Assembly: GCF_001465345.1 (NCBI RefSeq)
Contig: NZ_CP013655.1
Location: 1,501,349-1,565,348, forward strand
Length of the DNA stretch: 64,000 nucleotides
Direction of reading: 5' to 3'
Source: Enterococcus rotai
GTDB taxonomy: Bacteria; Bacillota; Bacilli; Lactobacillales; Enterococcaceae
Shown here one piece after another: positions 1-64,000 of this stretch. The position numbers and the translations under genes are program-made. The notes beneath the pieces are model-generated. The model searched no databases and had not been told where the DNA came from. It saw nothing but the letters and a program-made list of their open reading frames with translations. How positions within the stretch are numbered: the stretch's first letter is position 1; every line of letters starts with the position of its first letter.

Positions 1-1
1 A

Positions 2-559
2 CAAGGGGTTGCCATTGTTTCCATAGAGGCAGGTCATGCAACGGTTCGATTTGAACCAGTCGCTCAAGTTTCTTGGCAAGTAGAGAAGTATTCGCTGCGT
101 CAAGCTGGAAGTTTGCAAGAAGCGTTAAGTATTTTGACTGAGCTGATGTTGAAAGCTGGACCAACTTCTGGGCAATTGCTATTGAAAGAAATCCAGTTAA
201 CAGATATAGTGCAATTAGGCGAAGAATTCCAACTATCTTATGAAAACGGTGAATTGCTTCACTATTTACAAAACAGTTTACTGCAACAAACAAATCATTC
301 ACTATTTTTATTCAGAGTAGAGGTAGTAGCAGAAGATTTGACTAAAAAAGTTATGATCACTGCTGCGCCAGAGCTATTAAGTCAATTAGAGAAAAACTAT
401 TTACAACCGGATATCTTTTCAAATACATTACAAGAATTAGTGCAAAATCCATTATTTTCTTCAGTTGTGTCGATAAATGAAGAGTGGCGTGAGCGTAGTG
501 TTGAGCAGGCCAATCAAAAAATCAAAGAAGATTTTGTCATTCAGGAGGATCAGACATGA
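2..559 (+). CDS. yhaO: YhaO-like DNA repair exonuclease (SbcD family), C-terminal part
   Basis: The frame is open from base 2, so the start lies before the window and about 185 C-terminal residues are visible. The metallophosphoesterase core of SbcD-like nucleases lies N-terminal, so no metal ligands can be checked here. The assignment rests on context: the stop overlaps by 4 bp (ATGA) the start of a YhaN-type SMC-like ATPase, and yhaM follows, the same neighbourhood as yhaO-yhaN-yhaM of Bacillus subtilis. By family knowledge the pair would form an SbcCD-like complex acting on DNA ends. An internal TTG at 113 is not a credible start because coding sequence continues upstream of it. Confidence 0.75.
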   Translation, partial: QGVAIVSIEAGHATVRFEPVAQVSWQVEKYSLRQAGSLQEALSILTELMLKAGPTSGQLLLKEIQLTDIVQLGEEFQLSYENGELLHYLQNSLLQQTNHSLFLFRVEVVAEDLTKKVMITAAPELLSQLEKNYLQPDIFSNTLQELVQNPLFSSVVSINEEWRERSVEQANQKIKEDFVIQEDQT

Positions 560-3252
560 AATTCGTTGCAATAGAATTGGTTGGATTCGGTAAATGGCAG
601 CAACATAGGATTGATTTTTCATCCAAAAACCAATTAGTATTTGGCGCAAATGAAGCTGGAAAATCAACGATTTATCAATTTATTCAAGCAATGCTATTTG
701 GCTTTCCAGCTAAAGGAAAAAGAAAAAAAGATTACCAACCTAAAAATGGTGCAGCATATGGCGGTCGTTTGTGGTTTACTCATCCAGTGTATGGTGAAGT
801 ACAAGTTGAACGATTTAAAGGTCAAAATAAAGGGCAAGCAAAAGTCTATTTTAATGACCAAGTGGGCGATGAGTCTATGCTAGAAAAGATGATCCATCCA
901 CTGACTAAAGAGCTATTTCAGTCTGTCTTTACTTTTCAGCAAGAGCAGCTTAGTCAATTAGAAAAATTAAATGAAGAAGCTTTGCAAACCTCATTATTAT
1001 CTCTTGGCCTATCAGGAAGTCAACAGCTATTGGTCAGTAGAGAAGCCTATTTTAAGGACGCACAGACGATTTATAAGGGCAAAGGGAGTCAGCCACTATT
1101 AAATCAAAAGTTGAATGCCTATCAAAGCTTACAACAACGTGTAAATGATAAAGAGCAACAAGAGCGACCTTTTCAGCAGCTGCTGGCTGAGTTAGATAGT
1201 ACTGAGCAGTTAGTAACAAAAGAACGTGAAACTGCACAAGAGATCAAAAGTCAACTAGCCTTGATAGAAAAACAGGTAATGAATTTACCATTATATGAAG
1301 AATTACAATCAATTGAACAGTCAAAGACGTTAACTGCGCTAAGTCGTGAAGAACAAGAAAATTTACTTTCAATTTATCAACAGAATCGGTTCTTAAATGA
1401 AGAATTAACAAGATTAAATCAAAGTATAGCAGCACAAAGTGAGACAGAAGATCAAACAGATGATTACCAGTTCTACTTAAAAGAAGAAGAACATATCCAA
1501 CAATTACTGAATCAACGATATGATATTGATAAACTACTCTCTGAGATCAAGTGGATGACACAATCCTTACAGCAAAACCAAGAAGAGCTGTTTCCTTTGG
1601 AAAGAAAATGGGGCTGGAATCAAGAAACCCCGCCTCAGCTGTCGTTTGAAGAACAAGTGGTCAAGGAGATGAGAGATGAAATCGTTGCACGAACAGTCAA
1701 GCTGCAAACGACACAGACTGATTTAGAATTGTTGGAAGAAGAAATTGCGACGAGGGAAGAAAATTTAAGTACCTTTGAAACGGTCAATAAGGAGATGTTT
1801 CGAAAAAATCATCGCCAAACAACAAAAAAAGTTAATCTTCTTTTCTGTGGGTTTGCTGGAATCATTTTAGCATTGAGTTTCTTTTTACCGGTGCCGCTTC
1901 GATATGGAACGTTTATTTTAAGTGCAGGATTTTTGCTTGCAGGTTTATTCCCAGTTTTTTACCAACCAAAAGATACCTATGAAAATGAAAAACGACAATG
2001 GCAAGAAAAACTATCACAACTAGATTATCTGAACGATCAATTGCTAAAAATAAAAGCAGAAATGAAACGGATTCGTGAAGAGGAAAAAGACATGGAGCGT
2101 TTTATCGCTCAAAAAGTCAAGGAAAATCATTTAGGTCGAATGGATCAAGTTGAATTTTGGTTGACCTATCGTACTGATATTACACGTTATTTGATTTTGA
2201 TCAATACCAATCAAGAGCTGAAACATCAATTAGAAGAAGACCAAAAACGAGCAGCAAAAATAGCGGAAGCAACTGAGCGTTACACAGCACAGTTGCCGAT
2301 CGCGGGAACTTCGTTAGCTGAAAGAATGCGCGTAATCAGCAACTTTGCAGACAAAATGGAAAAAGTTCGTTTTGCTCAAGAATATCAAGCAGATGCCTAT
2401 ACCCGCCAGACGATTAGGGAAGTCAAAGAAAAGCAACAGCAGGTGATCGATCAAAGTCGGCCGTTACTGCAACGTTTCCAAATAGCGTCGATCAACGAGA
2501 TCCCAAATAAGATCCAACACTATCAAGAAACATCTGCTAATCATAGGCGAAAACAAGAATTGCAAAGAATGTTAATAGGTTTATACCCTGAGACGATTGA
2601 CCCACAACAATTACCAAAACAGCAGTTGGAAATGTCACAGAAGCTCAAAGATCTCGAAAGTACTATTCAACAATTACAAGAAAAAGAGCAGAAGCTGCTG
2701 TATCAGCGCCAACAAATGTTGTCAGATGGTACATTGGATGAACTATATCAAGAACAAGCAGAACTAAAAACAGAGATAGAAGAACTGGCTTTAGATTGGT
2801 CTGCTCATCAATTAGCAGGACAGCTGTTAATGGATTTGTTAACTGAATTATCAGAACAGCAGTTACCTAATTTATTGAAAAAGGCAACGGATTATTTCAA
2901 ACTCTTAACCCAGAACACGTATCGAGGGATTCAGCTAGACGACGAACAATTGATCGTTATTCGTGAAGATCAGCAGCGTTTTATGTTGCATGAGTTGTCC
3001 ACCGGAACAAGAGATCAAGTGATTATGGCTGTTCGCTTTGCTTTTCTTTATCTACAAGAGCAACGTAGCCTATGTCCTATTATGATCGATGATGGCTGGC
3101 TACATTATGATAGTCAAAGAAAACAACAACTAGCACAATTATTTGCCGTTTTTTCTGAGCATCAGCAAGTCATTTGTTTTTCTTCTGACCAAGAAATGGT
3201 AAGCTATTACAAAGAGTTAAAACAACCTATTATGGAATTAGAAGGAGCATAA
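556..3252 (+). CDS. yhaN: YhaN-like SMC/Rad50-type ATPase
   Basis: This 898-residue protein has the split ATPase layout of SbcC/Rad50 relatives. Walker A GANEAGKST is at residues 30-38, a long coiled coil rich in Gln, Glu and Lys fills the middle, and an ABC-type signature (LSTGTRDQV, near residue 814) and a Walker B region (CPIMIDDGW, near 840) lie at the C-terminus. Unlike SbcC, it carries two hydrophobic segments at about residues 423-467 (a GFAGIILALSFFLPV stretch and the one after it), as in the YhaN (AAA_27) family, so it may be membrane-anchored. It is translationally coupled to the upstream nuclease (4-bp overlap), and yhaM starts 2 bp after its stop, so the three are one operon. The role, DNA end processing with the YhaO partner, is inferred from the family. 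Confidence 0.85.
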   Translation: MKFVAIELVGFGKWQQHRIDFSSKNQLVFGANEAGKSTIYQFIQAMLFGFPAKGKRKKDYQPKNGAAYGGRLWFTHPVYGEVQVERFKGQNKGQAKVYFNDQVGDESMLEKMIHPLTKELFQSVFTFQQEQLSQLEKLNEEALQTSLLSLGLSGSQQLLVSREAYFKDAQTIYKGKGSQPLLNQKLNAYQSLQQRVNDKEQQERPFQQLLAELDSTEQLVTKERETAQEIKSQLALIEKQVMNLPLYEELQSIEQSKTLTALSREEQENLLSIYQQNRFLNEELTRLNQSIAAQSETEDQTDDYQFYLKEEEHIQQLLNQRYDIDKLLSEIKWMTQSLQQNQEELFPLERKWGWNQETPPQLSFEEQVVKEMRDEIVARTVKLQTTQTDLELLEEEIATREENLSTFETVNKEMFRKNHRQTTKKVNLLFCGFAGIILALSFFLPVPLRYGTFILSAGFLLAGLFPVFYQPKDTYENEKRQWQEKLSQLDYLNDQLLKIKAEMKRIREEEKDMERFIAQKVKENHLGRMDQVEFWLTYRTDITRYLILINTNQELKHQLEEDQKRAAKIAEATERYTAQLPIAGTSLAERMRVISNFADKMEKVRFAQEYQADAYTRQTIREVKEKQQQVIDQSRPLLQRFQIASINEIPNKIQHYQETSANHRRKQELQRMLIGLYPETIDPQQLPKQQLEMSQKLKDLESTIQQLQEKEQKLLYQRQQMLSDGTLDELYQEQAELKTEIEELALDWSAHQLAGQLLMDLLTELSEQQLPNLLKKATDYFKLLTQNTYRGIQLDDEQLIVIREDQQRFMLHELSTGTRDQVIMAVRFAFLYLQEQRSLCPIMIDDGWLHYDSQRKQQLAQLFAVFSEHQQVICFSSDQEMVSYYKELKQPIMELEGA

Positions 3253-3254
3253 GT

Positions 3255-4199
3255 ATGAAAAAAATCCGTGAACTAACAGTAGATGAAACATTTGAATTAT
3301 TTCTTTTGATCAAAAATGCTGATGTACGTATTGCAAAAAATGGGAAAAAATTTATTGCTTTTACGTTTCAAGATACCTCAGGCACGATTGATGGAAAATA
3401 TTGGGATGCCTCGGAAGAAGAAATCAGTCGCTTTACAGCTGGGAATGTGATTCTTTTAAATGGAAAAAGAGAAGTTTATCAAGGCAATCCTCAAGTTAAA
3501 ATTATTCATATGCGGGTTGCACGTCCCGATGAACCGAATCAACCAGCTTTATACATGGAGCGAGCGCCATTAAAACGAGAAGAGATGGTTGAAGAAATCA
3601 ATCAAACTGTATTTGAAATCACTAATGCTCATTGGCAGCGGATCGTTCGTTATTTATTGACGCAATATCAAAAAGAATTTTTTGATTATCCAGCAGCTAA
3701 AAGAAACCATCATGCTTTTGCAAATGGTTTAGCCTATCACACGGTTTCCATGCTTCGTTTAGGTAAATCAATCTGTAAAGAATATAGTGAATTAAATGCA
3801 GCACTGCTTTATTCAGGAATCATCTTACATGATCTAGGCAAAGTTAAAGAACTATCTGGTGCTATGACTACTGAATATACACTATCAGGCAATTTGATTG
3901 GGCATTTGGTGCTAGTAGATGAAGAAATTACCAAAGCTTGTATTGCGTTGAAAATCGACGAAAATGATGAAGATGTGATTGTATTACGTCATATGGTTTT
4001 AGCTCATCATGGCTTATTAGAATATGGCTCACCCGTTCGTCCGCGCATCATGGAAGCAGAAGTATTACATCAAATCGATAATATCGATGCATCGATCCAA
4101 ATGATGTTAGGATCAGTGCGCCAAACAGAGCCAGGACAATATACAGATCGGATTTTTGGCTTAGATAATCGTAGTTTCTATGTCCCAAAAGATATTTAA
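3255..4199 (+). CDS. yhaM: 3'-5' exoribonuclease YhaM
   Basis: This 314-residue protein has the length and two-domain layout of YhaM/Cbf1. An N-terminal OB-fold (about residues 10-95) would bind single-stranded nucleic acid. A C-terminal HD phosphohydrolase domain contains paired His at 152-153, His162, the HD motif at 192-193 (LHDLGK) and a later HH pair (LAHHGLLEYG). The enzyme degrades RNA (and some single-stranded DNA) from the 3' end using Mn2+ in the cytoplasm, by family knowledge. It is co-transcribed with yhaO and yhaN; a plain AGGAG-like site lies within the end of yhaN. No unusual residues were seen, and the gene appears complete. Confidence 0.93.
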   Translation: MKKIRELTVDETFELFLLIKNADVRIAKNGKKFIAFTFQDTSGTIDGKYWDASEEEISRFTAGNVILLNGKREVYQGNPQVKIIHMRVARPDEPNQPALYMERAPLKREEMVEEINQTVFEITNAHWQRIVRYLLTQYQKEFFDYPAAKRNHHAFANGLAYHTVSMLRLGKSICKEYSELNAALLYSGIILHDLGKVKELSGAMTTEYTLSGNLIGHLVLVDEEITKACIALKIDENDEDVIVLRHMVLAHHGLLEYGSPVRPRIMEAEVLHQIDNIDASIQMMLGSVRQTEPGQYTDRIFGLDNRSFYVPKDI

Positions 4200-4217
4200 A
4201 ATAGTTAGGAGAGAATC

Positions 4218-4700
4218 ATGAACCAATCCGTACTAACACTATGGTCAGATTTCAAAAAACAATTTTCAATCCCACATGACCACTATGAAGCGTGGGCTTT
4301 TGGAAATTCTCCTGCAATGGCGGATGAGCTATTGGGACTTGTCCTTAGTAGAGAAAAGACAGGGACCTCTTCGCTGCGTCTTTTATATGAGTTAGATTTG
4401 GAAGGCGAGAAACTGCCAGAAGTAGGGAACTACAGTGTATTATTAGATGGTAATGACCAAGCACAAGCGATCATTTGTACAAAAGTAGTCGATATTCTGC
4501 CATATGCTCAAATATCAGAAGTCCATGGTTATCTTGAAGGAGAAGGGGATCGTACGCTTAAGTATTGGCGCAGTGTTCATCAACCATTCTTTGAACAAGA
4601 ATTAGAGGAATATGAATTACCTTTTTCAGAGGATATGCTGATCGTTTATGAACTTTTTGAAGTAGTCTTTGAAAATAGTGCAAATAAAAAAAAGAGATGA
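4218..4700 (+). CDS. ASCH domain-containing protein
   Basis: This 160-residue protein starts 18 bp after yhaM with a good AGGAGAG site. It resembles YhfF-type ASCH proteins: an N-terminal helical part (WSDFKKQF) followed by a PUA-like beta barrel with a YSVLLDGNDQAQAIICTKV strand pair, and a late segment with GEGDRTLKYWR. ASCH folds are thought to bind RNA or modified nucleosides; some members hydrolyse N4-acetylcytidine, but that subgroup is shorter. Its place at the end of an operon for RNA and DNA nucleases fits a nucleic-acid role, though no activity can be assigned. The gene ends in a shared terminator facing prsA. Confidence 0.8.
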   Translation: MNQSVLTLWSDFKKQFSIPHDHYEAWAFGNSPAMADELLGLVLSREKTGTSSLRLLYELDLEGEKLPEVGNYSVLLDGNDQAQAIICTKVVDILPYAQISEVHGYLEGEGDRTLKYWRSVHQPFFEQELEEYELPFSEDMLIVYELFEVVFENSANKKKR

Positions 4701-4718
4701 ATTTCATCTCTTTTTTTA
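4686..4718. terminator. Bidirectional terminator between the ASCH gene and prsA
   Basis: A-rich tract, then AAAGAGATGAA facing TTCATCTCTTT, then seven T. The stem overlaps the last codons of the ASCH gene and lies 6 bp from the prsA stop, so it can serve both converging genes. Confidence 0.85.
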
Positions 4719-4723
4719 TTTGA

Positions 4724-5776
4724 TTATTTAGAAGACTCTTCAGTTTTACTTGATGATTCTTCTGTTTTGCTTGAAGAATCTTTAGATTTTTCTGAATCGC
4801 TTGATTTAGATTCTTTTTCTTTAGAAGAGGATTCTTTTTCTTCTTTCTTAGAAGAATCACTTGATTTAGCAGAATCTTTTGTTTCAACTAAACCAGCTAG
4901 AACGTCTTTAAAGGCGTCATCTTTGATTTTAACATTTGCTGCGGTTAAAACTTCAGATACCACTTTTTGAGTGAATGTTTGATCATTTTGTTTTGCTGTT
5001 TCAGCAATTTTCTTCAACTCTTTTTTGTAAGGAGCCATGTCATTGCCTTTTTCTTTATTTTTCACCATTTTTACGATAGTGAATGTTGATTGGTAACCAG
5101 TTGAATCAGTTGCTTGGATCGGTTCAGAAACTTCACCATCTTTTAATTTGAACGCAGCAGTTTTTACTGGTTCAGAAACTGTTTCAGTTTGAGAATCAAA
5201 TTTGATTTTGCCACCGTCTTTTTTAGTTGCTTCATCTGTTGATTTTTCTTTAGCGATTTTTGCGAAGTCTTCGCCGTTATCTAATTGTTTTTTGATTTCT
5301 TTTGCTTCATCTTCAGTTGCAACTTGGATAAGTTGAGCTTCTACTTCTGGGTGGAATGTTTCCCAAGCAGTTTTTAAATCTTCATCTGTAATTTTGATGT
5401 GTGCTTTGATTCCAGCTTGATAAGCTAAGCTTTGTTTGATTTGTTCTTTGTAGCTTTTCTCTGTAAGACCAGCTTGTTTCAATTGATCAGCAAAGTTCCC
5501 ACCTTGGCTTTCAATGCTTTTCTTAGATTCATCAAATTTCGCTTGAACATCTTTGTCTGAAACATCTTTGCCATATTTTTGATCAAATACTTTGAAAATG
5601 ATCATTTGTTGAACTGTTTGTTGGCTTTGTTGGTTTGATTTCACTTGATTGTAAAAATCATCAACAGAAATAGTGCCACCTTTCATTGTTGCGATGTCTT
5701 GTGAACCGCCAGTACAAGCAGCTAAGGCAAAAATACTGAATAGACCTGCTGCAGCTAAGATTAATTTTTTCTTCAT
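4724..5776 (-). CDS. prsA: PrsA family foldase lipoprotein (peptidyl-prolyl isomerase)
   Basis: Extracytoplasmic folding factor for secreted proteins, anchored in the membrane by a lipid. The start is placed at the ATG at 5776 because a TAGGAG site precedes it and the product then opens with a clean lipoprotein signal (MKKKLILAAAG, lipobox LAAC near residue 21). The parvulin-type PPIase domain is in the middle (about residues 130-240), flanked by helical chaperone-like regions. The last 60 or so residues are a low-complexity Ser/Lys/Glu tail, longer than in B. subtilis PrsA. At about 350 residues it is otherwise normal for the family. The gene is monocistronic and may be driven by an extended -10 promoter near 5845. 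Confidence 0.93.
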   Translation of the reverse strand: MKKKLILAAAGLFSIFALAACTGGSQDIATMKGGTISVDDFYNQVKSNQQSQQTVQQMIIFKVFDQKYGKDVSDKDVQAKFDESKKSIESQGGNFADQLKQAGLTEKSYKEQIKQSLAYQAGIKAHIKITDEDLKTAWETFHPEVEAQLIQVATEDEAKEIKKQLDNGEDFAKIAKEKSTDEATKKDGGKIKFDSQTETVSEPVKTAAFKLKDGEVSEPIQATDSTGYQSTFTIVKMVKNKEKGNDMAPYKKELKKIAETAKQNDQTFTQKVVSEVLTAANVKIKDDAFKDVLAGLVETKDSAKSSDSSKKEEKESSSKEKESKSSDSEKSKDSSSKTEESSSKTEESSK

Positions 5777-5840
5777 TCTTTTAAGCACTCCTAAGTTTGT
5801 TTTATTTTTTATTATGTAGAAATTAATTCTCACGGTTATT

Positions 5841-5849
5841 ACTATACCA
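5841..5849 (-). promoter_or_regulatory. Putative extended -10 promoter of prsA
   Basis: On the minus strand TGGTATAGT (extended -10) lies about 65 bp before the prsA start. No good -35 box is visible, so the call rests on the TGn extension only. Confidence 0.4.
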
Positions 5850-6025
5850 CACTATGTTTCATAAAAGAAATACGTAAACCATAGTTTCAAACAATTTTCG
5901 AATTTAGGACACACTTTAATCTATAAAAACGTACGATTTTAAGGAAATGAGCTTAAAATAAGATTTTTACAGTGTAAAAAAACAAAAGTGTTTTATCTAA
6001 AAAAAGGGAATTAATTGAATTAAAA

Positions 6026-6078
6026 CAAAAAAACGAGGATCGAATGCTTAAAATCAGCATGTTTATCCTCGTTTTTTT
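6026..6078 (-). terminator. Terminator of the hit-ytxH operon
   Basis: On the minus strand a stem AACGAGGAT/ATCCTCGTT with a loop of about 24 nt is followed by a T run. It begins directly at the stop codon of the YtxH-like gene. A-tracts on the other side make it potentially bidirectional. Confidence 0.75.
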
Positions 6079-6420
6079 CTACTTTTCTATAGGTAAATCA
6101 GGTAGTTCAGACTGGATTTTTTCCACTTGTTCTTGAATTTGCTCTACTCTTGGTTCTGCTTGGAACTTAAATGTTTCAACATCTCGATTGATTCCATCAA
6201 TGAAGGGCTCGATGTATGTGTCCGCTGCTGCTTGCAATGCTTGTGCAGATTCTTTGAACTGATCTAATTTATCTGTAAAATCCTCTTTCAAATCAGACCA
6301 ATCTTCCAATTCATCTACAAATTTTTGACGAGTGGCTTTCCCACTTCTTGGAGCAAAAAGTAGCCCGCTCGCAGCACCAACGACGGCACCAAATAAAATT
6401 CCTTTAGAAAACTTTCCCAT
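6079..6420 (-). CDS. YtxH domain protein (small membrane-associated stress protein)
   Basis: This 113-residue protein starts with the YtxH hallmark: a short Gly/Ala-rich membrane segment (KGILFGAVVGAASGLLFAP) followed at once by RSGKATR, then an amphipathic helical region of about 80 residues ending in repeated Gln/Glu heptads (VEQIQEQVEKIQ). Family members are general-stress or cell-envelope proteins of unknown biochemistry. Its start overlaps the hit stop by one base (TAATG), so it is translationally coupled to hit. Hit-ytxH next to prsA and ecsAB is a conserved Bacilli arrangement. Confidence 0.85.
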   Translation of the reverse strand: MGKFSKGILFGAVVGAASGLLFAPRSGKATRQKFVDELEDWSDLKEDFTDKLDQFKESAQALQAAADTYIEPFIDGINRDVETFKFQAEPRVEQIQEQVEKIQSELPDLPIEK

Positions 6421-6848
6421 TATTGTTCCACCTGCTTCATAATTTTTTCGGCTATTTCTTGCATTGATTCTGAAGAGTATGCTGCTTGGTTATTTCCAAA
6501 ATGAATCGAAAAATCGTCAGACTCTCCATACCGTGGAATTAAATGGATGTGAGAGTGAAAAACAGATTGATAGGCTAGCTCTTTATTGTTATTGATAATA
6601 TTTAAGCCCTGCATTTCTGGAAAAGCTTTTTCCAAAGCGCGAGCAACTTTAGGAACTCGTGCAAAAACTTCACCTGCTAAAGTTGGTTCGTATTCAAAAA
6701 TATCAGTCACATGCTCCTTAGGAACGAGCAAAGTATGACCTTTAGTCACTTGGGTAATGTCTAAAAAGGCATAAACCTTATCATCCTCATACACTTTATA
6801 ACTTGGAATTTCCTGATTAATGATCTTACAAAAAATACAATCTGTCAT
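6420..6848 (-). CDS. hit: HIT family nucleotide-binding hydrolase
   Basis: This 142-residue histidine-triad protein has the N-terminal zinc-type motif CIFCKI (residues 4-9) and the catalytic triad as HSHIHLIP near residues 98-105. HIT/Hint enzymes hydrolyse adenosine phosphoramidates and related nucleotides in the cytoplasm; the natural substrate here is unknown. Length and motifs are typical and complete. It is the first gene of a two-gene operon with the YtxH-like gene and is divergent from ecsA, a pairing also seen in Bacillus. Confidence 0.92.
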   Translation of the reverse strand: MTDCIFCKIINQEIPSYKVYEDDKVYAFLDITQVTKGHTLLVPKEHVTDIFEYEPTLAGEVFARVPKVARALEKAFPEMQGLNIINNNKELAYQSVFHSHIHLIPRYGESDDFSIHFGNNQAAYSSESMQEIAEKIMKQVEQ

Positions 6849-6942
6849 GATATCCCTTCTTTCTTTATACTGTTTCTTTTACTTTACCATACCTTGAATT
6901 TTATTTGGGAGGAAAAGTTCATGAAACCTTCAAAAAGTTCGT

Positions 6943-6950
6943 GGTATAAT
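6943..6950 (+). promoter_or_regulatory. Extended -10 promoter of ecsAB
   Basis: TGGTATAAT (perfect extended -10) ends at 6950, 33 bp before the chosen ecsA ATG. The -35 region is poor. The site sits inside the longest possible ecsA frame, which supports the downstream ATG at 6984 as the true start. Confidence 0.65.
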
Positions 6951-6983
6951 AGATTCACGATAAAAATAGTTGGAGGTACATCA

Positions 6984-7721
6984 ATGAGTTTAGTAATTGA
7001 ACATTTAACAGGCGGATACGGTCATATTCCTGTCTTGAAAGATATTAATTTTGAAGTGAAATCTGGTGAAATGGTCGGTCTGATCGGATTGAATGGCGCT
7101 GGTAAAAGTACGACAATCAAAAATGTGATCGGTTTATTAACACCACAAAAAGGGAAGATATCCATTGATGGTGAGACGTTAAGACAACAACCAGAAAGCT
7201 ATCGCAAAAAAATTGGTTATATTCCTGAAACACCTTCTTTATATGAAGAACTAACATTAAGAGAACATATTGAAATTACGGCAATGGCGTACGATATCCC
7301 AATTGAAGAAGCCTTTAAACGAGCAGATGCTTTGCTTAAGACATTTCGTTTGGAAAATAAATTAGACTGGTTTCCTGCAAACTTTTCAAAAGGAATGAAA
7401 CAAAAAGTCATGGTTTTGTGTGCTTTTTTGATTGAACCGAGTTTATATATCATTGATGAACCTTTTCTAGGGTTAGACCCATTAGCAATCCACGCCTTAT
7501 TGGAATTGATGGATGAAATGCGTAATCAGGGCGCCGCAATCTTAATGTCGACTCACATTTTGGCAACAGCTGAGCGTTATTGTGATCGTTTTGTTGTTTT
7601 ACATGATGGTGAAGTCCGGGCTGTTGGTTCAATGGACGAGTTGCGTGAAGAATTCAGTTTACCAGGTTCATCTTTAGATGATATCTATATCGCATTAACA
7701 AAAGAAGAAAAGGTGGGGTAA
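6984..7721 (+). CDS. ecsA: ABC transporter ATP-binding protein EcsA
   Basis: ATPase of the Ecs exporter, which in B. subtilis and enterococci affects secretion, intramembrane proteolysis and peptide pheromone handling. The product has 245 residues from the ATG at 6984; a longer frame from 6894 is rejected because a TGGAGG site (6971-6976) and a promoter (-10 at 6945) lie inside it. Walker A GLNGAGKST is near residue 39, a degenerate signature (FSKGMKQK) follows, Walker B is YIIDEPFLGLDP, and the switch His is in STHILATAE. The signature lacks the usual LSGGQ, which is normal for Ecs/ABC-2 ATPases. ecsB begins 1 bp after the stop. Confidence 0.93.
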   Translation: MSLVIEHLTGGYGHIPVLKDINFEVKSGEMVGLIGLNGAGKSTTIKNVIGLLTPQKGKISIDGETLRQQPESYRKKIGYIPETPSLYEELTLREHIEITAMAYDIPIEEAFKRADALLKTFRLENKLDWFPANFSKGMKQKVMVLCAFLIEPSLYIIDEPFLGLDPLAIHALLELMDEMRNQGAAILMSTHILATAERYCDRFVVLHDGEVRAVGSMDELREEFSLPGSSLDDIYIALTKEEKVG

Positions 7722-7722
7722 T

Positions 7723-8940
7723 ATGTCTGGATTTTTTGGCATTCGTTTAGCACGCCATCTGAAAAAAATGATGAAATATATGCGTTATGTGTTTAATGAC
7801 CATTTTATTTTAGTTTGCGTCTTCTTATTGGGGGGACTTGGCTTTTACTATTCTCAAGTTTTAAAAACACTACCCGAAAATTTTGTCTGGGGCAGACCGA
7901 TCGTTGTGATCTTTTGGTTGGTGTTATTGCAGATTGGTCGTATTGCGACCTTGGCACAAGAGGCGGATAAAGTGTTTATTTTACCAAAAGAACCTGAGAT
8001 GAATCGCTATTTGAATCGTGCGATGCGGTATTCAATTTGGTTGCCACTGATCGCCTTGATTTTACTAGGTGGTATGTCGATGCCGTTAGTAGTTGTTTCG
8101 ACAGGCTGGGCTTTTTCAACATTTTTCTATTTTATTGTGATGTTGGGGCTTTTAAAAATCAGCCATTTACGCCTACAAAAATATGAATTGTATCAGATTT
8201 CTACTAAAGAAGCACAATTATGGTTTACTATTTGGTTGATCACAAGTGGTGTTGCGATTGCTCTTAGTTTATATGTTTTACCACTAGCAGGTCTTCTAAC
8301 AGGCTTGGTACAGGTGATGTTGTTCTTTTTTATAATGAATAAAAAAGAAACAGCGGTATCGCTAGATTGGGAACAGATGGTCCAAAAAGAAAAAAATCGC
8401 ATGCATCGAATTTATCAATTTATCCATTTGTTTACAGATGTACCAGAAATTTCAAGCAGTGTAAAACGTCGGAAGTACCTAGATCCGTTGTTGAGCAACA
8501 TTAAAAAAACTAGTCAGAATACGTACTTATATTTGTATGCTCGTAGTTTACTAAGAGGCTCTGAATATAGCGGCTTATTTATTCGTTTAGTATTAGTGGG
8601 CGGAGTGATTTTATTTTTCCTTAAAGAGTTTTGGATCTCATTGGGGGTTTCTGTGCTATTTATCTATTTGATCGGCTTTCAGTTGATTCCAATCTATACG
8701 CAGTTTGATTATATGGTGATGACACACTTGTACCCGGTACCAAATGAACAAAAGAAACAGGCGGTCAGTAAACTGGTAACAGTCTTGTTATTAGCCGCAG
8801 CCATTTTATTTAGTGTATTTGTGTTGACAGCATTGCCTGATTTTAAAGAAGGCTTATTGGTTGTTGGCGCATTGCTTGTGGAAGTAATTCTATTTGCTAA
8901 GTTTTATGTCCCTTATCGTTTGAAGAAAATGGAGGTTTAA
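7723..8940 (+). CDS. ecsB: ABC transporter permease EcsB
   Basis: This 405-residue polytopic membrane protein is the partner of EcsA. Hydrophobic segments cluster at about residues 28-50, 60-80, 100-145, 165-205, 285-330 and 345-390, with a large cytoplasmic loop in the middle containing basic residues (SSVKRRKYLDPLL). The length agrees with the EcsB family. The gene lies 1 bp downstream of ecsA and directly upstream of dat, whose start overlaps its stop, so three genes are translated as a unit. No EcsC homologue is present here, unlike in B. subtilis. Confidence 0.92.
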   Translation: MSGFFGIRLARHLKKMMKYMRYVFNDHFILVCVFLLGGLGFYYSQVLKTLPENFVWGRPIVVIFWLVLLQIGRIATLAQEADKVFILPKEPEMNRYLNRAMRYSIWLPLIALILLGGMSMPLVVVSTGWAFSTFFYFIVMLGLLKISHLRLQKYELYQISTKEAQLWFTIWLITSGVAIALSLYVLPLAGLLTGLVQVMLFFFIMNKKETAVSLDWEQMVQKEKNRMHRIYQFIHLFTDVPEISSSVKRRKYLDPLLSNIKKTSQNTYLYLYARSLLRGSEYSGLFIRLVLVGGVILFFLKEFWISLGVSVLFIYLIGFQLIPIYTQFDYMVMTHLYPVPNEQKKQAVSKLVTVLLLAAAILFSVFVLTALPDFKEGLLVVGALLVEVILFAKFYVPYRLKKMEV

Positions 8941-8942
8941 TG

Positions 8943-9806
8943 ATGCACATTTTATGGAATGATCAAATTGTTGAACGTGAAGCAGTAAAAATCGATATAG
9001 AAGATCGTGGTTATCAGTACGGTGACGGACTCTATGAAGTCGTTCGTGTCTATAATGGGCATTTGTACATGATGGAAGAGCATTTAAATCGTTTATGGGA
9101 CGGTGCTGAAAAAATTAGAATGCAGTTGCCGTTTACAAAAGAAGAATTGACAATTAATTTAAAGAAATTAGTTGAAATTGAAGGAATCAAAGAAGGCAAG
9201 TTGTACTTTCAAGTAACACGAGGCATTGATGCACCAAGAAATCATGCGCTGCCAGATCCAGAAAAAGTTAAAGGTGTCTTAACGGCTAATATTAGAGCGT
9301 ATGAGCGTCCTTTACAAAAAATGGAAGAAGGGATTACCGTTGCGGTTGTGCCAGATACCCGCTGGCTACATTGTGATATCAAGTCATTGAGCTTATTAGG
9401 TAATGTGTTGTCATTAGATGATGCCCGCCGCCAAGGTTTTGATGATGCAGTGCTAGTTCGCGATGATAAAGTAACAGAAGCTTCAGCAGCCAATTTCTGG
9501 GTAGTCAAAGACGGAACGGTATATACTCATCCTGACGGTAACTTGATTCTACCCGGAATTACGAAGAAAAAAATTCTAGAGTTAGCGAGAGAGTTAAACA
9601 TTCCCGTAAAAGAAGAAGCTGTGTATGAAGAAGAACTATTTACAGCAGACGAATGTTTTGTGTCAGGATCATTGACGGAAATTGTTCCAGTAGTAAAAGT
9701 AAATGATCATATTATTGGAACAGGAAAACCTGGTAAAGTAACAAAACAGCTCTTAGAAGCCTATATTGCTAGTGTTGATGCAACATGTGGAACAGTTGGG
9801 GAATAA
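8943..9806 (+). CDS. dat: D-amino-acid transaminase
   Basis: PLP-dependent fold-type IV aminotransferase converting pyruvate and D-amino acids into D-alanine or D-glutamate for peptidoglycan. There are two adjacent ATGs at 8940 and 8943; the second is preferred because GGAGG at 8931-8935 is then 7 bp away, while the first overlaps the ecsB stop. Catalytic Lys is at residue 147 (DIKSLSL), the phosphate-binding part includes GFDDAVLV and EASAAN, and the C-terminal GSLTEIVPV is typical of the D-specific family. The length (287) is normal. It is translated in series with ecsAB. Confidence 0.92.
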   Translation: MHILWNDQIVEREAVKIDIEDRGYQYGDGLYEVVRVYNGHLYMMEEHLNRLWDGAEKIRMQLPFTKEELTINLKKLVEIEGIKEGKLYFQVTRGIDAPRNHALPDPEKVKGVLTANIRAYERPLQKMEEGITVAVVPDTRWLHCDIKSLSLLGNVLSLDDARRQGFDDAVLVRDDKVTEASAANFWVVKDGTVYTHPDGNLILPGITKKKILELARELNIPVKEEAVYEEELFTADECFVSGSLTEIVPVVKVNDHIIGTGKPGKVTKQLLEAYIASVDATCGTVGE

Positions 9807-9835
9807 AGTTGCTGACAAAAGAACAAGAGAGATGC

Positions 9836-9864
9836 TTGACGAAGTACGCTATGGAAGCTAAAAT
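9836..9864 (+). promoter_or_regulatory. Sigma-A promoter of ccrZ
   Basis: TTGACG at 9836-9841, a 17-bp spacer and TAAAAT at 9859-9864. Transcription would start about 45 bp before the ccrZ ATG. Confidence 0.75.
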
Positions 9865-9916
9865 GATACTTACTGTAAATAATTATTAGAAGTTGTTAGG
9901 ATAGGAGATAATTTCC

Positions 9917-10696
9917 ATGGCATTTCAGTTGGATAAGGAATGGCGCTTGCAGCCAATAAAAGGCGCAACTGGCCAAACTTTCATGGGTATACGTGCGACT
10001 GAAAGAGTATTTATTAAACGAAATACTTCTCCTCTTTTGGCTGCATTGTCTAAAGAAGGAATTGCCCCTAAGCTAGTTTGGACCAAACGAACAGTAACAG
10101 GCGATATTTTAACAGCACAAGAATGGCTAGATGGTCAAGTCCTTAAAGCCCAAGAAATCGGTCAAAGAAATGACGTTGTGGATGTCCTTTATCATTTGCA
10201 CCATTCACATATGCTAAAAAGCATGCTAGGGAAAATCGGCGGTCAGATCCAGACACCTGCAATGATGCTTCAAGCATATGGCGAAAGATTGCCTAAAGAA
10301 CTTCAAAATAATTCGTATCTTGCTAGAGTCTATCACTATCTGCAAGAAAATATACCAAATTATTCTATTCATAATTATATGGTCGTCCATGGTGATGTGA
10401 ACCATCGAAATTGGATCGTATCGAATAATTATTTGTATTTAGTTGATTGGGATTCAGTAATGATTGCTGATCCAGCTTTAGATTTAGGTATGCTTTTAGG
10501 TCATTACGTTCCGCGGGCAAGCTGGAATAAATGGCTATTAGCTTATGGTATGCGTCCGAGCGAAGAAGCGTTAACGCGAATCAAGTGGTATGCGCTATTT
10601 AATTTCCTGCAAGAGATTCTTAGACATCACCAATCAGGAGAAAAACGGGAAATGAATGCTGAAATTTTGAAGCTAAAACGAGCGTTTGGGTATTAA
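9917..10696 (+). CDS. ccrZ: CcrZ/YtmP-like phosphotransferase, cell-cycle regulator
   Basis: This 259-residue protein has the aminoglycoside phosphotransferase/choline kinase fold. The Brenner motif is VVHGDVNHRNWIV (near residues 156-168), followed by the metal-binding YLVDWDS. The adjacent trmB matches the ytmP-trmB pair of Bacillus and the ccrZ-trmB pair of Streptococcus pneumoniae, where CcrZ binds FtsZ and links septum position to DnaA-driven replication initiation. Assignment of that role here is by homology and synteny. The ATG at 9917 has AGGAG 9 bp upstream. Kinase residues look intact; the substrate is unknown, and antibiotic resistance is not implied. Confidence 0.88.
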   Translation: MAFQLDKEWRLQPIKGATGQTFMGIRATERVFIKRNTSPLLAALSKEGIAPKLVWTKRTVTGDILTAQEWLDGQVLKAQEIGQRNDVVDVLYHLHHSHMLKSMLGKIGGQIQTPAMMLQAYGERLPKELQNNSYLARVYHYLQENIPNYSIHNYMVVHGDVNHRNWIVSNNYLYLVDWDSVMIADPALDLGMLLGHYVPRASWNKWLLAYGMRPSEEALTRIKWYALFNFLQEILRHHQSGEKREMNAEILKLKRAFGY

Positions 10697-10748
10697 TAAA
10701 CGATGAAAAGAGGATGACCTTTTATTTTCATCATTTACTTGAATAGAT

Positions 10749-10789
10749 AGAGGGCAGCACAAAGCGATTATCGTTTTGTTCTACCCTCT
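10749..10789. repeat. 20-bp near-perfect dyad between ccrZ and trmB
   Basis: Arms 10749-10768 and 10770-10789 pair over 20 positions with two mismatches and one G-T pair (outer stem AGAGGG/CCCTCT, inner ACAAAGCGAT/ATCGTTTTGT). No T run follows, so it is not a classical terminator. It lies 35 bp before trmB. It could be an attenuator, an mRNA processing hairpin or a protein site. Confidence 0.6.
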
Positions 10790-10823
10790 TAAAATTTGTT
10801 ATTAAAGAAAGGAAACACAAAAC

Positions 10824-11480
10824 ATGCGAATGAGAAAAAGACATGGAGCGGCTGAACTTTTAGCGAGTCATCCTGAACTAGTGGTTGATGAGCCAGCCAA
10901 ATGGCAAGGTCGTTGGACAGAACGTTTTGGGAATGATCACCCTATTCATATTGAAATCGGTTCAGGTAAGGGACAATTTGTGGTAGGAATGGCAAAAGCA
11001 CATCCAGAAATCAATTATATTGGGATCGATATGCAACTCAGTGTTCTTTCGATCGCTTTAGAAAAAGCGTTGGAAGAAGAATTACCAAATTTACAGTTAC
11101 TTCATGTTAACGGGGAAGAATTAACACAATACTTTGCTGAAAATGAAGTGGATCAAATTTATTTAAACTTTTCGGATCCTTGGCCAAAAACACGTCATGA
11201 AAAACGCCGTCTAACGTTTAAAACATTTTTAGCAACAGACGAAACCATTCTAAAACCAAATGGCGAAATTCATTTTAAAACGGATAACCGTGGACTATTT
11301 GAGTATTCACTGAGTAGTTTTTCAAAATATGGCATGATTCTAGAACAAGTTTGGCTTGATTTGCATGCAAGCGACTACGGAGGAAATATCATGACTGAAT
11401 ACGAAGCAAAGTTTTCAGCCAAAGGTCAGCCGATTTATCGTGTGGAAGCAAGATTTCAAGCTGAAAAAACAACGAAATGA
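10824..11480 (+). CDS. trmB: tRNA (guanine-N7)-methyltransferase TrmB
   Basis: SAM-dependent enzyme making m7G46 in the tRNA variable loop. The 218-residue product shows the SAM-binding loop [10 protein letters not shown] (residues 43-52), the Asp of motif II in GIDMQLSV, and the family signature FSDPWPK(T)RHEKRRL near residues 121-133. The length is typical. An AAAGGAAA site precedes the ATG. It follows ccrZ, as in other Lactobacillales and Bacilli, but a strong dyad separates the two genes, so expression may be uncoupled. A terminator follows. Confidence 0.96.
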
Positions 11481-11495
11481 TTTTTTGTTTTATTG

Positions 11496-11553
11496 AAAAA
11501 ATAGAGCGTCTATCCTTGGCATTGCCTTGTTAGAATGGGTGCTTTATTTTTTT
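11496..11553 (+). terminator. Terminator after trmB
   Basis: AAATAGAGC pairs with GCTTTATTT (one G-T), followed by a long T run. The loop is large (about 30 nt) with minor inner pairing. Confidence 0.6.
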
Positions 11554-11666
11554 GTTTATATAAGGAAGGTACTTACATTTTAAAAACAAATTTTGAAGAG
11601 AAATTTGAAGAAAAACCGCGAGTAGAGCATAGAGGAAACAATAGGAGAAAGAAAGCCAGACTGGTA

Positions 11667-11723
11667 TAAAAAGAACAGCTGTAGCAGCACATCGTGTAAT
11701 GTGTCCCTACAACTGTTCTTTTA
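11667..11723. terminator. Terminator of the PepSY-like membrane gene
   Basis: AAAAAGAACAG-C-TGTAG faces CTACA-A-CTGTTCTTTT, a 14-16 bp stem with A and T flanks on either side. It ends 4 bp from the stop of the minus-strand gene and could also stop trmB read-through. Confidence 0.8.
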
Positions 11724-11726
11724 ACT

Positions 11727-12068
11727 TTAATCTTTGATCCGTTTTACGTCAATCACAGTTCCAGTAAAGGCATCTGCAGTAAATTCATACTGAACCATAA
11801 CGCCGTCTTCCAAACGTGAAATCCCGCCATTGTAAGTTTTTGAGTGGACTGCAAATTTTCGTAAAGGTTTTTTCTCAAATTCAATCCATGACCCTTCGAT
11901 CGGACCTTCTTTTAAAAAGGCGTCTTTCACATTTTCTAAAACTAAATCAGCATCGACTGTTCGTTTCTTCTGATACCATAAAGTTGAAGCGATTCCGCTC
12001 ACTATGCCTAGACTCACGCCGATTGCCAAGCCACTTTTAAAATAGCTTAATTCATTTTCTTCATTCAT
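11727..12068 (-). CDS. Small membrane protein with PepSY-like domain
   Basis: This 113-residue protein has one N-terminal transmembrane segment (about residues 11-31, SGLAIGVSLGIVSGIASTLW) followed by a soluble part resembling a single PepSY repeat: a helix (ADLVLENVKDAFLKEG), a strand with basic residues (KKPLRKFAVHSKTYNGG) and a final hairpin ending in TGTVIDVKRIKD. PepSY domains often inhibit peptidases, and this gene is divergent from pepA, so a link with peptide turnover is possible but only inferred. The ATG at 12068 has an AGGTTATTCCCC-type upstream region with a usable GGAGG on the coding strand. Confidence 0.7.
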   Translation of the reverse strand: MNEENELSYFKSGLAIGVSLGIVSGIASTLWYQKKRTVDADLVLENVKDAFLKEGPIEGSWIEFEKKPLRKFAVHSKTYNGGISRLEDGVMVQYEFTADAFTGTVIDVKRIKD

Positions 12069-12166
12069 GGGGAATAACCTCCGCGTATTTTCAAATGTTC
12101 GCCAAATTTTTTTAGCTTTAGCTCTATTCTAACACATTGTATGAAAATATCGAAAAACAAAAAACG

Positions 12167-12195
12167 TGGGCAATTGAAAAAATTTGCGTTATAAT
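12167..12195 (+). promoter_or_regulatory. Probable promoter of pepA
   Basis: TGGGCA (12167-12172), 17-bp spacer, perfect TATAAT (12190-12195). The transcript would begin near 12202, only about 11 nt before the Shine-Dalgarno sequence at 12213. Confidence 0.55.
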
Positions 12196-12212
12196 GAATG
12201 TGAAATCATATG

Positions 12213-12319
12213 AAAGGAGTATCTGCCGTTTTTGTTTAAAAATCATGTTATTTTTTACAAAAAAGAACGGTTGAACCTGAAGAAAGTCGTAAACAGGCGA
12301 ACTGGCAGATAATACAACA
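12213..12319 (+). promoter_or_regulatory. Structured pepA leader separating Shine-Dalgarno from start codon
   Basis: AAAGGAG is at 12213-12219. The next 92 nt (12220-12311) begin with TATCTGCC and end with its exact inverted repeat GGCAGATA. After the second arm 8 nt (ATACAACA) remain before the pepA ATG, and no ribosome-binding sequence lies there. Two inner hairpins can be drawn: TTTGT..AAAAAT with ATTTTT..ACAAA (12231-12265 region), and CCTG with CAGG (12276-12297 region), giving a three-way junction. Folding would bring the Shine-Dalgarno sequence to 8 nt from the ATG. A competing reading is a 26-codon TTG-started leader ORF at 12232-12312 rich in Lys and Arg, ending 7 nt before pepA. Confidence 0.6.
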
Positions 12320-13396
12320 ATGGAAGAAAAAACTTTTCAACGCATCAAAGAACTAACAGAACTACAAGGAACAAGCGGATTTGAAGATGATATTCGTGCG
12401 TATATGAAAAAAAATATGGCACCATTAGTAGACGAGATTCAATATGATGGTTTAGGTGGGATTTTTGGTCTAAAAAGAGCAAAAGAACAAGATGCGCCAC
12501 GCGTTATGGTTGCCTCTCACATGGACGAAGTTGGTTTTATGTTGACACAGATCAAAGACAATGGATTATTCCAAGTGGTTCCTTTAGGTGGTTGGAATCC
12601 CTATGTCGTCTCAGCACAACGTTTTACATTAAAAACAAGTAAAGGCAATTATCCATGTATTTCTTCTTCAGTTCCGCCACACTTATTACGTGGAACAGGC
12701 GGTCAAAAACAACTAGAAGTAACGGATGTGTTATTTGATGCAGGTTTTGAATCAAAAGAAGAAGCGGAAAGTTTTGGCGTTCGCCCAGGTGATTCAATCG
12801 TTCCACAAACAGAAACGATCAAAACAGCCAATGGTAAAAATATCATCAGTAAATCATGGGATAATCGCTATGGTTGTACATTAGTTTTAGAAGCATTAGA
12901 AGCTTTGCAAAACGAACAATTAGGCCATACATTAATTGCGGGTGCTAATGTTCAAGAAGAAGTTGGCTTACGTGGTTCTAAACCTTCTGTTCATAAATTT
13001 AATCCTGATCTATTCTTTGCAGTGGATTGTTCAGCAGCCGATGATATCCAAACGAAAAAAGGCACATATGGTCATTTAGGTGAAGGAACATTATTACGTA
13101 TTTACGATCCAGGAATGATCACATTACCTCGTGTACGTGAATACTTATTAGATACAGCAGCAACTCACAATATTCCTTACCAATATTTTGTTTCTAAAGG
13201 TGGAACGGATGCAGGTGCTGCCCATACAACAAATAATGGTGTACCAAGTACTGTGATCGGTGTTTGCGGACGTTATATCCATACACACCAAACGATGTTT
13301 AACATCAAAGACTTTGAAGCAGCTCGTGAAATGTTGATTCAAGTCCTAAAAGGATTGGATAAAACAACGGTTAACACAATCATTTACGGAAAGTAG
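12320..13396 (+). CDS. pepA: Glutamyl aminopeptidase PepA (M42 family)
   Basis: Dinuclear metal aminopeptidase that removes N-terminal Glu/Asp from peptides in the cytoplasm. The 358-residue length matches lactococcal PepA. Metal ligands and catalytic acids are visible as SHMDEVGFM (near residue 69), SWDNRYGC, NVQEEVGLRG (catalytic Glu-Glu), AVDCSAADD and the late GRYIHTHQT. The ATG at 12320 is fixed by alignment with the family start (KELTELQGTSGFE); an in-frame TAA at 12290 rules out a much longer form. Oddly, no Shine-Dalgarno sequence lies next to the ATG (see the leader entry). A thioredoxin gene follows 10 bp downstream. Confidence 0.95.
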   Translation: MEEKTFQRIKELTELQGTSGFEDDIRAYMKKNMAPLVDEIQYDGLGGIFGLKRAKEQDAPRVMVASHMDEVGFMLTQIKDNGLFQVVPLGGWNPYVVSAQRFTLKTSKGNYPCISSSVPPHLLRGTGGQKQLEVTDVLFDAGFESKEEAESFGVRPGDSIVPQTETIKTANGKNIISKSWDNRYGCTLVLEALEALQNEQLGHTLIAGANVQEEVGLRGSKPSVHKFNPDLFFAVDCSAADDIQTKKGTYGHLGEGTLLRIYDPGMITLPRVREYLLDTAATHNIPYQYFVSKGGTDAGAAHTTNNGVPSTVIGVCGRYIHTHQTMFNIKDFEAAREMLIQVLKGLDKTTVNTIIYGK

Positions 13397-13406
13397 AGGA
13401 TAGTTT

Positions 13407-13721
13407 ATGATTATTCCAACTTCTTATGAAGAACTAGCAAGCTATGTAAAACAAGATAAAAATGTTTTTTTCTTCACTGCAGATTGGTGTGGCGACTGCC
13501 GTTTTATCAAACCGGTGATGCCTGAAATCGAAGCAGAATTTCCAAAATTTCGTTTTGTTGAAGTAGACCGTGATAAATTTATGGACCTTGCTTCTGAATG
13601 GAATATTTTTGGTATTCCGAGTTTTGTAGTCACAGATCAAGGCAAAGAATTAGGTCGCTTGGTCAATAAAGAGCGTAAAACAAAAGAAGAAATTTCGACA
13701 TTTTTAAACAGTATTAGCTGA
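13407..13721 (+). CDS. Thioredoxin family protein
   Basis: A 104-residue cytoplasmic thioredoxin-fold protein with active site WCGDC (residues 27-31) instead of the classical WCGPC. The cis-Pro loop is FGIPSFVV. The Asp in the active site is typical of the YtpP/thioredoxin-like subgroup of Firmicutes, which reduces disulfides with a different redox potential. It starts 10 bp after pepA with a GAGGATAG site, so the two are co-transcribed; pepA-thioredoxin pairs are common in Lactobacillales. Confidence 0.88.
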
Positions 13722-13784
13722 AAATAAGACAATACTAGCAAACTGATTCAAGAGAGAAAATAAAACAATCGGGAGATGAGTACT

Positions 13785-14246
13785 GTGTTAACACAAACCT
13801 ATAAAAATATTTTAGTTGGTGTAGATGGCAGTGATCAAGCAAATTTAGCTTACGAACAAGCGATTGAAGTAGCTAAAAGAAATAATGGACGTGTAATCGT
13901 CGCCCATATTATAGAAAATAAAGCCTACGCAATGATGGGTTATTCTTCTTTAAATGATAGTTTATTAGATCAAGAAACAGAAAATGCTAAAGAATTACTT
14001 GATGATTGCAAAGAATATGCAAAAAGCGTAGATTTTACGCAGGTCGAAACAGTTGTAACTTATGGTTCGGCAAAAGACGTGATGTGCCAAGATTTACCTA
14101 AGAAATATGAAGTTGATTTGATCATGGTAGGTCAGTCAGGATTAAATGCCGTAGAGCGCTTAATGATTGGTAGTGTCAGCAGCTACATCATACGTCATGC
14201 ACCGTGTGATGTTTTGATCGTTCATCCTGAGCTAAATGAAAAATAG
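13785..14246 (+). CDS. Universal stress protein UspA family
   Basis: A 153-residue single-domain Usp. The GTG at 13785 is preferred because GGGAG (13771-13775) is then 9 bp away; the ATG at 13776 would touch the Shine-Dalgarno sequence and add three residues. It has NILVGVDGSDQA at the N-terminus and the ATP-binding signature GQSG(x)9GSVSSYIIRHAPCDVLIV at the end (G-2x-G-9x-G-S pattern). Such proteins bind ATP and support stress survival. It is a single gene with its own terminator. Confidence 0.88.
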   Translation: MLTQTYKNILVGVDGSDQANLAYEQAIEVAKRNNGRVIVAHIIENKAYAMMGYSSLNDSLLDQETENAKELLDDCKEYAKSVDFTQVETVVTYGSAKDVMCQDLPKKYEVDLIMVGQSGLNAVERLMIGSVSSYIIRHAPCDVLIVHPELNEK

Positions 14247-14256
14247 ATGACGCATG

Positions 14257-14303
14257 TAAAATAGGTGAAGCAAGGCGTAACCGTTTTGTTTCACCTATTT
14301 TTT
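14257..14303 (+). terminator. Terminator after the universal stress gene
   Basis: AAAATAGGTGAA faces TTCACCTATTTT with an inner GC pair set, then six T. Confidence 0.85.
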
Positions 14304-14440
14304 CTGGATAAAGCGAGTATAAGAAAAAATGTCATGCAGTGGATCTGTTTTTTTGTTAAGATAGGACAGGAGATATCGTGCATGGAAAGGTTTTTACGCA
14401 AGTATCTTGGAAAATGAGAAAAATGGAGTGAGGAAAAGAA

Positions 14441-15058
14441 ATGATTTTTGCTTATAATAAGGAACATGTCGGCGATGTCTTGATGGTCATCGTGTCTGAT
14501 GATAAAGGGCTAGATAATCAAGTAGAACGTAAAGGAAATGTAGCACGAATAAGTGTTGTAGAAGATGATCAAACCGTTGCTTGGAATATCTTTGAAGCAT
14601 CTGCCGTTTTAGGTGATATAAAAGGCGTTGGTCAAATAGAATTAACAGATGAGCAATTGACTAAAGTGAATGAGGAACTTGCTAGAGCTGGATTTTCAGA
14701 AACATTACTTAATGAAATAGATCCAAAAATCGTTATTGGGTTTGTAAAATCTTGTAAAAAACACCCAGATTCAGATCATTTATCAATCACTCAAACAGAA
14801 GTGAATAATGGTGAAGTGCTACAAATCGTTTGTGGTGCACCAAATATCAAAGCAGGACAAAAAGTAGTTGTCGCAAAGCCAGGTGCTATGATGCCAGATG
14901 GTCTGATGATTTGGCCAGGAGTTTTACGTGGTGTAGAAAGTTTTGGCATGATTTGTTCAGCAGGTGAATTACGCTTACCTGATGCGCCAGCGAAAAAAGG
15001 AATTTTAGAATTGCCTTTTGATGCAGTAATTGGCGAAGCCTTTCCTGTTGGGAAATAA
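14441..15058 (+). CDS. ytpR: YtpR family tRNA-binding protein
   Basis: A 205-residue protein with an N-terminal DUF4479-like region (about 1-90) and a C-terminal OB-fold EMAP/tRNA-binding domain (about 95-200). The domain shows HPDSDHLSITQTEV, QIVCGAPNIKAGQKVVVAKPGAMMPDG and GVESFGMICSAGEL, the same fold found in the N-terminal part of PheT and the C-terminal part of MetG. It presumably binds tRNA; its exact role is unknown. An AGGAAAAGAA site precedes the ATG. Location near pepA-thioredoxin is conserved in Bacilli (ytpP-ytpR). Confidence 0.9.
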   Translation: MIFAYNKEHVGDVLMVIVSDDKGLDNQVERKGNVARISVVEDDQTVAWNIFEASAVLGDIKGVGQIELTDEQLTKVNEELARAGFSETLLNEIDPKIVIGFVKSCKKHPDSDHLSITQTEVNNGEVLQIVCGAPNIKAGQKVVVAKPGAMMPDGLMIWPGVLRGVESFGMICSAGELRLPDAPAKKGILELPFDAVIGEAFPVGK

Positions 15059-15085
15059 ATGTACCTAAATCTATTTATTAGTTGT

Positions 15086-15136
15086 TAGGGACTGGAAGAA
15101 AACACCATGTGTTTTCTTCCAGTCCCTATTTATTTA
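15086..15136 (+). terminator. Strong terminator after ytpR
   Basis: A perfect 19-bp stem (AGGGACTGGAAGAAAACAC and its complement) with a CAT loop, followed by ATTTATTTATT. It marks the end of the conserved core block. Confidence 0.85.
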
Positions 15137-15294
15137 TTCTAATTACACTAAATCTATCTATTAAATGAGAATAGGTTGTTATGAAAACGACTCTTTTTAA
15201 AAAGTGATACCCTTAGATTTGCAACTTATCATTTTTTTAAATAGAATTAAAGAAATAGAAGAAGTATAAAGCATTTGGAAATGGAGGAGATTTT

Positions 15295-16416
15295 ATGCAG
15301 ACTCGATTTAAGGGGATGATACTTTTTCTTTCATTCATGACGATTTTTTCTGGTTGTTCGAAACTCAATAATGAACACGATTCGGCATTATCAACAGACA
15401 TAGGGAAACAGCAAGAAGCTATGACGAATGTAACACCTGCCATTTATAAAACATACGAGCAACAGGCTGAAGCAATCATCGGATATTCAGAATTGTATAA
15501 TTTAGCTGTCGAATCCCAAGAAGGAAAAAGGGAAAATGGCATGTATGTGATACCGGGGTTACTTAGTACAACAACACTTGAAAATAATCAGATAAAAACA
15601 ATCGTTGAATGCGATTCTATGACACCACAAGGAGTCACGATGGCAGGCGATTACTTACTTATTTCTTCTTATTGTCATGAACATAAACATAATTCAGTCT
15701 TTTATGTGCTGGATAAGAATACACATCAGTATATAAAAACAGTGGTTCTTAAAGGCTATCCCCATGTTGGAGGGATCACATATGATCCGATTGCAAAAAA
15801 TGTCTGGGTTTGCGCTCGCCATAAAGATCGAGCAGAAATTGTTGCGATTCCGATGGACAGTATAGAAAACTATGAATTAAAAAATACGCTTCAACCAATC
15901 AAGTACACACAACAAGTAGAACTACCACAAGTAAAAAGAGCGTCAGTCATTACGTATTCAAATAAAAATATATATGTCGGCTATTTTGATAGTCAATCAG
16001 ATGGCAAGTTAGAACAGTACCCTTTGGATGAAAGAGGGAAAATGACAGGGCAATTGGCTTCGGAGCAAGTAATCCACACAACTATGGATATAGATAAAAG
16101 CAAAACAAATGAAACAATCGTTAAAGAGTTACAAGGGATTACGTTTGTTGAAGATAAACTAGTTGTTACTCAATCTTATGGTGCGTTCAAAAACTCTAAG
16201 TTACTACTATTTAATTATGATACAAACAAAAAAAGTTTTTTAGATAATGATATAGAGAAAGTGGTTGATATGCCGGCTCATGCAGAACAAGTGTCAGCAA
16301 GTGAAGGACAAATATATGCGATTTTTGAGTCTGCTGCTAAACCTTATCGAGAAAACGAAAAAGTATGGGTTGATCGAGTTTTAAGGATCGATACCAAAAA
16401 ATTGCTTCAAGAATAA
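15295..16416 (+). CDS. Lipoprotein with beta-propeller-like repeats, unknown function
   Basis: I do not recognise this 373-residue protein. It has a lipoprotein signal (MILFLSFMTIFSGC, lipobox FSGC with Cys at residue 20). After a linker rich in Gln and Thr, the mature part has repeating beta segments such as GVTMAGDYLLISSY, HVGGITYDPIAKNVWVCA, RASVITYSNKNIYVGYF, GITFVEDKLVVTQS and AEQVSASEGQIYAIFE, spaced about 45-50 residues apart, which suggests a five- to seven-bladed propeller similar to YncE or NHL folds. A GGAGGA site precedes the ATG. It lies 76 bp upstream of a flavoprotein on the same strand, so the two may form an operon. Confidence 0.65.
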   Translation: MQTRFKGMILFLSFMTIFSGCSKLNNEHDSALSTDIGKQQEAMTNVTPAIYKTYEQQAEAIIGYSELYNLAVESQEGKRENGMYVIPGLLSTTTLENNQIKTIVECDSMTPQGVTMAGDYLLISSYCHEHKHNSVFYVLDKNTHQYIKTVVLKGYPHVGGITYDPIAKNVWVCARHKDRAEIVAIPMDSIENYELKNTLQPIKYTQQVELPQVKRASVITYSNKNIYVGYFDSQSDGKLEQYPLDERGKMTGQLASEQVIHTTMDIDKSKTNETIVKELQGITFVEDKLVVTQSYGAFKNSKLLLFNYDTNKKSFLDNDIEKVVDMPAHAEQVSASEGQIYAIFESAAKPYRENEKVWVDRVLRIDTKKLLQE

Positions 16417-16492
16417 TAAAATCACTAAAAAGAATATTTAGTAAAGAGCGAAACATTCTAAGCTAAAATTAACTAGATGGGAAAGTGAGTGT

Positions 16493-17833
16493 ATGACAAA
16501 ATCGTATGATGTGATTGTTATTGGAAGTGGGTTAAGTGGTTTGACGATTGCTTACGGACTAAATAAAAAAGGGGTGAGTGTTGCTATTGTCGAAGCTAAC
16601 AAGTTTGGTGGAGCAGTTGCAAACTACGGTAGTACTCGAAAAAAAGAGTTGGTTGCTTTTGCAGAGCTAAAACTTACTGCACAGCAACTAGCCAAAACAG
16701 GTGCGGTAAATGAACTAACGCCCAACTGGCAGTCAGCTATGGCCTATATAGATTCACTCGAGAACACTGAATCACTAGAGCATGAAACAGCATTGCGAAA
16801 GGCTGGAATCGATACAATTTATGGAGAAGCAATATTTGTGGATGAGCATCATATTGAAGTAGCTGGCTCTCAATATGAAGGGGAAAAATTTGTGATAGCA
16901 ACAGGTGCAAAAAGTAGAACATTACAAATTGAAGGTAGCGACTATTTAAAAGACAGTACTGATTTTTTGACGCAAAAAGAGTTGCCGAAGAAAGTAATTT
17001 TTATTGGGGCTGGGATTATTGCGTTCGCCTTTATAACCATTGCTGAAGCTTTTGATACAGAAGTGACTGTCATCCAGCATGATGAGCGAGCCTTAGCTGC
17101 CTTTGACCAAGAACTTGTTTATAAGCTGATTGAGTTAAATAAACGTCGTGGAATAAACTATCATTTTGATGAACAGCTTATTGCAGTAAAAAAGAATCGA
17201 GACAATTATAGTGCCATAACGGCTAAAGGTATCGAGTATCAAGCAGATGCTATTTATTGTGTTGCTGGTAGAATACCAAATATATCTGATTTAGGAATTG
17301 AAAGGATCGGGATTGAATCAGATCAACACGGTATTGTCGTCGATGAGTATCTAACAACCAACATATCAACTATATATGCATGTGGAGATTGTAGTAACAC
17401 TTCTGTACCAAAACTAGCTACATATGCAGTTTGGGAGGCAGACTATTTAGTCGAACATTTGACCGGAGATGGGCTGAAAAACATAGACTATCCATTATCC
17501 GTGATGTCCACCTTTAGTCAACCTAAATTAGCCCAAGTAGGCATCTCAATTTCCCACGCCAAAGAACATCAAGATCTATATAGCGTTGAAACGATTGATA
17601 TGACTGATTGGCTAGAATATAAAAAAAATAATGACGCTATTGCGTTAGTAAAAGTTATATATCAGAAAAGTGATAATAGAATAGTTGGTGCAACTAGCTT
17701 AAGTAATCAAGCGGATTTGTTTATTAATTATTTTACGATGGCATTGCATGCGGGATGGACTAAATCAGAGCTGAAAAAAATCATTTTTGCTTACCCATCA
17801 TTAGCGAACGATGTGTTAAGAGCGTATCATTAA
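16493..17833 (+). CDS. Pyridine nucleotide-disulfide oxidoreductase family protein lacking the redox disulfide
   Basis: A 446-residue protein with the full glutathione reductase/dihydrolipoamide dehydrogenase layout: FAD motif VIGSGLSGL (residues 10-18), second FAD motif YACGDCSN, NAD(P)H-binding GAGIIAFAF (near 173-181) and the C-terminal dimerisation domain with HAGWTKSELKK. The region that should hold the CxxxxC redox pair reads GGAVANYGST (residues 39-48), with no Cys. Family members without this pair exist, for example soluble transhydrogenase, mercuric-reductase paralogues and some putative flavin reductases, so it may transfer electrons through FAD only. The start is preceded by a weak GGGAAAG site. 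Confidence 0.8.
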   Translation: MTKSYDVIVIGSGLSGLTIAYGLNKKGVSVAIVEANKFGGAVANYGSTRKKELVAFAELKLTAQQLAKTGAVNELTPNWQSAMAYIDSLENTESLEHETALRKAGIDTIYGEAIFVDEHHIEVAGSQYEGEKFVIATGAKSRTLQIEGSDYLKDSTDFLTQKELPKKVIFIGAGIIAFAFITIAEAFDTEVTVIQHDERALAAFDQELVYKLIELNKRRGINYHFDEQLIAVKKNRDNYSAITAKGIEYQADAIYCVAGRIPNISDLGIERIGIESDQHGIVVDEYLTTNISTIYACGDCSNTSVPKLATYAVWEADYLVEHLTGDGLKNIDYPLSVMSTFSQPKLAQVGISISHAKEHQDLYSVETIDMTDWLEYKKNNDAIALVKVIYQKSDNRIVGATSLSNQADLFINYFTMALHAGWTKSELKKIIFAYPSLANDVLRAYH

Positions 17834-17857
17834 AATAATATAGAAAAATCGATGCGA

Positions 17858-17890
17858 GTGAAGGAAATTCAATCTTTGAGTTTTCTTCAC
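17858..17890 (+). terminator. Hairpin after the flavoprotein gene
   Basis: GTGAAGGAAATTCAA pairs with TTGAGTTTTCTTCAC (15 bp, two wobbles, 3-nt loop). There is no T run, so termination would be inefficient or Rho-independent only in part. Confidence 0.45.
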
Positions 17891-18024
17891 CCTGTTAGTG
17901 AGGAGAATAGCACGATGAATACTCGCTATATCAGTCTTGACAATAGTTGGCATTCATAGAAAAACTTCTTAAAAGGAATTGCTTTGTTATGATTACGACG
18001 GAAAAATTTAAAATCATAACATTG

Positions 18025-18429
18025 TTATTTTTTTCTGTTTTTTTCCATATAATCAATCGTTGTAGGGATTATTTTTTGAACATATAACCAGATAATCAAA
18101 AAAAATATACTAGGAAATACTAAATTTACTACTGTATGAAGAGTAGCGTTTGTAATGAAAATATTTATAATCCCAGTTATGTAGCAACTGCAATAAAAGG
18201 TAAGTGCAATATTTTTAAATTTTAAAATTTTTAATTTAGTAGATTCACTTATTTTTTTTTTATACTTTAATTCATAGTTATCAGTGTTTATCAACAATGT
18301 AATCATCGTACCAAAGACACCTATTTTAGCTGTTTTATCTGCTAATAATAAGATATATGCAAGAACAAAAATAATTGGAATATATGAGATGATGTCTTTT
18401 AATTCTTCCTTCACTTTATAACCATCCAT
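18025..18429 (-). CDS. Hypothetical small integral membrane protein
   Basis: I do not recognise this 134-residue protein. It has four likely membrane segments: SYIPIIFVLAYILLLADK (about 15-32), a shorter GVFGTMITLLI (38-48), ALTFYCSCYITGIINIFI (75-92) and VVNLVFPSIFFLIIWLYV (100-117), with a lysine-rich loop between the second and third. The composition is AT-rich with many Ile and Lys, unlike the core genes upstream. No convincing Shine-Dalgarno sequence precedes the ATG at 18429, so the gene or its start is uncertain. Confidence 0.5.
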   Translation of the reverse strand: MDGYKVKEELKDIISYIPIIFVLAYILLLADKTAKIGVFGTMITLLINTDNYELKYKKKISESTKLKILKFKNIALTFYCSCYITGIINIFITNATLHTVVNLVFPSIFFLIIWLYVQKIIPTTIDYMEKNRKK

Positions 18430-18531
18430 TCGCTAGCAGATCTTTTTTATGGGGAGTACATTAATTAAAACGAAGATGAGACATTTTCCTATGACTTAAG
18501 CAACTCGAATAAGTGGTGGAAACAGAAACAA

Positions 18532-18558
18532 CTATCTCAACCTCGTTTTATGAGATAG
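18532..18558. terminator. Small hairpin before the phosphatase gene end
   Basis: CTATCTCA and TGAGATAG form an 8-bp stem with an 11-nt loop, 19 bp beyond the stop of the minus-strand phosphatase gene. The T run on the minus side is poor. Confidence 0.4.
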
Positions 18559-18576
18559 ATTATGTTCAACAACTAG

Positions 18577-19317
18577 CTAAACAATAAATTTTTTTCTGAA
18601 TTGATCTACATAATCAGTATCTAGTTTTAATCCCTTAAGTAAATAATTGTCAAAAGAACCAAAATGCTCTTCTAAAACTTTTTTTGCATGACATAAATAC
18701 GTTTTATCAACATTTAAAGCAAGTTCCAAAGCGTTTAGTTGTTGTTCAGTAAGTTTGCTTTTCAGTGAGTCAATGATTTGTTTATTTGCTGATTTTCTAG
18801 ATTCATTTGTTTTTAGATAATCGTCCATGATACTTTGATCAGAGGCACCAGCTATTTTTAAAATAAGAGCAGCTGCAAATCCAGTACGATCCTTCCCGGC
18901 AAAACAATGAAATAAAATAGGTTGATTGTCTTCTAATATTTCCGTAAGAAACTTACTATAACCAGACAGTGCAGAATCACTGACTACAAGTTCCTCATAG
19001 GTTTCAAACATCGCTTTTTCGACATCACTTTGGTCAATATCTAACATTCCTTGTAAAGAAGCGATGCTAGATGAATCCTCAGATGCTAATATATCAATAT
19101 TCTCTATTGTAATGTTGTTCATATCCATATCTGGCTGCTCTGAAATTTCTGTTTTGTTTCTAAAATCATAGACCTTTTTGATTCTACAATCGTCTTCTAA
19201 AAATAAAATATCTTTTTTCTCTAATCCAACTAACTGACCACTTCGATAGAAATATCCTTCTTTTAAAGTTCCTGTAGGTACGGTAATGCCACCTATATCT
19301 CTTAAATTTGTTATCAT
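18577..19317 (-). CDS. Tyrosine-protein phosphatase (IphP/Y_phosphatase3 type)
   Basis: A 246-residue protein with the dual-specificity/tyrosine phosphatase loop HCFAGKDRTG (catalytic Cys at residue 138, Arg at 144). The N-terminus NLRDIGGITV and YRSGQL (residues 4-27) is characteristic of the LipA/IphP group, in which this segment shapes the active site. Substrates in the group include phosphotyrosine proteins and phosphoinositides, and some members are secreted; no signal peptide is seen here. The ATG at 19317 has AAAGGTG 6 bp upstream; a GTG at 19326 would overlap that site. Monocistronic. Confidence 0.9.
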   Translation of the reverse strand: MITNLRDIGGITVPTGTLKEGYFYRSGQLVGLEKKDILFLEDDCRIKKVYDFRNKTEISEQPDMDMNNITIENIDILASEDSSSIASLQGMLDIDQSDVEKAMFETYEELVVSDSALSGYSKFLTEILEDNQPILFHCFAGKDRTGFAAALILKIAGASDQSIMDDYLKTNESRKSANKQIIDSLKSKLTEQQLNALELALNVDKTYLCHAKKVLEEHFGSFDNYLLKGLKLDTDYVDQFRKKFIV

Positions 19318-19925
19318 AGTAAACACCTTTCTACATAATTTGTATATGTAATAATACTCTCGATATTTGTGGATGTAAAATAAATAGACAGATGAAATAG
19401 TTAATAGCAGAGACTCTTTATAAAAAATTAATATTTTATTTTTATAGAAGTAAGATGAGTATTAATTATATTTGTAGTGTTAATTTTCATTTTTTTAAAA
19501 TATATTTTAAAAAAACAAATGTTGATTGGTGATGAAATTCCTTGGGTATCAGTCGTTTTTATGATAAAAACATTTATTTTGAAATTAAATTAAAAATATT
19601 ATAAAATTAAATATTAATATTGAATAGTTAGTTAATCAGATGATACTCTAAAAATCTAGGAAAGAGAAAACTTCATTTCATGATGTGATAATTAAATAAC
19701 GAGTGTCCGGTTTTTATAATTTTTAGAGATAATGTATAATCTGAAATGTTTGATGCGAGATAAGATTTTCAATAACGTTTTAATAGTGAGTAGATTTTAA
19801 TAAAAGAACATGAATAGTCTAGTGAATTATAAAAATGTTTGATTTAAAAATTACTTTGGAAATGTTATTGGAAATCAGATGCTATTCCATTTATATGTAA
19901 TTATAAAAAGAAAGAAGATGAAAAG
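19318..19925. other. AT-rich intergenic region between phosphatase and adhesin genes
   Basis: About 600 bp with no credible gene on either strand. It is strongly AT-rich with several TATAAT matches (for example 19715-19720 and 19735-19740), none with a good -35 box. It probably holds the divergent promoters of the phosphatase and the adhesin. No clear operator or hairpin was found. Confidence 0.5.
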
Positions 19926-22900
19926 ATGAAGAAATACATATATTTATTGTTAATTTTCTTTAGTTTTATTTGTTTGCCTAAAGTTGCCAAGGCGGAGGCG
20001 ACTATTTTGCCGCCAGAACCAATTAAAAATGTTCGTTTAGATACGAATTTAAAAGGTAATCCTGATGTTAAGCTAGTTAATTTGAATTTATTGAATTCTA
20101 GATTATATACGATTGTCGATAATGATAAAAATTTATATTTTTGTTTGGACGAAAGTAAATACTATCCATCAGGTCAAGATTATAAAGTAGATATGAACGA
20201 AAAAATATCTGGCTCAGTACTATGGTTGATGCAAACTTTCTACGAAAATCAAGATACACAGAATTCTGTACCAAATGTTGAAGGATATCGTGATGCAAAC
20301 GAGTTAACTAGATATGCTGCAATACAAGTTGTTATTTGGAAATTAACTGGAGGAAAATTTGATAATAAGTTAATTGAATCAAATCCTTTAATAAAAGATC
20401 TATACACAGAAGCGCAAACAAAGACCAATGATGATACCTCGTATCAAGAAGTGATCAACAAAATAAATAACGTTGAAATCAACGCAAAAGAGATTATTCC
20501 AAACGGTGACGATGGGACAAATTATAATTACTTATTGCAATTTGAAGACAATATCGATCAAGAAACAGAAAAATTACTTCAAGTAAAAGATGAAGAGATA
20601 AATATAGGGGTACAACTCTATAAGAATTCTAAAATAACCGATATTACGAAAGATACTACAATTAATAAAGACTACGATAAGCGAACAATCTCTATAGATA
20701 TACCGAAAGACCTAATTGATAAAGATAAAGCCGATGATACGGTCATTTATTTTAATATAGATACACTGCTCACGACTAGACATCCCTACTATTTGGTATT
20801 TATTTCAAGTGGAGTTCAACCACTCGGTGGATACCAACCAATTGAAAGGACATTAACTACCAGAACCAGTATTGATTTAGATTTATCCGAAACATCTTTT
20901 TCAGTGTTGAAAAATTGGGATGATTCAAATAATCAAGATGGCATACGTCCATTGAATTTACCTGTACAATTATATCAGAGCGATAAACCATACACGCATA
21001 CAAGTAACGAAAGCCTGACACAAGGCAATGAAACTAAATTTGGTGAGGTACAAGAGCTAAATGAAGAAAATGGCTGGGAGTATATCTGGGGGAACTTACC
21101 AATAAAAGATAATAATGGAAATCCTCTATATTATACGGCTAGAGAAGAACTTGATTCAAAATATGATTTGAGTATAAATTCGACTGATGAAGGAAAAGCT
21201 ATCCTTTTAACCAATACGTATAAACCTGAAACAATTGACCTAAAAGGAGTCAAATCATGGGAAGATGGAAATAATCAAGATGGGATACGCCCCTCATCTA
21301 TTGTGGTCAATTTATTAGCAGATGGAGAAATAATTCAAACAAAGAATGTTACAGAAAATGAAGGATGGGCATATGAATTTTCTGATTTACCTAAATATAA
21401 AGAGGGAAAAGAGATTGACTATACAGTGACAGAAAATTCCGTTCCTAATTATACAGCAATTAGTGATGGGATGAATATTACAAATACCCATATCCCAGAG
21501 GTAACAGAAATCAGTGGAACAAAAACATGGGATGACAAGAATGACCAAGACGGTAAACGTCCAACAACGATAACAGTAAACCTGTTAGCAAACGGAGCAC
21601 CAGTTGACTCAAAAGAAGTAACGGAAAAAGATAACTGGACGTACCATTTTGATAACTTACCTAAATATAAAGATGGGCAAGAGATCGTTTATACTGTAAC
21701 AGAAAATGATGTGCCAGAGTATTCAACAAGTATAGAAGGAACAACTATTACGAATCATTATACACCAGGCAAAACCAGTGTAACAGTAACGAAATCGTGG
21801 AATGATGGAAACAATCAAGATGGCATACGTCCCGACAGTATCAAGGTCCAATTATACGCGGATGGTGAAAAGTCAGGAGAAGAAGTTACCTTAAATGAAG
21901 GCAATAACTGGACAACGACTTGGACTGATTTGGCAGAGAAAAACAATGGACAACCAATCGTCTACAGTGTAAAAGAAGTAGGAAGTATCGAAGGATACAA
22001 TAAAACAGTCAATGCTGAAAATAGCGGCAACATTATTATTACAAATACCCATATCCCAGAGGCAACAGAGATCAGTGGAACAAAAATATGGGATGATAAA
22101 AACGATCAAGACGGTAAACGTCCAACAACGATAACAGTAAACCTGTTAGCAAACGGAGCACCAGTTGACTCAAAAGAAGTAACGGAAAAAGATAACTGGA
22201 CATACCATTTTGATAACTTACCTAAATATAAAGATGGGCAAGAGATCGTTTATACTGTAACAGAAAATGATGTACCAGAGTATTCGACAAGTATAGAAGG
22301 AACAACTATTACGAATCATTATACACCAGGCAAAACCAGTGTAACAGTAACGAAATCGTGGAATGATGGAAACAATCAAGACGGCATACGTCCCAACAGC
22401 ATCAAGGTCCAATTATATGCGGATGGTGAAAAATCAGGAGAAGAAGTTGCCTTAAATGAAGCCAACAACTGGACAACGACTTGGACTGATTTGGCAGAGA
22501 AAAAAAATGGACAACCGATTGTCTACACTGTAAAAGAAGTAGGAAGTATCGAAGGATACAATAAAACAGTCAATGCCGAAAATAGCGGTAACATTATTAT
22601 TACAAATACCCATATCCCAGAGGTAACAGAGATCAGTGGAACAAAAATATGGGATGATAAAAACGATCAAGACGGTAAACGTCCAACAACGATAACAGTA
22701 AACCTGTTAGCAAACGGAGCACCAGTTGACTCAAAAGAAGTAACGGAAAAAGATAACTGGACATACCATTTTGATAACTTACCTAAATATAAAGATGGGC
22801 AAGAGATCGTTTATACTGTAACAGAAAATGATGTACCAGAGTATTCGACAAGTATAGAAGGAACAACTATTACGAATCATTATACACCAGGCAAAACCAG

Positions 22901-23348
22901 TGTAACAGTAACGAAATCGTGGAATGATGGAAATAATCAAGATGGCATACGTCCCGACAGTATCAAGGTCCAATTATACGCGGATGGTGAAAAGTCAGGA
23001 GAAGAAGTTACCTTAAATGAAGGCAATAACTGGACAACGACTTGGACTGATTTGGCAGAGAAAAACAATGGACAACCAATCGTCTACACTGTAAAAGAAG
23101 TAGGAAATATTAAGGGATACGACGTAACAATCAACGCCGAAAATGTCGGCAACATTATTATTACAAATACGCATATACCCAAAAATGAAATAAAGGGTAA
23201 TGATCCTGAAACGCCAAGTAAAAATAGCCTTAATAAAGATTATCCAGCAACGGGAGAAAAAAATAGTTGGATTTTCTATGCAATAGGAATACTATTGATA
23301 GTAATTGTGGGGTATGTAGGCTTAAAAAAGGTAAAATACCATAAGTGA
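19926..23348 (+). CDS. Cell-wall adhesin with thioester domain and Cna-B repeats
   Basis: A 1140-residue surface protein. It has a signal peptide (about 1-24, ending AKAEA). Residues about 60-230 resemble a TQXA thioester domain: Cys73 in YFCLD and Gln134 in AIQVVIWKLTGG are placed to form the internal Cys-Gln thioester used for covalent binding to host amines. After an about 90-residue linker domain come eight Cna-B modules, each starting like KSWNDGNNQDGIRP or KTWDDKNDQDGKRP; these usually carry Lys-Asn isopeptide bonds. Six of them form three near-identical pairs. The C-terminus has a membrane segment and basic tail, preceded by YPATGE, an unusual sortase motif in place of LPxTG. Likely function: adhesion. 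Confidence 0.9.
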   Translation: MKKYIYLLLIFFSFICLPKVAKAEATILPPEPIKNVRLDTNLKGNPDVKLVNLNLLNSRLYTIVDNDKNLYFCLDESKYYPSGQDYKVDMNEKISGSVLWLMQTFYENQDTQNSVPNVEGYRDANELTRYAAIQVVIWKLTGGKFDNKLIESNPLIKDLYTEAQTKTNDDTSYQEVINKINNVEINAKEIIPNGDDGTNYNYLLQFEDNIDQETEKLLQVKDEEINIGVQLYKNSKITDITKDTTINKDYDKRTISIDIPKDLIDKDKADDTVIYFNIDTLLTTRHPYYLVFISSGVQPLGGYQPIERTLTTRTSIDLDLSETSFSVLKNWDDSNNQDGIRPLNLPVQLYQSDKPYTHTSNESLTQGNETKFGEVQELNEENGWEYIWGNLPIKDNNGNPLYYTAREELDSKYDLSINSTDEGKAILLTNTYKPETIDLKGVKSWEDGNNQDGIRPSSIVVNLLADGEIIQTKNVTENEGWAYEFSDLPKYKEGKEIDYTVTENSVPNYTAISDGMNITNTHIPEVTEISGTKTWDDKNDQDGKRPTTITVNLLANGAPVDSKEVTEKDNWTYHFDNLPKYKDGQEIVYTVTENDVPEYSTSIEGTTITNHYTPGKTSVTVTKSWNDGNNQDGIRPDSIKVQLYADGEKSGEEVTLNEGNNWTTTWTDLAEKNNGQPIVYSVKEVGSIEGYNKTVNAENSGNIIITNTHIPEATEISGTKIWDDKNDQDGKRPTTITVNLLANGAPVDSKEVTEKDNWTYHFDNLPKYKDGQEIVYTVTENDVPEYSTSIEGTTITNHYTPGKTSVTVTKSWNDGNNQDGIRPNSIKVQLYADGEKSGEEVALNEANNWTTTWTDLAEKKNGQPIVYTVKEVGSIEGYNKTVNAENSGNIIITNTHIPEVTEISGTKIWDDKNDQDGKRPTTITVNLLANGAPVDSKEVTEKDNWTYHFDNLPKYKDGQEIVYTVTENDVPEYSTSIEGTTITNHYTPGKTSVTVTKSWNDGNNQDGIRPDSIKVQLYADGEKSGEEVTLNEGNNWTTTWTDLAEKNNGQPIVYTVKEVGNIKGYDVTINAENVGNIIITNTHIPKNEIKGNDPETPSKNSLNKDYPATGEKNSWIFYAIGILLIVIVGYVGLKKVKYHK
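21480..23162 (+). repeat. Three tandem 561-bp repeats inside the adhesin gene
   Basis: Units start at 21480, 22041 and 22602, each at the same ACAAATACCCATATCCCAGA sequence, and encode 187 residues (two Cna-B modules). The copies differ only at scattered bases, for example GGCAACAGAG against GGTAACAGAG. Exact unit length and near identity indicate recent recombination; copy number may vary between strains. Confidence 0.92.
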
Positions 23349-23446
23349 AATGATTAGAAAAAAATACGGATCGCAAAAATTAATCCTTAAATAAGAGATA
23401 ATAAAAGCAATATAAAGTTGTATTAAAGGTATAAATTTCAAATGAA

Positions 23447-23455
23447 TGGTATACT
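23447..23455 (+). promoter_or_regulatory. Putative extended -10 promoter of the Usp-like gene
   Basis: TGGTATACT ends 25 bp before the ATG at 23481, leaving a short leader that includes the GAGGTG site. The -35 region is weak. Confidence 0.4.
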
Positions 23456-23480
23456 TAAGAAAAAATTTGAGGTGAATTTT

Positions 23481-23933
23481 ATGTATAAAAAAATAGTAAC
23501 AGTAGTTGATGTATTTGGAGAACCAAATGGAGTATTAGCTGAAGTCATTACTATGTCGCAAAGAGAAAATTCTGAACTTCATTTATTAATTAACAAACCT
23601 GAAATAGAAGCGCTTGAACAACTGAATTATCTACCATATGATAGTGGAATGTATATGCCTTATGAATATGATATGATTAAAGAGAATGACGAAAATTATC
23701 AAAAAGATGTGGATAAGGTTATTTCGAAAGTCAAAGCCGAAGGCGTAGACAAATTGGTGACTACAATTTATAGTGGCAGTACAAAATCTTTTATCAATAA
23801 ATATATCGAAAAAAATAGTATGGATTTAATCGTCCTAGGTAGCTATGATGAATTATTGTCTAAAAGAGAACTAGAATCTGTCGCAAAACATGTTATAAAG
23901 AATACGACTAGTAATCTACTTATTTTGAGATGA
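23481..23933 (+). CDS. Universal stress protein-like protein
   Basis: A 150-residue protein from the ATG at 23481 (GAGGTG site just upstream; the longer frame from 23442 covers a likely promoter). It opens like a Usp (YKKIVTVVDVFGEPNG) and ends with SMDLIVLGSYDELL...AKHVIKNTTSNLLILR, matching the second half of the Usp fold. The ATP-binding G-2x-G-9x-G(S/T) signature is degraded (GSYDELLSKRELESVAKH), so it may not bind ATP. It follows the adhesin gene on the same strand with a 130-bp gap. Confidence 0.7.
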   Translation: MYKKIVTVVDVFGEPNGVLAEVITMSQRENSELHLLINKPEIEALEQLNYLPYDSGMYMPYEYDMIKENDENYQKDVDKVISKVKAEGVDKLVTTIYSGSTKSFINKYIEKNSMDLIVLGSYDELLSKRELESVAKHVIKNTTSNLLILR

Positions 23934-23972
23934 TCCCGATATATGTTAAATTTAAACTTATTTCCGAAGCCT

Positions 23973-24005
23973 TCAAATCTTAGTGCTTTAGCACTTAGAA
24001 TTTGA
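23973..24005. repeat. Intergenic hairpin after the Usp-like gene
   Basis: AAATCTTAGTGCT faces AGCACTTAGAATTT with a two-base loop and one mismatch. There is no T run. A GAAGC-type short repeat (CGAAGCGAAGCGAAG) follows at about 24012. Confidence 0.4.
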
Positions 24006-24063
24006 TGTGATCGAAGCGAAGCGAAGTGATTGCTTCTGCTCCCACCGTTTATACGTATTCTTT

Positions 24064-24107
24064 GAGTCTGAGATATAACTCGTAGAGTTATGTCCTAGAC
24101 TCTTTTT
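24064..24107 (+). terminator. Terminator hairpin (ATAACTC core)
   Basis: GAGTCT..GATATAACTC, loop GTA, GAGTTATGTC..AGACTC, then five T. The core is almost the same as in the terminator at 62963-63018. Confidence 0.75.
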
Positions 24108-24158
24108 AGAGCTATCTTAGCTGTACTGATGAGGAGTTTTATCTGTAATTAGTTTCAT

Positions 24159-24191
24159 AAAAAAAGATGTCGGTGATTATTCAGCGACATC
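24159..24191 (-). terminator. Terminator of the 94-residue hypothetical gene
   Basis: On the minus strand GATGTCG, a 12-nt loop and CGACATC are followed by TTTTTT. It lies 41 bp past the stop of the gene ending at 24232. Confidence 0.7.
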
Positions 24192-24231
24192 AGAACGTGT
24201 AGATTCGATATATAGACTTTACTTACATTTG

Positions 24232-24516
24232 CTAGTCGCCGTTATATTCAGCAAAACTAGGCCCATTTGAACGAACTTTATCTTGTTCTCCTTCTTCTAA
24301 AGAGGTAAACAAAGTACTATCATTTAAAAAGGTATTCCAATCTGCATCCATCATGGCATTTAAATCTTCTATAGAACGGTGACCCAAAACCTCAGTATTC
24401 AAACCATCACCTGTAATGAAATGTCCATTTTCATCATGCTTCGCATTTTTTACTGTATCTAAATCGTATTTTTTACCAAATAATTTATCCCATTCTTCGC
24501 GCAATTTGTGAGCCAT
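24232..24516 (-). CDS. Hypothetical acidic protein
   Basis: A 94-residue protein that I cannot name. The ATG at 24516 (MAHKLREEWDKLFG) has AGAGGG 7 bp upstream; a TTG 18 bp earlier overlaps that site. The sequence is charged and soluble with no signal peptide: an N-terminal helix rich in Lys, Glu and Trp, then GHFITGDGLNTEVLGHRSIEDLNAMMDADW, and an acidic C-terminal part. The own promoter region and terminator suggest a real single gene. Its good ribosome-binding site and codon use agree with being expressed. Confidence 0.65.
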   Translation of the reverse strand: MAHKLREEWDKLFGKKYDLDTVKNAKHDENGHFITGDGLNTEVLGHRSIEDLNAMMDADWNTFLNDSTLFTSLEEGEQDKVRSNGPSFAEYNGD

Positions 24517-24604
24517 AGTGCATCCCTCTTTCAATATTTTTACTGTATCTTTATTCTACAATATTCTTTGAGTTATTCCTCCTATAAAGCTTTATGAATA
24601 AAGC

Positions 24605-24658
24605 AAAAAACTAGGCTGTATTTTTTCATGTAATTGAAAAGAATACAACCTAGTTTTA
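24605..24658 (-). terminator. Terminator of htrA
   Basis: AAAACTAGG-C-TGTATT pairs with AATACA-A-CCTAGTTTT around an 18-nt loop, with A/T tracts on both sides. It lies 12 bp past the htrA stop. Confidence 0.8.
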
Positions 24659-24669
24659 TTTAACTGAAA

Positions 24670-25989
24670 TTATGGATTTTGAGAATTATCTGAGTTAGAT
24701 GAGTTTTGTTTAAGTGCGGATTGATCGATAGTTAAATCAACATCTACGCTTTGTTCTTTTCCATCACGATAGAAGGTAACTTTCATCTTGTCGCCGACTT
24801 TTTTCTTGTAAAGTGCGCTTTGTAAGTCAGTGACAGAATCAATATCCTTGTCATCGATTTTAGTGATAACGTCGTATCGTTCAAGTCCTGCTTTGTCGGC
24901 AGGTGTTGCTGTCTGAACAGAACGAACAAGTACGCCCATTTGAACAGTATCAGGAAGCTTCAAGATTTCTTTTCTTTGTTGTGTTGAAACATTTGTTAAT
25001 TCTTCCATTGTGATTCCCAATGCTGGACGAGTCACTTTGCCTTCTTTTTCCAATTGATTGATGATGCTTACTACATCATTACTTGGAATCGCAAAGCCCA
25101 TACCTTCAACACTGACTTGGCTTTCAGATTGAACGATTTTAACTGAGTTGATCCCAATCACTTGCCCTTCAATATTTACTAAAGGACCACCGGAATTTCC
25201 TGGGTTGATCGCTGCATCTGTTTGGATGGCATTAATATTGATCGCTTGCCCATTGTTTTCATTTTGGATATTTCTGTTTAATGAAGAAATGATCCCTTGC
25301 GTTACGGAGTTCGCATATGCTGAACCTAATGGAGAACCGATCGCTAAAGCTGGTTCACCGATTTTCAAGTTATCAGAATTGCCGAATTCAGCAATTGAAT
25401 CCACTTTATCAGAAGAAATCTTGATTACGGCAAGGTCAGTATAAGAATCTGTACCAACTAATTCGCCTTCAACTTTAGTCCCGTCGTGTAAAACAACTTC
25501 TAATCCTTTAGCTTGATCTACCACGTGATTATTTGTGACTACGTAAGCAGTTTTACCATCTTTTTTGTAGATAACGCCACTACCTTCACTAGCAGCTTGT
25601 AAGTCACTACCATCAGACTCAGCATCATCAGAGCCACTACCATCATTTCCGCCAAAGATACTGCCAAAACCACTAGCATCGCTGTTTTGACTAGGGCTTT
25701 GTAAATTGATAACAGAAACAACAGAATCTTTCACTTTATCCACAGCCTTCGTAACATCACTATTTACGTCTAAACTAACATTGGTTACTTTCGTATCCCC
25801 TTTATTATCTTTTACCGAATTTGTTGTTGTGCTTGAATTAGATGAGGATGGATTTTGGCCCATGATGGCATACGCACCACCAAAAGCAAGCGCACCACCA
25901 AGTAAGCCCCCAACTAAACCAATCCCAAATTTCTTGAACAAGCTGTTTTGTTTTTTATCTGAATTAGGTGTAACATCTTTTTTTTGCAT
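24670..25989 (-). CDS. htrA: HtrA/DegP-type serine protease
   Basis: Membrane-anchored quality-control protease of 439 residues. A transmembrane helix (about 21-43, Gly-rich) is followed by a Ser/Asn/Asp linker, the trypsin-like domain with triad His155 (NNHVVDQ), Asp185 (YTDLAVIK) and Ser267 (GNSGGPL), and one C-terminal PDZ domain (about 320-420, PADKAGLERYDVITKI). It degrades or refolds damaged exported proteins. The ATG at 25989 has AGGAGG 9 bp upstream. It is divergent from rlmH, as often in Lactobacillales, where this pair lies near the replication origin; here a DnaA-box cluster separates them. Confidence 0.96.
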   Translation of the reverse strand: MQKKDVTPNSDKKQNSLFKKFGIGLVGGLLGGALAFGGAYAIMGQNPSSSNSSTTTNSVKDNKGDTKVTNVSLDVNSDVTKAVDKVKDSVVSVINLQSPSQNSDASGFGSIFGGNDGSGSDDAESDGSDLQAASEGSGVIYKKDGKTAYVVTNNHVVDQAKGLEVVLHDGTKVEGELVGTDSYTDLAVIKISSDKVDSIAEFGNSDNLKIGEPALAIGSPLGSAYANSVTQGIISSLNRNIQNENNGQAININAIQTDAAINPGNSGGPLVNIEGQVIGINSVKIVQSESQVSVEGMGFAIPSNDVVSIINQLEKEGKVTRPALGITMEELTNVSTQQRKEILKLPDTVQMGVLVRSVQTATPADKAGLERYDVITKIDDKDIDSVTDLQSALYKKKVGDKMKVTFYRDGKEQSVDVDLTIDQSALKQNSSNSDNSQNP

Positions 25990-26140
25990 ACAAGCAACCT
26001 CCTATTTAATTATCATTATTTATTATATTTAGTATAGTCTTTCAAGACACCTTTAGTCTACCTAATAGCTTTGAATTTTTTATGAACAAGTTTGGGAGAA
26101 AAACAGATACAAATCATGAAAAATCGGATTATAGAAATAC

Positions 26141-26334
26141 TTATACACATGAAAGTGTGAAAAACTTTTGAAAAACAGAGGAAAAGTGCTGTGAAAAAGT
26201 TATCCACAAAATGTGGATAATGTGGATAAATAAATGGGAATATGTGTTTGTATCTCAAAATACTATGAAATAAAGGAAAAATAGACATCAACCTGTGGAT
26301 AAGTCTGTGCATATGTGCATAACTTTGTGGGAAA
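26141..26334. promoter_or_regulatory. Cluster of DnaA boxes between htrA and rlmH
   Basis: Six exact matches to TTATNCACA occur within 182 bp: + strand at 26141-26149 (TTATACACA) and 26200-26208 (TTATCCACA); - strand at 26212-26220, 26221-26229 and 26294-26302 (TTATCCACA) and 26314-26322 (TTATGCACA). One-mismatch copies occur at 26306-26314 and 26326-26334. Four of the exact copies are the high-affinity TTATCCACA form, and two are head-to-tail without a gap. Such density is expected for a DnaA-binding locus. dnaA, dnaN and rpmH are not in the window, so it may be a secondary DnaA-titrating or regulatory site rather than oriC. Confidence 0.8.
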
Positions 26335-26411
26335 GTATGTGGAAGAGTCAAAACATTCATGATAAACTTGTTAACAAGTGAAACAATTAAATCGAAAGAG
26401 ACGTGAATCTG

Positions 26412-26891
26412 TTGAAAATAAAAATTATTACTGTGGGAAAACTGAAAGAGAAATATCTAGTTCAAGGAATCAATGAATATTTAAAACGTCTACAAAGCTA
26501 TGCAAAAGTTGAAGTCATTGAAGTGGCAGATGAAAAAGCACCAGAAAATTTAAGTGACGCAGAGATGCTACAAGTTAAAGGAAAAGAAGGCGAACGAATT
26601 TTAGCCAAAATCAATGATCAAGATCATGTTTTTGCGCTCGCAATCAATGGAAAACAGTTCAGTAGCGAGGATTTTTCAAAGGAGATCGAACAACTTGGGA
26701 TCAACGGTAAAAGCCAGTTGGCCTTTGTAATCGGGGGTTCACTTGGATTGGGTGATGCAGTGCTGAAAAGAAGTCAACAACAGATGTCATTTGGAAAGTT
26801 GACTTATCCACATCAGTTGATGCGGTTGGTTTTGGTAGAGCAGATTTATCGAGGATTTCGGATTATGCGAGGGGAACCGTATCATAAGTAG
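26412..26891 (+). CDS. rlmH: 23S rRNA (pseudouridine-1915-N3)-methyltransferase RlmH
   Basis: SPOUT-class methyltransferase acting on helix 69 of 23S rRNA in the 70S ribosome. From the TTG at 26412 the protein has 159 residues, the standard family length, and begins [22 protein letters not shown] lies 11 bp upstream. A GTG at 26403 would add three residues but touches that site. The SAM-binding knot is [14 protein letters not shown] (near 100-113) and the end [34 protein letters not shown] is invariant in the family. In staphylococci this gene is the SCCmec attachment site; no cassette is inserted here. Confidence 0.97.
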
Positions 26892-26941
26892 GGATATTTT
26901 TTTGCTTATTAACAAAAAGTATAGAAAATAGATATGCTCTT

Positions 26942-26950
26942 TGGTAAAAT
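26942..26950 (+). promoter_or_regulatory. Putative extended -10 promoter of the LXG module
   Basis: TGGTAAAAT, 45 bp upstream of the first gene of the module. The -35 region is weak, so the call is tentative. Confidence 0.4.
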
Positions 26951-26995
26951 TAAATAGACACAAAGTTAATGACTTGTTAAAAAGGAGAGTGAAGC

Positions 26996-27283
26996 ATGTC
27001 GATTAATAGTAATTCTAGTATTGCCAGTGGGGTTTCAGCCTCATTTAGTCAATCAGCTAGTGCATTAAATAGAATATCCGTTTCTGTCAGCTCTGGACAA
27101 ATCAACGTGGCTGGTAATAGCACTGCAATTGAAAGTTTTTCAACCTTTCAATCTAGTCTAAAAGGTGTGTCTAACAGTATTGTAAAAGCAGGGGACAATA
27201 TAAATTCTGTTGCGAAAGAGTTTGAACGCATTGACCAAAAAATTGCGCAGTTACCTACTCTTTCAATTGGAGGGATAAGGTAA
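26996..27283 (+). CDS. TIGR04197-type small type VII secretion protein (Lap1-like)
   Basis: A 95-residue helical protein rich in Ser, Asn and Ala without a signal peptide, of the small WXG100-like class found directly upstream of LXG toxins (TIGR04197/DUF3130). In streptococci such LXG-associated proteins bind the toxin N-terminal domain and are needed for export. It has a helix-turn-helix hairpin plan: SGVSASFSQSASALNRI, then SGQINVAGN, then a second helix ending AKEFERIDQKIAQL. GGAGAG precedes the ATG. Its stop overlaps the start of the next gene (ATGA type), so the module is translated in series. Confidence 0.8.
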   Translation: MSINSNSSIASGVSASFSQSASALNRISVSVSSGQINVAGNSTAIESFSTFQSSLKGVSNSIVKAGDNINSVAKEFERIDQKIAQLPTLSIGGIR

Positions 27284-27669
27284 TGACGTTAACTTCGCAA
27301 CAACGTTTTGACGATCAAAACTACCAGTTTCGAAATCAACTGGAAGAACTTCAAGAAGCACAACGAGATAATAAGAAAGACCAACAGTTTATTGAACAAC
27401 TACAAGAACGATTCTATGCGTTACAACAACAAGAACAACGAATCTATCAGGAATCTCTAAATGAAGTAGAATCAGAAGAGAGAGCTTTTTTCGAGGAACG
27501 ACAGGATGATAGTTTTCACTTATCACGACAAGCATTACAAGAATTTGAAGAGGAACAAGAACAGTTAGCGCAAGACCGTAAAACCTTGTTAGAAAAAGAA
27601 GACTCGGTCCGTTCAGCACATCGAAACTTCTTAAAAACAGAAGAGAAGGAGATGTCGAATGGGACTTAA
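27283..27669 (+). CDS. DUF3958-type coiled-coil protein (Lap2-like)
   Basis: A 128-residue, very Gln/Glu-rich protein that is almost wholly predicted coiled coil (repeats such as QQQEQRIYQE and EEEQEQLAQDRKTL). It matches the DUF3958 family that sits between the small TIGR04197 protein and the LXG toxin in enterococci and streptococci (Lap2). By analogy it would be a chaperone or targeting factor for toxin export. It overlaps the preceding stop by one base and the LXG start by 11 bp, so all three are translationally coupled. Confidence 0.8.
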   Translation: MTLTSQQRFDDQNYQFRNQLEELQEAQRDNKKDQQFIEQLQERFYALQQQEQRIYQESLNEVESEERAFFEERQDDSFHLSRQALQEFEEEQEQLAQDRKTLLEKEDSVRSAHRNFLKTEEKEMSNGT

Positions 27670-29137
27670 ATTTATTGTGTCAGAAGCACAAGCTAGAAGT
27701 TCACAAGCAACACAGGTTAGTAGTCAGGCACAACAAGCTGTGTCTTCCTTACAACAAAGCATCCAACTGTTCTTGTCTGCGCCTTTATCCAGTAAAGCCT
27801 ATGATTCGGCTAAAAGTTATTTTATGGTGGCGTATACGCCTATTTGTCAGTCCATTATCATGACTGCCGAAGCTTTTACCAGTGCGCATAAGAAATTTGT
27901 AAGTGAATATCAGGCTACTGTAGGTGGAGAAGATATAGATGAGGACAAAATTCAAGCAGAGATTGATCAATATCAAGAGTTATTACACACGATTGACGAC
28001 TTGATTCGCGATGCGAAAAGGCCGCGACCAGACTTAGAAAGACGTTCTATGAACGCTTATGAGTCCATGCAAAAGCGAAAAGAAAAACTGGAGAAATTAC
28101 GGACATACAGTGCTCAGTCAGCAAGCTTCTTTAGTGAATACACTTCTTCTCAACAAGAATTGAACAATGGTATTGCGCAAGTTAAGGATTGTAAGGCATG
28201 GAATGCCTCTACAGGGACTTTTGATATCAGTAAGTTAGATATGAACTGGGCAAAAGATATTACTACTCGTTGGAAAAATAGAGAAGTAGCTAAAGCAAAG
28301 CAAAAAGAAGAAGCGTTTAATAACAACTTAAAGAAACTAGAAGGCTATACTATTTATGCATGGCCATATGAAGACCCTGTAACTGGGAAGGTTTCAGTTA
28401 ATTGGTTTATAGATAAAGATGGCCGCAGACTTGACAATAGTGAATTACAAAACTTCTTAGAACAACATGGAACGGAATTAGATCCCAGTTATTATCAAAT
28501 TGTCGATTGGAAAAAAATCAGAGATTTAGAGAATGATGCTTTAAGACGAGGAGAAACCTATATAACAGGTCAAAAATATGAAGGACTATCAAAAGGTTCT
28601 ATACAGTTGAGTGGCTATATTTCGACAGGATATGCATTCGCACAAGATAGTGGACTATATGACCTTGCTATGATGACGGGGCTTTCTTATGCAGGTTCTA
28701 AAGCGAAGGTTTCAACTCCAAAGAAATCTAGTGGGACTAAACCTCCTAAAACTGATTTTGGTGCAGAAAATCCAGTATCTGGAAAAGACTGGAATAATTA
28801 CTTTAAAGATAAATATGGTGCTGGAAATGTCCAATGGAAGCCCACCTCATTCGATGATATAGTAGCAAATCCAGAAAGACTATATGGAAGTACAAAAAAT
28901 GAAATCAAATCTATTTTAGGATCGGAATGGACTGAAGGAGTCTATGGTCGAAATGGGTCTGGATGGAAGTTTACACATCCAGATGGAAGTGTATTCTACC
29001 ATGGTGGTGGTGGTGTTCACGAAGGTTCGTATTATGGATTTTCAAATGGAAAATCTGGAAAAGTTAAAATTTATAAAGAAGAAGATGGCTATGTTCCTAC
29101 AATGGATGATAAAGGTACTGCAATAAAAATTGATTAA
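27659..29137 (+). CDS. LXG-domain type VII secretion toxin
   Basis: A 492-residue polymorphic toxin. Residues 1-200 or so form the helical LXG export domain (SEAQARSSQATQVSSQAQQ near the start; the LxG position reads LSSKAYDSAKSYF, with Ser instead of Gly). A middle region (about 215-335) links to a Pro/Lys-rich hinge (TPKKSSGTKPPKTDF, near 355-369), after which the toxin domain begins at about residue 378. This last 115 residues (GKDWNNYFKDKYG...GSGWKFTHPDGSVFYHGGGGVHEGSYYGF) resembles C-terminal domains of other LXG and polymorphic toxins, but I cannot name its fold or target. GGAG precedes the ATG inside the upstream gene. Confidence 0.85.
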   Translation: MGLKFIVSEAQARSSQATQVSSQAQQAVSSLQQSIQLFLSAPLSSKAYDSAKSYFMVAYTPICQSIIMTAEAFTSAHKKFVSEYQATVGGEDIDEDKIQAEIDQYQELLHTIDDLIRDAKRPRPDLERRSMNAYESMQKRKEKLEKLRTYSAQSASFFSEYTSSQQELNNGIAQVKDCKAWNASTGTFDISKLDMNWAKDITTRWKNREVAKAKQKEEAFNNNLKKLEGYTIYAWPYEDPVTGKVSVNWFIDKDGRRLDNSELQNFLEQHGTELDPSYYQIVDWKKIRDLENDALRRGETYITGQKYEGLSKGSIQLSGYISTGYAFAQDSGLYDLAMMTGLSYAGSKAKVSTPKKSSGTKPPKTDFGAENPVSGKDWNNYFKDKYGAGNVQWKPTSFDDIVANPERLYGSTKNEIKSILGSEWTEGVYGRNGSGWKFTHPDGSVFYHGGGGVHEGSYYGFSNGKSGKVKIYKEEDGYVPTMDDKGTAIKID

Positions 29138-29151
29138 AAGAGGTGTGAATT

Positions 29152-29526
29152 TTGATAACAGTAGGCAAATCATTTGAACTATTTTTAGAAACATTAAAGC
29201 ATTCTAACTCTAATGTGTTAAAGCAAGATGATGATATTATAGAGTACTATCTTCTTGAAGAATTTGCCATAGAGGCACCAGCTTTCTTGAGTGATTTTAC
29301 ACTTGAAAGATTAGAAAATGAAGGAATTATAGATAGAAAAATAAAAAACTTGGGAACTGATTTACAAAAAAAATATTTTTTAATTGATCAAAAGAAAAAT
29401 TGGGATGTATGTGCCATAAAAGAAAGCCAAGAGTGGAAGGAGATACTAGAATTTTCCGATCAAATATCTAAATTAATTCATGAAAAATGGACAGATGAAG
29501 AAATAGCATATTTAAAAACAATATAA
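29152..29526 (+). CDS. Probable immunity protein for the LXG toxin
   Basis: A 124-residue acidic, soluble protein that I do not recognise by family. It starts at a TTG 14 bp after the toxin stop, with GAGGTG 8 bp upstream. It shows a helical N-terminus (VGKSFELFLETLKHSNSNVLKQDDD), a central EFAIEAPAFLSDFTLERLENEGI and an acidic end. Position directly after an LXG toxin, similar AT-rich composition and small acidic nature are the usual signs of a cognate immunity protein. It has no signal peptide or membrane segment, so the toxin would be neutralised in the cytoplasm. Confidence 0.65.
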   Translation: MITVGKSFELFLETLKHSNSNVLKQDDDIIEYYLLEEFAIEAPAFLSDFTLERLENEGIIDRKIKNLGTDLQKKYFLIDQKKNWDVCAIKESQEWKEILEFSDQISKLIHEKWTDEEIAYLKTI

Positions 29527-29672
29527 AATGGAACTTCCTTATACCAAGCGTATAGGAAAAGATAACTTGTTGATGAGTGTTACATCTGAGAAGAGTGAAA
29601 CTAATTTATGATAGTATCATGAAGGTGAACTAGTGTATTCATCTCAAAAACAACTATATATTATATCTATGA

Positions 29673-29709
29673 AGATCAATCATCTTAAATGGTGGTTGGT
29701 CTATTTTTG
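29673..29709 (+). terminator. Terminator-like hairpin after the LXG module
   Basis: GATCAATCA pairs with TGGTTGGTC (9 bp, two G-U) with a 10-nt loop, then TATTTTTG. It lies immediately before the ribosome-binding site of the DUF960 gene, so it ends the toxin transcript or attenuates the next gene. Confidence 0.5.
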
Positions 29710-29730
29710 TGCTTCAAGGAGGGAAATAAA

Positions 29731-30051
29731 ATGTTTGATAACAAAGAAAATCGTTACATCACGAAGGGAGTGAACGAACAAGTACCAAAAGAAATCCAAC
29801 TCTATTGCTGGCAATTAATCGACAAAAAAAGAAGCGAAGCAGAACCAGAATTAGACTACTTACAAATCTTTGAGTTCAATCCAGATAACCAACGCCAAGC
29901 AGTTGAAGTGATTCATCGACAAGAAGAACCATTTTTCATCGATTATCATACCTACACCATAAAGGAAAAGATAGCTGATTTCCAAATTAAAAAAATATGG
30001 GTGATCGATGATCGTAGTCATCAAACCATGTTATTACCAGAAGATTATTAA
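29731..30051 (+). CDS. DUF960 domain-containing protein
   Basis: A 106-residue soluble protein, start ATG at 29731 with AAGGAGGG 7 bp upstream; the longer frame from 29689 begins before that site. It opens with FDNKENRYITKGVNEQVP and has QLYCWQLIDKKR and WVIDDRSHQTMLLPEDY, typical of DUF960, a family of unknown function frequent on plasmids and conjugative elements of enterococci. Here it is the first of three genes (with a RadC-like gene and a small gene) that look like an accessory-element cargo. The other two carry in-frame stops, this one is intact. Confidence 0.8.
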   Translation: MFDNKENRYITKGVNEQVPKEIQLYCWQLIDKKRSEAEPELDYLQIFEFNPDNQRQAVEVIHRQEEPFFIDYHTYTIKEKIADFQIKKIWVIDDRSHQTMLLPEDY

Positions 30052-30098
30052 CTGCATTTTTCTAAGAACCAACTACAACAATCAGTAAGGAGAAAAAC

Positions 30099-30569
30099 AT
30101 GAAAACAAACTAACCGAGAAAACGTGTAGCTATTGTTAGTCTTGAACTGGTGAAAGAAGCCTCAACTTTTTACGCCGCTAGAACCTGTACTAGCCCTCAA
30201 GCAGTCTACGAGTTATTCGCCCCGTTTATTGAAACAAAAGATCGAGAACATTTGGTGATCGCTGGTTTAAACGTAAAAAATGAACCAACGGCTATTCAAG
30301 TTGTTCATATAGGAACCATCAATCAGTCCCTCGCTTTCCCTAGAGATATCTTAAAGATGGCACTGTTGTCAAATAGTGTGTCTATTTGTGTTGGGCATAA
30401 TCATCCTTCAGGTAGTGTGACCGCTTCATTAGCGGATATTGAATTTACTGCGAAGTTAGAAAAAGCCTGTCGATTGCTTCAAATCAATTTACAGGATCAT
30501 TTGATAATTGGTAGTGGTGGAAAATATCTGTTTATGAAAGCAGAAGGTTATATAACCGATAGTAAGTAA
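30099..30569 (+). pseudogene. RadC-like JAB-domain gene with nonsense codon at codon 5
   Basis: A RadC-family MPN/JAMM-fold protein: the metal motif HNHPSG(x)8D is intact (VGHNHPSGSVTASLADIEF) and the C-terminus DHLIIGSGGKYLFMK is normal. The expected start, ATG at 30099 with AAGGAGAAAA upstream, reads M-K-T-N and then TAA at 30111-30113; the same frame continues without another stop as PRKRVAIVSLELVKEAS, the normal beginning of RadC-like proteins. A GTG at 30150 could restart translation but has no ribosome-binding site. So the gene is probably inactive or needs stop read-through. RadC-like proteins of this type are typical of mobile elements; their role is unclear. Confidence 0.75.
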
Positions 30570-30572
30570 AGA

Positions 30573-30607
30573 AGCCTTATGAGGGAAGCTCATAAGGTTA
30601 TTTTTAT
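30573..30607 (+). terminator. Terminator after the RadC-like gene
   Basis: CCTTATGAG, loop GGAAG, CTCATAAGG, then TTATTTTTAT. Confidence 0.75.
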
Positions 30608-30628
30608 ACCATAGAAAGGAAAAAAGCC

Positions 30629-30865
30629 ATGTTAAATGAAGCAATGACGATTTTATAAAAACAAATGCAGCTTGTAACAGTAAAAGAGGAATGGAGCTAT
30701 GAATCTGTCACACTGGAGAGAGAAGAACTAGACGAAGCTACTCTTCCTGAAGGAGCCAAAAAACAATTACCAAAACTAGTAATGACCCACTTGTATTTAT
30801 ATGTAGATAATCAAGACAATGAATATGTTTTGTATTTTCTTACCGATGTGACCAGTCAACAATGA
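30629..30865 (+). pseudogene. Small accessory gene with nonsense codon at codon 10
   Basis: The ATG at 30629 has GAAAGGA 8 bp upstream and reads MLNEAMTIL, then TAA at 30656-30658. The frame remains open for 69 more codons (KQMQLVTVKEEWSYESV...LPKLVMTHLYLYVDNQDNEYVLYFLTD). The ATG at 30665 is in the same frame but lacks a ribosome-binding site. I do not recognise the family; small proteins of this type accompany DUF960 and RadC-like genes on mobile elements. This is the second early TAA within 550 bp. Confidence 0.6.
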
Positions 30866-31132
30866 ATATGCTGCTTTAATGGGTGTGTACATTTCTTGAG
30901 TAGTTAGTTGGATTCTCAACTTAAAAATGGAAAACAATTTATCGAAGGTGATAGTATCAAAGATAGATGGGATGTAAAAACAGTTTTATATTTTTGTTAT
31001 TGAGTTTCATATGTAAAAAAAATTAGCGAAACAAGATTCGTTTGAAGCATCTCTGCGATTATGTGAGTTTAAATAATGCAGATAGAATTTCTGAAATGAA
31101 ACGATAAAATACCTCAAAAAAAGTGTAGCAAG
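30866..31132. other. Gene-poor region after the accessory genes
   Basis: About 270 bp without a credible gene. A 31-codon open stretch at 30908-31003 reads LDSQLKNGKQFIEGDSIKDR and then WDVKTVLYFCY; it has no ribosome-binding site and may be the remnant of a longer gene. Nothing else recognisable. Confidence 0.4.
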
Positions 31133-31184
31133 AAAAAATTAGGCTGTCTGTTTCCCAGAAATTAAAGGAAGCAGACAGCCTAAT
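31133..31184 (-). terminator. Terminator of the lipoprotein gene
   Basis: ATTAGGCTGTCTG and CAGACAGCCTAAT form a stem with an inner TTCC/GGAA; on the minus strand TTTTTTCT follows. It lies 70 bp past the stop at 31255. Confidence 0.85.
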
Positions 31185-31254
31185 CAAAGTACTTTTATTC
31201 AATACTCATTTTTGTGGACTAATAAGAAATAGTTTCTGTAAGATTTTGTATAAC

Positions 31255-32355
31255 TTATCTTTTTGCATCAACTTCTATTTTAATTCTAGTTAGTTGATCA
31301 TCAAAATTACTAGAGAAATAGAATGTATAGCTCTTGCTGACACCAATCTCATAAGTTAAAGCACCAATCGTTTCTATGTCTCTTGAGTTTGTACTACCAT
31401 ACTTCTCTTTTATGGTATTTATCAGAATAGAATTATTCCTATCCGTAATTTTTATTCCACCAGGAAGAGTGATTCCTCTTCCAAGATCGGAAGCTTCTGA
31501 GGTATGAAGATACAATTCAGTAATATCGCAATCTTTTAATTTCTGATCTTTTTCAGAAAAGTTTTTTACTTTAACCGTTACTTCGGCATCACCTTTAACC
31601 ATATAGAAGCTGCTTTCAGAATCTCCTGCTTCAAGAGTATCCGTTGTTTTAACGCTATTACTCTCTTTTGCAGACCAACCAAATGCTTCAAATTCTTTAT
31701 ACGTAAGAGGAAGTTGAACCACTTCTCCATCAAGTTCTATTTGGAAAGAGTCCCAACTGTCACTTAAAGCACCAAAGTCAGGTTTTTTAGTTGTGTCATT
31801 GTCAGAATCCTCCTCATCGGATGTGTCCTCACTATCTGATGTGTCAGTATCAAGTTCTTTCGCATCTTTTAAATCTTCTTCACTTGCTTTATAGTTATCT
31901 TTTGCATATTGGAGCACAAAGTCTATAAAATCGCCTTTAGTCAAGCCTATTTTTTTCAACGATTTTGTATATGCCTCAAGGGTTTCTTCTTCATCAGCAG
32001 AATGTTTTCCTTGGAAATAGACGATTTCACTGTCGATATCATTATCTTTCTCATTATAGCGGATGCTTGCTATGCTATTGGGAATCAGGTTGTCCCCTTT
32101 TTTCTCTAATTCTACATAGGATTCAAATGTAATACCTGTATCTGGATTGTCCAGAACCAGAGAATAAATCATCGTGCCAAAGGAGGGATAACTTCTATCT
32201 GAAAATAGATATCCTTCATCTTTAAATTTTTTAACCGTGTCATTTTCCTTCTTTTTGGATCCCTCTTTATTCCCGCTGTTTGTACCGCAAGCAGCAATAG
32301 TTAATAAGAGCAACACCAGTAGACCAACCCAAGCCTTTTTTTTGAAATTTTTCAT
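31255..32355 (-). CDS. Lipoprotein of unknown function
   Basis: A 366-residue protein I cannot name. It has a lipoprotein signal with lipobox IAAC (Cys near residue 23), followed by a Lys/Asn-rich spacer. The N-terminal half (about 45-165) looks like one alpha/beta domain (YLFSDRSYPSFGTMIYSLVLD), then an acidic Asp/Ser/Glu linker (about 170-190), then a second domain with QIELDGEVVQLPLTYKEFEAFGW. The latter phrase, a threshold-like domain around a glycine-rich SFYMVKGDAEVTVKV, is also seen in other enterococcal and streptococcal lipoproteins. The start has GGAG 8 bp upstream. Monocistronic. Confidence 0.65.
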   Translation of the reverse strand: MKNFKKKAWVGLLVLLLLTIAACGTNSGNKEGSKKKENDTVKKFKDEGYLFSDRSYPSFGTMIYSLVLDNPDTGITFESYVELEKKGDNLIPNSIASIRYNEKDNDIDSEIVYFQGKHSADEEETLEAYTKSLKKIGLTKGDFIDFVLQYAKDNYKASEEDLKDAKELDTDTSDSEDTSDEEDSDNDTTKKPDFGALSDSWDSFQIELDGEVVQLPLTYKEFEAFGWSAKESNSVKTTDTLEAGDSESSFYMVKGDAEVTVKVKNFSEKDQKLKDCDITELYLHTSEASDLGRGITLPGGIKITDRNNSILINTIKEKYGSTNSRDIETIGALTYEIGVSKSYTFYFSSNFDDQLTRIKIEVDAKR

Positions 32356-32826
32356 AATATTCTCCTTTTTATGTTTTAAGTAATGTTATCTTTGTAAATA
32401 ACATTACTACCTATAAAGAATAGCATAATTAAAACTCCAATTCAAACGCACAAGGAGTGGTATAAATGTAGTGTGAATGGTTGATAAAGGTATGTTTTTA
32501 AGCTGAAAATAGGAATGGATTTGTAGAGAGATCTTGATTGAGTAACATTTAGTAAGTCTAAAAAATGATGATTATGAAGACTAGAGTAAATACTCTTTAA
32601 AGGTAAATATATGGTAGTTAATAAAACAATTTATGTAGAACGGTCACTAGAATTCATTTATAAGAAATTGAAAGTATCTATGAAATCAGCTAAGATAAAT
32701 ATAGAAGTGAAAACAAACCAGATGATGTGATAGAGATAAGACTTGTGTACTAACATTTACACAATCCTTTCATCATGTGGATGTTTTAGGGAATGGAATA
32801 ACTTTTCAGAATAGGAGAAATTGAGT
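32356..32826. other. Intergenic region between lipoprotein and XpaC-like genes
   Basis: About 470 bp between divergent genes. A 39-codon ORF at 32611-32730 (MVVNKTIYVERSLEF and further) has AAAGG 7 bp upstream but no recognisable product; it may be chance or a remnant. Promoters for both flanking genes should lie here, but no clear boxes were found. Confidence 0.4.
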
Positions 32827-33351
32827 ATGAAAATAATAGGGTTTTTGTTGTTGCTTCTTATTCTAAAAGGAATAGAATATTTTGCACGAGTACATGCATA
32901 TAAAAAGCGGATCAAAGAATATCAGAAAGAAAACGAGTTAACAACCGATGAAATAGTCTTATTTAAAGAAACGATGTCTATTGCAAAAGATCAAATTATA
33001 CTTTTGGAATTAACAATCAACAAATCAAAAGCTTTAATGAAAATAGAAACAAAAGAAAAAGGACTAGGTTCTTCAAAATTGTTATTCTCTGAATTGATGG
33101 AACAACCAAAGAGGATGACTGAGCTTGAACAATTTTTGTATATAAAGCTACCAGGTATTGTCGAGGCCTCAGAAAAATTTATTCAAATACAAGAAGCGCA
33201 ACTTTCAACAGCAGATATTGAAAGGTCAAAGAAAATGATTATGGAAACCATTACGTCGTATTCATCTAGTATTACAGATGAATATGAAGAAATAATTCAA
33301 GACGCCTCAGAAGATATCTATCTAACTAAGAAATTGATCGAGGGAAAATAA
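32827..33351 (+). CDS. XpaC-like protein (5-bromo-4-chloroindolyl phosphate hydrolysis family)
   Basis: A 174-residue protein from the ATG at 32827 (AGGAG 9 bp upstream; a TTG at 32821 is only 3 bp from it). One N-terminal membrane segment (IIGFLLLLLILKGIEYF) precedes a long helical domain: TTDEIVLFKETMSIAKDQIILLE, then KLPGIVEASEKFIQ and SADIERSKKMIMETI, which matches the layout of XpaC. XpaC normally pairs with TelA in tellurite/toxic-anion or cell-envelope stress operons; here the partner is a different membrane protein whose ATG overlaps the stop (TAATG). Confidence 0.6.
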   Translation: MKIIGFLLLLLILKGIEYFARVHAYKKRIKEYQKENELTTDEIVLFKETMSIAKDQIILLELTINKSKALMKIETKEKGLGSSKLLFSELMEQPKRMTELEQFLYIKLPGIVEASEKFIQIQEAQLSTADIERSKKMIMETITSYSSSITDEYEEIIQDASEDIYLTKKLIEGK

Positions 33352-34235
33352 TGAGAAAAAAACAAAAGAATTTTTATGACTCGTATGATGCTCTGTTTTC
33401 AAAACCAGCTCTTTTTACAAAGCAAGAGAAGACATATGAAAAAAACATGCCAAAGCTTAAGCTGAAAAGTATAGTAATGATTATGAAAGACTCAGCTAAA
33501 ACACCGTCAAAAAGCAAGAAAAAAGAAAAAAAACCTGCTAAAAAAAAATTATCAATGATTCTAGCGATTGTATTTTTAGTAATTATTTTTTTTGTTATCA
33601 AGACGGCGAATAATTCTTCTGGTTCATTTAGTTCTTACTCAGATGAATATATTGATGTTTATCCTTTAAAAGAAGGAACTGTCAATAAAACAAGTGATAA
33701 AAATTTTAGTACACCACTTGCGCTTAGTATCAATGATCATAGTATTGTAACTAATAATGGTTATGTATTAGAAGTGTTGAATGATGCAGATATAGAAATC
33801 CAAAAAGAAGAATTGTCAGTGTTACCGACAAATGATAAATATGCGAATTATTTTTATATCGCCTATATTCCTTTTTATTCTAATCGACGTTATGAACGTT
33901 CAGCAAGTATGTTTATATCAGGAAATATCACGAATAGTTTAAATGAAAGTTTCATAAAAGATAAGAACTCTTTTTCTAAAGCATACTTTGAAAAGGACAT
34001 TGGTGAAGTAAAGAATGGTTACGTTGTTACGTACAAAGAAGGGGAATACTCTAAAGTAAGTATTTCACGTTTCTTCATATTTCCTGACGAAACTGGATTG
34101 TGGCTGAAGGCTGATTCTAATGAGGAAAATACCGAGAAGCTTACCGTAGAAAACACACTGGAAGAGGTTAAAGAGGTGTTAGGTAATGATTTTACCTTTT
34201 TAGATGAAAATTTTACGTTCAAAAAAAGTGAATAG
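33351..34235 (+). CDS. Hypothetical single-pass membrane protein, partner of XpaC-like gene
   Basis: A 294-residue protein I do not recognise. It has a basic cytoplasmic N-terminus (about 1-67, with KSKKKEKKPAKKK), one transmembrane helix (about 68-85, MILAIVFLVIIFFVIK) and an extracellular domain of about 205 residues with segments DEYIDVYPLKEGTVN, ADIEIQKEELSVLP, FIAY-like FYIAYIPFYSNRRY and SKVSISRFFIFPDETGLW. There are no Cys pairs or catalytic motifs. The start codon overlaps the upstream stop, so both are made together. A sensor or anchoring role would be a guess. Confidence 0.65.
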   Translation: MRKKQKNFYDSYDALFSKPALFTKQEKTYEKNMPKLKLKSIVMIMKDSAKTPSKSKKKEKKPAKKKLSMILAIVFLVIIFFVIKTANNSSGSFSSYSDEYIDVYPLKEGTVNKTSDKNFSTPLALSINDHSIVTNNGYVLEVLNDADIEIQKEELSVLPTNDKYANYFYIAYIPFYSNRRYERSASMFISGNITNSLNESFIKDKNSFSKAYFEKDIGEVKNGYVVTYKEGEYSKVSISRFFIFPDETGLWLKADSNEENTEKLTVENTLEEVKEVLGNDFTFLDENFTFKKSE

Positions 34236-34240
34236 AATAA

Positions 34241-34273
34241 ACAACTAGAGCTGAAGGAATCAGTTCTAGTTGT
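34241..34273 (+). terminator. Hairpin after the XpaC-like pair
   Basis: ACAACTAGAGCTGA, loop AGGAA, TCAGTTCTAGTTGT: 14 bp with one wobble, without a T run. Confidence 0.5.
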
Positions 34274-34317
34274 CACACATCAGTATAATTATGACAGCGC
34301 CTAAAATATGGCTGTTA

Positions 34318-35109
34318 TTAATAATAGTGTGTTTTTTTAGTTTTGTACTCACTAGGAGAGACCCCCATCTCTTTTTTAAAGACTTTGCTAAAATAGTTTC
34401 CTGTTGAAAAGCCAACTTTTTTAGCGACCAGTTCCACCGCTTCATCTTCCCATAATAGCGATAAGGAATGAAGGATACGTACTTTTTTTAAATAATGAAT
34501 TGGGGGAGAGTGATAAGTTGCTTCAAATAACCGAATCAATTTATATTTTGATAACTCATACTTTTCAGACAAGAATTCTAAGCTAATATCTTGGAAATAG
34601 TGATGATCAATATAGTCTTTTATTGCTTGGACCGTGTCTGTTTTTTGTTGAATTTCTTTTTGAATTTCTTCTTGGATATCTAAAAAAAGAGTAAACGCTG
34701 CTTTAGCATTTTGTGTAACAGTTAATTCTTGGGTATAGTTATCTATAATAAATTCTTGCAACATTTCAATGAATGAATCCGATAATTCAACAACGGTAAA
34801 GGATGTATCCAACCATTGCAGCATATTTCCTGAAAACTCGATAAATAGAAAGTGCCAATCTTCACCGAAGTAGCGATAATTTCCAGGGATTTTAGCAAAA
34901 AAGCCCTTATTCTTTGTTAAAGCAACGGTTCGCTTGCCTACTTGTAGAAATCCCTGACCTTTTAATGTTACTTGCAAAACAATTAGTTGTTCTTTTCGAT
35001 TACGTGCGTCCCAATCATAATGAAGACTTCCTTGTCCGACACCAATGCCCCGGATGAGTGGTAAATGTCGGTCATCGATGTAATGGAATTGACGTACAAA
35101 ATTCTGCAA
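34318..35109 (-). CDS. AraC family regulator of alpha-galactosidase
   Basis: A 263-residue activator from the TTG at 35109 (GGAGGG 7 bp upstream); an ATG at 35124 would place that site inside the gene. The N-terminal cupin (about 10-150) would sense a sugar, and the C-terminal double helix-turn-helix AraC domain (about 165-263) shows SLEFLSEKYELSKYKLIRLFEATYHSPPIHYLKKVRI and the canonical second helix-turn-helix VAKKVGFSTGNYFSKVFKKEMGVSPSEYK. It is divergent from the GH36 gene, whose promoter has a good -10 (TATAAT) but poor -35, as expected for an activator-dependent promoter. Confidence 0.9.
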   Translation of the reverse strand: MQNFVRQFHYIDDRHLPLIRGIGVGQGSLHYDWDARNRKEQLIVLQVTLKGQGFLQVGKRTVALTKNKGFFAKIPGNYRYFGEDWHFLFIEFSGNMLQWLDTSFTVVELSDSFIEMLQEFIIDNYTQELTVTQNAKAAFTLFLDIQEEIQKEIQQKTDTVQAIKDYIDHHYFQDISLEFLSEKYELSKYKLIRLFEATYHSPPIHYLKKVRILHSLSLLWEDEAVELVAKKVGFSTGNYFSKVFKKEMGVSPSEYKTKKTHYY

Positions 35110-35170
35110 TTTATTACCCTCCATGAAATAATTTCTTCTTGTTACTTCTGATTATACTCGATATCATGGA

Positions 35171-35176
35171 TATAAT
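35171..35176 (+). promoter_or_regulatory. -10 box of the alpha-galactosidase promoter
   Basis: Perfect TATAAT 21 bp before the ATG at 35198. No -35 box matches at 16-18 bp, which fits dependence on the divergent AraC regulator. Confidence 0.5.
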
Positions 35177-35197
35177 AAAAGAAGAGGAATGATAAAT

Positions 35198-37372
35198 ATG
35201 TCGATCTATTTTGATACAGCACAGAATTTTTTTCACCTGAGCAATAATGAAATTAGTTATATCATTGGTATCGAAAAAGAACAATATCTTACCCATAGGT
35301 ATTTTGGTCCTCGCTTAGCAGAGTATCATCAAGTCAATCAGCTGCAAATGATCGATCGCGGCTTTGCCACGAATCCAATCAGTGAAGAGCGTACTTTTTC
35401 GCTAAACACGCTACCGCTTGAAACGAGTACACAAGGTAGCTTAGATTATCGGGTGAGTAATTATCTGTTTCGGAATACAGATGGCCATTGTATTACTAAT
35501 TTTGTGTATGATCATTTTGAAATTTTAGAAGGCAAGCGACCTTTAGAAGGCCTCCCTTCACTAAGGGGAGACCAAGAACAAACCTTAGCAATTTATCTTG
35601 TAGATTCTATCCAGTCACTTGAAATGGTGTTGTATTATACGATATACGAAGATCTTCCTGTCATTACACGCAGCGTATCCTATACAAATAATGGGGCACA
35701 GGTAATCTATATAGAAAACGCTGGTTCGATGCTCTTAGATTTTCCCCGTTGTGACTTTGACTTACTAACACTTAACGGGGCCCATACAAATGAAGCAACA
35801 ATCCATCGCCAAGCGCTCCATCCTGGTATACAAAAAATCTCATCAGCTAGAGGAACGAGCAGTCCGCAGCATCATCCGTTCTTAGGGCTTGCTGATCGGT
35901 ATACGAATGAAGATCAAGGGGATGTTTATGGCTTTCATTTTATTTATAGTGGGAATTTTGTTGCTCAAGCTGAAGTAGAGCAGTATGGAAGCACACGGGT
36001 TCAAATCGGAATCAATCCAGAAACGTTTGAATGGAAATTAACACCTGGATCAACGTTTCAAACACCAGAAGTTGTGTTGAATTTTAGTGCGAAAGGATTT
36101 AATCAGCTTTCCCAGACATTTCATACGTTATACCAAACCTATTTGATTCCTAAGCAATGGCAACAGGAGGAGCGTCCCATTTTACTTAATTCTTGGGAAG
36201 GCAATTATTTTGATTTTACTGAAGAGGACTTGATCCGCCAAGCTCAATTAGCGAGTACATTAGGGATTGAATTATTTGTTTTAGATGACGGGTGGTTTGG
36301 TCAACGTACAGATGATACAACTTCTTTAGGCGATTGGTATGTGAACAACGCAAAACTTCCAAATGGGATCGAGCATCTTGCGGATGTTATTCACCAACAA
36401 AAGATGAAATTTGGTTTATGGTTTGAGCCAGAAATGATTTCTGTAAAAAGTCGTTTGTTTGAGAGACATCCAGAATGGAGTCTACAGGTTCCCAATTACC
36501 CTCAAACACAGGGGCGACAACAGCTGGTCTTAAATTTGAGTTTACCAGAAGTTCAAGACCACCTCATTCAAATGCTGACAGCGTATCTGTCATCAAATAA
36601 AATCGATTATATAAAATGGGATATGAATCGACATTTAACGGAATTGGGTAGCTTTCTTTTACCCAATGATCAGCAAAAAGAAGTTAGCCATCGTTATGTC
36701 TTAGGACTGTATCGTATTCTATCTGAAGTAACAGAACGATTTCCCCAAGTCCTTTTTGAAAATTGCTCTAGTGGTGGCGGACGATTTGATCCAGGAATGG
36801 TTGCTTATATGCCTCAAACTTGGGCAAGTGATAACACAGATGCGTTATGTCGCTCGAAAATCCAATATGGCTATAGCTATCTGTATCCACCAATTATGAT
36901 GGGCGCTCATGTTTCGGATAGTCCTAATCATCAAGTAGGTCGAAATACTCCCTTAGAAAGTCGCTTTCTAATTGCAATGAGTGGAAACTTTGGCTACGAA
37001 TTAGCAATAGAAAAACAATCGCCACAAGAGCTCGAAATGATAAAAGAGCAAATTATATTTTATAAAAAGCATCGTAAACTATTACAGTTTGGTCAATTCT
37101 ATCGTTTAAAAGAACTTGATGCGGCTTATTCCACTGCTTGGCTATTCAAAAATGAAACAGAAGCGCTTCTTGTTTATTCCAATGGACTAGCTCAACCAGC
37201 GCAAGCGGTTCAGTATTTAAAAACAAAATATCTTGAGGAATCGGCTCTTTATAAGGACATGCGTACTGGGGAAATATACAGCGGTAGTGAATTAAATCAT
37301 GCCGGTATTCTTGTTCCAAGGATCAAAGGGGATTTCAATTGTTTCTATATTCATTGGACTGTTGTTAGGTAA
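35198..37372 (+). CDS. Alpha-galactosidase, GH36 family
   Basis: A 724-residue enzyme that releases galactose from melibiose, raffinose and similar alpha-galactosides; no signal peptide, so cytoplasmic. Catalytic nucleophile Asp475 (YIKWDMNRH) and acid/base Asp545 (WASDNTDAL) are present, along with FVLDDGWFGQR and ENCSSGGGRFDPGM of the family. The length is typical of bacterial tetrameric GH36 enzymes (AgaR/RafA/Mel). The ATG at 35198 has AGAGGA 9 bp upstream; the ATG at 35189 touches it. No dedicated transporter is encoded next to it, so uptake would need the sucrose PTS or another system. Confidence 0.95.
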   Translation: MSIYFDTAQNFFHLSNNEISYIIGIEKEQYLTHRYFGPRLAEYHQVNQLQMIDRGFATNPISEERTFSLNTLPLETSTQGSLDYRVSNYLFRNTDGHCITNFVYDHFEILEGKRPLEGLPSLRGDQEQTLAIYLVDSIQSLEMVLYYTIYEDLPVITRSVSYTNNGAQVIYIENAGSMLLDFPRCDFDLLTLNGAHTNEATIHRQALHPGIQKISSARGTSSPQHHPFLGLADRYTNEDQGDVYGFHFIYSGNFVAQAEVEQYGSTRVQIGINPETFEWKLTPGSTFQTPEVVLNFSAKGFNQLSQTFHTLYQTYLIPKQWQQEERPILLNSWEGNYFDFTEEDLIRQAQLASTLGIELFVLDDGWFGQRTDDTTSLGDWYVNNAKLPNGIEHLADVIHQQKMKFGLWFEPEMISVKSRLFERHPEWSLQVPNYPQTQGRQQLVLNLSLPEVQDHLIQMLTAYLSSNKIDYIKWDMNRHLTELGSFLLPNDQQKEVSHRYVLGLYRILSEVTERFPQVLFENCSSGGGRFDPGMVAYMPQTWASDNTDALCRSKIQYGYSYLYPPIMMGAHVSDSPNHQVGRNTPLESRFLIAMSGNFGYELAIEKQSPQELEMIKEQIIFYKKHRKLLQFGQFYRLKELDAAYSTAWLFKNETEALLVYSNGLAQPAQAVQYLKTKYLEESALYKDMRTGEIYSGSELNHAGILVPRIKGDFNCFYIHWTVVR

Positions 37373-37382
37373 ATGATACATT

Positions 37383-37423
37383 AAAAAGATCCCTTATGGC
37401 GAACCGCCGTAAGGGATCTTTTG
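37383..37423. terminator. Bidirectional terminator between GH36 and GH13 genes
   Basis: AAAAGATCCCTTA-T-GGC, loop, GCC-G-TAAGGGATCTTTT. It serves both converging genes. Confidence 0.9.
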
Positions 37424-37424
37424 G

Positions 37425-39038
37425 TTAATTTAATAAAACAGCATAAGCTTCGTAAGGGAGAAGGGTTTGACTAATTTCTTTTTCATAATTATGAATCAGG
37501 ATTTCTTTGATTTGTTGTGTTGCATCCAGTAAGAATTGAGCCGGCTTATTGGAAAAATTGACAACAACTACTATTTCTTCTCCGTCATTCTTACGGATAT
37601 AGGCTAAAACTGCTGCATCTTCTGTTTGAATACTCTCAAATGTTCCTTCTGTAATCACTGGTAATTCTTTTCGGAGTTGAATCAATTTTTTGTACGTATA
37701 AAATAAGGAGTCTGGATCATCTAAAGCAGCGGCTACATTGATTTCACTTGAATCTCCTGCAGGTAGCCAAGGAATACCAGTTGTAAAGCCCGCTTGTTTA
37801 GAATCATCCCACTGCATTGGATGACGTGCGTTATCACGTCCTTTGGCATTGATAGAGGCGATGATTTCTTCTTCTGTATAGCCTAAAGTGATGCGTTCAT
37901 CATACATTCTACGACTTTCAATATCATCGACTTCGTCAATTGATTTTACTGGATAATTGATCATCCCAATTTCTTCTCCTTGGTAAATATAAGGTGTTCC
38001 TTGAAGAAAATAAAGATAGATAGCTAACATTTTCCCACTAAGCACCCTGTACTCTTGATCATTGCCCCAACGAGAAATGATTCGTGGTAAATCGTGATTA
38101 TTCCAAAATAGGGAGTTCCAGCCTTTACCAGTTAATTCAGTTTGCCATTTAGAAAAAACATGATGCAGTTCTTTTGGATCAAGTTTTTTTAGATCCCATT
38201 TTCGTTTGCCTGGTTGTTTGTCCAAATTGATATGCTCAAATTGGAAAACCATCGATAATTCATCTCTGTCCTCGTCTGAATAAAGTTGAGCAATTTCGGG
38301 TGTTGCGCCCCAAGTTTCGCCAACCGTGACCAAATCATATTCACCAAAGGTATTTTGATTCATTTCCTGTAATAGCTCATGGAGTTTTGGCCCATTTTTA
38401 GTAATGAATTGGTCGGGTTCTTTTCCGATTAAATCAATAACATCTAGACGGAATCCGCCTACTCCTTTTTCGATCCAGTAATTCATCATACGATAAATTT
38501 CGTAGCGCATCATTTTATTTTCCCAATTTAAGTCAGGCTGCTCTTTGGCGTGTAAGTGAAGATAATACTCTCCAAGTTCTGGAACCAATGTCCAAGCAGA
38601 ACCGCCGAAGTTTGACTGCAGGGTGTTCGGCGGTCGTCCGTCAACGCCTCTTCTCCAAATATAGAAATCATGAAACTCACTCTTTGGATCGTGAAGCGCG
38701 GATTGAAACCACGGATGTTCAGAGGAAGTATGATTAACGACTAAGTCCATGATGATCTTGATATTCCTTTTTTTCGCTTCTTCAATTAGTGTGTCCATAT
38801 CCTTCATTGTTCCATAATCTGGATCGATCGCTTGATAATCACTGATATCATAGCCATTATCTTCATTAGGCGATTGATACACAGGACTTAACCAAATTGC
38901 TTCTATCCCTAGAAAAGCAAGATAATCTAACCGTTGAATAATTCCAGGAAGATCCCCGATCCCATCTGCGTTCGTATCTTGAAAGCTACGTGGATAGACT
39001 TGATAGATCGTTGCCTTTTTCCACCAATTAGTTTTCAT
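37425..39038 (-). CDS. GH13 alpha-glucosidase (glucan 1,6-alpha-glucosidase / oligo-1,6-glucosidase)
   Basis: A 537-residue cytoplasmic glycosidase from the ATG at 39038, which overlaps the end of scrA by 11 bp. GH13 regions are clear: DLVVNHTS (99-105), GGFRLDVID with nucleophile Asp199, TVGETWG with acid/base Glu241, and NNHDLPR with the third Asp. The phrase [13 protein letters not shown] is like DexB of oral streptococci, which cleaves alpha-1,6 bonds of isomaltose-type sugars; trehalose-6-phosphate or sucrose-isomer substrates are other possibilities. Co-transcribed with scrA, so it probably splits PTS-imported or isomeric sucrose-like disaccharides. Confidence 0.88.
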
Positions 39039-40989
39039 AGCGCACACTCAAAGCTAGTAGATCTTGGTTTCCATCAACACTTAATGTGTCAATTACTTCA
39101 ACAGCTTCATAGTCGTTCGTATTCGTAACAATCATCATCACTGTTGGGTCAAAGCCGGCTTGTTTGACAGCGTCTAAATCAACTGTTCCTAAGATATCCC
39201 CTTTTTTCACTAAGTCTCCATATTTTTTAGTCGTTTCAAAGAATTCTCCATTTAGTTTTACCGTATCGATTCCAATATGGATCAGTACTTCCGCACCATG
39301 AGTTGTTTTTAACCCATAAGCATGTTTTGAATCGTATACGACCGTTAATTCCCCATCGGCTGGGGCGTAAATAATCCCTTTTTCTGGAATTACCGCAATG
39401 CCTTTCCCCATCATTTCTTGTGCAAAGACAGGATCGTTGACTTCTTTTAAAGCAATAGGTGTGCCTTTGACTGGTGCAGCTAAGATTTCATCTTGAACCG
39501 CGATCACTTCCGCTTCAGGATCTTCATTGATTGCAACCGCAACTTCACCTGCACTAGTATCATCATCTGCAAATACAGCCATATGACGTTTACCATAAGC
39601 ATATGTCGTAACAAAACCAACTAAAATACTGATGACGATCCCAATCATGAAATAAGGAATTGATTTTGGTGCGATTGAAATAAATCCAATCACACTAGCA
39701 GGTCCCATCGCCACTGATAAAACATGAAATGCACCAATAAATACACAAGCAACTGCTGAAGCAATCATACCGCAGATAAATGGAAATTTAAGTTTCAAAT
39801 TGACCCCAAAAATTGCTGGTTCCGTAATTCCTAGCATCGCTGAAATACTTGCTGAGGTCGCTAAACTTTTTTGTTTTTTATTTTTAGTTAATAACATAAT
39901 GGCAAGTGTTGCTGCACCTTGACCAACGTTTGCCATAGAGGCAACTGGGAAAATGAAGGAACCGCCAGTACGTGCCACATCTGCTAACAAGGTGGTCTCG
40001 ATTGCTGGAAAACTTTGATGTAGTCCTGTAATAACAATTGGTGAATAAAACAGTCCGAATACACCTAAACCAATTGCTCCTGTTGTATTATACAACCAAA
40101 CAAGTCCATCAGTTAAACCATCTGAAACGATTCTCATAACAGGTCCCACAACGATAAATGTTAAAAATCCAGTAATAATGATGGCTAACATAGGGGTGAA
40201 AGTAAAATCAAATGCATTTGGAATGCGTTTGTGGAAGAATTTTTCTAAAGTTGCCAAAATCCAAGCAACCACTAATACTGGTAACACAGAACCTTGATAA
40301 CCTGCTTGGGCAACGTTCATCCCAAAAATATGCCAATAATTCATACTGCCTTCCGCAATTGCATTTGCCACACCGTAACCATTAACTAAATCAGGCATAA
40401 CCATCGCCATTCCAATGGCAGCACCTAGATAAGGATTACCACCAAAGCGTTTGGATGCAGAAAATCCGACTAAGATAGGTAAGAAAGCAAATGGTGCAGA
40501 AGCTAATAAATTAATGATACTTGCAACGTCCGTTACATTAGGGAACATTTCTACAACGGATTGCGGGCCAAATAAATGTTGTGCAGTTAACACATTATTC
40601 AACGCCATCAATAAACCACCAGCAACTAAAGCTGGAACAATCGGAACAAAAATATCAGATAATACTTTAATAAAGGCCATAATTGGATTGTTCTTCTTAC
40701 CGTTTGCCGCGACTGCTTTCAAATCAGCGGTGGATGCTTCTTTGACATTCGTTATTTTTATCAGTTCATCATAGACATTGTTGACATCACCAGCCCCAAT
40801 AATGATCTGAAACTGGTCATTGGCTTCAAAGGTTCCTTTAACAGCATCATTATTGTCTAAAGCTTTTTGATCCACCTTACTTGAATCTTTTAAAACTAAC
40901 CTTAGTCGTGTCGCACAATGCGCTGCAGCTTGAATGTTGTCTTCGCCGAGTGCTTGCTTGATTTCCTCTGCTACTTTTTTGTAATCCAT
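39028..40989 (-). CDS. scrA: Sucrose-type PTS permease, EIIBCA
   Basis: A 653-residue three-domain PTS transporter. EIIB at the N-terminus has the phospho-Cys25 (AHCATRLRL), EIIC spans about 105-465 with around ten hydrophobic segments and includes the GITEPAIFG loop (substrate gate) and GLHQSF, and EIIA at the C-terminus has the phospho-His571 ([14 protein letters not shown]). The start at 40989 has AGGAGG 7 bp upstream; the ATG 6 bp earlier is too close. The neighbouring divergent scrB, scrR and scrK make sucrose the likely substrate (import as sucrose 6-phosphate). The EIIA means it needs only HPr. Confidence 0.92.
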
Positions 40990-41013
40990 TCTCATTCCTC
41001 CTAAATGTCATTT

Positions 41014-41070
41014 AAGCGATTTCAATAGAAGTGGTCATCTTGTGTATGAAAGATAGAAATGAAATCGCTT
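41014..41070. promoter_or_regulatory. 11-bp inverted repeat, putative ScrR/CcpA operators or leader hairpin
   Basis: AAGCGATTTCA at 41014-41024 and its exact inverse TGAAATCGCTT at 41060-41070, 35 bp apart. Both lie just downstream of the scrA promoter, so they can act as twin LacI-family operators (CG in the centre, similar to cre sites) or pair in the scrA leader RNA. A related AAGCGTATTC lies on the minus strand near 41220, between the scrB promoter and its start. Confidence 0.5.
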
Positions 41071-41082
41071 TTTCACATCCAA

Positions 41083-41110
41083 AGTATACCATTTTTTATA
41101 AAATTGTCAA
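41083..41110 (-). promoter_or_regulatory. scrA promoter
   Basis: On the minus strand: TTGACA (41105-41110), 16-bp spacer ending TGG, TATACT (41083-41088), a strong extended -10 promoter. Its upstream sequence ACGTTTGACA is repeated in inverse at the scrB promoter. Confidence 0.8.
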
Positions 41111-41180
41111 ACGTATAACAATGATTATTTTCTTTTGTTAAGGTGTATTTATTTATATTCGAATCATAATTGATTAACGT

Positions 41181-41209
41181 TTGACATTATGTGTTTTTAA
41201 AGCTAAACT
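41181..41209 (+). promoter_or_regulatory. scrBRK promoter
   Basis: TTGACA (41181-41186), 17-bp spacer, TAAACT (41204-41209); transcript start about 25 bp before the scrB ATG. Confidence 0.75.
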
Positions 41210-41242
41210 ATATGCAAGAATACGCTTACGAGGAGAGTACAT

Positions 41243-42724
41243 ATGTCTGTAAAAAAAGTTTGGACAAAAGAAGAACGTTATCGTCCGTATCAAGAATGGG
41301 ATAAAACGCACCTAGCCTTATTGCAAGAGAACATCGCTAATTCTAAATGGCGTTTAGGGTATCATATCCAGCCAAATACTGGCTTACTAAATGATCCAAA
41401 TGGTTTTTCATATTTTAATAATCAATGGCATGTTTTTTATCAGTCTTACCCAATGGGAGCCGTTCATGGGTTAAAATCTTGGTATCATCTGACATCTGAT
41501 AATTTAGTGGATTGGAAAGAAGAAGGAACGAAAGTATTTCCAGATAGTTTGTATGATAGTCATGGTGTTTATTCAGGGACTGCTTTGCCTGTTTCGGACC
41601 AGTTGTTTCTTGCTTATACAGGAAATGTTCGTGATGCAGAGTGGGTTCGCCATTCCTATCAGTTAGGTGCCTGGATGGATGACTCTGGAACAGTTCGGAA
41701 AATCGAAACGCCACTGATTACTGAACCACCGACAGGGTACACATCTGAATTTAGAGATCCCCAATTATTCCGTTACGATGATGAGTACTTGATGGTCATA
41801 GGTGCTCAAAATGAGGCTGAAAAAGGAAAGATTCTTACTTATCAGAGTTCTGATTTGCTTACATGGCAGTGCAAGGGTGAATTAGAGTTTACCGATAAAG
41901 AAATGGGTTTTATGATTGAATGTCCTAATTTACTAGTAACAAAAGATGCGGCATTACTTATTTTTTGTCCTCAAGGTTTAGAACCAGATATTTGTTCTTA
42001 TGAAAATATTTATCCTAATACTTACGTTATCGGGGATTCTTACGACAGTGAAGCGAATCGTTTGATTCAGCCTACTGCATTAAAAAATCTAGATGAAGGG
42101 TTTGATGTATACGCTACACAAGCCTTTCAAGCACCAGATAATCGTTTATTGTCTATTAGTTGGGTAGGCTTACCAGAAATTGAGTATCCAACCGATCAAG
42201 AAGAATGGGCTCATTGCTTAAGTAGTGTAAAAGAGCTGCTTATAAAAGACAAAAAATTGTATCAACGTCCTGTTGCGGAAATGAAACAATTACGTGTAGG
42301 TGAAGCACTTGAGTTTAACAAAGATTCTGCTTCCTTTTTTGAAACAGATACAAATCAGTATGAATTAATGCTATCGTTTGACCCGCTTTCCTGTGGAACG
42401 CTTACTTTGTTTACGAATAAAGAACAAAATAAAGGATTAACGATTAATTTTGACTCGCAACATGGTAAAATAGCGATAGACCGTAGTCAAGCTGGTGCTG
42501 TTTTTGGAGAAGAATATGGCTTTATCCGATCGTTTTCTGTTGAACAAAAACCCTTGGAACTACAAATCTTTGTAGATTCTTCGATTGTTGAGATTTTCAT
42601 CAATGAAGGTGAAAAAGTAGCAACAATGCGAGTATTTCCAGAAACACATCAGACAGGAGTCCATCTAGAGTGTGATGGAGGCTATCAAGGGAAATTATGG
42701 CAACTGCGGAAAACTAACCAATAA
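41243..42724 (+). CDS. scrB: Sucrose-6-phosphate hydrolase, GH32
   Basis: A 493-residue cytoplasmic invertase splitting sucrose 6-phosphate into glucose 6-phosphate and fructose. GH32 motifs: LLNDPNGFSYF with nucleophile Asp51, FRDPQLF (transition-state stabiliser, near 173) and ECPNLL with the acid/base Glu (near 228); a C-terminal beta-sandwich ends with the SSIVEIFINEGE motif. GAGGAG is 7 bp before the ATG. It heads an operon with scrR and scrK and is divergent from scrA, a classical sucrose regulon. Confidence 0.95.
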   Translation: MSVKKVWTKEERYRPYQEWDKTHLALLQENIANSKWRLGYHIQPNTGLLNDPNGFSYFNNQWHVFYQSYPMGAVHGLKSWYHLTSDNLVDWKEEGTKVFPDSLYDSHGVYSGTALPVSDQLFLAYTGNVRDAEWVRHSYQLGAWMDDSGTVRKIETPLITEPPTGYTSEFRDPQLFRYDDEYLMVIGAQNEAEKGKILTYQSSDLLTWQCKGELEFTDKEMGFMIECPNLLVTKDAALLIFCPQGLEPDICSYENIYPNTYVIGDSYDSEANRLIQPTALKNLDEGFDVYATQAFQAPDNRLLSISWVGLPEIEYPTDQEEWAHCLSSVKELLIKDKKLYQRPVAEMKQLRVGEALEFNKDSASFFETDTNQYELMLSFDPLSCGTLTLFTNKEQNKGLTINFDSQHGKIAIDRSQAGAVFGEEYGFIRSFSVEQKPLELQIFVDSSIVEIFINEGEKVATMRVFPETHQTGVHLECDGGYQGKLWQLRKTNQ

Positions 42725-42737
42725 AGGATGAATGAAC

Positions 42738-43721
42738 ATGGTTGTCAAACTAACGGATGTAGCAAAAAAAGCCGGTGTTTCTCCCACTACTGTTTCTCGT
42801 GTGATTAATAATTATGGTTCCCTAAGCCAAAAAACGATTGATAAAGTAAATTTAGCAATGAAAGAGCTGAATTATCAACCAAATTCTTTAGCTCGTTCCT
42901 TGCAAGGAAAAAATACACAATTAATTGGATTGATTTTTCCAACTGTTGCAAATCCTTTTTTTGGGGAGCTCGTTGAAAGAATCGAAGGGAAACTATTTGA
43001 TTTAGGCTACCGCGTTATTTTGTGTGATAGTGCCAATAATAAAGAAAAAGAACGTCATTATATTAATATGCTCGCGGCCAATAAAGTGGATGGAATCATT
43101 GCTGGAGCTCATAACTTGGGAATCACTGAATATGAAGATATCGAGTTGCCGATTGTTTCTTTTGACCGTTATTTAGCTGACAATATTCCAATCATTGGCA
43201 GTGATAATTTTCAAGGGGGCTATCTAGCTACTGAAACATTATTTGTCAGAGGTGCACGAAAAATTGCGATTCTTACTGGTTCACAAGAATCCAATTCGCC
43301 TACAAATTTTCGTTTGAATGGGTATTTAAGTTTCTTAGAGAAACACGAATTAGAACCTAAAATTTTTCAGATTCAAACAACGGCTAGATCAACAACGTTG
43401 AAAAATTTAGAAATCAAACATATTTTAGAAACAGAAGAAATCGACAGTTTGTTTTGTACGGATGATTTAACGGCTATCTTAGCATATAATCAATGTCAGC
43501 AGTTGAAGATAAACGTTCCTGAACAAATCAAGATCATTGGGTATGATGGGACCAAATTCATTCAAAATTATTTTCCACAACTATCAACGATTGCCCAACC
43601 AATGGCTGACTATGCAGATATTTTAGTAGATTTGTTGTTACAACGAATCCAAAATCCAGAAAAAAAACTTGAAAAAAATTACCTACTACCGGTAAAACTA
43701 ATTCAAGGTCAAACAACCTAA
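42738..43721 (+). CDS. scrR: LacI family sucrose operon repressor
   Basis: A 327-residue repressor. The ATG at 42738 gives AAAGGA a 9-bp spacing and the usual N-terminus VKLTDVAKKAGVSPTTVSRVINN (helix-turn-helix with LacI operator-reading residues), then the hinge YQPNSLARSLQGK and a periplasmic-binding-like effector domain (LIGLIFPTVANPFF, IIGYDGTKF). It lies 13 bp after scrB and probably binds the CG-centred sites in the scrA-scrB intergenic region. The effector is likely fructose or sucrose 6-phosphate, by analogy. Confidence 0.92.
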   Translation: MVVKLTDVAKKAGVSPTTVSRVINNYGSLSQKTIDKVNLAMKELNYQPNSLARSLQGKNTQLIGLIFPTVANPFFGELVERIEGKLFDLGYRVILCDSANNKEKERHYINMLAANKVDGIIAGAHNLGITEYEDIELPIVSFDRYLADNIPIIGSDNFQGGYLATETLFVRGARKIAILTGSQESNSPTNFRLNGYLSFLEKHELEPKIFQIQTTARSTTLKNLEIKHILETEEIDSLFCTDDLTAILAYNQCQQLKINVPEQIKIIGYDGTKFIQNYFPQLSTIAQPMADYADILVDLLLQRIQNPEKKLEKNYLLPVKLIQGQTT

Positions 43722-43742
43722 CCCTTAAAAGGAGTGAACAAT

Positions 43743-44615
43743 ATGTTATACGGTGCGATCGAGGCTGGAGGCACGAAATTTGTTTGTGCAGTAGGAAACG
43801 AAAACTTAGAAATAATTGAGCGTGTATCGTTTCCTACAGAAACACCTGAAAAAACTATGCGCTCTGTGATTGGTTTTTTCAAGAAATTTGAAACACTCTC
43901 AACGATCGGAGTCGGATCATTTGGCCCAATCGATGTTAAACGAGAGTCTGAAACGTATGGCTATATTACATCTACACCGAAACTTGCATGGAAGAATTTT
44001 GATTTTGTTGGGTACTTAAAAGACCAGTTGGCGAATATTTCTGTTGCTTGGACAACGGATGTAAACGCTGCTTGCTATGGTGAATCTATTGCGGGCTGCG
44101 GTAAAGGATTATCAAATGTAGTCTATTATACTATCGGAACAGGAGTTGGTGGTGGTGCTTTAATAGATGGCCAATTCGTTGAGGGATTTAGCCATCCGGA
44201 AATGGGACACGCCATGGTTCGACGTCATCCTGAGGATACATTTATCGGTAATTGTCCGTACCATACAGACTGTTTGGAAGGGTTAGCTGCGGGTCCAGCC
44301 ATCGAAAAACGAACTGGAATCAAAGGGCAAGATCTATCGACAGAAGACCCATCATGGGATATTGAAGCATACTACATTGCACAATGCGCATACAATACCA
44401 CTTTGCTCTTTTCGCCGCAGGTCATTATTTTTGGCGGCGGTGTTATGAAGCAAGAACAATTAAGAAAAAAAGTCCAAGATCAATTCGCTAAGCTCATTAA
44501 TGATTATGTGAAATATCCAGATTTATCTACTTATATCGTTACTCCTCAATTGGGGGACAATGCTGGCGTGATTGGTTGTCTTGCTTTAGCGAAGGATTTA
44601 TATTTGCAAGCTTAA
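43743..44615 (+). CDS. scrK: Fructokinase (ROK family)
   Basis: A 290-residue ATP-dependent fructokinase that phosphorylates the fructose released by ScrB. The ATG at 43743 has AGGAG 8 bp upstream. ROK features: GAIEAGGTKFVCAV (ATP loop), TDVNAACYGE with the catalytic Asp, YYTIGTGVGGG, and the zinc site GHAMVRRH..CPYHTDCLEG. It is the last gene of the scrBRK transcript, 21 bp after scrR. Length and motifs are those of GmuE/ScrK. Confidence 0.94.
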   Translation: MLYGAIEAGGTKFVCAVGNENLEIIERVSFPTETPEKTMRSVIGFFKKFETLSTIGVGSFGPIDVKRESETYGYITSTPKLAWKNFDFVGYLKDQLANISVAWTTDVNAACYGESIAGCGKGLSNVVYYTIGTGVGGGALIDGQFVEGFSHPEMGHAMVRRHPEDTFIGNCPYHTDCLEGLAAGPAIEKRTGIKGQDLSTEDPSWDIEAYYIAQCAYNTTLLFSPQVIIFGGGVMKQEQLRKKVQDQFAKLINDYVKYPDLSTYIVTPQLGDNAGVIGCLALAKDLYLQA

Positions 44616-44843
44616 TCAAAGGTGACAAAGAAGAAGCCATTATAGATTATCTTTCGAAGACTGATAATTTAATCGATGTTTGCTCTTTTTTTTCATATTA
44701 TTGACTTGACAGTCTATCCAACTATTATTCACTTCCAATACGCAGAGTAGTATCATAACTAGGAATATTTTTAGAAATCTCACCATAAATAATAAATGAA
44801 AAGTTATACACTTACATTCAGATCAAGATTACAACAATAGACA
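44616..44843. other. Intergenic region after scrK
   Basis: About 230 bp with no credible gene. TTCGAAGAC..CTCTTTTTTTT near 44655-44690 has a T run but no convincing stem, so the end of the scr transcript is unclear. Confidence 0.4.
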
Positions 44844-44872
44844 TTGTAAGTAAAAACACAATCTTGTATAAT
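44844..44872 (+). promoter_or_regulatory. Promoter of the 589-residue membrane protein gene
   Basis: TTGTAA (44844-44849), 17-bp spacer, perfect TATAAT (44867-44872). The start of transcription, near 44879, is only about 8 nt before an intrinsic terminator. Confidence 0.65.
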
Positions 44873-44886
44873 AAAATAAATCAGAA

Positions 44887-44922
44887 AAGTTACTTCTACT
44901 TCTAGGTAGAAGTACTTTTTTT
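44887..44922 (+). terminator. Intrinsic terminator in the leader (possible attenuator)
   Basis: AAGT-T-ACTTCTAC, loop TTCTAG, GTAGAAGT-ACTT and seven T (44916-44922). It lies between a promoter and the ribosome-binding site (44934-44940) of the next gene, which suggests attenuation. Confidence 0.7.
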
Positions 44923-44947
44923 ATCTAAATTTAAAGGAGGAAAAAGT

Positions 44948-46717
44948 ATGTTTTTAAATTTTATCGGGTTAACGTTATTTTTTGGTATAGGGATATTACT
45001 CGCAAACGGTATTAGTTTTATGGTCACAAAAGGGAAAAATGTTAAAAGGATGATTGTATTACTAGTCATTGAATTACTCTTACTGGGCAGTTTCTTATTT
45101 ATTGCCTTACCAAGTAAGACACTATCAACTATTCTATGGATCAACCTAATAGGAGCTGTAGTTGCAAGTAGTTTATTATTGGCAAGTCGCTCTCTCAGTC
45201 AAGCCTCTAATAAAATCTTGCACAAAGGGCATAAAACGACCGTGGTAAATGGAGTGAATGATTGGTCTGGGCGTGTACTAGGTATCAGCATTGCTGCAAT
45301 GGTTTTATTATTCATTGTTAGTTCTGTAACAAAGGTAACAGCAATCGATGATGTCTACCAAACGATTCCGTTAAAGACTGAAGAAAAAGCAGAAGTTTTA
45401 ACCTCCACCAAAGAAACACCGATAGCCATTGCACCAAAAACAGCGAAACGAAAGATATTGCAAAAGTTCTCGGTGATTCCTAATTCGAATATGTTTACAC
45501 TAGATGGGATTACGGCACAAGTGGTGAATGGGGAGTATGTCTATGTTGCGACAGTGGAATTTAATGGCTTTTTCAAATGGTCAAAATTAGGAGCAGTTCC
45601 TGGCTACTTCATTATTAGTGCAACGGATATCAATGCTCAGCCGACATTTGTAGAAAAGCCGATTATTTACACACCTTCAGCTTATTTTGGGAAAGATGCT
45701 GCACGTAAAATTTATGCTGCTTATCCTGATTACGCAGCTACTGGAAAAATCAATTTAGAAATTGACGAAGAGGGGAATCCATTTTATATTCAGACCTTAT
45801 ATAAAGAATATGGTGTTTCTGGTCGAATGAACTATAACGAATTTAAAACAGCTGTGTTAAATGCTACAACGGGCGAAGTGAAAGTCTATGACAGCAAAGA
45901 CGCGCCCAAATTTGTCGATGCACCAATCACTAGTTCTGCTGCCAACAGTATCAATGAATACTTTGGTCGTTATAGTCAAGGCTGGTGGAATCAAACAATG
46001 TTCGGTGCTAAAAAAGATGTTAAAATCCCAACGGAAAATGGTATCTATGCATCAGGTCAAATCACACCAATGATGAATAAAGAAGGCAGTCAATTATTGT
46101 ATTTTACGGACTTTACAAGTGGAGATGAGGATCAAGATTCTGCTTTAGGTTATTCACTGATTAATGCCAGAACAGGTCAAGTAACTTATTATCGTGATAC
46201 AAAAGTCGGGATCATGGATAGCGATGGCGCCATTTCGATTGCAGCGAAAATTTACCCAGAGAAAAAATGGAAAGCCAGTATGCCAGTTTTATATAATATC
46301 GATGGTGTTCCAACTTGGATTGTTTCTTTAATGGATAGTAAAGGAATTTTCAAAAAATATGTGTATGTGAATGCAGTTGATAATGATATTGTGGTAGATG
46401 CTGATGCAGCCCAAAATGCATTGGATGCTTACCGAATTGAATTAGCAACAAAAGGTAGTAATAATACAAGTAGTGAAGCAGCTAATTTAAAAGAAATCAA
46501 AGGAAGTGTTTCTCGTGTAACGATCGTTGCAAGTGAAGCACAAACCGTTGTCTCTTTCTTGTTGGAAAATGATAAAACCATCTATAGTGTAACAACGAAT
46601 AATAGTCCAATGGCTCTTTTCTTGAAAGAAGGAGACATAGTTAAATTCAAAGCGGCCGTTACAGCAGATGCAAAAGCTGCTAGTATTGAAAACCTTGTGA
46701 TTGAAGGGTTAGAATAG
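44948..46717 (+). CDS. Large membrane protein with extracytoplasmic domain, unknown function
   Basis: I do not recognise this 589-residue protein. Four hydrophobic helices are at about residues 4-28, 34-53, 60-80 and 112-130, separated by basic cytoplasmic loops. From about residue 150 to the end it appears extracytoplasmic: repeated modules with AVVNGEYVYVATVEFNGFFKW, YFGKDAARKIYAAYPDY and the later LGYSLINARTGQVTYYRDT resemble PepSY-like repeats, and the last 70 residues (IKGSVSRVTIVASEAQTVVSF) form a small beta domain. A perfect AAAGGAGG precedes the ATG. Expression may be attenuated by a leader terminator. Monocistronic. Confidence 0.7.
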   Translation: MFLNFIGLTLFFGIGILLANGISFMVTKGKNVKRMIVLLVIELLLLGSFLFIALPSKTLSTILWINLIGAVVASSLLLASRSLSQASNKILHKGHKTTVVNGVNDWSGRVLGISIAAMVLLFIVSSVTKVTAIDDVYQTIPLKTEEKAEVLTSTKETPIAIAPKTAKRKILQKFSVIPNSNMFTLDGITAQVVNGEYVYVATVEFNGFFKWSKLGAVPGYFIISATDINAQPTFVEKPIIYTPSAYFGKDAARKIYAAYPDYAATGKINLEIDEEGNPFYIQTLYKEYGVSGRMNYNEFKTAVLNATTGEVKVYDSKDAPKFVDAPITSSAANSINEYFGRYSQGWWNQTMFGAKKDVKIPTENGIYASGQITPMMNKEGSQLLYFTDFTSGDEDQDSALGYSLINARTGQVTYYRDTKVGIMDSDGAISIAAKIYPEKKWKASMPVLYNIDGVPTWIVSLMDSKGIFKKYVYVNAVDNDIVVDADAAQNALDAYRIELATKGSNNTSSEAANLKEIKGSVSRVTIVASEAQTVVSFLLENDKTIYSVTTNNSPMALFLKEGDIVKFKAAVTADAKAASIENLVIEGLE

Positions 46718-46757
46718 TAATCTAGAAAAGTTTAGCGGTAACAGCATATAACGACTA

Positions 46758-46793
46758 TAAACCTAGAGGGAAAACCCCTCTAGGTTATTTTAA
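46758..46793 (+). terminator. Terminator of the membrane protein gene
   Basis: AACCTAGAGGG, loop AAAAC, CCCTCTAGGTT (11 bp), then ATTTTAAT. Confidence 0.75.
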
Positions 46794-46949
46794 TAGACGA
46801 AAAACGAGCAATGAATAAATGGAACAGTCCTATATCCCTTTTACTTTAGCATTTATATTATTTGCTCAGAGAAGAACTGGATAAATACGAGCAAAAAACA
46901 CACTTCTATTTTTACTCATATCGATCTTTCCTCGTTTTAATCCAAGCTA

Positions 46950-47792
46950 TCATCTAGTTAATTCAATTCTTTTAACATTCCAAAGAGCAATTCCCAAGAA
47001 TAGAACACTACTCACAATCAAAATAATGACAGGAATCAAAACATCGTGTTGATAGTTCATAACAATCCCTAGCTCTTTTTGAACTGCCAGTGCAATTTTG
47101 GGAGAATCAGAAGCAAACGCATTTTCTGTCAGAATTTTTCGGATCAAAACAATCCCACTTGTTAGAGGGAAATATTGAATTACGTTTCTTGTTGCTTCTG
47201 GTAAGCTGCCGATTGGGACATAACAGCCAGTTAAAAAACCAAGTAATGGACCGATAATAGAAGTCATCGTTGAAAATGTATCAATTCGACGGAAGAAACT
47301 GGCAATAAAAAACATAAATGCTGAAGAACATAAAACGGTCAGCAGACTTGCTAAAATGAGTAAGCCAAATTGTTTGAAGGATAGTAAAGCACCATTTGAA
47401 ATAAAGACGATATACAACTCAGAGACAAGGATCACACCTAACGTCACGAACATTGAAATAAAAAAAGTACTGAGAAAATACCCCAACATGATGTGTTTTT
47501 TTGAAATAGGTGAAATCATAAAGTCTGTATAAACATTACGTTCTTTGTCACGAATCAATTGGCTGACTGAGCCTAACGTAGAGCTGGCTGAGACAATTCC
47601 AATCACACCAGCCAGCATCCAAGTGTCGATCACTAATTGTGGCTGCGAAAGCATCGATAATTGCTTGATCATGCTATCTCCTAATAAAAAGACATATAAA
47701 CCGATCATGATAAAGGCACCTATGAAGGAACCCACTACTGCTTGTTTGTTTTTAAAAAATAAGGTTAATCCTCTATATACTAATGCATTCAT
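46950..47792 (-). CDS. ABC-2 type exporter permease
   Basis: A 280-residue permease with six expected membrane segments, among them VVGSFIGAFIMIGLYVFLLG (N-terminal), IGVILVSELYIVF, LLILASLLTVLCSSAFMFFI, PLLGFLTGCYVPIGSLP (re-entrant loop typical of ABC-2) and a final VIILIVSSVLFLGIALW. The ATG at 47792 has AGGAGA 9 bp upstream and directly follows the ATPase stop (one base between). It works with the upstream ATPase gene as a drug or lipid exporter; substrate unknown. Confidence 0.85.
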   Translation of the reverse strand: MNALVYRGLTLFFKNKQAVVGSFIGAFIMIGLYVFLLGDSMIKQLSMLSQPQLVIDTWMLAGVIGIVSASSTLGSVSQLIRDKERNVYTDFMISPISKKHIMLGYFLSTFFISMFVTLGVILVSELYIVFISNGALLSFKQFGLLILASLLTVLCSSAFMFFIASFFRRIDTFSTMTSIIGPLLGFLTGCYVPIGSLPEATRNVIQYFPLTSGIVLIRKILTENAFASDSPKIALAVQKELGIVMNYQHDVLIPVIILIVSSVLFLGIALWNVKRIELTR

Positions 47793-47793
47793 T

Positions 47794-48528
47794 TTAGTTG
47801 TTCTCCTTCTTGGCAATCGATAAAAAGACATCTTCTAGAGTATTACACTGGTAGGTCTTTTTTAAATTTCCAGGTGTGTCATAAGCGACTGTTCGGCCTT
47901 CTGCTAGCATTAAGATCCGATCGGAATCTCTGGCTTCTTCCATATAGTGGGTAGTTAAGACGATGGTCATCTGATACTTTTCTTTTAACTGATGGATCAA
48001 TGACCACATATCGGCACGAGAGAGGATATCCAATCCCGTAGTCGGTTCATCGAGAAATAATAACTTAGGTGTGTTCAATAATGCTCTGGCAATATCTACC
48101 TTGCGTCGTTCTCCTCCCGATAAAACGCCGTAACGCTTATTTAGTAGATGGCTTCCTTGAACGTCCTGTAATTTTAATGTGGCTAGTTCTTTTGCTTCTT
48201 TCCAATTTTTAGTATAAAAATAAGCTCTCATAACTAAATTTTCCTTTACTGACAAATCAGAATCCATAATGCTATTTTGAAATACGACTGCTATCAGTGA
48301 TTTGTGTTCTAAAGGGTCTGACCCTATTTTTTTGTCCTCTAATTCTATTTCGCCAGTGTCAGCTTTGAGTAATCCTAAAAGCAAGGAAATCAAAGTGGAT
48401 TTTCCAGCACCATTTGGGCCGAGAATGGAAAATAACTCACCGTTTCTAATGGAAAATGAGACAGAATCCAATACGACTTGCTCCCCATATTTTTTTCCAA
48501 GCGTTGTTACGTTGACTAATTCATTCAT
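47794..48528 (-). CDS. ABC exporter ATP-binding protein
   Basis: A 244-residue ATPase: Walker A GPNGAGKST (38-46), signature LSGGERRKVDIARALL, Walker B LLFLDEPTTGLDI and switch TTHYMEEARD. It resembles CcmA/DrrA-type ATPases of antibiotic or bacteriocin exporters. It pairs with the ABC-2 permease downstream. A LytTR-DUF3021 gene pair lies 235 bp upstream on the same strand; in many Firmicutes that pair controls just such an ABC exporter, so regulation by it is likely. Confidence 0.9.
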   Translation of the reverse strand: MNELVNVTTLGKKYGEQVVLDSVSFSIRNGELFSILGPNGAGKSTLISLLLGLLKADTGEIELEDKKIGSDPLEHKSLIAVVFQNSIMDSDLSVKENLVMRAYFYTKNWKEAKELATLKLQDVQGSHLLNKRYGVLSGGERRKVDIARALLNTPKLLFLDEPTTGLDILSRADMWSLIHQLKEKYQMTIVLTTHYMEEARDSDRILMLAEGRTVAYDTPGNLKKTYQCNTLEDVFLSIAKKENN

Positions 48529-48631
48529 CTGATTTGCTCCTTTTTATTCTTGTTGATAAATCAACTATAACTGCTAAGATTTTAAGGAACAATAGTATTT
48601 TCCTAAGTGGTTAAAATTCAAAACCAAGAGG

Positions 48632-48742
48632 TAAAAAAATAAGCAAGAATTCACGAAAATGAAAAGAAACAAAGGATTTTCAATATTGAGATTGAATAGA
48701 TCCAACTTATTGTTCTTCAAATTTTCATGAATTTTTGCTTAT
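48632..48742 (-). terminator. Long hairpin terminator after the LytTR-DUF3021 pair
   Basis: ATAAGCAAGAATTCACGAAAAT pairs with the inverted arm at 48721-48742 (two mismatches, 22 bp) across a 60-nt loop; TTTTTTT follows on the minus strand. It separates the pair from the ABC exporter genes. Confidence 0.6.
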
Positions 48743-48763
48743 CGTTCAATAGGATAGTCCGAC

Positions 48764-49171
48764 CTATCCTTGTTTTCGTTTTTGGATAAATTGATTGATC
48801 TTGTCAGCTTCTTTGAGGTCATTGCTATACATAATAAATCGGATAAACAGATAAATCAGCACAACGATAACATAATTCAATAATAGCCCGCCAAAACCAA
48901 GTTCCCAATGAAGCAAATAATTTGCAAGGGTTATTTGCAAACAAACAATCAGTAAGTAGATCCCGTGATTTAGTAGGATTCTTTGGCCAGAGTATTTTTC
49001 ATGATCTTCAATAAGAAAGTGTAGCGAACCAGAAATCGCAGCAATCAATAACATATAGCCGAGAGAATGAGTCAATGCATCGGTTTGTAAAACGAAGTTG
49101 AGCATGACCAGGGTTGTAAAGATCAATGAGGTTAAACGGAAAGCTTCTTTTAAATAGTTGATTATCTTCAT
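48764..49171 (-). CDS. DUF3021 family membrane protein
   Basis: A 135-residue protein with four membrane segments (LIFTTLVMLNFVL, YMLLIAAISGSLHFLIE, HGIYLLIVCLQITLANYLL, LLLNYVIVVLIYLFIRF) and a basic end. DUF3021 proteins almost always lie next to a LytTR regulator; they are thought to act as membrane-bound inhibitors of it. The start is 1 bp after the LytTR gene stop, so both are translated together. It is probably the sensing partner of the regulator. Confidence 0.85.
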   Translation of the reverse strand: MKIINYLKEAFRLTSLIFTTLVMLNFVLQTDALTHSLGYMLLIAAISGSLHFLIEDHEKYSGQRILLNHGIYLLIVCLQITLANYLLHWELGFGGLLLNYVIVVLIYLFIRFIMYSNDLKEADKINQFIQKRKQG

Positions 49172-49172
49172 A

Positions 49173-49616
49173 TTATCGCTCCATTCCTAGGCCTTTTTTT
49201 AATTCTGGAACATATTTTCTCGAGATCGCAACTTTTTCCTCATTGATCAAACGAGCTTCAAATCGACCGCTAAGTAAGGGGGCAATTGCTTGGATTGCTT
49301 CGATATTAAGCAACATCGATTTTGAGATACGGATAAAATCAAAATGCATTAATTTTTCTTCGAGTTGGTAAAGCTTGTCATTACTTTGATACACTTGTTT
49401 TTCAGTATAAATAAAGCTTCTTTTATCGACAACTTCAATATATAAAATATCAGAAAACAAAATTTTGTAGAGCGCATTTTCTGCCTCGCCAATTAAAAAA
49501 TGCTCTTCTTCATTGAGGATGCTGATTACTTTTTCAATGGTTGGTGATAGTTGATGAAGCTTAAATGTGGCTTGTTCTTCAGTGTTTGGATCAATAATTT
49601 CAATAGTAGTTTTCAC
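49173..49616 (-). CDS. LytTR family DNA-binding regulator
   Basis: A 147-residue stand-alone LytTR regulator without a receiver domain. The N-terminal part (about 1-45) is short; the LytTR domain (about 48-147) shows ILYIEVVDKRSFIYTEKQVYQSNDKLYQLEEKLMHFDFIRISKSMLLNIEAIQAI and ISRKYVPELKKGLG, typical DNA-binding segments. It starts at GTG 49616 with AAAGGAAA upstream. With DUF3021 it forms a LytTR regulatory system that likely controls its own operon and the ABC exporter next to it. Confidence 0.9.
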   Translation of the reverse strand: MKTTIEIIDPNTEEQATFKLHQLSPTIEKVISILNEEEHFLIGEAENALYKILFSDILYIEVVDKRSFIYTEKQVYQSNDKLYQLEEKLMHFDFIRISKSMLLNIEAIQAIAPLLSGRFEARLINEEKVAISRKYVPELKKGLGMER

Positions 49617-49651
49617 ACTCGTTTCCTTTCTAACGTAAACTTATTGCCATT

Positions 49652-49660
49652 ATTATAGCA
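49652..49660 (-). promoter_or_regulatory. Extended -10 promoter of the LytTR gene
   Basis: On the minus strand TGCTATAAT (perfect -10 with TG extension), 35 bp before the GTG start. A TTGCC/GGCAA inverted repeat surrounds it (49644-49669), a possible autoregulatory site. Confidence 0.55.
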
Positions 49661-49774
49661 TAAAGGCAATCTGCTTTAGAGCATGATTTGATTAGTTGCT
49701 GTCTTGGAAGCGTTAGAGTAAACTTACTGGTAGAAAGAGATATACGTACTTTATATCCAAAAGGAGGAGTAATG

Positions 49775-50284
49775 ATGAATGTTACACAATTATCTAGTGA
49801 TACGTTAAAGAGAGCGCAAGAGCGCTTTGAAGAGACCTTGGATCAAATGAGTGTGGATGAAGCTAATACGATGCCGGCAGCCTTGATTAAATCAGTTACC
49901 TGGTTGATCTGGCATACGGCAAGAGAACTGGACTATCAGATTTCTGAACTTAATCAGACCAAACCGTTATGGTTATCAGCAGGCTGGAGTACGAAATTTG
50001 CGTTGGATTTATCGGATGATACAAAAGATTGGTGCCATACACCAGAAGAAGCTGCGAAAGTCAAAGTAACGGAGAAAGCATTACTATTTGAGTATTTAAA
50101 AGCGAGCGTAGATCTTACGAATACGTATTTAGCAACACTTGAAGAAAAAAGTCTTAGTGATGTTGTAGATAGAAACTGGACACCAGTTGTAACCCGCCAA
50201 GCTCGAATCGTTTCGGCCATTGATGATGCAGTGATGCATTCAGGGCAAGCTGTTTATACAAGAAGATTGGTTATTGGGAAATAA
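49775..50284 (+). CDS. DinB family protein
   Basis: A 169-residue four-helix-bundle protein. Metal-binding His are in WLIWHTARELDYQ (near 47-59) and in DDAVMHSGQAVYTRR (near the C-terminus). Members are thiol-transferase or metalloprotein relatives (BST/DinB superfamily, such as those using bacillithiol), but the reaction is unknown. The ATG at 49775 has AAGGAGG 7 bp upstream; the adjacent ATG at 49772 is 4 bp away. Monocistronic with its own terminator. Confidence 0.85.
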   Translation: MNVTQLSSDTLKRAQERFEETLDQMSVDEANTMPAALIKSVTWLIWHTARELDYQISELNQTKPLWLSAGWSTKFALDLSDDTKDWCHTPEEAAKVKVTEKALLFEYLKASVDLTNTYLATLEEKSLSDVVDRNWTPVVTRQARIVSAIDDAVMHSGQAVYTRRLVIGK

Positions 50285-50304
50285 GAACGATTAAATAAAT
50301 TTAA

Positions 50305-50338
50305 AAAGCGCACTCCTAAATGGATGCGCCTTTTTGTT
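50305..50338. terminator. Bidirectional terminator between DinB and WxL genes
   Basis: AAAAAGCGC and GCGC-C-TTTTT with a 14-nt loop; A and T tracts on both sides serve the converging genes. Confidence 0.7.
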
Positions 50339-50354
50339 TGGGAAGAGTTTTTAA

Positions 50355-50924
50355 TTAAGGTTGCTCACCAATTAATGTCCATTTCAAAGTTGTTAATTCT
50401 CCTTTAAGCGCTTTGGTTTTTTCATTAATACCTAACTCGCCATTTAATAGAAGTGAATGGGAACCACGCGCAGCATCATTTTCAGCTGAAGTTACTCTGA
50501 TTGCAGAGTTAGTAATGGTTTTAGTACCTGCAGGTGTAGTTTTATCTCCTTGGAGAGTAACCATTAACTTTATATGATTATTTTCAAGACCGTATGAATT
50601 ATTTTGTTTATCTGCTGGAATCTCCTCTTGGACGCTAAGTTCCCAAGAACCATCGCTCAGACCACGAAAATCCTTTACAGTTACGTTAGAGGTATTTTTA
50701 TTTAGATCAGCTAATGTTTTACTTGAACCATCAATAGTACCTGTAAAACTCATATCAGCAGCGCCAGTTGACAAATCGCCAAGTGATAAGGTACCGCCGG
50801 TTAATTCAGCATTTACCTTGGTATTTGCATTAGTATCTTCAGCTGCTTGCATGGTTAGAGGGAATAAGAATAGTCCGCTAAAAATTGTTAAAACGATACT
50901 AGCATTCATTTTTGTGTTGTTCAT
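50355..50924 (-). CDS. WxL domain surface protein (small)
   Basis: A 189-residue secreted protein. After a signal peptide (about 1-28, ending TMQAAE) the whole mature part is one WxL domain: LSLGDLSTGAADMSFTGTI, the first motif in GSWELSVQ, and the second at the very end (LKWTLIGEQP). WxL domains attach non-covalently to peptidoglycan. It is the last gene of the four-gene WxL cluster. A good AAGAGAAATGATTTATG region precedes the ATG, and the product ends in the usual short tail. Confidence 0.9.
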   Translation of the reverse strand: MNNTKMNASIVLTIFSGLFLFPLTMQAAEDTNANTKVNAELTGGTLSLGDLSTGAADMSFTGTIDGSSKTLADLNKNTSNVTVKDFRGLSDGSWELSVQEEIPADKQNNSYGLENNHIKLMVTLQGDKTTPAGTKTITNSAIRVTSAENDAARGSHSLLLNGELGINEKTKALKGELTTLKWTLIGEQP

Positions 50925-50940
50925 AAATCATTTCTCCGTT

Positions 50941-51246
50941 TCAATTAAAATTTTTATTTAAACGATACAATTTTTTTATCTTGACTAGTATCGTTAATAA
51001 ACAGAATAGTAAACCAATTAAGGAAATCAAGAACTCTTTTTCCTCACCAGCTTTAGGTAAGTAAGATTGTTTTTTATCAACATGATAAAAGGAAGGAGCT
51101 ATCCCATGCACTTCAAAATCATCGAGCTGTGTATCAGTTAAATCAACGGTAATTCGACTGACCTGACTGTTCTCTTCTGCATAGCAAAGCTGGGCTGTTA
51201 GCACAGAAAATAGAAGTGTTACGGAAATAAATAGTCTTTTTTTCAT
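50941..51246 (-). CDS. Small sortase-anchored protein of the WxL cluster
   Basis: A 101-residue protein from the ATG at 51246 (GAGGAG 9 bp upstream). It has a signal peptide (1-22, ending CYAEE), a short mature region with RITVDLTDTQLDDFEV, and a sorting signal LPKAGEEKE, followed by a hydrophobic helix (FLISLIGLLFCLLTILV) and a basic tail. The motif has Ala where sortase A substrates have Thr. Small LPxTG-like proteins of this kind are standard partners in WxL operons, where they may anchor the WxL complex to the wall. Confidence 0.8.
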   Translation of the reverse strand: MKKRLFISVTLLFSVLTAQLCYAEENSQVSRITVDLTDTQLDDFEVHGIAPSFYHVDKKQSYLPKAGEEKEFLISLIGLLFCLLTILVKIKKLYRLNKNFN

Positions 51247-51275
51247 AAGGATTCTCCTCAGTAACCAACATTTTG

Positions 51276-53084
51276 TCAAGGTTCTCCCGACAACAATGTC
51301 CATTTAATCGTTCCTTCATATTTACCAGATTGTTCATTATCTGGTACTTTCAACTGTAATTGCTCAATTAACTGATCCGTTAAATCAAAAAAATTGTCTT
51401 CATGTTCAGTTGTTTTCCCTTCATAGAAAACATACTGGTTAAATGAATTAGGCTCTATATCTTCGAGAAAAAGACCACCTGCTAATGGGGTATCACCATT
51501 TATATTTTTTAAAGGTGAGGATAGATCAATGAGTAATTTTAATGATGATTTTTGTGCTCTATTATCTGTAATGTTGAGACTTTTTGGAGCGATAGTTGGT
51601 AAAGTTGCTTGAGCTTCTTGTCCAATTTCTATCAATCCAAAATCTAAATATTCAGGAACAGTCAATGTTAATAGTCCATCTGGTTCTTGGATTTTAACTA
51701 GAGTTTTAGCCGTATTCGTTTCACTATTTTGTGGACTATAATTTGTTTCAAATGCACAATATGCTTCTCTAGTTAGTTTAGTCATCTTTTTTAAGTCATA
51801 ATGAATAATAATTTCTTCTTGAGCATAAAACATTTCAATTTTTTTAGATAGATTCGTTAAGGAAAAGGAATTTCCAGCTACCGCAATAGAGTATTCTTCC
51901 TGTCCAATTTGGATTACCTGATTTGTACTTTTTACGATAGCTTCTAAGGTAACTGACTCAGTTAGTAGTGAAAATTCACCTGGAAAAGAAAATCGCAAAT
52001 AATTTAATTGAGCAGGAACGGAGTAGAATTGGGTATTTGCATCAGCATCAAGTTTATTAGATACACGGATTCCTTTTGTCCCATTATCCAACTGAATATC
52101 ACTGTAAGAGATTTCAGGCGTCAAAGAAGTTAAGTATCCTGAGACCTTATCAACAACTTTAAAGTAAATAGGAACGGAGCTTTGACCATTTACAGTCCAG
52201 TATTGATCAAATTTGTCTCTTATACCAAGTTCAGCAGTAAATTCGTTTTCCTTAGTAAAATCTGGGCGGACATGCCATTCAATTGTTGCTTCGTATCCAC
52301 TCGATACTACACGGAAATAATCTTTAGGATCATCACTAATCGTACTGCCTTTTTCTACTAAAATAGGATTTTCTTTGCTAGTTCCCCGAGGTGCATCGAC
52401 GATTAATGGGGGGACATCTACTGTTAAAATCAATGGAATGGATAGTGGGTATTCCCAAGTATTATCCACTTGATCGATTGAAATCTCAGTAGGCTCCTCA
52501 CCGTTAATCGATTTTTCTCCTAAAAAATGCCACCTTGTAGAGATTGTTTCATATAATTTTTTATCTAAACTTTCTCGTTCACGAGTAATCGTTAGCGATT
52601 GTTGCGCGAGTTCAGTTTTTGTACTTGGAAAGTTCTGATAGCTTGGTTTTTCAAAAGAAAGAATCCCATCATAAGTAACGATGTTTTGATCAGGAAGAGT
52701 ATAGTCTAAATGAACTTGCCCATCTAGTGAAATTGTCAACGAATCTTCAACATAGATACCGATACCTTTAGCTTGTTCTAATTGATTTTTTAATTCTTGG
52801 AGTTTTTCATTTGCTTGTTTTGTTATATCAGAACGGAGCAAGCCTGGATCAACAGAATCATTTGTTGAATAACGAATGTCACTTGGATTAGTTTGCTCTT
52901 TAGTCATCGATTCTTGAGTTTCAATTGTTGTTGTGGAATTGCTTAAAGTATCCGATGGCTCTTCAATACTTGAATTTTGAATATCAGTCTTATGAGTTGG
53001 TGATGCGGAAACTTCGTTGGCAGATGGAAAAGAAATAGTCAAAAGACCAAATATCAAAGTAAATAGAATTCTTTTTTTCGCAAT
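51276..53084 (-). CDS. Large WxL domain surface protein, apparent ATT start
   Basis: A 602-residue secreted protein with a signal peptide (KKRILFTLIFGLLTISFPSAN), a Ser/Thr-rich linker, beta-rich domains in the middle (two Ig-like stretches, for example VDAPRGTSKENPILVEKGSTISD) and a C-terminal WxL domain ending IKWTLLSGEP; the first motif position has no Trp (SSLKLLIDLSSPL). The only strong ribosome-binding site, AAGGAGG, lies 5 nt before ATT (53082-53084), in frame with the signal peptide; the nearest canonical start in the frame is a TTG at 53105 that precedes the site and has none of its own. Initiation is therefore probably at ATT or the gene is silent. Confidence 0.8.
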   Translation of the reverse strand: MAKKRILFTLIFGLLTISFPSANEVSASPTHKTDIQNSSIEEPSDTLSNSTTTIETQESMTKEQTNPSDIRYSTNDSVDPGLLRSDITKQANEKLQELKNQLEQAKGIGIYVEDSLTISLDGQVHLDYTLPDQNIVTYDGILSFEKPSYQNFPSTKTELAQQSLTITRERESLDKKLYETISTRWHFLGEKSINGEEPTEISIDQVDNTWEYPLSIPLILTVDVPPLIVDAPRGTSKENPILVEKGSTISDDPKDYFRVVSSGYEATIEWHVRPDFTKENEFTAELGIRDKFDQYWTVNGQSSVPIYFKVVDKVSGYLTSLTPEISYSDIQLDNGTKGIRVSNKLDADANTQFYSVPAQLNYLRFSFPGEFSLLTESVTLEAIVKSTNQVIQIGQEEYSIAVAGNSFSLTNLSKKIEMFYAQEEIIIHYDLKKMTKLTREAYCAFETNYSPQNSETNTAKTLVKIQEPDGLLTLTVPEYLDFGLIEIGQEAQATLPTIAPKSLNITDNRAQKSSLKLLIDLSSPLKNINGDTPLAGGLFLEDIEPNSFNQYVFYEGKTTEHEDNFFDLTDQLIEQLQLKVPDNEQSGKYEGTIKWTLLSGEP

Positions 53085-53116
53085 GAACACCTCCTTCTTA
53101 GGCAAACAGTAGTGAA

Positions 53117-54115
53117 TTATTTCTTGTTTGTTCGACTTTTATACAATAAAGCAACTATAACTATAATCAGGATAGCGATGATTAATGGGTATATATAATG
53201 GTTGCTTTTCGTGTTTATAATAGTAGAGGTAGCATTTGTTCGTTCAAAAGAATGATCAATGCGGAAAAGATCTGTTGTTTCCCACTTTCTATCACCAAAT
53301 TGAACGATTGTTTTAGCTGTATAACATCCTACAGGTAGAGGGTGATCAGTCAACGAAATAGCAAAATCCATGACAGAATCAGGTGCAAAATTTACATCCT
53401 CATTCGTTTCTTCGTACAATACTTCGTCCAAATTTTCTTTACGAATTTCAGTCGTTATGGTTCCTTTTTTAGCAATTGTAGGGATTGGATTGTGGATTTT
53501 TTGTGTTAATAATTGTTTATCTTCTAATTTACTTTGATCTAGCTTGTCAAATGTAAACGAAAGCGGTACTTCTTGTTTACTTTGGCGTAATAATATCGGG
53601 ATATCGTATGCCACAATATTTTGAATGGTTTGTGTATCAGACTTCTCGTTTTTTTGCTCGAATTCAATTCCACCTAAAATAATTCCCTTAAAGTCAGCAT
53701 TAGGTGCTTTTAAATGAATAACTAAATCAGTTGTTGCATTTGCTGGAACGATTGTCTCTTTAGGTCCTTCAATCAGTTTGGCTAAATTATATTTGGCAGA
53801 GGATTCAGTTTTAGTTTGTATAGGTCCATAAATAATTTGACCATTTTTATTGGTTGTGGCTGGGCTGATTGTATTCGTGATAATGATCTCTTTATCAGAT
53901 GGATTTCTTAAAGAAAAACGCAGCTCGATTGCTTCCTCTTTTTTTACTGTAAGGTCATAATAGCCAGAAACATCTTTATCTTGTTGAGTAGGATAACTAG
54001 GGGTGACGCTGAAATTCTCTTGATTGGTTTGAGCCATCGATATAATAGGAGCATGAAGAAAGAAAATGAGTAAAAAGACTAATATGAAAGAGTAGCGATG
54101 TTTTATTAACTGCAT
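53117..54115 (-). CDS. DUF916/DUF3324 WxL-binding protein
   Basis: A 332-residue type I membrane protein. Signal peptide at about 1-28; the DUF916 domain (about 35-155, NFSVTPSYPTQQDKDVSGYYDLTVKKEEAIELRF) and the DUF3324 domain (about 165-290) are Ig-like and form the WxL protein-binding module; a C-terminal transmembrane helix (YIYPLIIAILIIVIVALLY) and basic tail anchor it. In WxL operons it binds both peptidoglycan and WxL domains. GGAGGAA precedes the ATG. It is the first gene of this WxL operon, with four genes in total. Confidence 0.9.
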   Translation of the reverse strand: MQLIKHRYSFILVFLLIFFLHAPIISMAQTNQENFSVTPSYPTQQDKDVSGYYDLTVKKEEAIELRFSLRNPSDKEIIITNTISPATTNKNGQIIYGPIQTKTESSAKYNLAKLIEGPKETIVPANATTDLVIHLKAPNADFKGIILGGIEFEQKNEKSDTQTIQNIVAYDIPILLRQSKQEVPLSFTFDKLDQSKLEDKQLLTQKIHNPIPTIAKKGTITTEIRKENLDEVLYEETNEDVNFAPDSVMDFAISLTDHPLPVGCYTAKTIVQFGDRKWETTDLFRIDHSFERTNATSTIINTKSNHYIYPLIIAILIIVIVALLYKSRTNKK

Positions 54116-54265
54116 GCAATTCCTCCGGTCATTTTTTGATTACCATAAACAAAATAGTTATTTTGTGATCTGGAAGCCTATCATACAATAATTTTTCGGA
54201 AAAAAAAGTATTTTCATTTTTCAATAAATGGCGTTATTTTTTACATCATTTGAATTGAGGAATAA

Positions 54266-54314
54266 AAAATGAATACTGTATCCTATTTACTAAAAAAGGA
54301 CACAGTATTCATTT
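54266..54314 (-). terminator. Terminator of the Mga-like regulator gene
   Basis: AAATGAATACTGT-A-TCCT and AGGA-C-ACAGTATTCATTT pair over 17 bp; on the minus strand TTTTTTA follows. It lies 6 bp past the stop at 54320. Confidence 0.8.
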
Positions 54315-54319
54315 AATGG

Positions 54320-55843
54320 TTATTTTTTTGAGGAGAAAGTTTTGACTTTGTATTTTTCTGTATAGACTATATTTAAATAAGAAACTAGTCGAGAGAGTTT
54401 TTCTTGTTGAATATTTGAGTTCCAGACAAAAGTAGGAACTTCTTTTTGTAGTAATTTAGATAAACTAACATCTGTAATTAAAAAATCTATTTCTCTAGAA
54501 GCATATGAAACGAAATTGACAGGGAACGAAAGGCTTTTGATTAACATAGTTTCAAAAAAATCTTTTTGAAATACGCTTGAATGGGAAAAAATAGCAATAT
54601 TCAGTACAGGTCGTTTACCATTCATTAGTTCGGAAATTAATAATAAATAAAAGCTGATCAAGGATTGTTTTTGTGATTGTAAAGAAGCAAAAATAGGGTT
54701 AGAAAAGAGACTATCTAAAAAAGTAAAAACAAGCTCATAATCAATAAACAAGTCCATATTTGCATAAGAAGTATCATTGAAAATGTTGATGATTTCAACG
54801 GGACCTGGTAGGTAGAGATATCTGCTATGTAGTGAAAGCAAGTTATAGTAAAGATAAAAATAGTTATTCACATCTAATGAACAATCAAATTCAGCCATAA
54901 ATTGTTTGATCCAATGCTCTGTAATCAGGTTTGAGGTATTCATTTTAACCCCAACAAAATTTGTTAATTGCAATGATGCTATTTGGTTTAACGGATATAC
55001 TTGACTTGTTAAGAGTGTAAAATATAAGAAATTAGCTTCATAATTCCAACCTGTTTGGTTTAAAGTTTCTAGATTAGGATAATGTTTACTAAAACTGGAA
55101 AAAAAACCAGAGAATGTTTCTTTTGATAACATTGGGAAAACAGACTCAGTATATTCGTACTCTTCGGTAAGAACATGACCATTTGATATACGAATAATCG
55201 TGATCGCGAGCCAAATGAACACCATATTTGGTTTTATTAAAAAGGGTTGTAGTTCTTCAGCTTCAGTATTTTCTTCCAACGCTTTTTTTAGATTAGTATG
55301 ATCAACAGATGGAAAAGGCCATTTTAAAACTTTGTAAGATTCCCAGAATAAAGTGAAAAAGAAGAAACGTATATTCTGTTCTCTTCCTACAATATAAGTT
55401 GATGTAGTTAAGTCCAAAGACAAATCATATTGTTCTAATAGTTGGTTTAGGTCTTTCATTTTTCTGTAAACAGTAGAGTAACTATAATAATGTTTTGTAG
55501 CAAAACTTTGCAAATCAACGAATGTCCCATTGAATAGTTCAAGACAAAGATTGAATAGCACGGACTGCTCCAAATAATAAAGAAGAAAATAATTTGTATC
55601 AAAATCTGGTGCAATATCAACAAAAACAGAACTTTCGTCATTTGAAATAATCGTAATGTACTTTTCACAGTCTAAATCGAGAATATCATTTTTTAACGCT
55701 TCTATTGTTTTAAGTATCGTTCTTCTGTCTTTTGAAAGTTTACCAGCATAATCGGAGATGGATGTTGTATTTTTATGTTCTCTAGAAAGATTGTTTAGTA
55801 CTTCTAAACGAAAAATAAATTCTTTATTTAGTAATGCTTTCAT
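54320..55843 (-). CDS. Mga-like helix-turn-helix regulator of the WxL cluster
   Basis: A 507-residue protein of the Mga/AtxA type: two N-terminal helix-turn-helix domains (about 15-60, ISDYAGKLSKDRRTILKTIEAL, and about 105-150, LQSFATKHYYSYSTVYRKMKDLNQLLEQYDL), a long helical middle like the PRD regions, and a C-terminal EIIB-like part (about 410-500). Such regulators sit beside surface-protein clusters and activate them, sometimes via PTS phosphorylation. The WxL operon starts 200 bp downstream on the same strand. An intact ATG with AGGGAGT upstream and no frameshift. Confidence 0.85.
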   Translation of the reverse strand: MKALLNKEFIFRLEVLNNLSREHKNTTSISDYAGKLSKDRRTILKTIEALKNDILDLDCEKYITIISNDESSVFVDIAPDFDTNYFLLYYLEQSVLFNLCLELFNGTFVDLQSFATKHYYSYSTVYRKMKDLNQLLEQYDLSLDLTTSTYIVGREQNIRFFFFTLFWESYKVLKWPFPSVDHTNLKKALEENTEAEELQPFLIKPNMVFIWLAITIIRISNGHVLTEEYEYTESVFPMLSKETFSGFFSSFSKHYPNLETLNQTGWNYEANFLYFTLLTSQVYPLNQIASLQLTNFVGVKMNTSNLITEHWIKQFMAEFDCSLDVNNYFYLYYNLLSLHSRYLYLPGPVEIINIFNDTSYANMDLFIDYELVFTFLDSLFSNPIFASLQSQKQSLISFYLLLISELMNGKRPVLNIAIFSHSSVFQKDFFETMLIKSLSFPVNFVSYASREIDFLITDVSLSKLLQKEVPTFVWNSNIQQEKLSRLVSYLNIVYTEKYKVKTFSSKK

Positions 55844-55949
55844 TCACAATACACTCCCTATTTAGTAAGAATAAATCAATATAATCATCATAAGACAGGA
55901 CGATTAAAAAGTCTAATGTAAAAAAATAAATATACAAAGAAAATAGTCC

Positions 55950-55998
55950 AAATAAAAGCTAGGATAATTTTGACCACAATAGTCTCAATTATCCTAGC
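55950..55998 (-). terminator. Terminator of the broken winged-helix gene
   Basis: GCTAGGATAATT and AATTATCCTAGC pair (12 bp, 17-nt loop); on the minus strand TTTTATTT follows. Confidence 0.7.
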
Positions 55999-56007
55999 GT
56001 TTCTATT

Positions 56008-56355
56008 TTAAATCGTCAGCATATACCCTCTAGAACGAATTGTTTTGATAATAACTGGATTTTTAGTATTTTTTTCAATTTACTTTCTTAAATGGAAGAT
56101 TAAATTGTTTAACCGATATTGCTTGTTTTTTTCTCCATCAGTCCATATAGCTTGAAAAAGTTCATCATAGGTCAATACGGTATCAGCATTCTTTTTTAGA
56201 ATAGCTAATGTTGCAAACTCTAAAGGCATGAGTTGGATATTTTGTTGGTTGTCTAAGCATACACTAAGACTTTCAGGAAATAATTGTAACCTACTATTGT
56301 GAGGATCAACATCAATTAAACATGTAGTCTCCTTTGAGTAAAGTAATGGAGGCAT
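56008..56355 (-). pseudogene. Winged-helix (OmpR/PhoB-type) regulator with in-frame stop
   Basis: The frame from the ATG at 56355 gives 91 residues of a transcriptional regulatory C-terminal domain (LMPLEFATLAILKKNADTVLTYDELFQAIWTDG..NNLIFHLRK) and then hits TAA at 56080-56082. The same frame then reads on IEKNTKNPVIIKTIRSRGYMLTI and stops at 56008; RGYMLTI is the usual end of the winged helix, so the TAA splits a normal domain. The receiver domain is absent and no ribosome-binding site precedes the ATG. It lies beside the relics of a WxL locus and was probably its regulator. Confidence 0.75.
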
Positions 56356-56363
56356 AAATTAAT

Positions 56364-56711
56364 ATGAAGTACAGGTTAACGGCTCTAGTAGTGTTAGTAA
56401 TAGGTTGTTAAATCAATCAGCGTATGCTGATACGATGGCCTATTCTATCAAAGCAAATATTCCAGAGAATCAAATAGATAAAAGTAAAACCTATTTTGAT
56501 TTAAAAAGGACCCCTGGGCAAAAACAGGATGTGTCAATGACTGTCAGTAACAGTTCGAAAAAAAATAACGATTATTATCATACCTAATATCGCAGTAACC
56601 AACCAAAATGGCATGATTGATTACAATCAGGAAAAAGTTGAAAAAAATGCATCCTTAAAAGTGCCGATTACAGATGTCATTTTCACTATGAAATTGCCCA
56701 ATTTACCTTAG
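56364..56711 (+). pseudogene. Remnant of a DUF916 WxL-binding protein gene
   Basis: The ATG at 56364 follows GGAGG and reads MKYRLTALVVLVIGC, then TAA. A second frame from about 56405 continues the protein (LLNQSAYADTMAYSIKANIPENQIDKSKTYFDLK...), and a third one, after a run of eight A near 56560, carries on IIIIPNIAVTNQNGMIDYNQEKVEKN and ASLKVPITDVI. These are the signal peptide and DUF916 N-terminus of a WxL-binding protein broken by two frameshifts. The homology stops near 56680, where a WxL-domain fragment begins in another frame. Confidence 0.75.
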
Positions 56712-57136
56712 ATATTCGTGGCTATCTAGCCTTTGAGGAGTTACCTCCAGCAACCTTGGATTTTGATGCCGCTAAAATAAGTTCAAAAGGTTCATACGCT
56801 AAGCTGAATAAGAGTGTTGACTTCAGTGTAGAAGACTATCGTGGAAGTAACACTAGTTGGAAATTAGTTGGTTCACTTATCACAGAATTAAAAGATAGTG
56901 CTACAAATACTACATTAACAGATGGAATCATTTACCGAGACGAGGATGGAAATGAGACTCCTTTTACAAAAGGTGCAACCGTTAAGCTAAGCACAGGGAA
57001 AGCAACGTCCAGTAATGTTCTATTTCCGATAAAATGGGGAACTGGCGACAATGGAATCTTTATCAAAACGCCACCAGACGTTAAAAAAGGAAATTACAAA
57101 GGAAGCATTGAAATGAGTTTAGTTGATGCACCTTAA
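56684..57136 (+). pseudogene. Remnant of a WxL domain protein gene
   Basis: The frame reads HYEIAQFTLDIRGYLAFEELPPATLDFDAAKISSKGSY and goes on to an almost complete WxL domain with SWKLVGSL as first motif, ending IEMSLVDAP (no second Trp). There is no start codon or signal peptide; its first codons join a fragment of a DUF916 gene. An internal deletion between the two genes of a WxL operon, fusing the front of one to the back of the other, explains this. The longest frame with a start (TTG at 56756) would give 126 residues without export signal. Confidence 0.75.
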
Positions 57137-57179
57137 TCATTAAAATATATCTCCAGAGCTTTACTCCAGTACGATCGTT

Positions 57180-57231
57180 AGAGTTGAAGCCCGAAAATCA
57201 CGTCAAGATTTTCGGGCTTCAACTTTTTTGT
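57180..57231. terminator. Bidirectional terminator before the allose repressor gene
   Basis: AGTTGAAGCCCGAAAATC and GATTTTCGGGCTTCAACT form a perfect 18-bp stem with a 7-nt loop, then TTTTTT. It abuts the stop of the minus-strand repressor gene. Confidence 0.85.
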
Positions 57232-58238
57232 TAAACATTACTAGATTCCCTCAAAACCAACGAAACAGGAACCACAATTTGTCTGCCTAGAGCCCCTTTT
57301 TTATTAATCAATTCTAACAATGATTCCACTGCATGATTCGCAATCAACTCTGTATTTTGTTTTACGGATGAAAGCGTGGGCGATGTATATTTACCAGTAT
57401 CCGTATCGTCAAAACCAATCAATTTTATTTTTTGTGGTACTGGGATATGATGTTTCTTTAAGCGGAGCATTAACTCTAAAGCAATCAGATCATTGATGGA
57501 AAAAATTCCATCAGTACTTGGATTTTTCTTGAGAAAAGTAAGAAGATCTTGTTCAAAATCACTACTTTCAATATCGATGGAAAGCAAATGGTGTTTAGCA
57601 TTGAACGTAATACTATTTTTCTTTAATGCGTCCTTAAATCCCTTCAATCGTTCTTTTGCACTGGTTGATTTTTGATTATGCATCGCAATGACAGGATGCT
57701 GGCAGCCTGTTTGAATCAACTCTTCAGCACTTTCAAAGGCACCTTGATAATGGTTAGATGAGATAAAAACAGTATCTTCTTTCTTTTTAGGCTCTCGATC
57801 AATACATATATAAGGAATTTTCTTTTCCGCACTAGACGAAGTAAATTCAAACGCCTCAGCTCCTGAAATAACGATCAATCCATCCACACCTTTTCCTTCT
57901 AAAATACGTAAATAAGCAAGCTCCTTTTCCAAACCCCTAGACGTATTACAAATAATGGTGGAGTAGCCTTTAGCAAATAAAATTTCTTCCAATTGTTGAA
58001 CAACATCAGAAAAGAAATAATTACTGATATCCGGTACTAAAATTCCAATCGTAAATGATTTATTCATGCGTAAATTTTTCGCGCTATAGTTCATTTTATA
58101 GCCGGTCTCTTCAATAACCTTGAGCACTTTTTTTCTAGTTTCAGCTGAAAAGCGGCCGTTATCATTAATGACCCTAGAAACAGTCGCAACAGAAACTCCG
58201 GCAATCTCAGCAATATCTTTGATCGAATAGTTTTTCAT
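57231..58238 (-). CDS. LacI family repressor of the allose-type operon
   Basis: A 335-residue repressor from the ATG at 58238 (AAAGGA 8 bp upstream; a longer frame reaches 58319 without a site). Helix-turn-helix SIKDIAEIAGVSVATVSRVINDNG (4-27), hinge YSAKNLRMNKS, and a sugar-binding domain (TIGILVPDISNYFF, LIGFDDTDTGKY). It is divergent from the epimerase operon; three CG-centred sites (58256-58267, 58383-58394, 58418-58429) with the core GTAAWCGWT are likely operators, one of them just after its own start. Effector: probably a phosphorylated or free hexose of the pathway. Confidence 0.9.
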   Translation of the reverse strand: MKNYSIKDIAEIAGVSVATVSRVINDNGRFSAETRKKVLKVIEETGYKMNYSAKNLRMNKSFTIGILVPDISNYFFSDVVQQLEEILFAKGYSTIICNTSRGLEKELAYLRILEGKGVDGLIVISGAEAFEFTSSSAEKKIPYICIDREPKKKEDTVFISSNHYQGAFESAEELIQTGCQHPVIAMHNQKSTSAKERLKGFKDALKKNSITFNAKHHLLSIDIESSDFEQDLLTFLKKNPSTDGIFSINDLIALELMLRLKKHHIPVPQKIKLIGFDDTDTGKYTSPTLSSVKQNTELIANHAVESLLELINKKGALGRQIVVPVSLVLRESSNV

Positions 58239-58255
58239 AGATAGCATCCTTTTGA

Positions 58256-58429
58256 GTAATCGTTCTCTTTTTTCTTTTATATTTAATGCTATTTTCTCAT
58301 AAATTCTAGCTGAATACAAACATTCAAGGCAAATTTTGATTGACAGGTTGAAATATTGGTGATATATTGTCCATAAATAAAGGTAAACGATTACTCAAAT
58401 GTTTTTTTAAGGGTTGGGTAATCGTTATC
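58256..58429. promoter_or_regulatory. Three LacI-type operators in the divergent allose control region
   Basis: GTAATCGTTCTC (58256-58267), GTAAACGATTAC (58383-58394, a perfect palindrome) and GTAATCGTTATC (58418-58429). The middle one lies at about +8 of the epimerase promoter and the first at the start of the repressor gene, allowing DNA looping and autoregulation. Confidence 0.7.
58340..58368 (+). promoter_or_regulatory. Promoter of the allose-type operon
   Basis: TTGACA (58340-58345), 17-bp spacer, TATATT (58363-58368); 82 bp before the epimerase ATG. Confidence 0.8.
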
Positions 58430-58449
58430 TCAAGAGAGGAGGAAATACA

Positions 58450-59100
58450 ATGGACAAATTATTATGTCCCTCAATGATGTGTGCAGACTTTTCTAATTTA
58501 AAAAAAGATACGCAAGAACTTGATCAAGCGGGGGTCGATATTTTTCATATGGATATTATGGATGGTCGTTTTGTTCCCAATTTTGGAATGGGTTTGCAAG
58601 ATTTTGAACTCGTTCGTTCTGTTACGGATAAACCGTTGGATGTTCATTTAATGATTCAAGAACCAAGTAAGTACGTAGAGAAGTTTGCAGACCTTGGGGC
58701 GGATATTATTTATATTCATCCTGAGGCTGACCAACAGGCTGCCAGAACATTGGCTATGATCCAGCAGAAAGGGAAAAAAGCAGGTATTGCAATTAATCCA
58801 GGAACCTCAGTTGAAACGATCCTGGATTTACTATTTTTAGTGGATTATGTGATGGTGATGACTGTAAATCCTGGATTTGCAGGGCAGCAATATTTAGCGT
58901 ATACAGATTCTAAAATAGAAAAACTCGTGGGCTTATCAAAAATACATCATTTTAAAGTAATGGTTGATGGGGCAATTTCACCAGAAAAAGTGGCGCAATT
59001 AAGTAAAAATGGTGTGACAGGTTTTGTATTAGGAACATCGGCATTATTTGGGAAAGCGGGAACTTATCAAGAAATACTGACAGAATTAAGAAAATACTAG
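58450..59100 (+). CDS. Ribulose-phosphate/allulose-6-phosphate 3-epimerase family protein
   Basis: A 217-residue TIM-barrel epimerase. The ATG at 58450 has GAGGAGG upstream. Metal ligands and acids are visible in HMDIMDGRFVPN (34-45), DVHLMIQEP, VNPGFAGQ (phosphate loop) and MVDGAIS (catalytic Asp). It is closest in feel to AlsE, which turns D-allulose 6-phosphate into fructose 6-phosphate; ribulose 5-phosphate 3-epimerase is the alternative, but the operon (RpiB-type isomerase next, PTS permease) favours the hexose route. Confidence 0.85.
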   Translation: MDKLLCPSMMCADFSNLKKDTQELDQAGVDIFHMDIMDGRFVPNFGMGLQDFELVRSVTDKPLDVHLMIQEPSKYVEKFADLGADIIYIHPEADQQAARTLAMIQQKGKKAGIAINPGTSVETILDLLFLVDYVMVMTVNPGFAGQQYLAYTDSKIEKLVGLSKIHHFKVMVDGAISPEKVAQLSKNGVTGFVLGTSALFGKAGTYQEILTELRKY

Positions 59101-59150
59101 AATGGAGTACACAAAATAGTTTAGCTCTCACTAACAGGAGGAATCAGTTT

Positions 59151-59588
59151 ATGAAATTGGCAATTGGCAGTGATCATGTTGGCTTTGAACTAAAGCCGAT
59201 TATTATCGATTATCTAAAAGAATTAGGACATGACGTTGAAGACTTTGGCGCATATTCGTCAGAACGAACGGATTATCCTCAATATGGTAAAAAAGTAGCA
59301 GAAGAAGTTGCTTCTGGAAACGTTGATGGTGGGATTTTGATTTGTGGAACGGGTGTTGGGATTTCGATTTCTGCCAACAAAGTAAAAGGAATTCGTGCAG
59401 TTGTTTGTAGCGAACCTTATTCAGCACGGCTATCTAAAGAGCATAACAACACAAATATCCTTGCGTTTGGTTCTCGAGTGATTGGAAGCGAACTAGCGAA
59501 AATGATTGTAAAAGAATGGTTAGATGCTTCTTTTGAAGGGGGCAGGCATGCCAAACGAGTAGAGATGATTCGGCAGCTAGAGGATTAA
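59151..59588 (+). CDS. rpiB: RpiB/LacAB family sugar-phosphate isomerase
   Basis: A 145-residue isomerase with GSDHVGFELK (residues 6-15), CGTGVGISISANK (65-77, catalytic Cys65 as in RpiB) and the substrate phosphate Arg in the C-terminal part (HAKRVEMIRQLED). RpiB enzymes interconvert ribose and ribulose 5-phosphates, and several also turn D-allose 6-phosphate into D-allulose 6-phosphate, the likely job here together with the 3-epimerase 50 bp upstream. AGGAGG precedes the ATG. Length typical. Confidence 0.88.
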   Translation: MKLAIGSDHVGFELKPIIIDYLKELGHDVEDFGAYSSERTDYPQYGKKVAEEVASGNVDGGILICGTGVGISISANKVKGIRAVVCSEPYSARLSKEHNNTNILAFGSRVIGSELAKMIVKEWLDASFEGGRHAKRVEMIRQLED

Positions 59589-59655
59589 ACAAGAGTTTAC
59601 TCTCTTTATCTATGAATAAATGTGATTGATTTTGAAATAAAATGAAAAATAATGG

Positions 59656-59684
59656 TTGAAAATGGAAATAAGAGGTGCTATTAT
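59656..59684 (+). promoter_or_regulatory. Internal promoter before the TIM-barrel isomerase gene
   Basis: TTGAAA (59656-59661), 17-bp spacer, TATTAT (59679-59684) with a TGC extension. It lies in the 127-bp gap between rpiB and the next gene and may give a second transcript for the isomerase and PTS genes. Confidence 0.6.
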
Positions 59685-59715
59685 GGGGGTGTAGAAGAGA
59701 AAAGGAGGAATAAAA

Positions 59716-60642
59716 ATGAAGTTAGCGACAAGAATCAATTCATTTTTACCAAAATTCAATAATGATGTAGAAGAAGTCTTGCAAGAATTTAATCGCTTAG
59801 GATTAACACATGTTGATTTTAATTATCCAGAACATGTAGAAACGATTTCTGCTAAAAAAATGAAAGGGATTTTACAAGCCAATAAGTTACAGGCTAATGG
59901 GGTTGCTTTACGGTTTCGAGATGAATTTATCAACGGGGAACTTGGGAATGCTGATCAAAGGATTTCAATGAAAGCAATACAGTTATGTAAAGAAGCCTGT
60001 GATTACTGCCGTGAAGTCGGGGGCGAAGTTGTGACTATTTGGTTAGGCTTTGATGGGTTTGATTACTCATTTCAGATCGATTATGAAAAAGTTTGGAATC
60101 AAATTAAAGACTGTCTGATCGAAATCACTGATTACGCACCAGACCTTAAGATCAGTATTGAATATAAGCCGTTCCAACCAAGAGCGTATGCCTTTTTAGA
60201 TAGTTTTGGAGTAGCGTTATCAATGATTCATGAGGTCGGTCGTGAGAATTTGGGCATTACGTTAGATTATTGTCATATGCTGATGAAACATGAAAATCCT
60301 GCATATGGAGCAAGCATTTTAGGTAGTCGAGAAAAATTGTTTGGGGTTCATCTAAATGATGGCTATGGATTGAATGATGATGGTTTGATGATCGGGACAA
60401 GTACACTGATCAAAACGATCGAATTTATCTATTATACGAAACTGCATAACTACGATCATGCGTTTTATTTTGATACATTCCCAGTGATTGAAGAGCCAGT
60501 AGCTGAATGTGAAAGAAACATCAAGATGATCAAAAAAATCGATTCGATCATAGATAGATTAGGGATGGACTATATCGCCGAGCTAATCAAGAAAAATAGT
60601 GGATTGAAAGTAAGTGATTTAGTATTAGAAATCTTAATTTAA
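59716..60642 (+). CDS. Sugar phosphate isomerase/epimerase (TIM barrel, AP endonuclease 2 fold)
   Basis: A 308-residue protein with the xylose isomerase-like TIM barrel: metal ligands in SIEYKPFQPRAY (Glu), TLDYCHML (Asp, His) and VHLNDGYG (His, Asp), and FYFDTFP at the end. The exact substrate cannot be read. In the Listeria D-allose cassette (lmo0734-lmo0739) a gene of this type follows the RpiB-like gene and precedes the PTS gene, the same order as here. AAGGAGGA lies upstream of the ATG; an internal promoter is present. Its stop codon is within a long hairpin. Confidence 0.8.
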   Translation: MKLATRINSFLPKFNNDVEEVLQEFNRLGLTHVDFNYPEHVETISAKKMKGILQANKLQANGVALRFRDEFINGELGNADQRISMKAIQLCKEACDYCREVGGEVVTIWLGFDGFDYSFQIDYEKVWNQIKDCLIEITDYAPDLKISIEYKPFQPRAYAFLDSFGVALSMIHEVGRENLGITLDYCHMLMKHENPAYGASILGSREKLFGVHLNDGYGLNDDGLMIGTSTLIKTIEFIYYTKLHNYDHAFYFDTFPVIEEPVAECERNIKMIKKIDSIIDRLGMDYIAELIKKNSGLKVSDLVLEILI

Positions 60643-60658
60643 GATTTCTAATACTAAA
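60618..60658. repeat. Perfect 19-bp inverted repeat over the stop codon of the isomerase gene
   Basis: TTTAGTATTAGAAATCTTA, loop ATT, and its exact complement. The left arm is coding (last codons), the stop is in the centre and the right arm is intergenic. No T run, so it is not a normal terminator; it may stabilise the mRNA or lower translation of the PTS gene 37 bp downstream. Confidence 0.7.
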
Positions 60659-60694
60659 TTCTAACAATAAAAAGAATCAGGGGAGTGAATAAAG

Positions 60695-62068
60695 ATGGAT
60701 TTCAAATTAGCAGCAAAAGAAATTTTAGAAAATGTTGGCGGCGCAGATAATTTAGCGAATATGACACATTGTGCTACACGATTGAGATTAACATTGAAAG
60801 ATCCTTCTAAGGCAAACGATGAGGCAATCAAAGAGATTGATGGTGTTGTCAATATTGTCAACAAAGCTGGACAATATCAAATTTTGATTGGAACTGAAGT
60901 ACCGAAGTTATACGATGAATTTGAAGCGTTAGTTACAGGCGATGATGGCAGCGTTCAAGTAAATAATAATGGTGGAATTTCTGGTAACATTATTAGTACT
61001 ATTTTTTCAGCTATCTCAGCCATTTTTGCTCCATTATTACCTGCTTTAGCGGGTTCTGGTATTCTACGAGGCTTGTTAATCTTAGCTGTGCAAACGGGTA
61101 TTTTATCCGAAGCTAGTGGAACGTATAGTATTTTAAATGTTGCGTCAATGAGTGTCTTTTATTTTTTACCAGTATTGTTAGCGTTTACTTCAGCTAGAAG
61201 GTTTGGCGCTAGTCCTTATTTATCTGCATTGATAGGTGCAGCATTACTAAATCCAGAATTTATTGCATTGATGGGAGATACTGGAAATGGTGCTACAACA
61301 AGCTTTTTAAAAATCCCTGTTGTTTTAATGAATTATAATTCTACAGTTGTTCCCATTATTCTCTCAATTTGGGCGTTTTCTTATCTGTATAAGTTTTTAG
61401 ATAAAAAAGTTCCAGAAACACTAAAATTAGTTATTATTCCATTAATTTCTCTAGCAGTTATGATCCCTTTGACGGTGATTGTCATTGGTCCGATTGGTGT
61501 TTATAGTGGTGAAGCTGTTGCACAAGTTGTTAATTGGCTGATTGAACGCAGCAGTATTTTAACTGGTATCTTGATTGGCGGTGGTTGGAGTGTTCTTGTA
61601 AGTTTAGGGATTCACTGGGCCGTTAATCCAATCATGATCAACAATGTTTCAACTTATGGTTTTGATTATATTGTCCCATTCACGTTTGCCTGTAACTTTG
61701 CGGTAATTGGGACGACGATCGGTGTCTATTTTAAAGCAAGAAATAATAAGCTCCGTAGTTTTGCTGTCACTGGTTTAGTCACAGTTGCTCTTTCAGCGAT
61801 TATTGAGCCTACTTTATTCGGTTTATTAGTAAAAAATAAAAAGTTGTTTTTAGCGCAAATCATTGGTGGGGCTGTAGGCGGGGCTTATTTAGGCTTAACC
61901 AAAGTAGTAACAAACGCCTTTGTATTTGGTAGTGTGACAACGTTCCCTGCTTTTGTGACCGATAATGCATCAAATTTTATTCAAGCGATGATTGGATTAG
62001 GGATCTCGTTAGCAGTATCAGCTATTTTAGCTTATATGTTTATGGAAAGGGAAGAAATGTTATCTTAA
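60695..62068 (+). CDS. PTS permease EIIBC of the allose-type operon
   Basis: A 457-residue PTS transporter of the glucose/beta-glucoside family. EIIB has phospho-Cys in [11 protein letters not shown] (Cys26), EIIC follows from about residue 100 with ten or so hydrophobic segments, the substrate loop ALSAIIEPTLFGLL and the GIHWAVNPIMINN re-entrant region. No EIIA domain is present, so phosphate must come from an EIIA encoded elsewhere (for example an EIIA-Glc-type protein). The substrate is inferred as D-allose from the neighbours. Confidence 0.88.
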   Translation: MDFKLAAKEILENVGGADNLANMTHCATRLRLTLKDPSKANDEAIKEIDGVVNIVNKAGQYQILIGTEVPKLYDEFEALVTGDDGSVQVNNNGGISGNIISTIFSAISAIFAPLLPALAGSGILRGLLILAVQTGILSEASGTYSILNVASMSVFYFLPVLLAFTSARRFGASPYLSALIGAALLNPEFIALMGDTGNGATTSFLKIPVVLMNYNSTVVPIILSIWAFSYLYKFLDKKVPETLKLVIIPLISLAVMIPLTVIVIGPIGVYSGEAVAQVVNWLIERSSILTGILIGGGWSVLVSLGIHWAVNPIMINNVSTYGFDYIVPFTFACNFAVIGTTIGVYFKARNNKLRSFAVTGLVTVALSAIIEPTLFGLLVKNKKLFLAQIIGGAVGGAYLGLTKVVTNAFVFGSVTTFPAFVTDNASNFIQAMIGLGISLAVSAILAYMFMEREEMLS

Positions 62069-62190
62069 AAACGTCAAAGAACTTCTTTCAAATTCGTTTA
62101 TTTCGTTACTATTTATCCATATTTATGGTATTTTAAGAATGTATATCCTTCTTGAACTAGTTCGTAATGAAAAAATGAAAGGAGTTTCTT

Positions 62191-62928
62191 ATGATTCCCT
62201 ATGTACGACAAGAGAAAATTATAGAAATACTAGAAAATAGAGAGCTGATCAAAATCGAAGAACTACAAACCTTAATTCCGGAAGTATCTATGTCTACTCT
62301 TCGACGTGATTTAAAAGAGCTTGAAGGGTTAAATAAGGTCCAAACTTTGTCAGGAGGCGCTGTCAAGATTTGTTCAAGTGTTTCGGAGCTACCTATGTCA
62401 ACCAAATCTAGTTTACAAACAAAAGAAAAACTTTATATTGCTGAATTGGCTGCTCGTGAGGTTGTCACTGGAGAAACGATTTATCTAGATTCTGGTTCCA
62501 CATGTACGACATTATTAAGAGAATTACTTAAAAAGAAAATCAAGATCATTACTACAAATACGGATGTTTTTCGATTGACGGGAGAATTTGAAGCAGAGAT
62601 CACAGTTTTAGGTGGAACTTACGATCCTAAAATTTCATCATTAAGTGGTCCGTTAGCTGAAGCAAACATTCAAAAATATGTCTTTGATAAAGCGTTTCTA
62701 GGCGCAAACGGGATTGATTTAAAATTTGGTGTAACGACGCCAAATTTAGTTGAAGCAATCAAAAAAAAGACCGTCATCGATCATGCGAAAAAGTCATTTT
62801 TGTTATGTGATAGTTCTAAGTTTCATAAATCATCTGCAGTGAAATCCTTTGATTTGAATGAAGTTATTTTGATTTCGGATAAAGAGGATTCAGAGTTGAG
62901 TAAAGCAATGAAGATTATTGCGAAATAA
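62191..62928 (+). CDS. DeoR family regulator
   Basis: A 245-residue regulator. N-terminal DeoR helix-turn-helix (RQEKIIEILENRELIKIEELQTLIPEVSMSTLRRDLKELE, 6-46) and the DeoRC sensor domain with LDSGSTCTTLLREL, TTNTDV, FLGANGID and LLCDSSKFHKSS (sugar-phosphate binding). It follows the PTS gene by 122 bp; it may control this operon in addition to the LacI repressor, sensing an intermediate such as allulose 6-phosphate, or control a distant one. AAAGGAG precedes the ATG. Confidence 0.9.
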   Translation: MIPYVRQEKIIEILENRELIKIEELQTLIPEVSMSTLRRDLKELEGLNKVQTLSGGAVKICSSVSELPMSTKSSLQTKEKLYIAELAAREVVTGETIYLDSGSTCTTLLRELLKKKIKIITTNTDVFRLTGEFEAEITVLGGTYDPKISSLSGPLAEANIQKYVFDKAFLGANGIDLKFGVTTPNLVEAIKKKTVIDHAKKSFLLCDSSKFHKSSAVKSFDLNEVILISDKEDSELSKAMKIIAK

Positions 62929-62962
62929 GGGGAGGCACAATAAAGTGTGCGTTTTCTAAAAG

Positions 62963-63018
62963 AAAATAAGTATCTAGGATATAACTCGCCGAGTTATATC
63001 CCAGATACTTATTTTTTC
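62963..63018. terminator. Terminator after the DeoR gene (ATAACTC core)
   Basis: AAAATAAGTATCT-A-GGATATAACTCG, short loop, CGAGTTATATCC-C-AGATACTTATTTT, about 24 bp. The GATATAACTC core is shared with the terminator at 24064-24107. Confidence 0.8.
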
Positions 63019-63197
63019 ACATTTTTCCTACGCAAATTGAAATGCTAGAACGAAACAGGCTCTGATATTGAAACCAGTTTCCTCATTATAATCATTTAAG
63101 CACGATTAGCGGTAGGACTTTCGATGTATTTACTTTGAGGTTTTTGTGTTGTAAGGTAAGGATAATGTAATAGATATTTCTATAAGAAGGTGTAATA

Positions 63198-63284
63198 ATG
63201 TCAACTTTATTAATCGTTTTTTCCTGTGCTACTGTAGCAATAGTAGGCGGGTGGGTTGCTAATAAAAAGCGATCTAAAAAATAA
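63198..63284 (+). CDS. 28-residue membrane peptide
   Basis: ATG at 63198 with AGAAGG 7 bp upstream; the product (MSTLLIVFSCATVAIVGGW, then VANKKRSKK) has one hydrophobic helix of about 20 residues and a strongly basic C-terminus, so it would insert in the membrane with its tail inside. A perfect 20-bp hairpin starts 5 bp after the stop. The combination of ribosome-binding site, topology and hairpin suggests a real small protein. It could be a toxin of type I toxin-antitoxin type or a small regulator; the sequence does not decide. Confidence 0.5.
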   Translation: MSTLLIVFSCATVAIVGGWVANKKRSKK

Positions 63285-63289
63285 ACATT

Positions 63290-63335
63290 GTATGGGACGC
63301 TAGTTAGAAAATTTCTTCTAACTAGCGTCCCATAC
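63290..63335. terminator. Perfect 20-bp hairpin after the small peptide gene
   Basis: GTATGGGACGCTAGTTAGAA, loop AATTTC, and the exact complementary arm. No T run follows, so termination strength is unclear; the position between a small ORF and a converging permease gene suits a bidirectional terminator. Confidence 0.55.
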
Positions 63336-63373
63336 TCAGGAATATAATTTAAAAATGTTCATATAAATCATCA

Positions 63374-64000
63374 TCAACTTCTCAACCCGCGGCCTCTATC
63401 AATCAAATACCAACAAACTGCATAAAGCACAGAGATAAAGAGAATCAAAATAACTAGAGACAAAATGATCGGGACATCGATCGTACCGAGGAAACCATAT
63501 CTAAAGCCCGAAATCATATAGACGATCGGATTGACTTTAGAGATGGCTTGCCAAATCGGTGGTAACATTGAGATTGCGTAAAAGACACCACCAAGATAGG
63601 TTAATGGTTGCAAAACAAATGTTGGAACGATAGAGACATCATCAAAAGATTGGGCAAATATCCCATTTAATAAACCAGCTAATGAAAATAAAATAGCGGT
63701 CATAAGAAGGGTAATAATCACAATCGACCAAGAATAAACATGAAGTGGCACGAAGAATAACGAAATGATGGTTACAAGTGTCCCAACTAGAACACTTCTG
63801 CCCAAGCCGCCAAAGACAAATCCCCAAATAATAATGTGGGTTGGCACTGGCGCAACGAGTAATTCTTCAATATTTTTCTGGAACTTCTGTGAGAAAAATG
63901 AAGAAGAAACATTCGCATAAGAACTGGTGATAACAGACATCATGATCAGACCTGGAACAATAAATTCCATATAAGAAAATCCTTCCATCTGTCCGATTCG
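63374..64000 (-). CDS. ABC-2 type permease, 5' end missing
   Basis: About 208 C-terminal residues of an ABC-2 permease of the YadH/NodJ/DrrB type; the frame runs off the right edge. Visible are GFSYMEFIVPGLIMMSVITSSYANVSSSFF (family segment after the first helix), QKFQKNIEELLVAPVPTHIIIWG (typical ABC-2 signature in the coupling loop), four membrane helices and the final LIDRGRGLRS tail. An ATPase gene would be expected upstream, outside the window. Substrate unknown. Confidence 0.88.
   Translation of the reverse strand, partial: RIGQMEGFSYMEFIVPGLIMMSVITSSYANVSSSFFSQKFQKNIEELLVAPVPTHIIIWGFVFGGLGRSVLVGTLVTIISLFFVPLHVYSWSIVIITLLMTAILFSLAGLLNGIFAQSFDDVSIVPTFVLQPLTYLGGVFYAISMLPPIWQAISKVNPIVYMISGFRYGFLGTIDVPIILSLVILILFISVLYAVCWYLIDRGRGLRS

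Follow-up and report, generated by a model that had tools for sequence, protein, structure and literature searches.

A predicted RNA bridge in a candidate split ribosome-binding site of pepA in Enterococcus rotai and related Lactobacillales

The pepA leader of the window and its predicted fold

The window analyzed here is a 64,000-nt stretch of Enterococcus rotai DNA (NZ_CP013655.1, positions 1,501,349 to 1,565,348), and positions below are counted from its first nucleotide. It contains pepA, whose product is the glutamyl aminopeptidase PepA (TIGR03107: 622 bits, with a cut-off of 470). The assigned ATG is backed by homologues, those from streptococci starting within a few residues of the same place. 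When the leader was scanned by ungapped pairing against the tail of 16S rRNA, no helix of at least 4 bp with the 16S 3' end was found in the normal zone before this start codon, and the strong Shine-Dalgarno sequence (SD) of the leader lies about 100 nt upstream (−10.0 kcal/mol). Immediately behind this remote SD begins a 92-nt segment that opens and closes with perfectly reverse-complementary arms, here called P1, which are separated by 76 nt. The features of the leader are as follows.

12190–12195, plus strand: putative −10 box TATAAT, assigned from sequence
12213–12219, plus strand: remote SD AAAGGAG, −10.0 kcal/mol with the 16S tail, invariant in 16 aligned leaders
12220–12227, plus strand: P1 5' arm TATCTGCC, predicted closing stem of the bridge (sequence, fold, and alignment; two-sided replacements in leader L022)
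12229–12263, plus strand: P2, hairpin arm of the predicted three-way junction (pairs 12229–12235/12257–12263 and 12238–12243/12250–12255)
12269–12303, plus strand: P3 arm (consensus pairs 12269–12271/12301–12303 and 12275–12277/12296–12298)
12304–12311, plus strand: P1 3' arm GGCAGATA (sequence, fold, and alignment)
12312–12319, plus strand: linker ATACAACA, 8 nt from the bridge to the start codon (same unpaired length in 18 of the 19 split window-genus leaders)
12320–13396, plus strand: pepA, glutamyl aminopeptidase of family M42, start ATG at 12320 (profile match, homologues)

An earlier note on this DNA had drawn attention to the segment, and its coordinates, 8-bp inverted repeat, 8-nt linker, and lack of an adjacent SD all proved exact on re-reading. 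The putative −10 box ends 16–17 nt before AAAGGAG in the window, and the gap is 16 nt in the 12 listed of 19 values for the window genus. Because the box stands so near the SD, the predicted pepA mRNA would carry only about 10 nt 5' of the SD, with transcription starting where the box suggests.

The predicted folding energy of the 92-nt segment is −20.1 kcal/mol (z −2.2), a value matched by 7 of 200 shuffles, and the stretch from the end of the SD to the ATG folds at −20.9 kcal/mol (p 0.02). With 138 nt of context the result is weaker (z −1.3; 20 of 200 shuffles). By itself, the fold of the window is thus only moderately better than chance, and it counts as beyond chance because the same arrangement recurs in relatives. 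In predicted ensembles the closing stem forms (0.93), and the SD is mostly free, with a mean unpaired value of 0.81 in the leaders of the genus and 0.66 in the window leader. The pepA AUG, by contrast, is predicted to be partly paired in context (mean unpaired 0.21 in the genus and 0.50 in the window leader). The 30S subunit would therefore have to open the AUG, which counts against a perfectly open site.

Split leaders across related families

The comparison covers 182 leaders of pepA, drawn from Enterococcaceae and other Lactobacillales families related to them. Within Enterococcaceae, leaders were obtained from 102 of 105 genomes, the other three having no match at the limit used. A search of the order drew 395 genomes, 176 of which had a match at E ≤ 1e-150, and outside Enterococcaceae we read 80 of 107 matching genomes, chosen for genus spread among the matches listed. 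Groups are given by label: g1 is the window genus (including E. ureilyticus and E. plantarum), g3 includes E. raffinosus, g4 E. mundtii, and g6 E. gallinarum and E. innesii; f8 includes Vagococcus, f2 Carnobacterium, f4 Trichococcus, and f6 Marinilactibacillus. A leader was classed as split when its adjacent SD was weaker than −5 and its remote SD −6.5 or stronger, thresholds that were chosen after viewing the sequences.

By these thresholds, 135 leaders are split, 29 have an adjacent SD only, 11 have both, and 7 have neither, so that an adjacent SD occurs in 40 of the 182, 11 of these with a remote SD too. The split arrangement is present in at least some leaders of 30 of the 37 genera examined, and a single closed domain is predicted for every one of the 135 split spacers. 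These include 120 distinct spacers, each with one domain and at most 16 exterior nucleotides, where dinucleotide shuffles lead one to expect 76.7 of this kind. These spacers range from 21 to 120 nt in length (median 31), and the count of nucleotides left unpaired outside the domain has a median of 9.5 (5–95% range 4–15). Ordinary SD spacers in 210 genes of the window's genome have a median of 7 nt (4–11), and the corresponding median in a Vagococcus-type genome (G187) is 8 nt. One published study gives an ordinary SD distance of 6–7 nt in E. faecium and E. faecalis, and the word "aminopeptidase" is absent from its main text (PMC7724050). Of the 19 split leaders in the window genus, 18 leave exactly 8 exterior nucleotides, with spacers that vary from 88 to 120 nt. 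The exception, L021, has a 42-nt spacer with a fold p of 0.36.

In shuffle tests of the 120 distinct spacers, p is at or below 0.05 in 96 and at or below 0.1 in 110. Fisher combination of the median-p member from each of 30 genera yields 9e-23, a value to be read with the caveat that genera share ancestry and are not strictly independent. The signal is uneven between groups. The stems of g4 are weak (−3.2 to −6.8 kcal/mol), with p ≤ 0.05 in only 7 of 15; in g5 this level is reached by one of six split leaders; and L239, L241, and L271 are doubtful as split leaders, having a weak adjacent SD of −3.8 and p values of 0.03–0.15. The outer 5-mers form 64 distinct pairs, arm sequence and arm distance differ between genera, and no loop or junction sequence common to genera was seen among the folded split leaders.

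Several leaders fall below the thresholds yet fold likewise, namely L058, L095, L105, L106, L034, L211, and Alkalibacterium in the named set described below. In L058 and L095 (the latter from E. innesii), a multi-branched fold of 119–120 nt lies between AAGGAGGAA and the ATG; this domain is unlike the fold of the window, but it occupies the same place and leaves 8 nt to the AUG.

The arrangement is absent in places. None of the 19 leaders of g3 is split and all 19 have an adjacent SD, and within the window genus itself L019, L020, and L023 lack the remote SD and have an adjacent SD instead. A further set of 80 named loci yielded 66 scanned leaders, 17 in-group and 49 out-group, the latter from Streptococcus, Lactococcus, Convivina, Listeria, Bacillaceae, and similar taxa. 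In-group carriers are Vagococcus, Trichococcus, Carnobacterium, Marinilactibacillus, Lacticigenium, and Alkalibacterium (L137, L140, and L143 folded); the in-group loci without the arrangement are L139, L142, and L135, the start of which is unclear. By the same definitions none of the 49 out-group leaders is bridged, and their adjacent SD is −5 or better in 33 and −3.5 or better in 47. At the Lactococcus loci L170 and L175 no adjacent SD was found, L170 being also without a recognized start codon.

Some observations concern the reading frames around these leaders. In some g3 leaders, L055 among them, another reading frame seems to lie shortly before pepA. An AUG before or overlapping the SD opens a short ORF in leaders of g1, g2, and g5 (12210–12239 in the window), and in g5 this ORF reads MKEGLASGRK, with TAG right at the pepA ATG.

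Covariation was counted within groups. For the window genus we aligned 16 of the 19 split leaders, leaving out L003 (whose leader is identical to that of L002), L021, and L022. Double changes occur in 7 of 25 pairs, compared with a shuffled mean of 1.9, and none of 500 shuffles reaches 7; sliding the partner drops pairing from 96% to 47–58%. The changes fall in the lower P2 stem (3 of 7 pairs) and in P3 (4 of 6 pairs, with 87.5% and 95.8% of cells paired), and the loop length of P3 differs among species. The three-way junction described in the earlier note is thus upheld within the window genus; in the window sequence itself P3 carries one mismatch, and the minimum free energy structure pairs the P3 region differently from the consensus.

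The note had also proposed looking for compensatory changes in P1, the stem formed by 12220–12227 and 12304–12311. There is hardly any variation within the window-genus set, where six of eight P1 pairs are invariant and two vary on one side, with only G-U changes. Two P1 pairs are, however, replaced on both sides in L022, and in g2 the leader L072, probably from E. faecalis, has the stem CCUAUU/AAUAGG. Because P1 is nearly fixed in the window genus, its covariation rests on L022 and the other genera. Among Vagococcus-type leaders we counted 12 that we had chosen for a UCUGC core, out of 24 aligned and 28 in the family, as the 24-leader alignment is too gapped to count. Their outer pair is CG in five, AU in two, GC in two, UA in two, and unpaired in one. 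The covariation score of this set is 0.240, compared with 0.070 when shuffled, and is reached by none of 500 shuffles. Of its six pairs, only the outer one shows two-sided change, and the number of pairs that do so is accordingly no higher than in shuffles (446 of 500 reach it). In a Carnobacterium-type set of six rows, two of which (L129 and L224) are the same record, double changes occur in 2 of 10 pairs, which is not significant (51 of 500 shuffles reach 2).

The bridge and its alternatives

With homologous leaders that covary and a geometry that is kept while the sequence turns over, the bridging fold proposed in the earlier note is strongly supported. We consider it probable, at about 0.82, that pepA has a split ribosome-binding site and that the 92-nt segment bridges it as RNA. 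On this model, the 30S subunit would base-pair with AAAGGAG close to where the pepA mRNA begins, while the segment would fold as a three-way junction closed by P1 and leave 8 unpaired nucleotides between SD and AUG. As 8 nt is the usual spacing, the AUG could reach the P site with the fold kept out of the way, and since the SD abuts P1, P1 could stack coaxially on the SD helix, 8 nt then extending to the P site. Closure and residual spacing alone would be under selection, and the sequence, size, and branching of the insert would be nearly free. We infer both the formation of the fold in the cell and a dependence of translation on it. The bridge would most likely be a constitutive, structure-dependent start site that sets the output of PepA.

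The closest parallels are bacteriophage T4 genes 38 and 25, in which, according to PMC3014915, an intervening structure cuts the spacing from 22 to 5 and from 27 to 11 nt, respectively; destabilizing mutations lower initiation, and close T-even phages share the arrangement of gene 25. Those features of the T4 cases that can be computed are all found in the pepA leader, which has a strong SD too far from the start, no adequate adjacent SD, and a structure predicted to restore normal spacing with 8 exterior nucleotides, as covariation supports. As in T4 genes 25 and 38, the SD of pepA is too remote and the intervening structure shortens the effective spacing, for pepA by prediction. The differences are that pepA is a housekeeping gene on a bacterial chromosome with the arrangement extending over several families, that its insert ranges from 21 to 120 nt, can be multi-branched, and is free in sequence between genera, and that the pepA leader is known from computation, whereas the T4 genes have mutational support.

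In E. coli thrS, a hairpin in the ribosome-binding region, upstream of an ordinary SD, binds threonyl-tRNA synthetase. The pepA leader likewise has a hairpin within its ribosome-binding region, but places it between SD and AUG, and no protein is implied. To our knowledge, split ribosome-binding sites are known from a few phage genes. What would be new in pepA is that the gene lies on a bacterial chromosome, that conservation runs so deep, that insert size varies so widely, and that the sequence is so free. No description of this pepA leader was found in the literature searched, which took in few subscription papers. The leaders offer dozens of natural variants, with inserts of 21–120 nt, by which to gauge how well the 30S subunit tolerates structure in the gap from SD to AUG. 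Such elements are expected to escape start-site predictors and RNA searches based on sequence.

A further question is whether the bridge is also regulated. A translational switch, as suggested in the earlier note, would have temperature, an ion, a protein, or a small RNA fold or unfold the bridge and so turn PepA synthesis on or off. Anything that melted the bridge would act on it, and the architecture is kept in at least some leaders of 30 of 37 genera although an adjacent SD can replace the split site, which suggests a use. A single sensor is, however, hard to reconcile with stem energies that spread from −3.2 to −34.4 kcal/mol across the split leaders and with the lack of common loop or junction sequences. 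Moreover, CCGUU/AACGG, a pairing that could compete with P1 in the window, is interrupted in L005 and contains a mismatch in L006, and we rejected this competing fold as a switch. RNA thermometers and translational riboswitches hide the SD or the AUG in a leader fold. The pepA leader resembles them in that its fold would affect initiation, and departs from them in keeping the SD out of the stem and in having a fold that, by prediction, favors initiation. An SD-sequestering thermometer does not describe a leader in which the SD lies outside P1 and is mostly unpaired, although the AUG is predicted to be partly paired. Nor does a riboswitch or other known RNA family: an Rfam search, proposed in the earlier note as a check, returned no curated model at gathering score and nothing relevant at E ≤ 10, the best matches being at chance level (E 2.8 or worse), and a tRNA scan found none. 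These data do not establish the translational switch, and we regard regulation of this kind as a minority possibility. Equally tentative is a broader suggestion, that PepA has in several Lactobacillales families a regulatory element free of sequence, a start site that works only with a folded spacer. If so, folding, as affected by temperature, ions, ribosome supply, or a helicase, would gate PepA synthesis, and evolution might swap the fold for another, provided that it closes, whether as small as a 10-nt tetraloop hairpin or as large as a branched domain of 120 nt.

Other explanations dispense with the bridge altogether. The hairpin might serve mainly to stabilize the mRNA near its 5' end, its position between SD and AUG being incidental; in the window genus the SD, and hence the hairpin, would indeed lie only about 10 nt behind the predicted transcription start. 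A stabilizer need not, however, hold the residual spacing near 10 nt over spacers of 21–120 nt, nor need it go with a missing adjacent SD, and we think this explanation improbable. Still less probable is a leader peptide translated from the remote SD and coupled to pepA, starting at TTG 12232 or at an AUG (12210) that overlaps the SD. The 26-codon TTG ORF put forward in the earlier note does exist (12232–12312), an AUG stands at the 5' edge of the SD in 18 of 19 split leaders of the window genus and in g2 (the peptides listed begin MKGV), and in five of six split leaders of g5 a 10-codon ORF ends directly at the pepA ATG. Across the sample these starts do not hold: the TTG is missing in 6 of the 19 window-genus leaders, an NUG 3–12 nt after the SD is found in only 47 of the 135 split leaders (AUG in 7), and the AUG at the SD edge is found in only 37, with stop codons at widely differing positions, the earliest 100 nt before the pepA ATG and others past it. 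Control by a leader peptide was rejected, as the 135 split leaders share no common frame or stop.

An inverted repeat beside a putative promoter could also be a repressor operator acting as DNA, a terminator or attenuator, or a mobile insertion, which we consider very improbable indeed. Arm sequence and distance change between genera, as the 64 outer 5-mer pairs attest; there is no U run, the up to 8 nt behind the stem being 49% A and 27% U; and a DNA similarity search found no second copy of the 92-nt segment in its own genome. All three were rejected on these grounds.

Other candidate split sites and side observations

As background, we scanned the window and twenty 20-kb stretches of its own genome, comprising 341 ORFs of at least 100 aa. 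A canonical SD is lacking in 72 of these, and pepA is the sole site at p < 0.05, with L279:7363 just missing at p 0.05. When the limits were set at 80 aa and p ≤ 0.06, eight sites appeared among 356 ORFs, three of them at the first start of an ORF without a canonical SD of −5 or better, namely pepA, L279:7363, and the weak L284:3183. The latter is a borderline candidate, a DUF443 protein gene whose ATG is preceded by a remote SD and a weak hairpin. In the Vagococcus-type genome G187, six sites were found among 346 ORFs, and the two at a first start are pepA and the very short L300:1146. That site, on the minus strand, belongs to a 113-codon ORF and has a strong SD at a spacing of 15 and, ahead of the ATG, a short hairpin (UCCUA/UAGGA). 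The other listed background sites, with starts inside ORFs, were left out without individual checks. L272:6356 looked like a strong split site and was rejected, as a plausible start farther upstream puts the hairpin inside the reading frame of the AllH-domain gene.

The second split site of the genome, L279:7320–7363 (C1:1327320–1327363), precedes the ATG of a 1277-aa SpaA-domain protein and consists of GAGAGGAG, a hairpin (TGAAATAG-TGTT-CTATTTCA), 6 nt, and the ATG. Eight of 22 genomes of the genus matched, the genome itself included, and one of the loci (L319, a 24-base match) was not used. The arrangement is kept in five relatives (L313–L317), three of which have changed loops or stem pairs. 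In L318, a natural deletion, the hairpin is absent and the SD stands 12 nt from the ATG; as read from the sequence, this is the form that a bridge would predict.

Four records labeled as Enterococcus or Listeria phages (OR846588.1, OR847138.1, OR848464.1, and PQ520036.1) match the bacterial pepA region, and these may be host sequence filed as phage.
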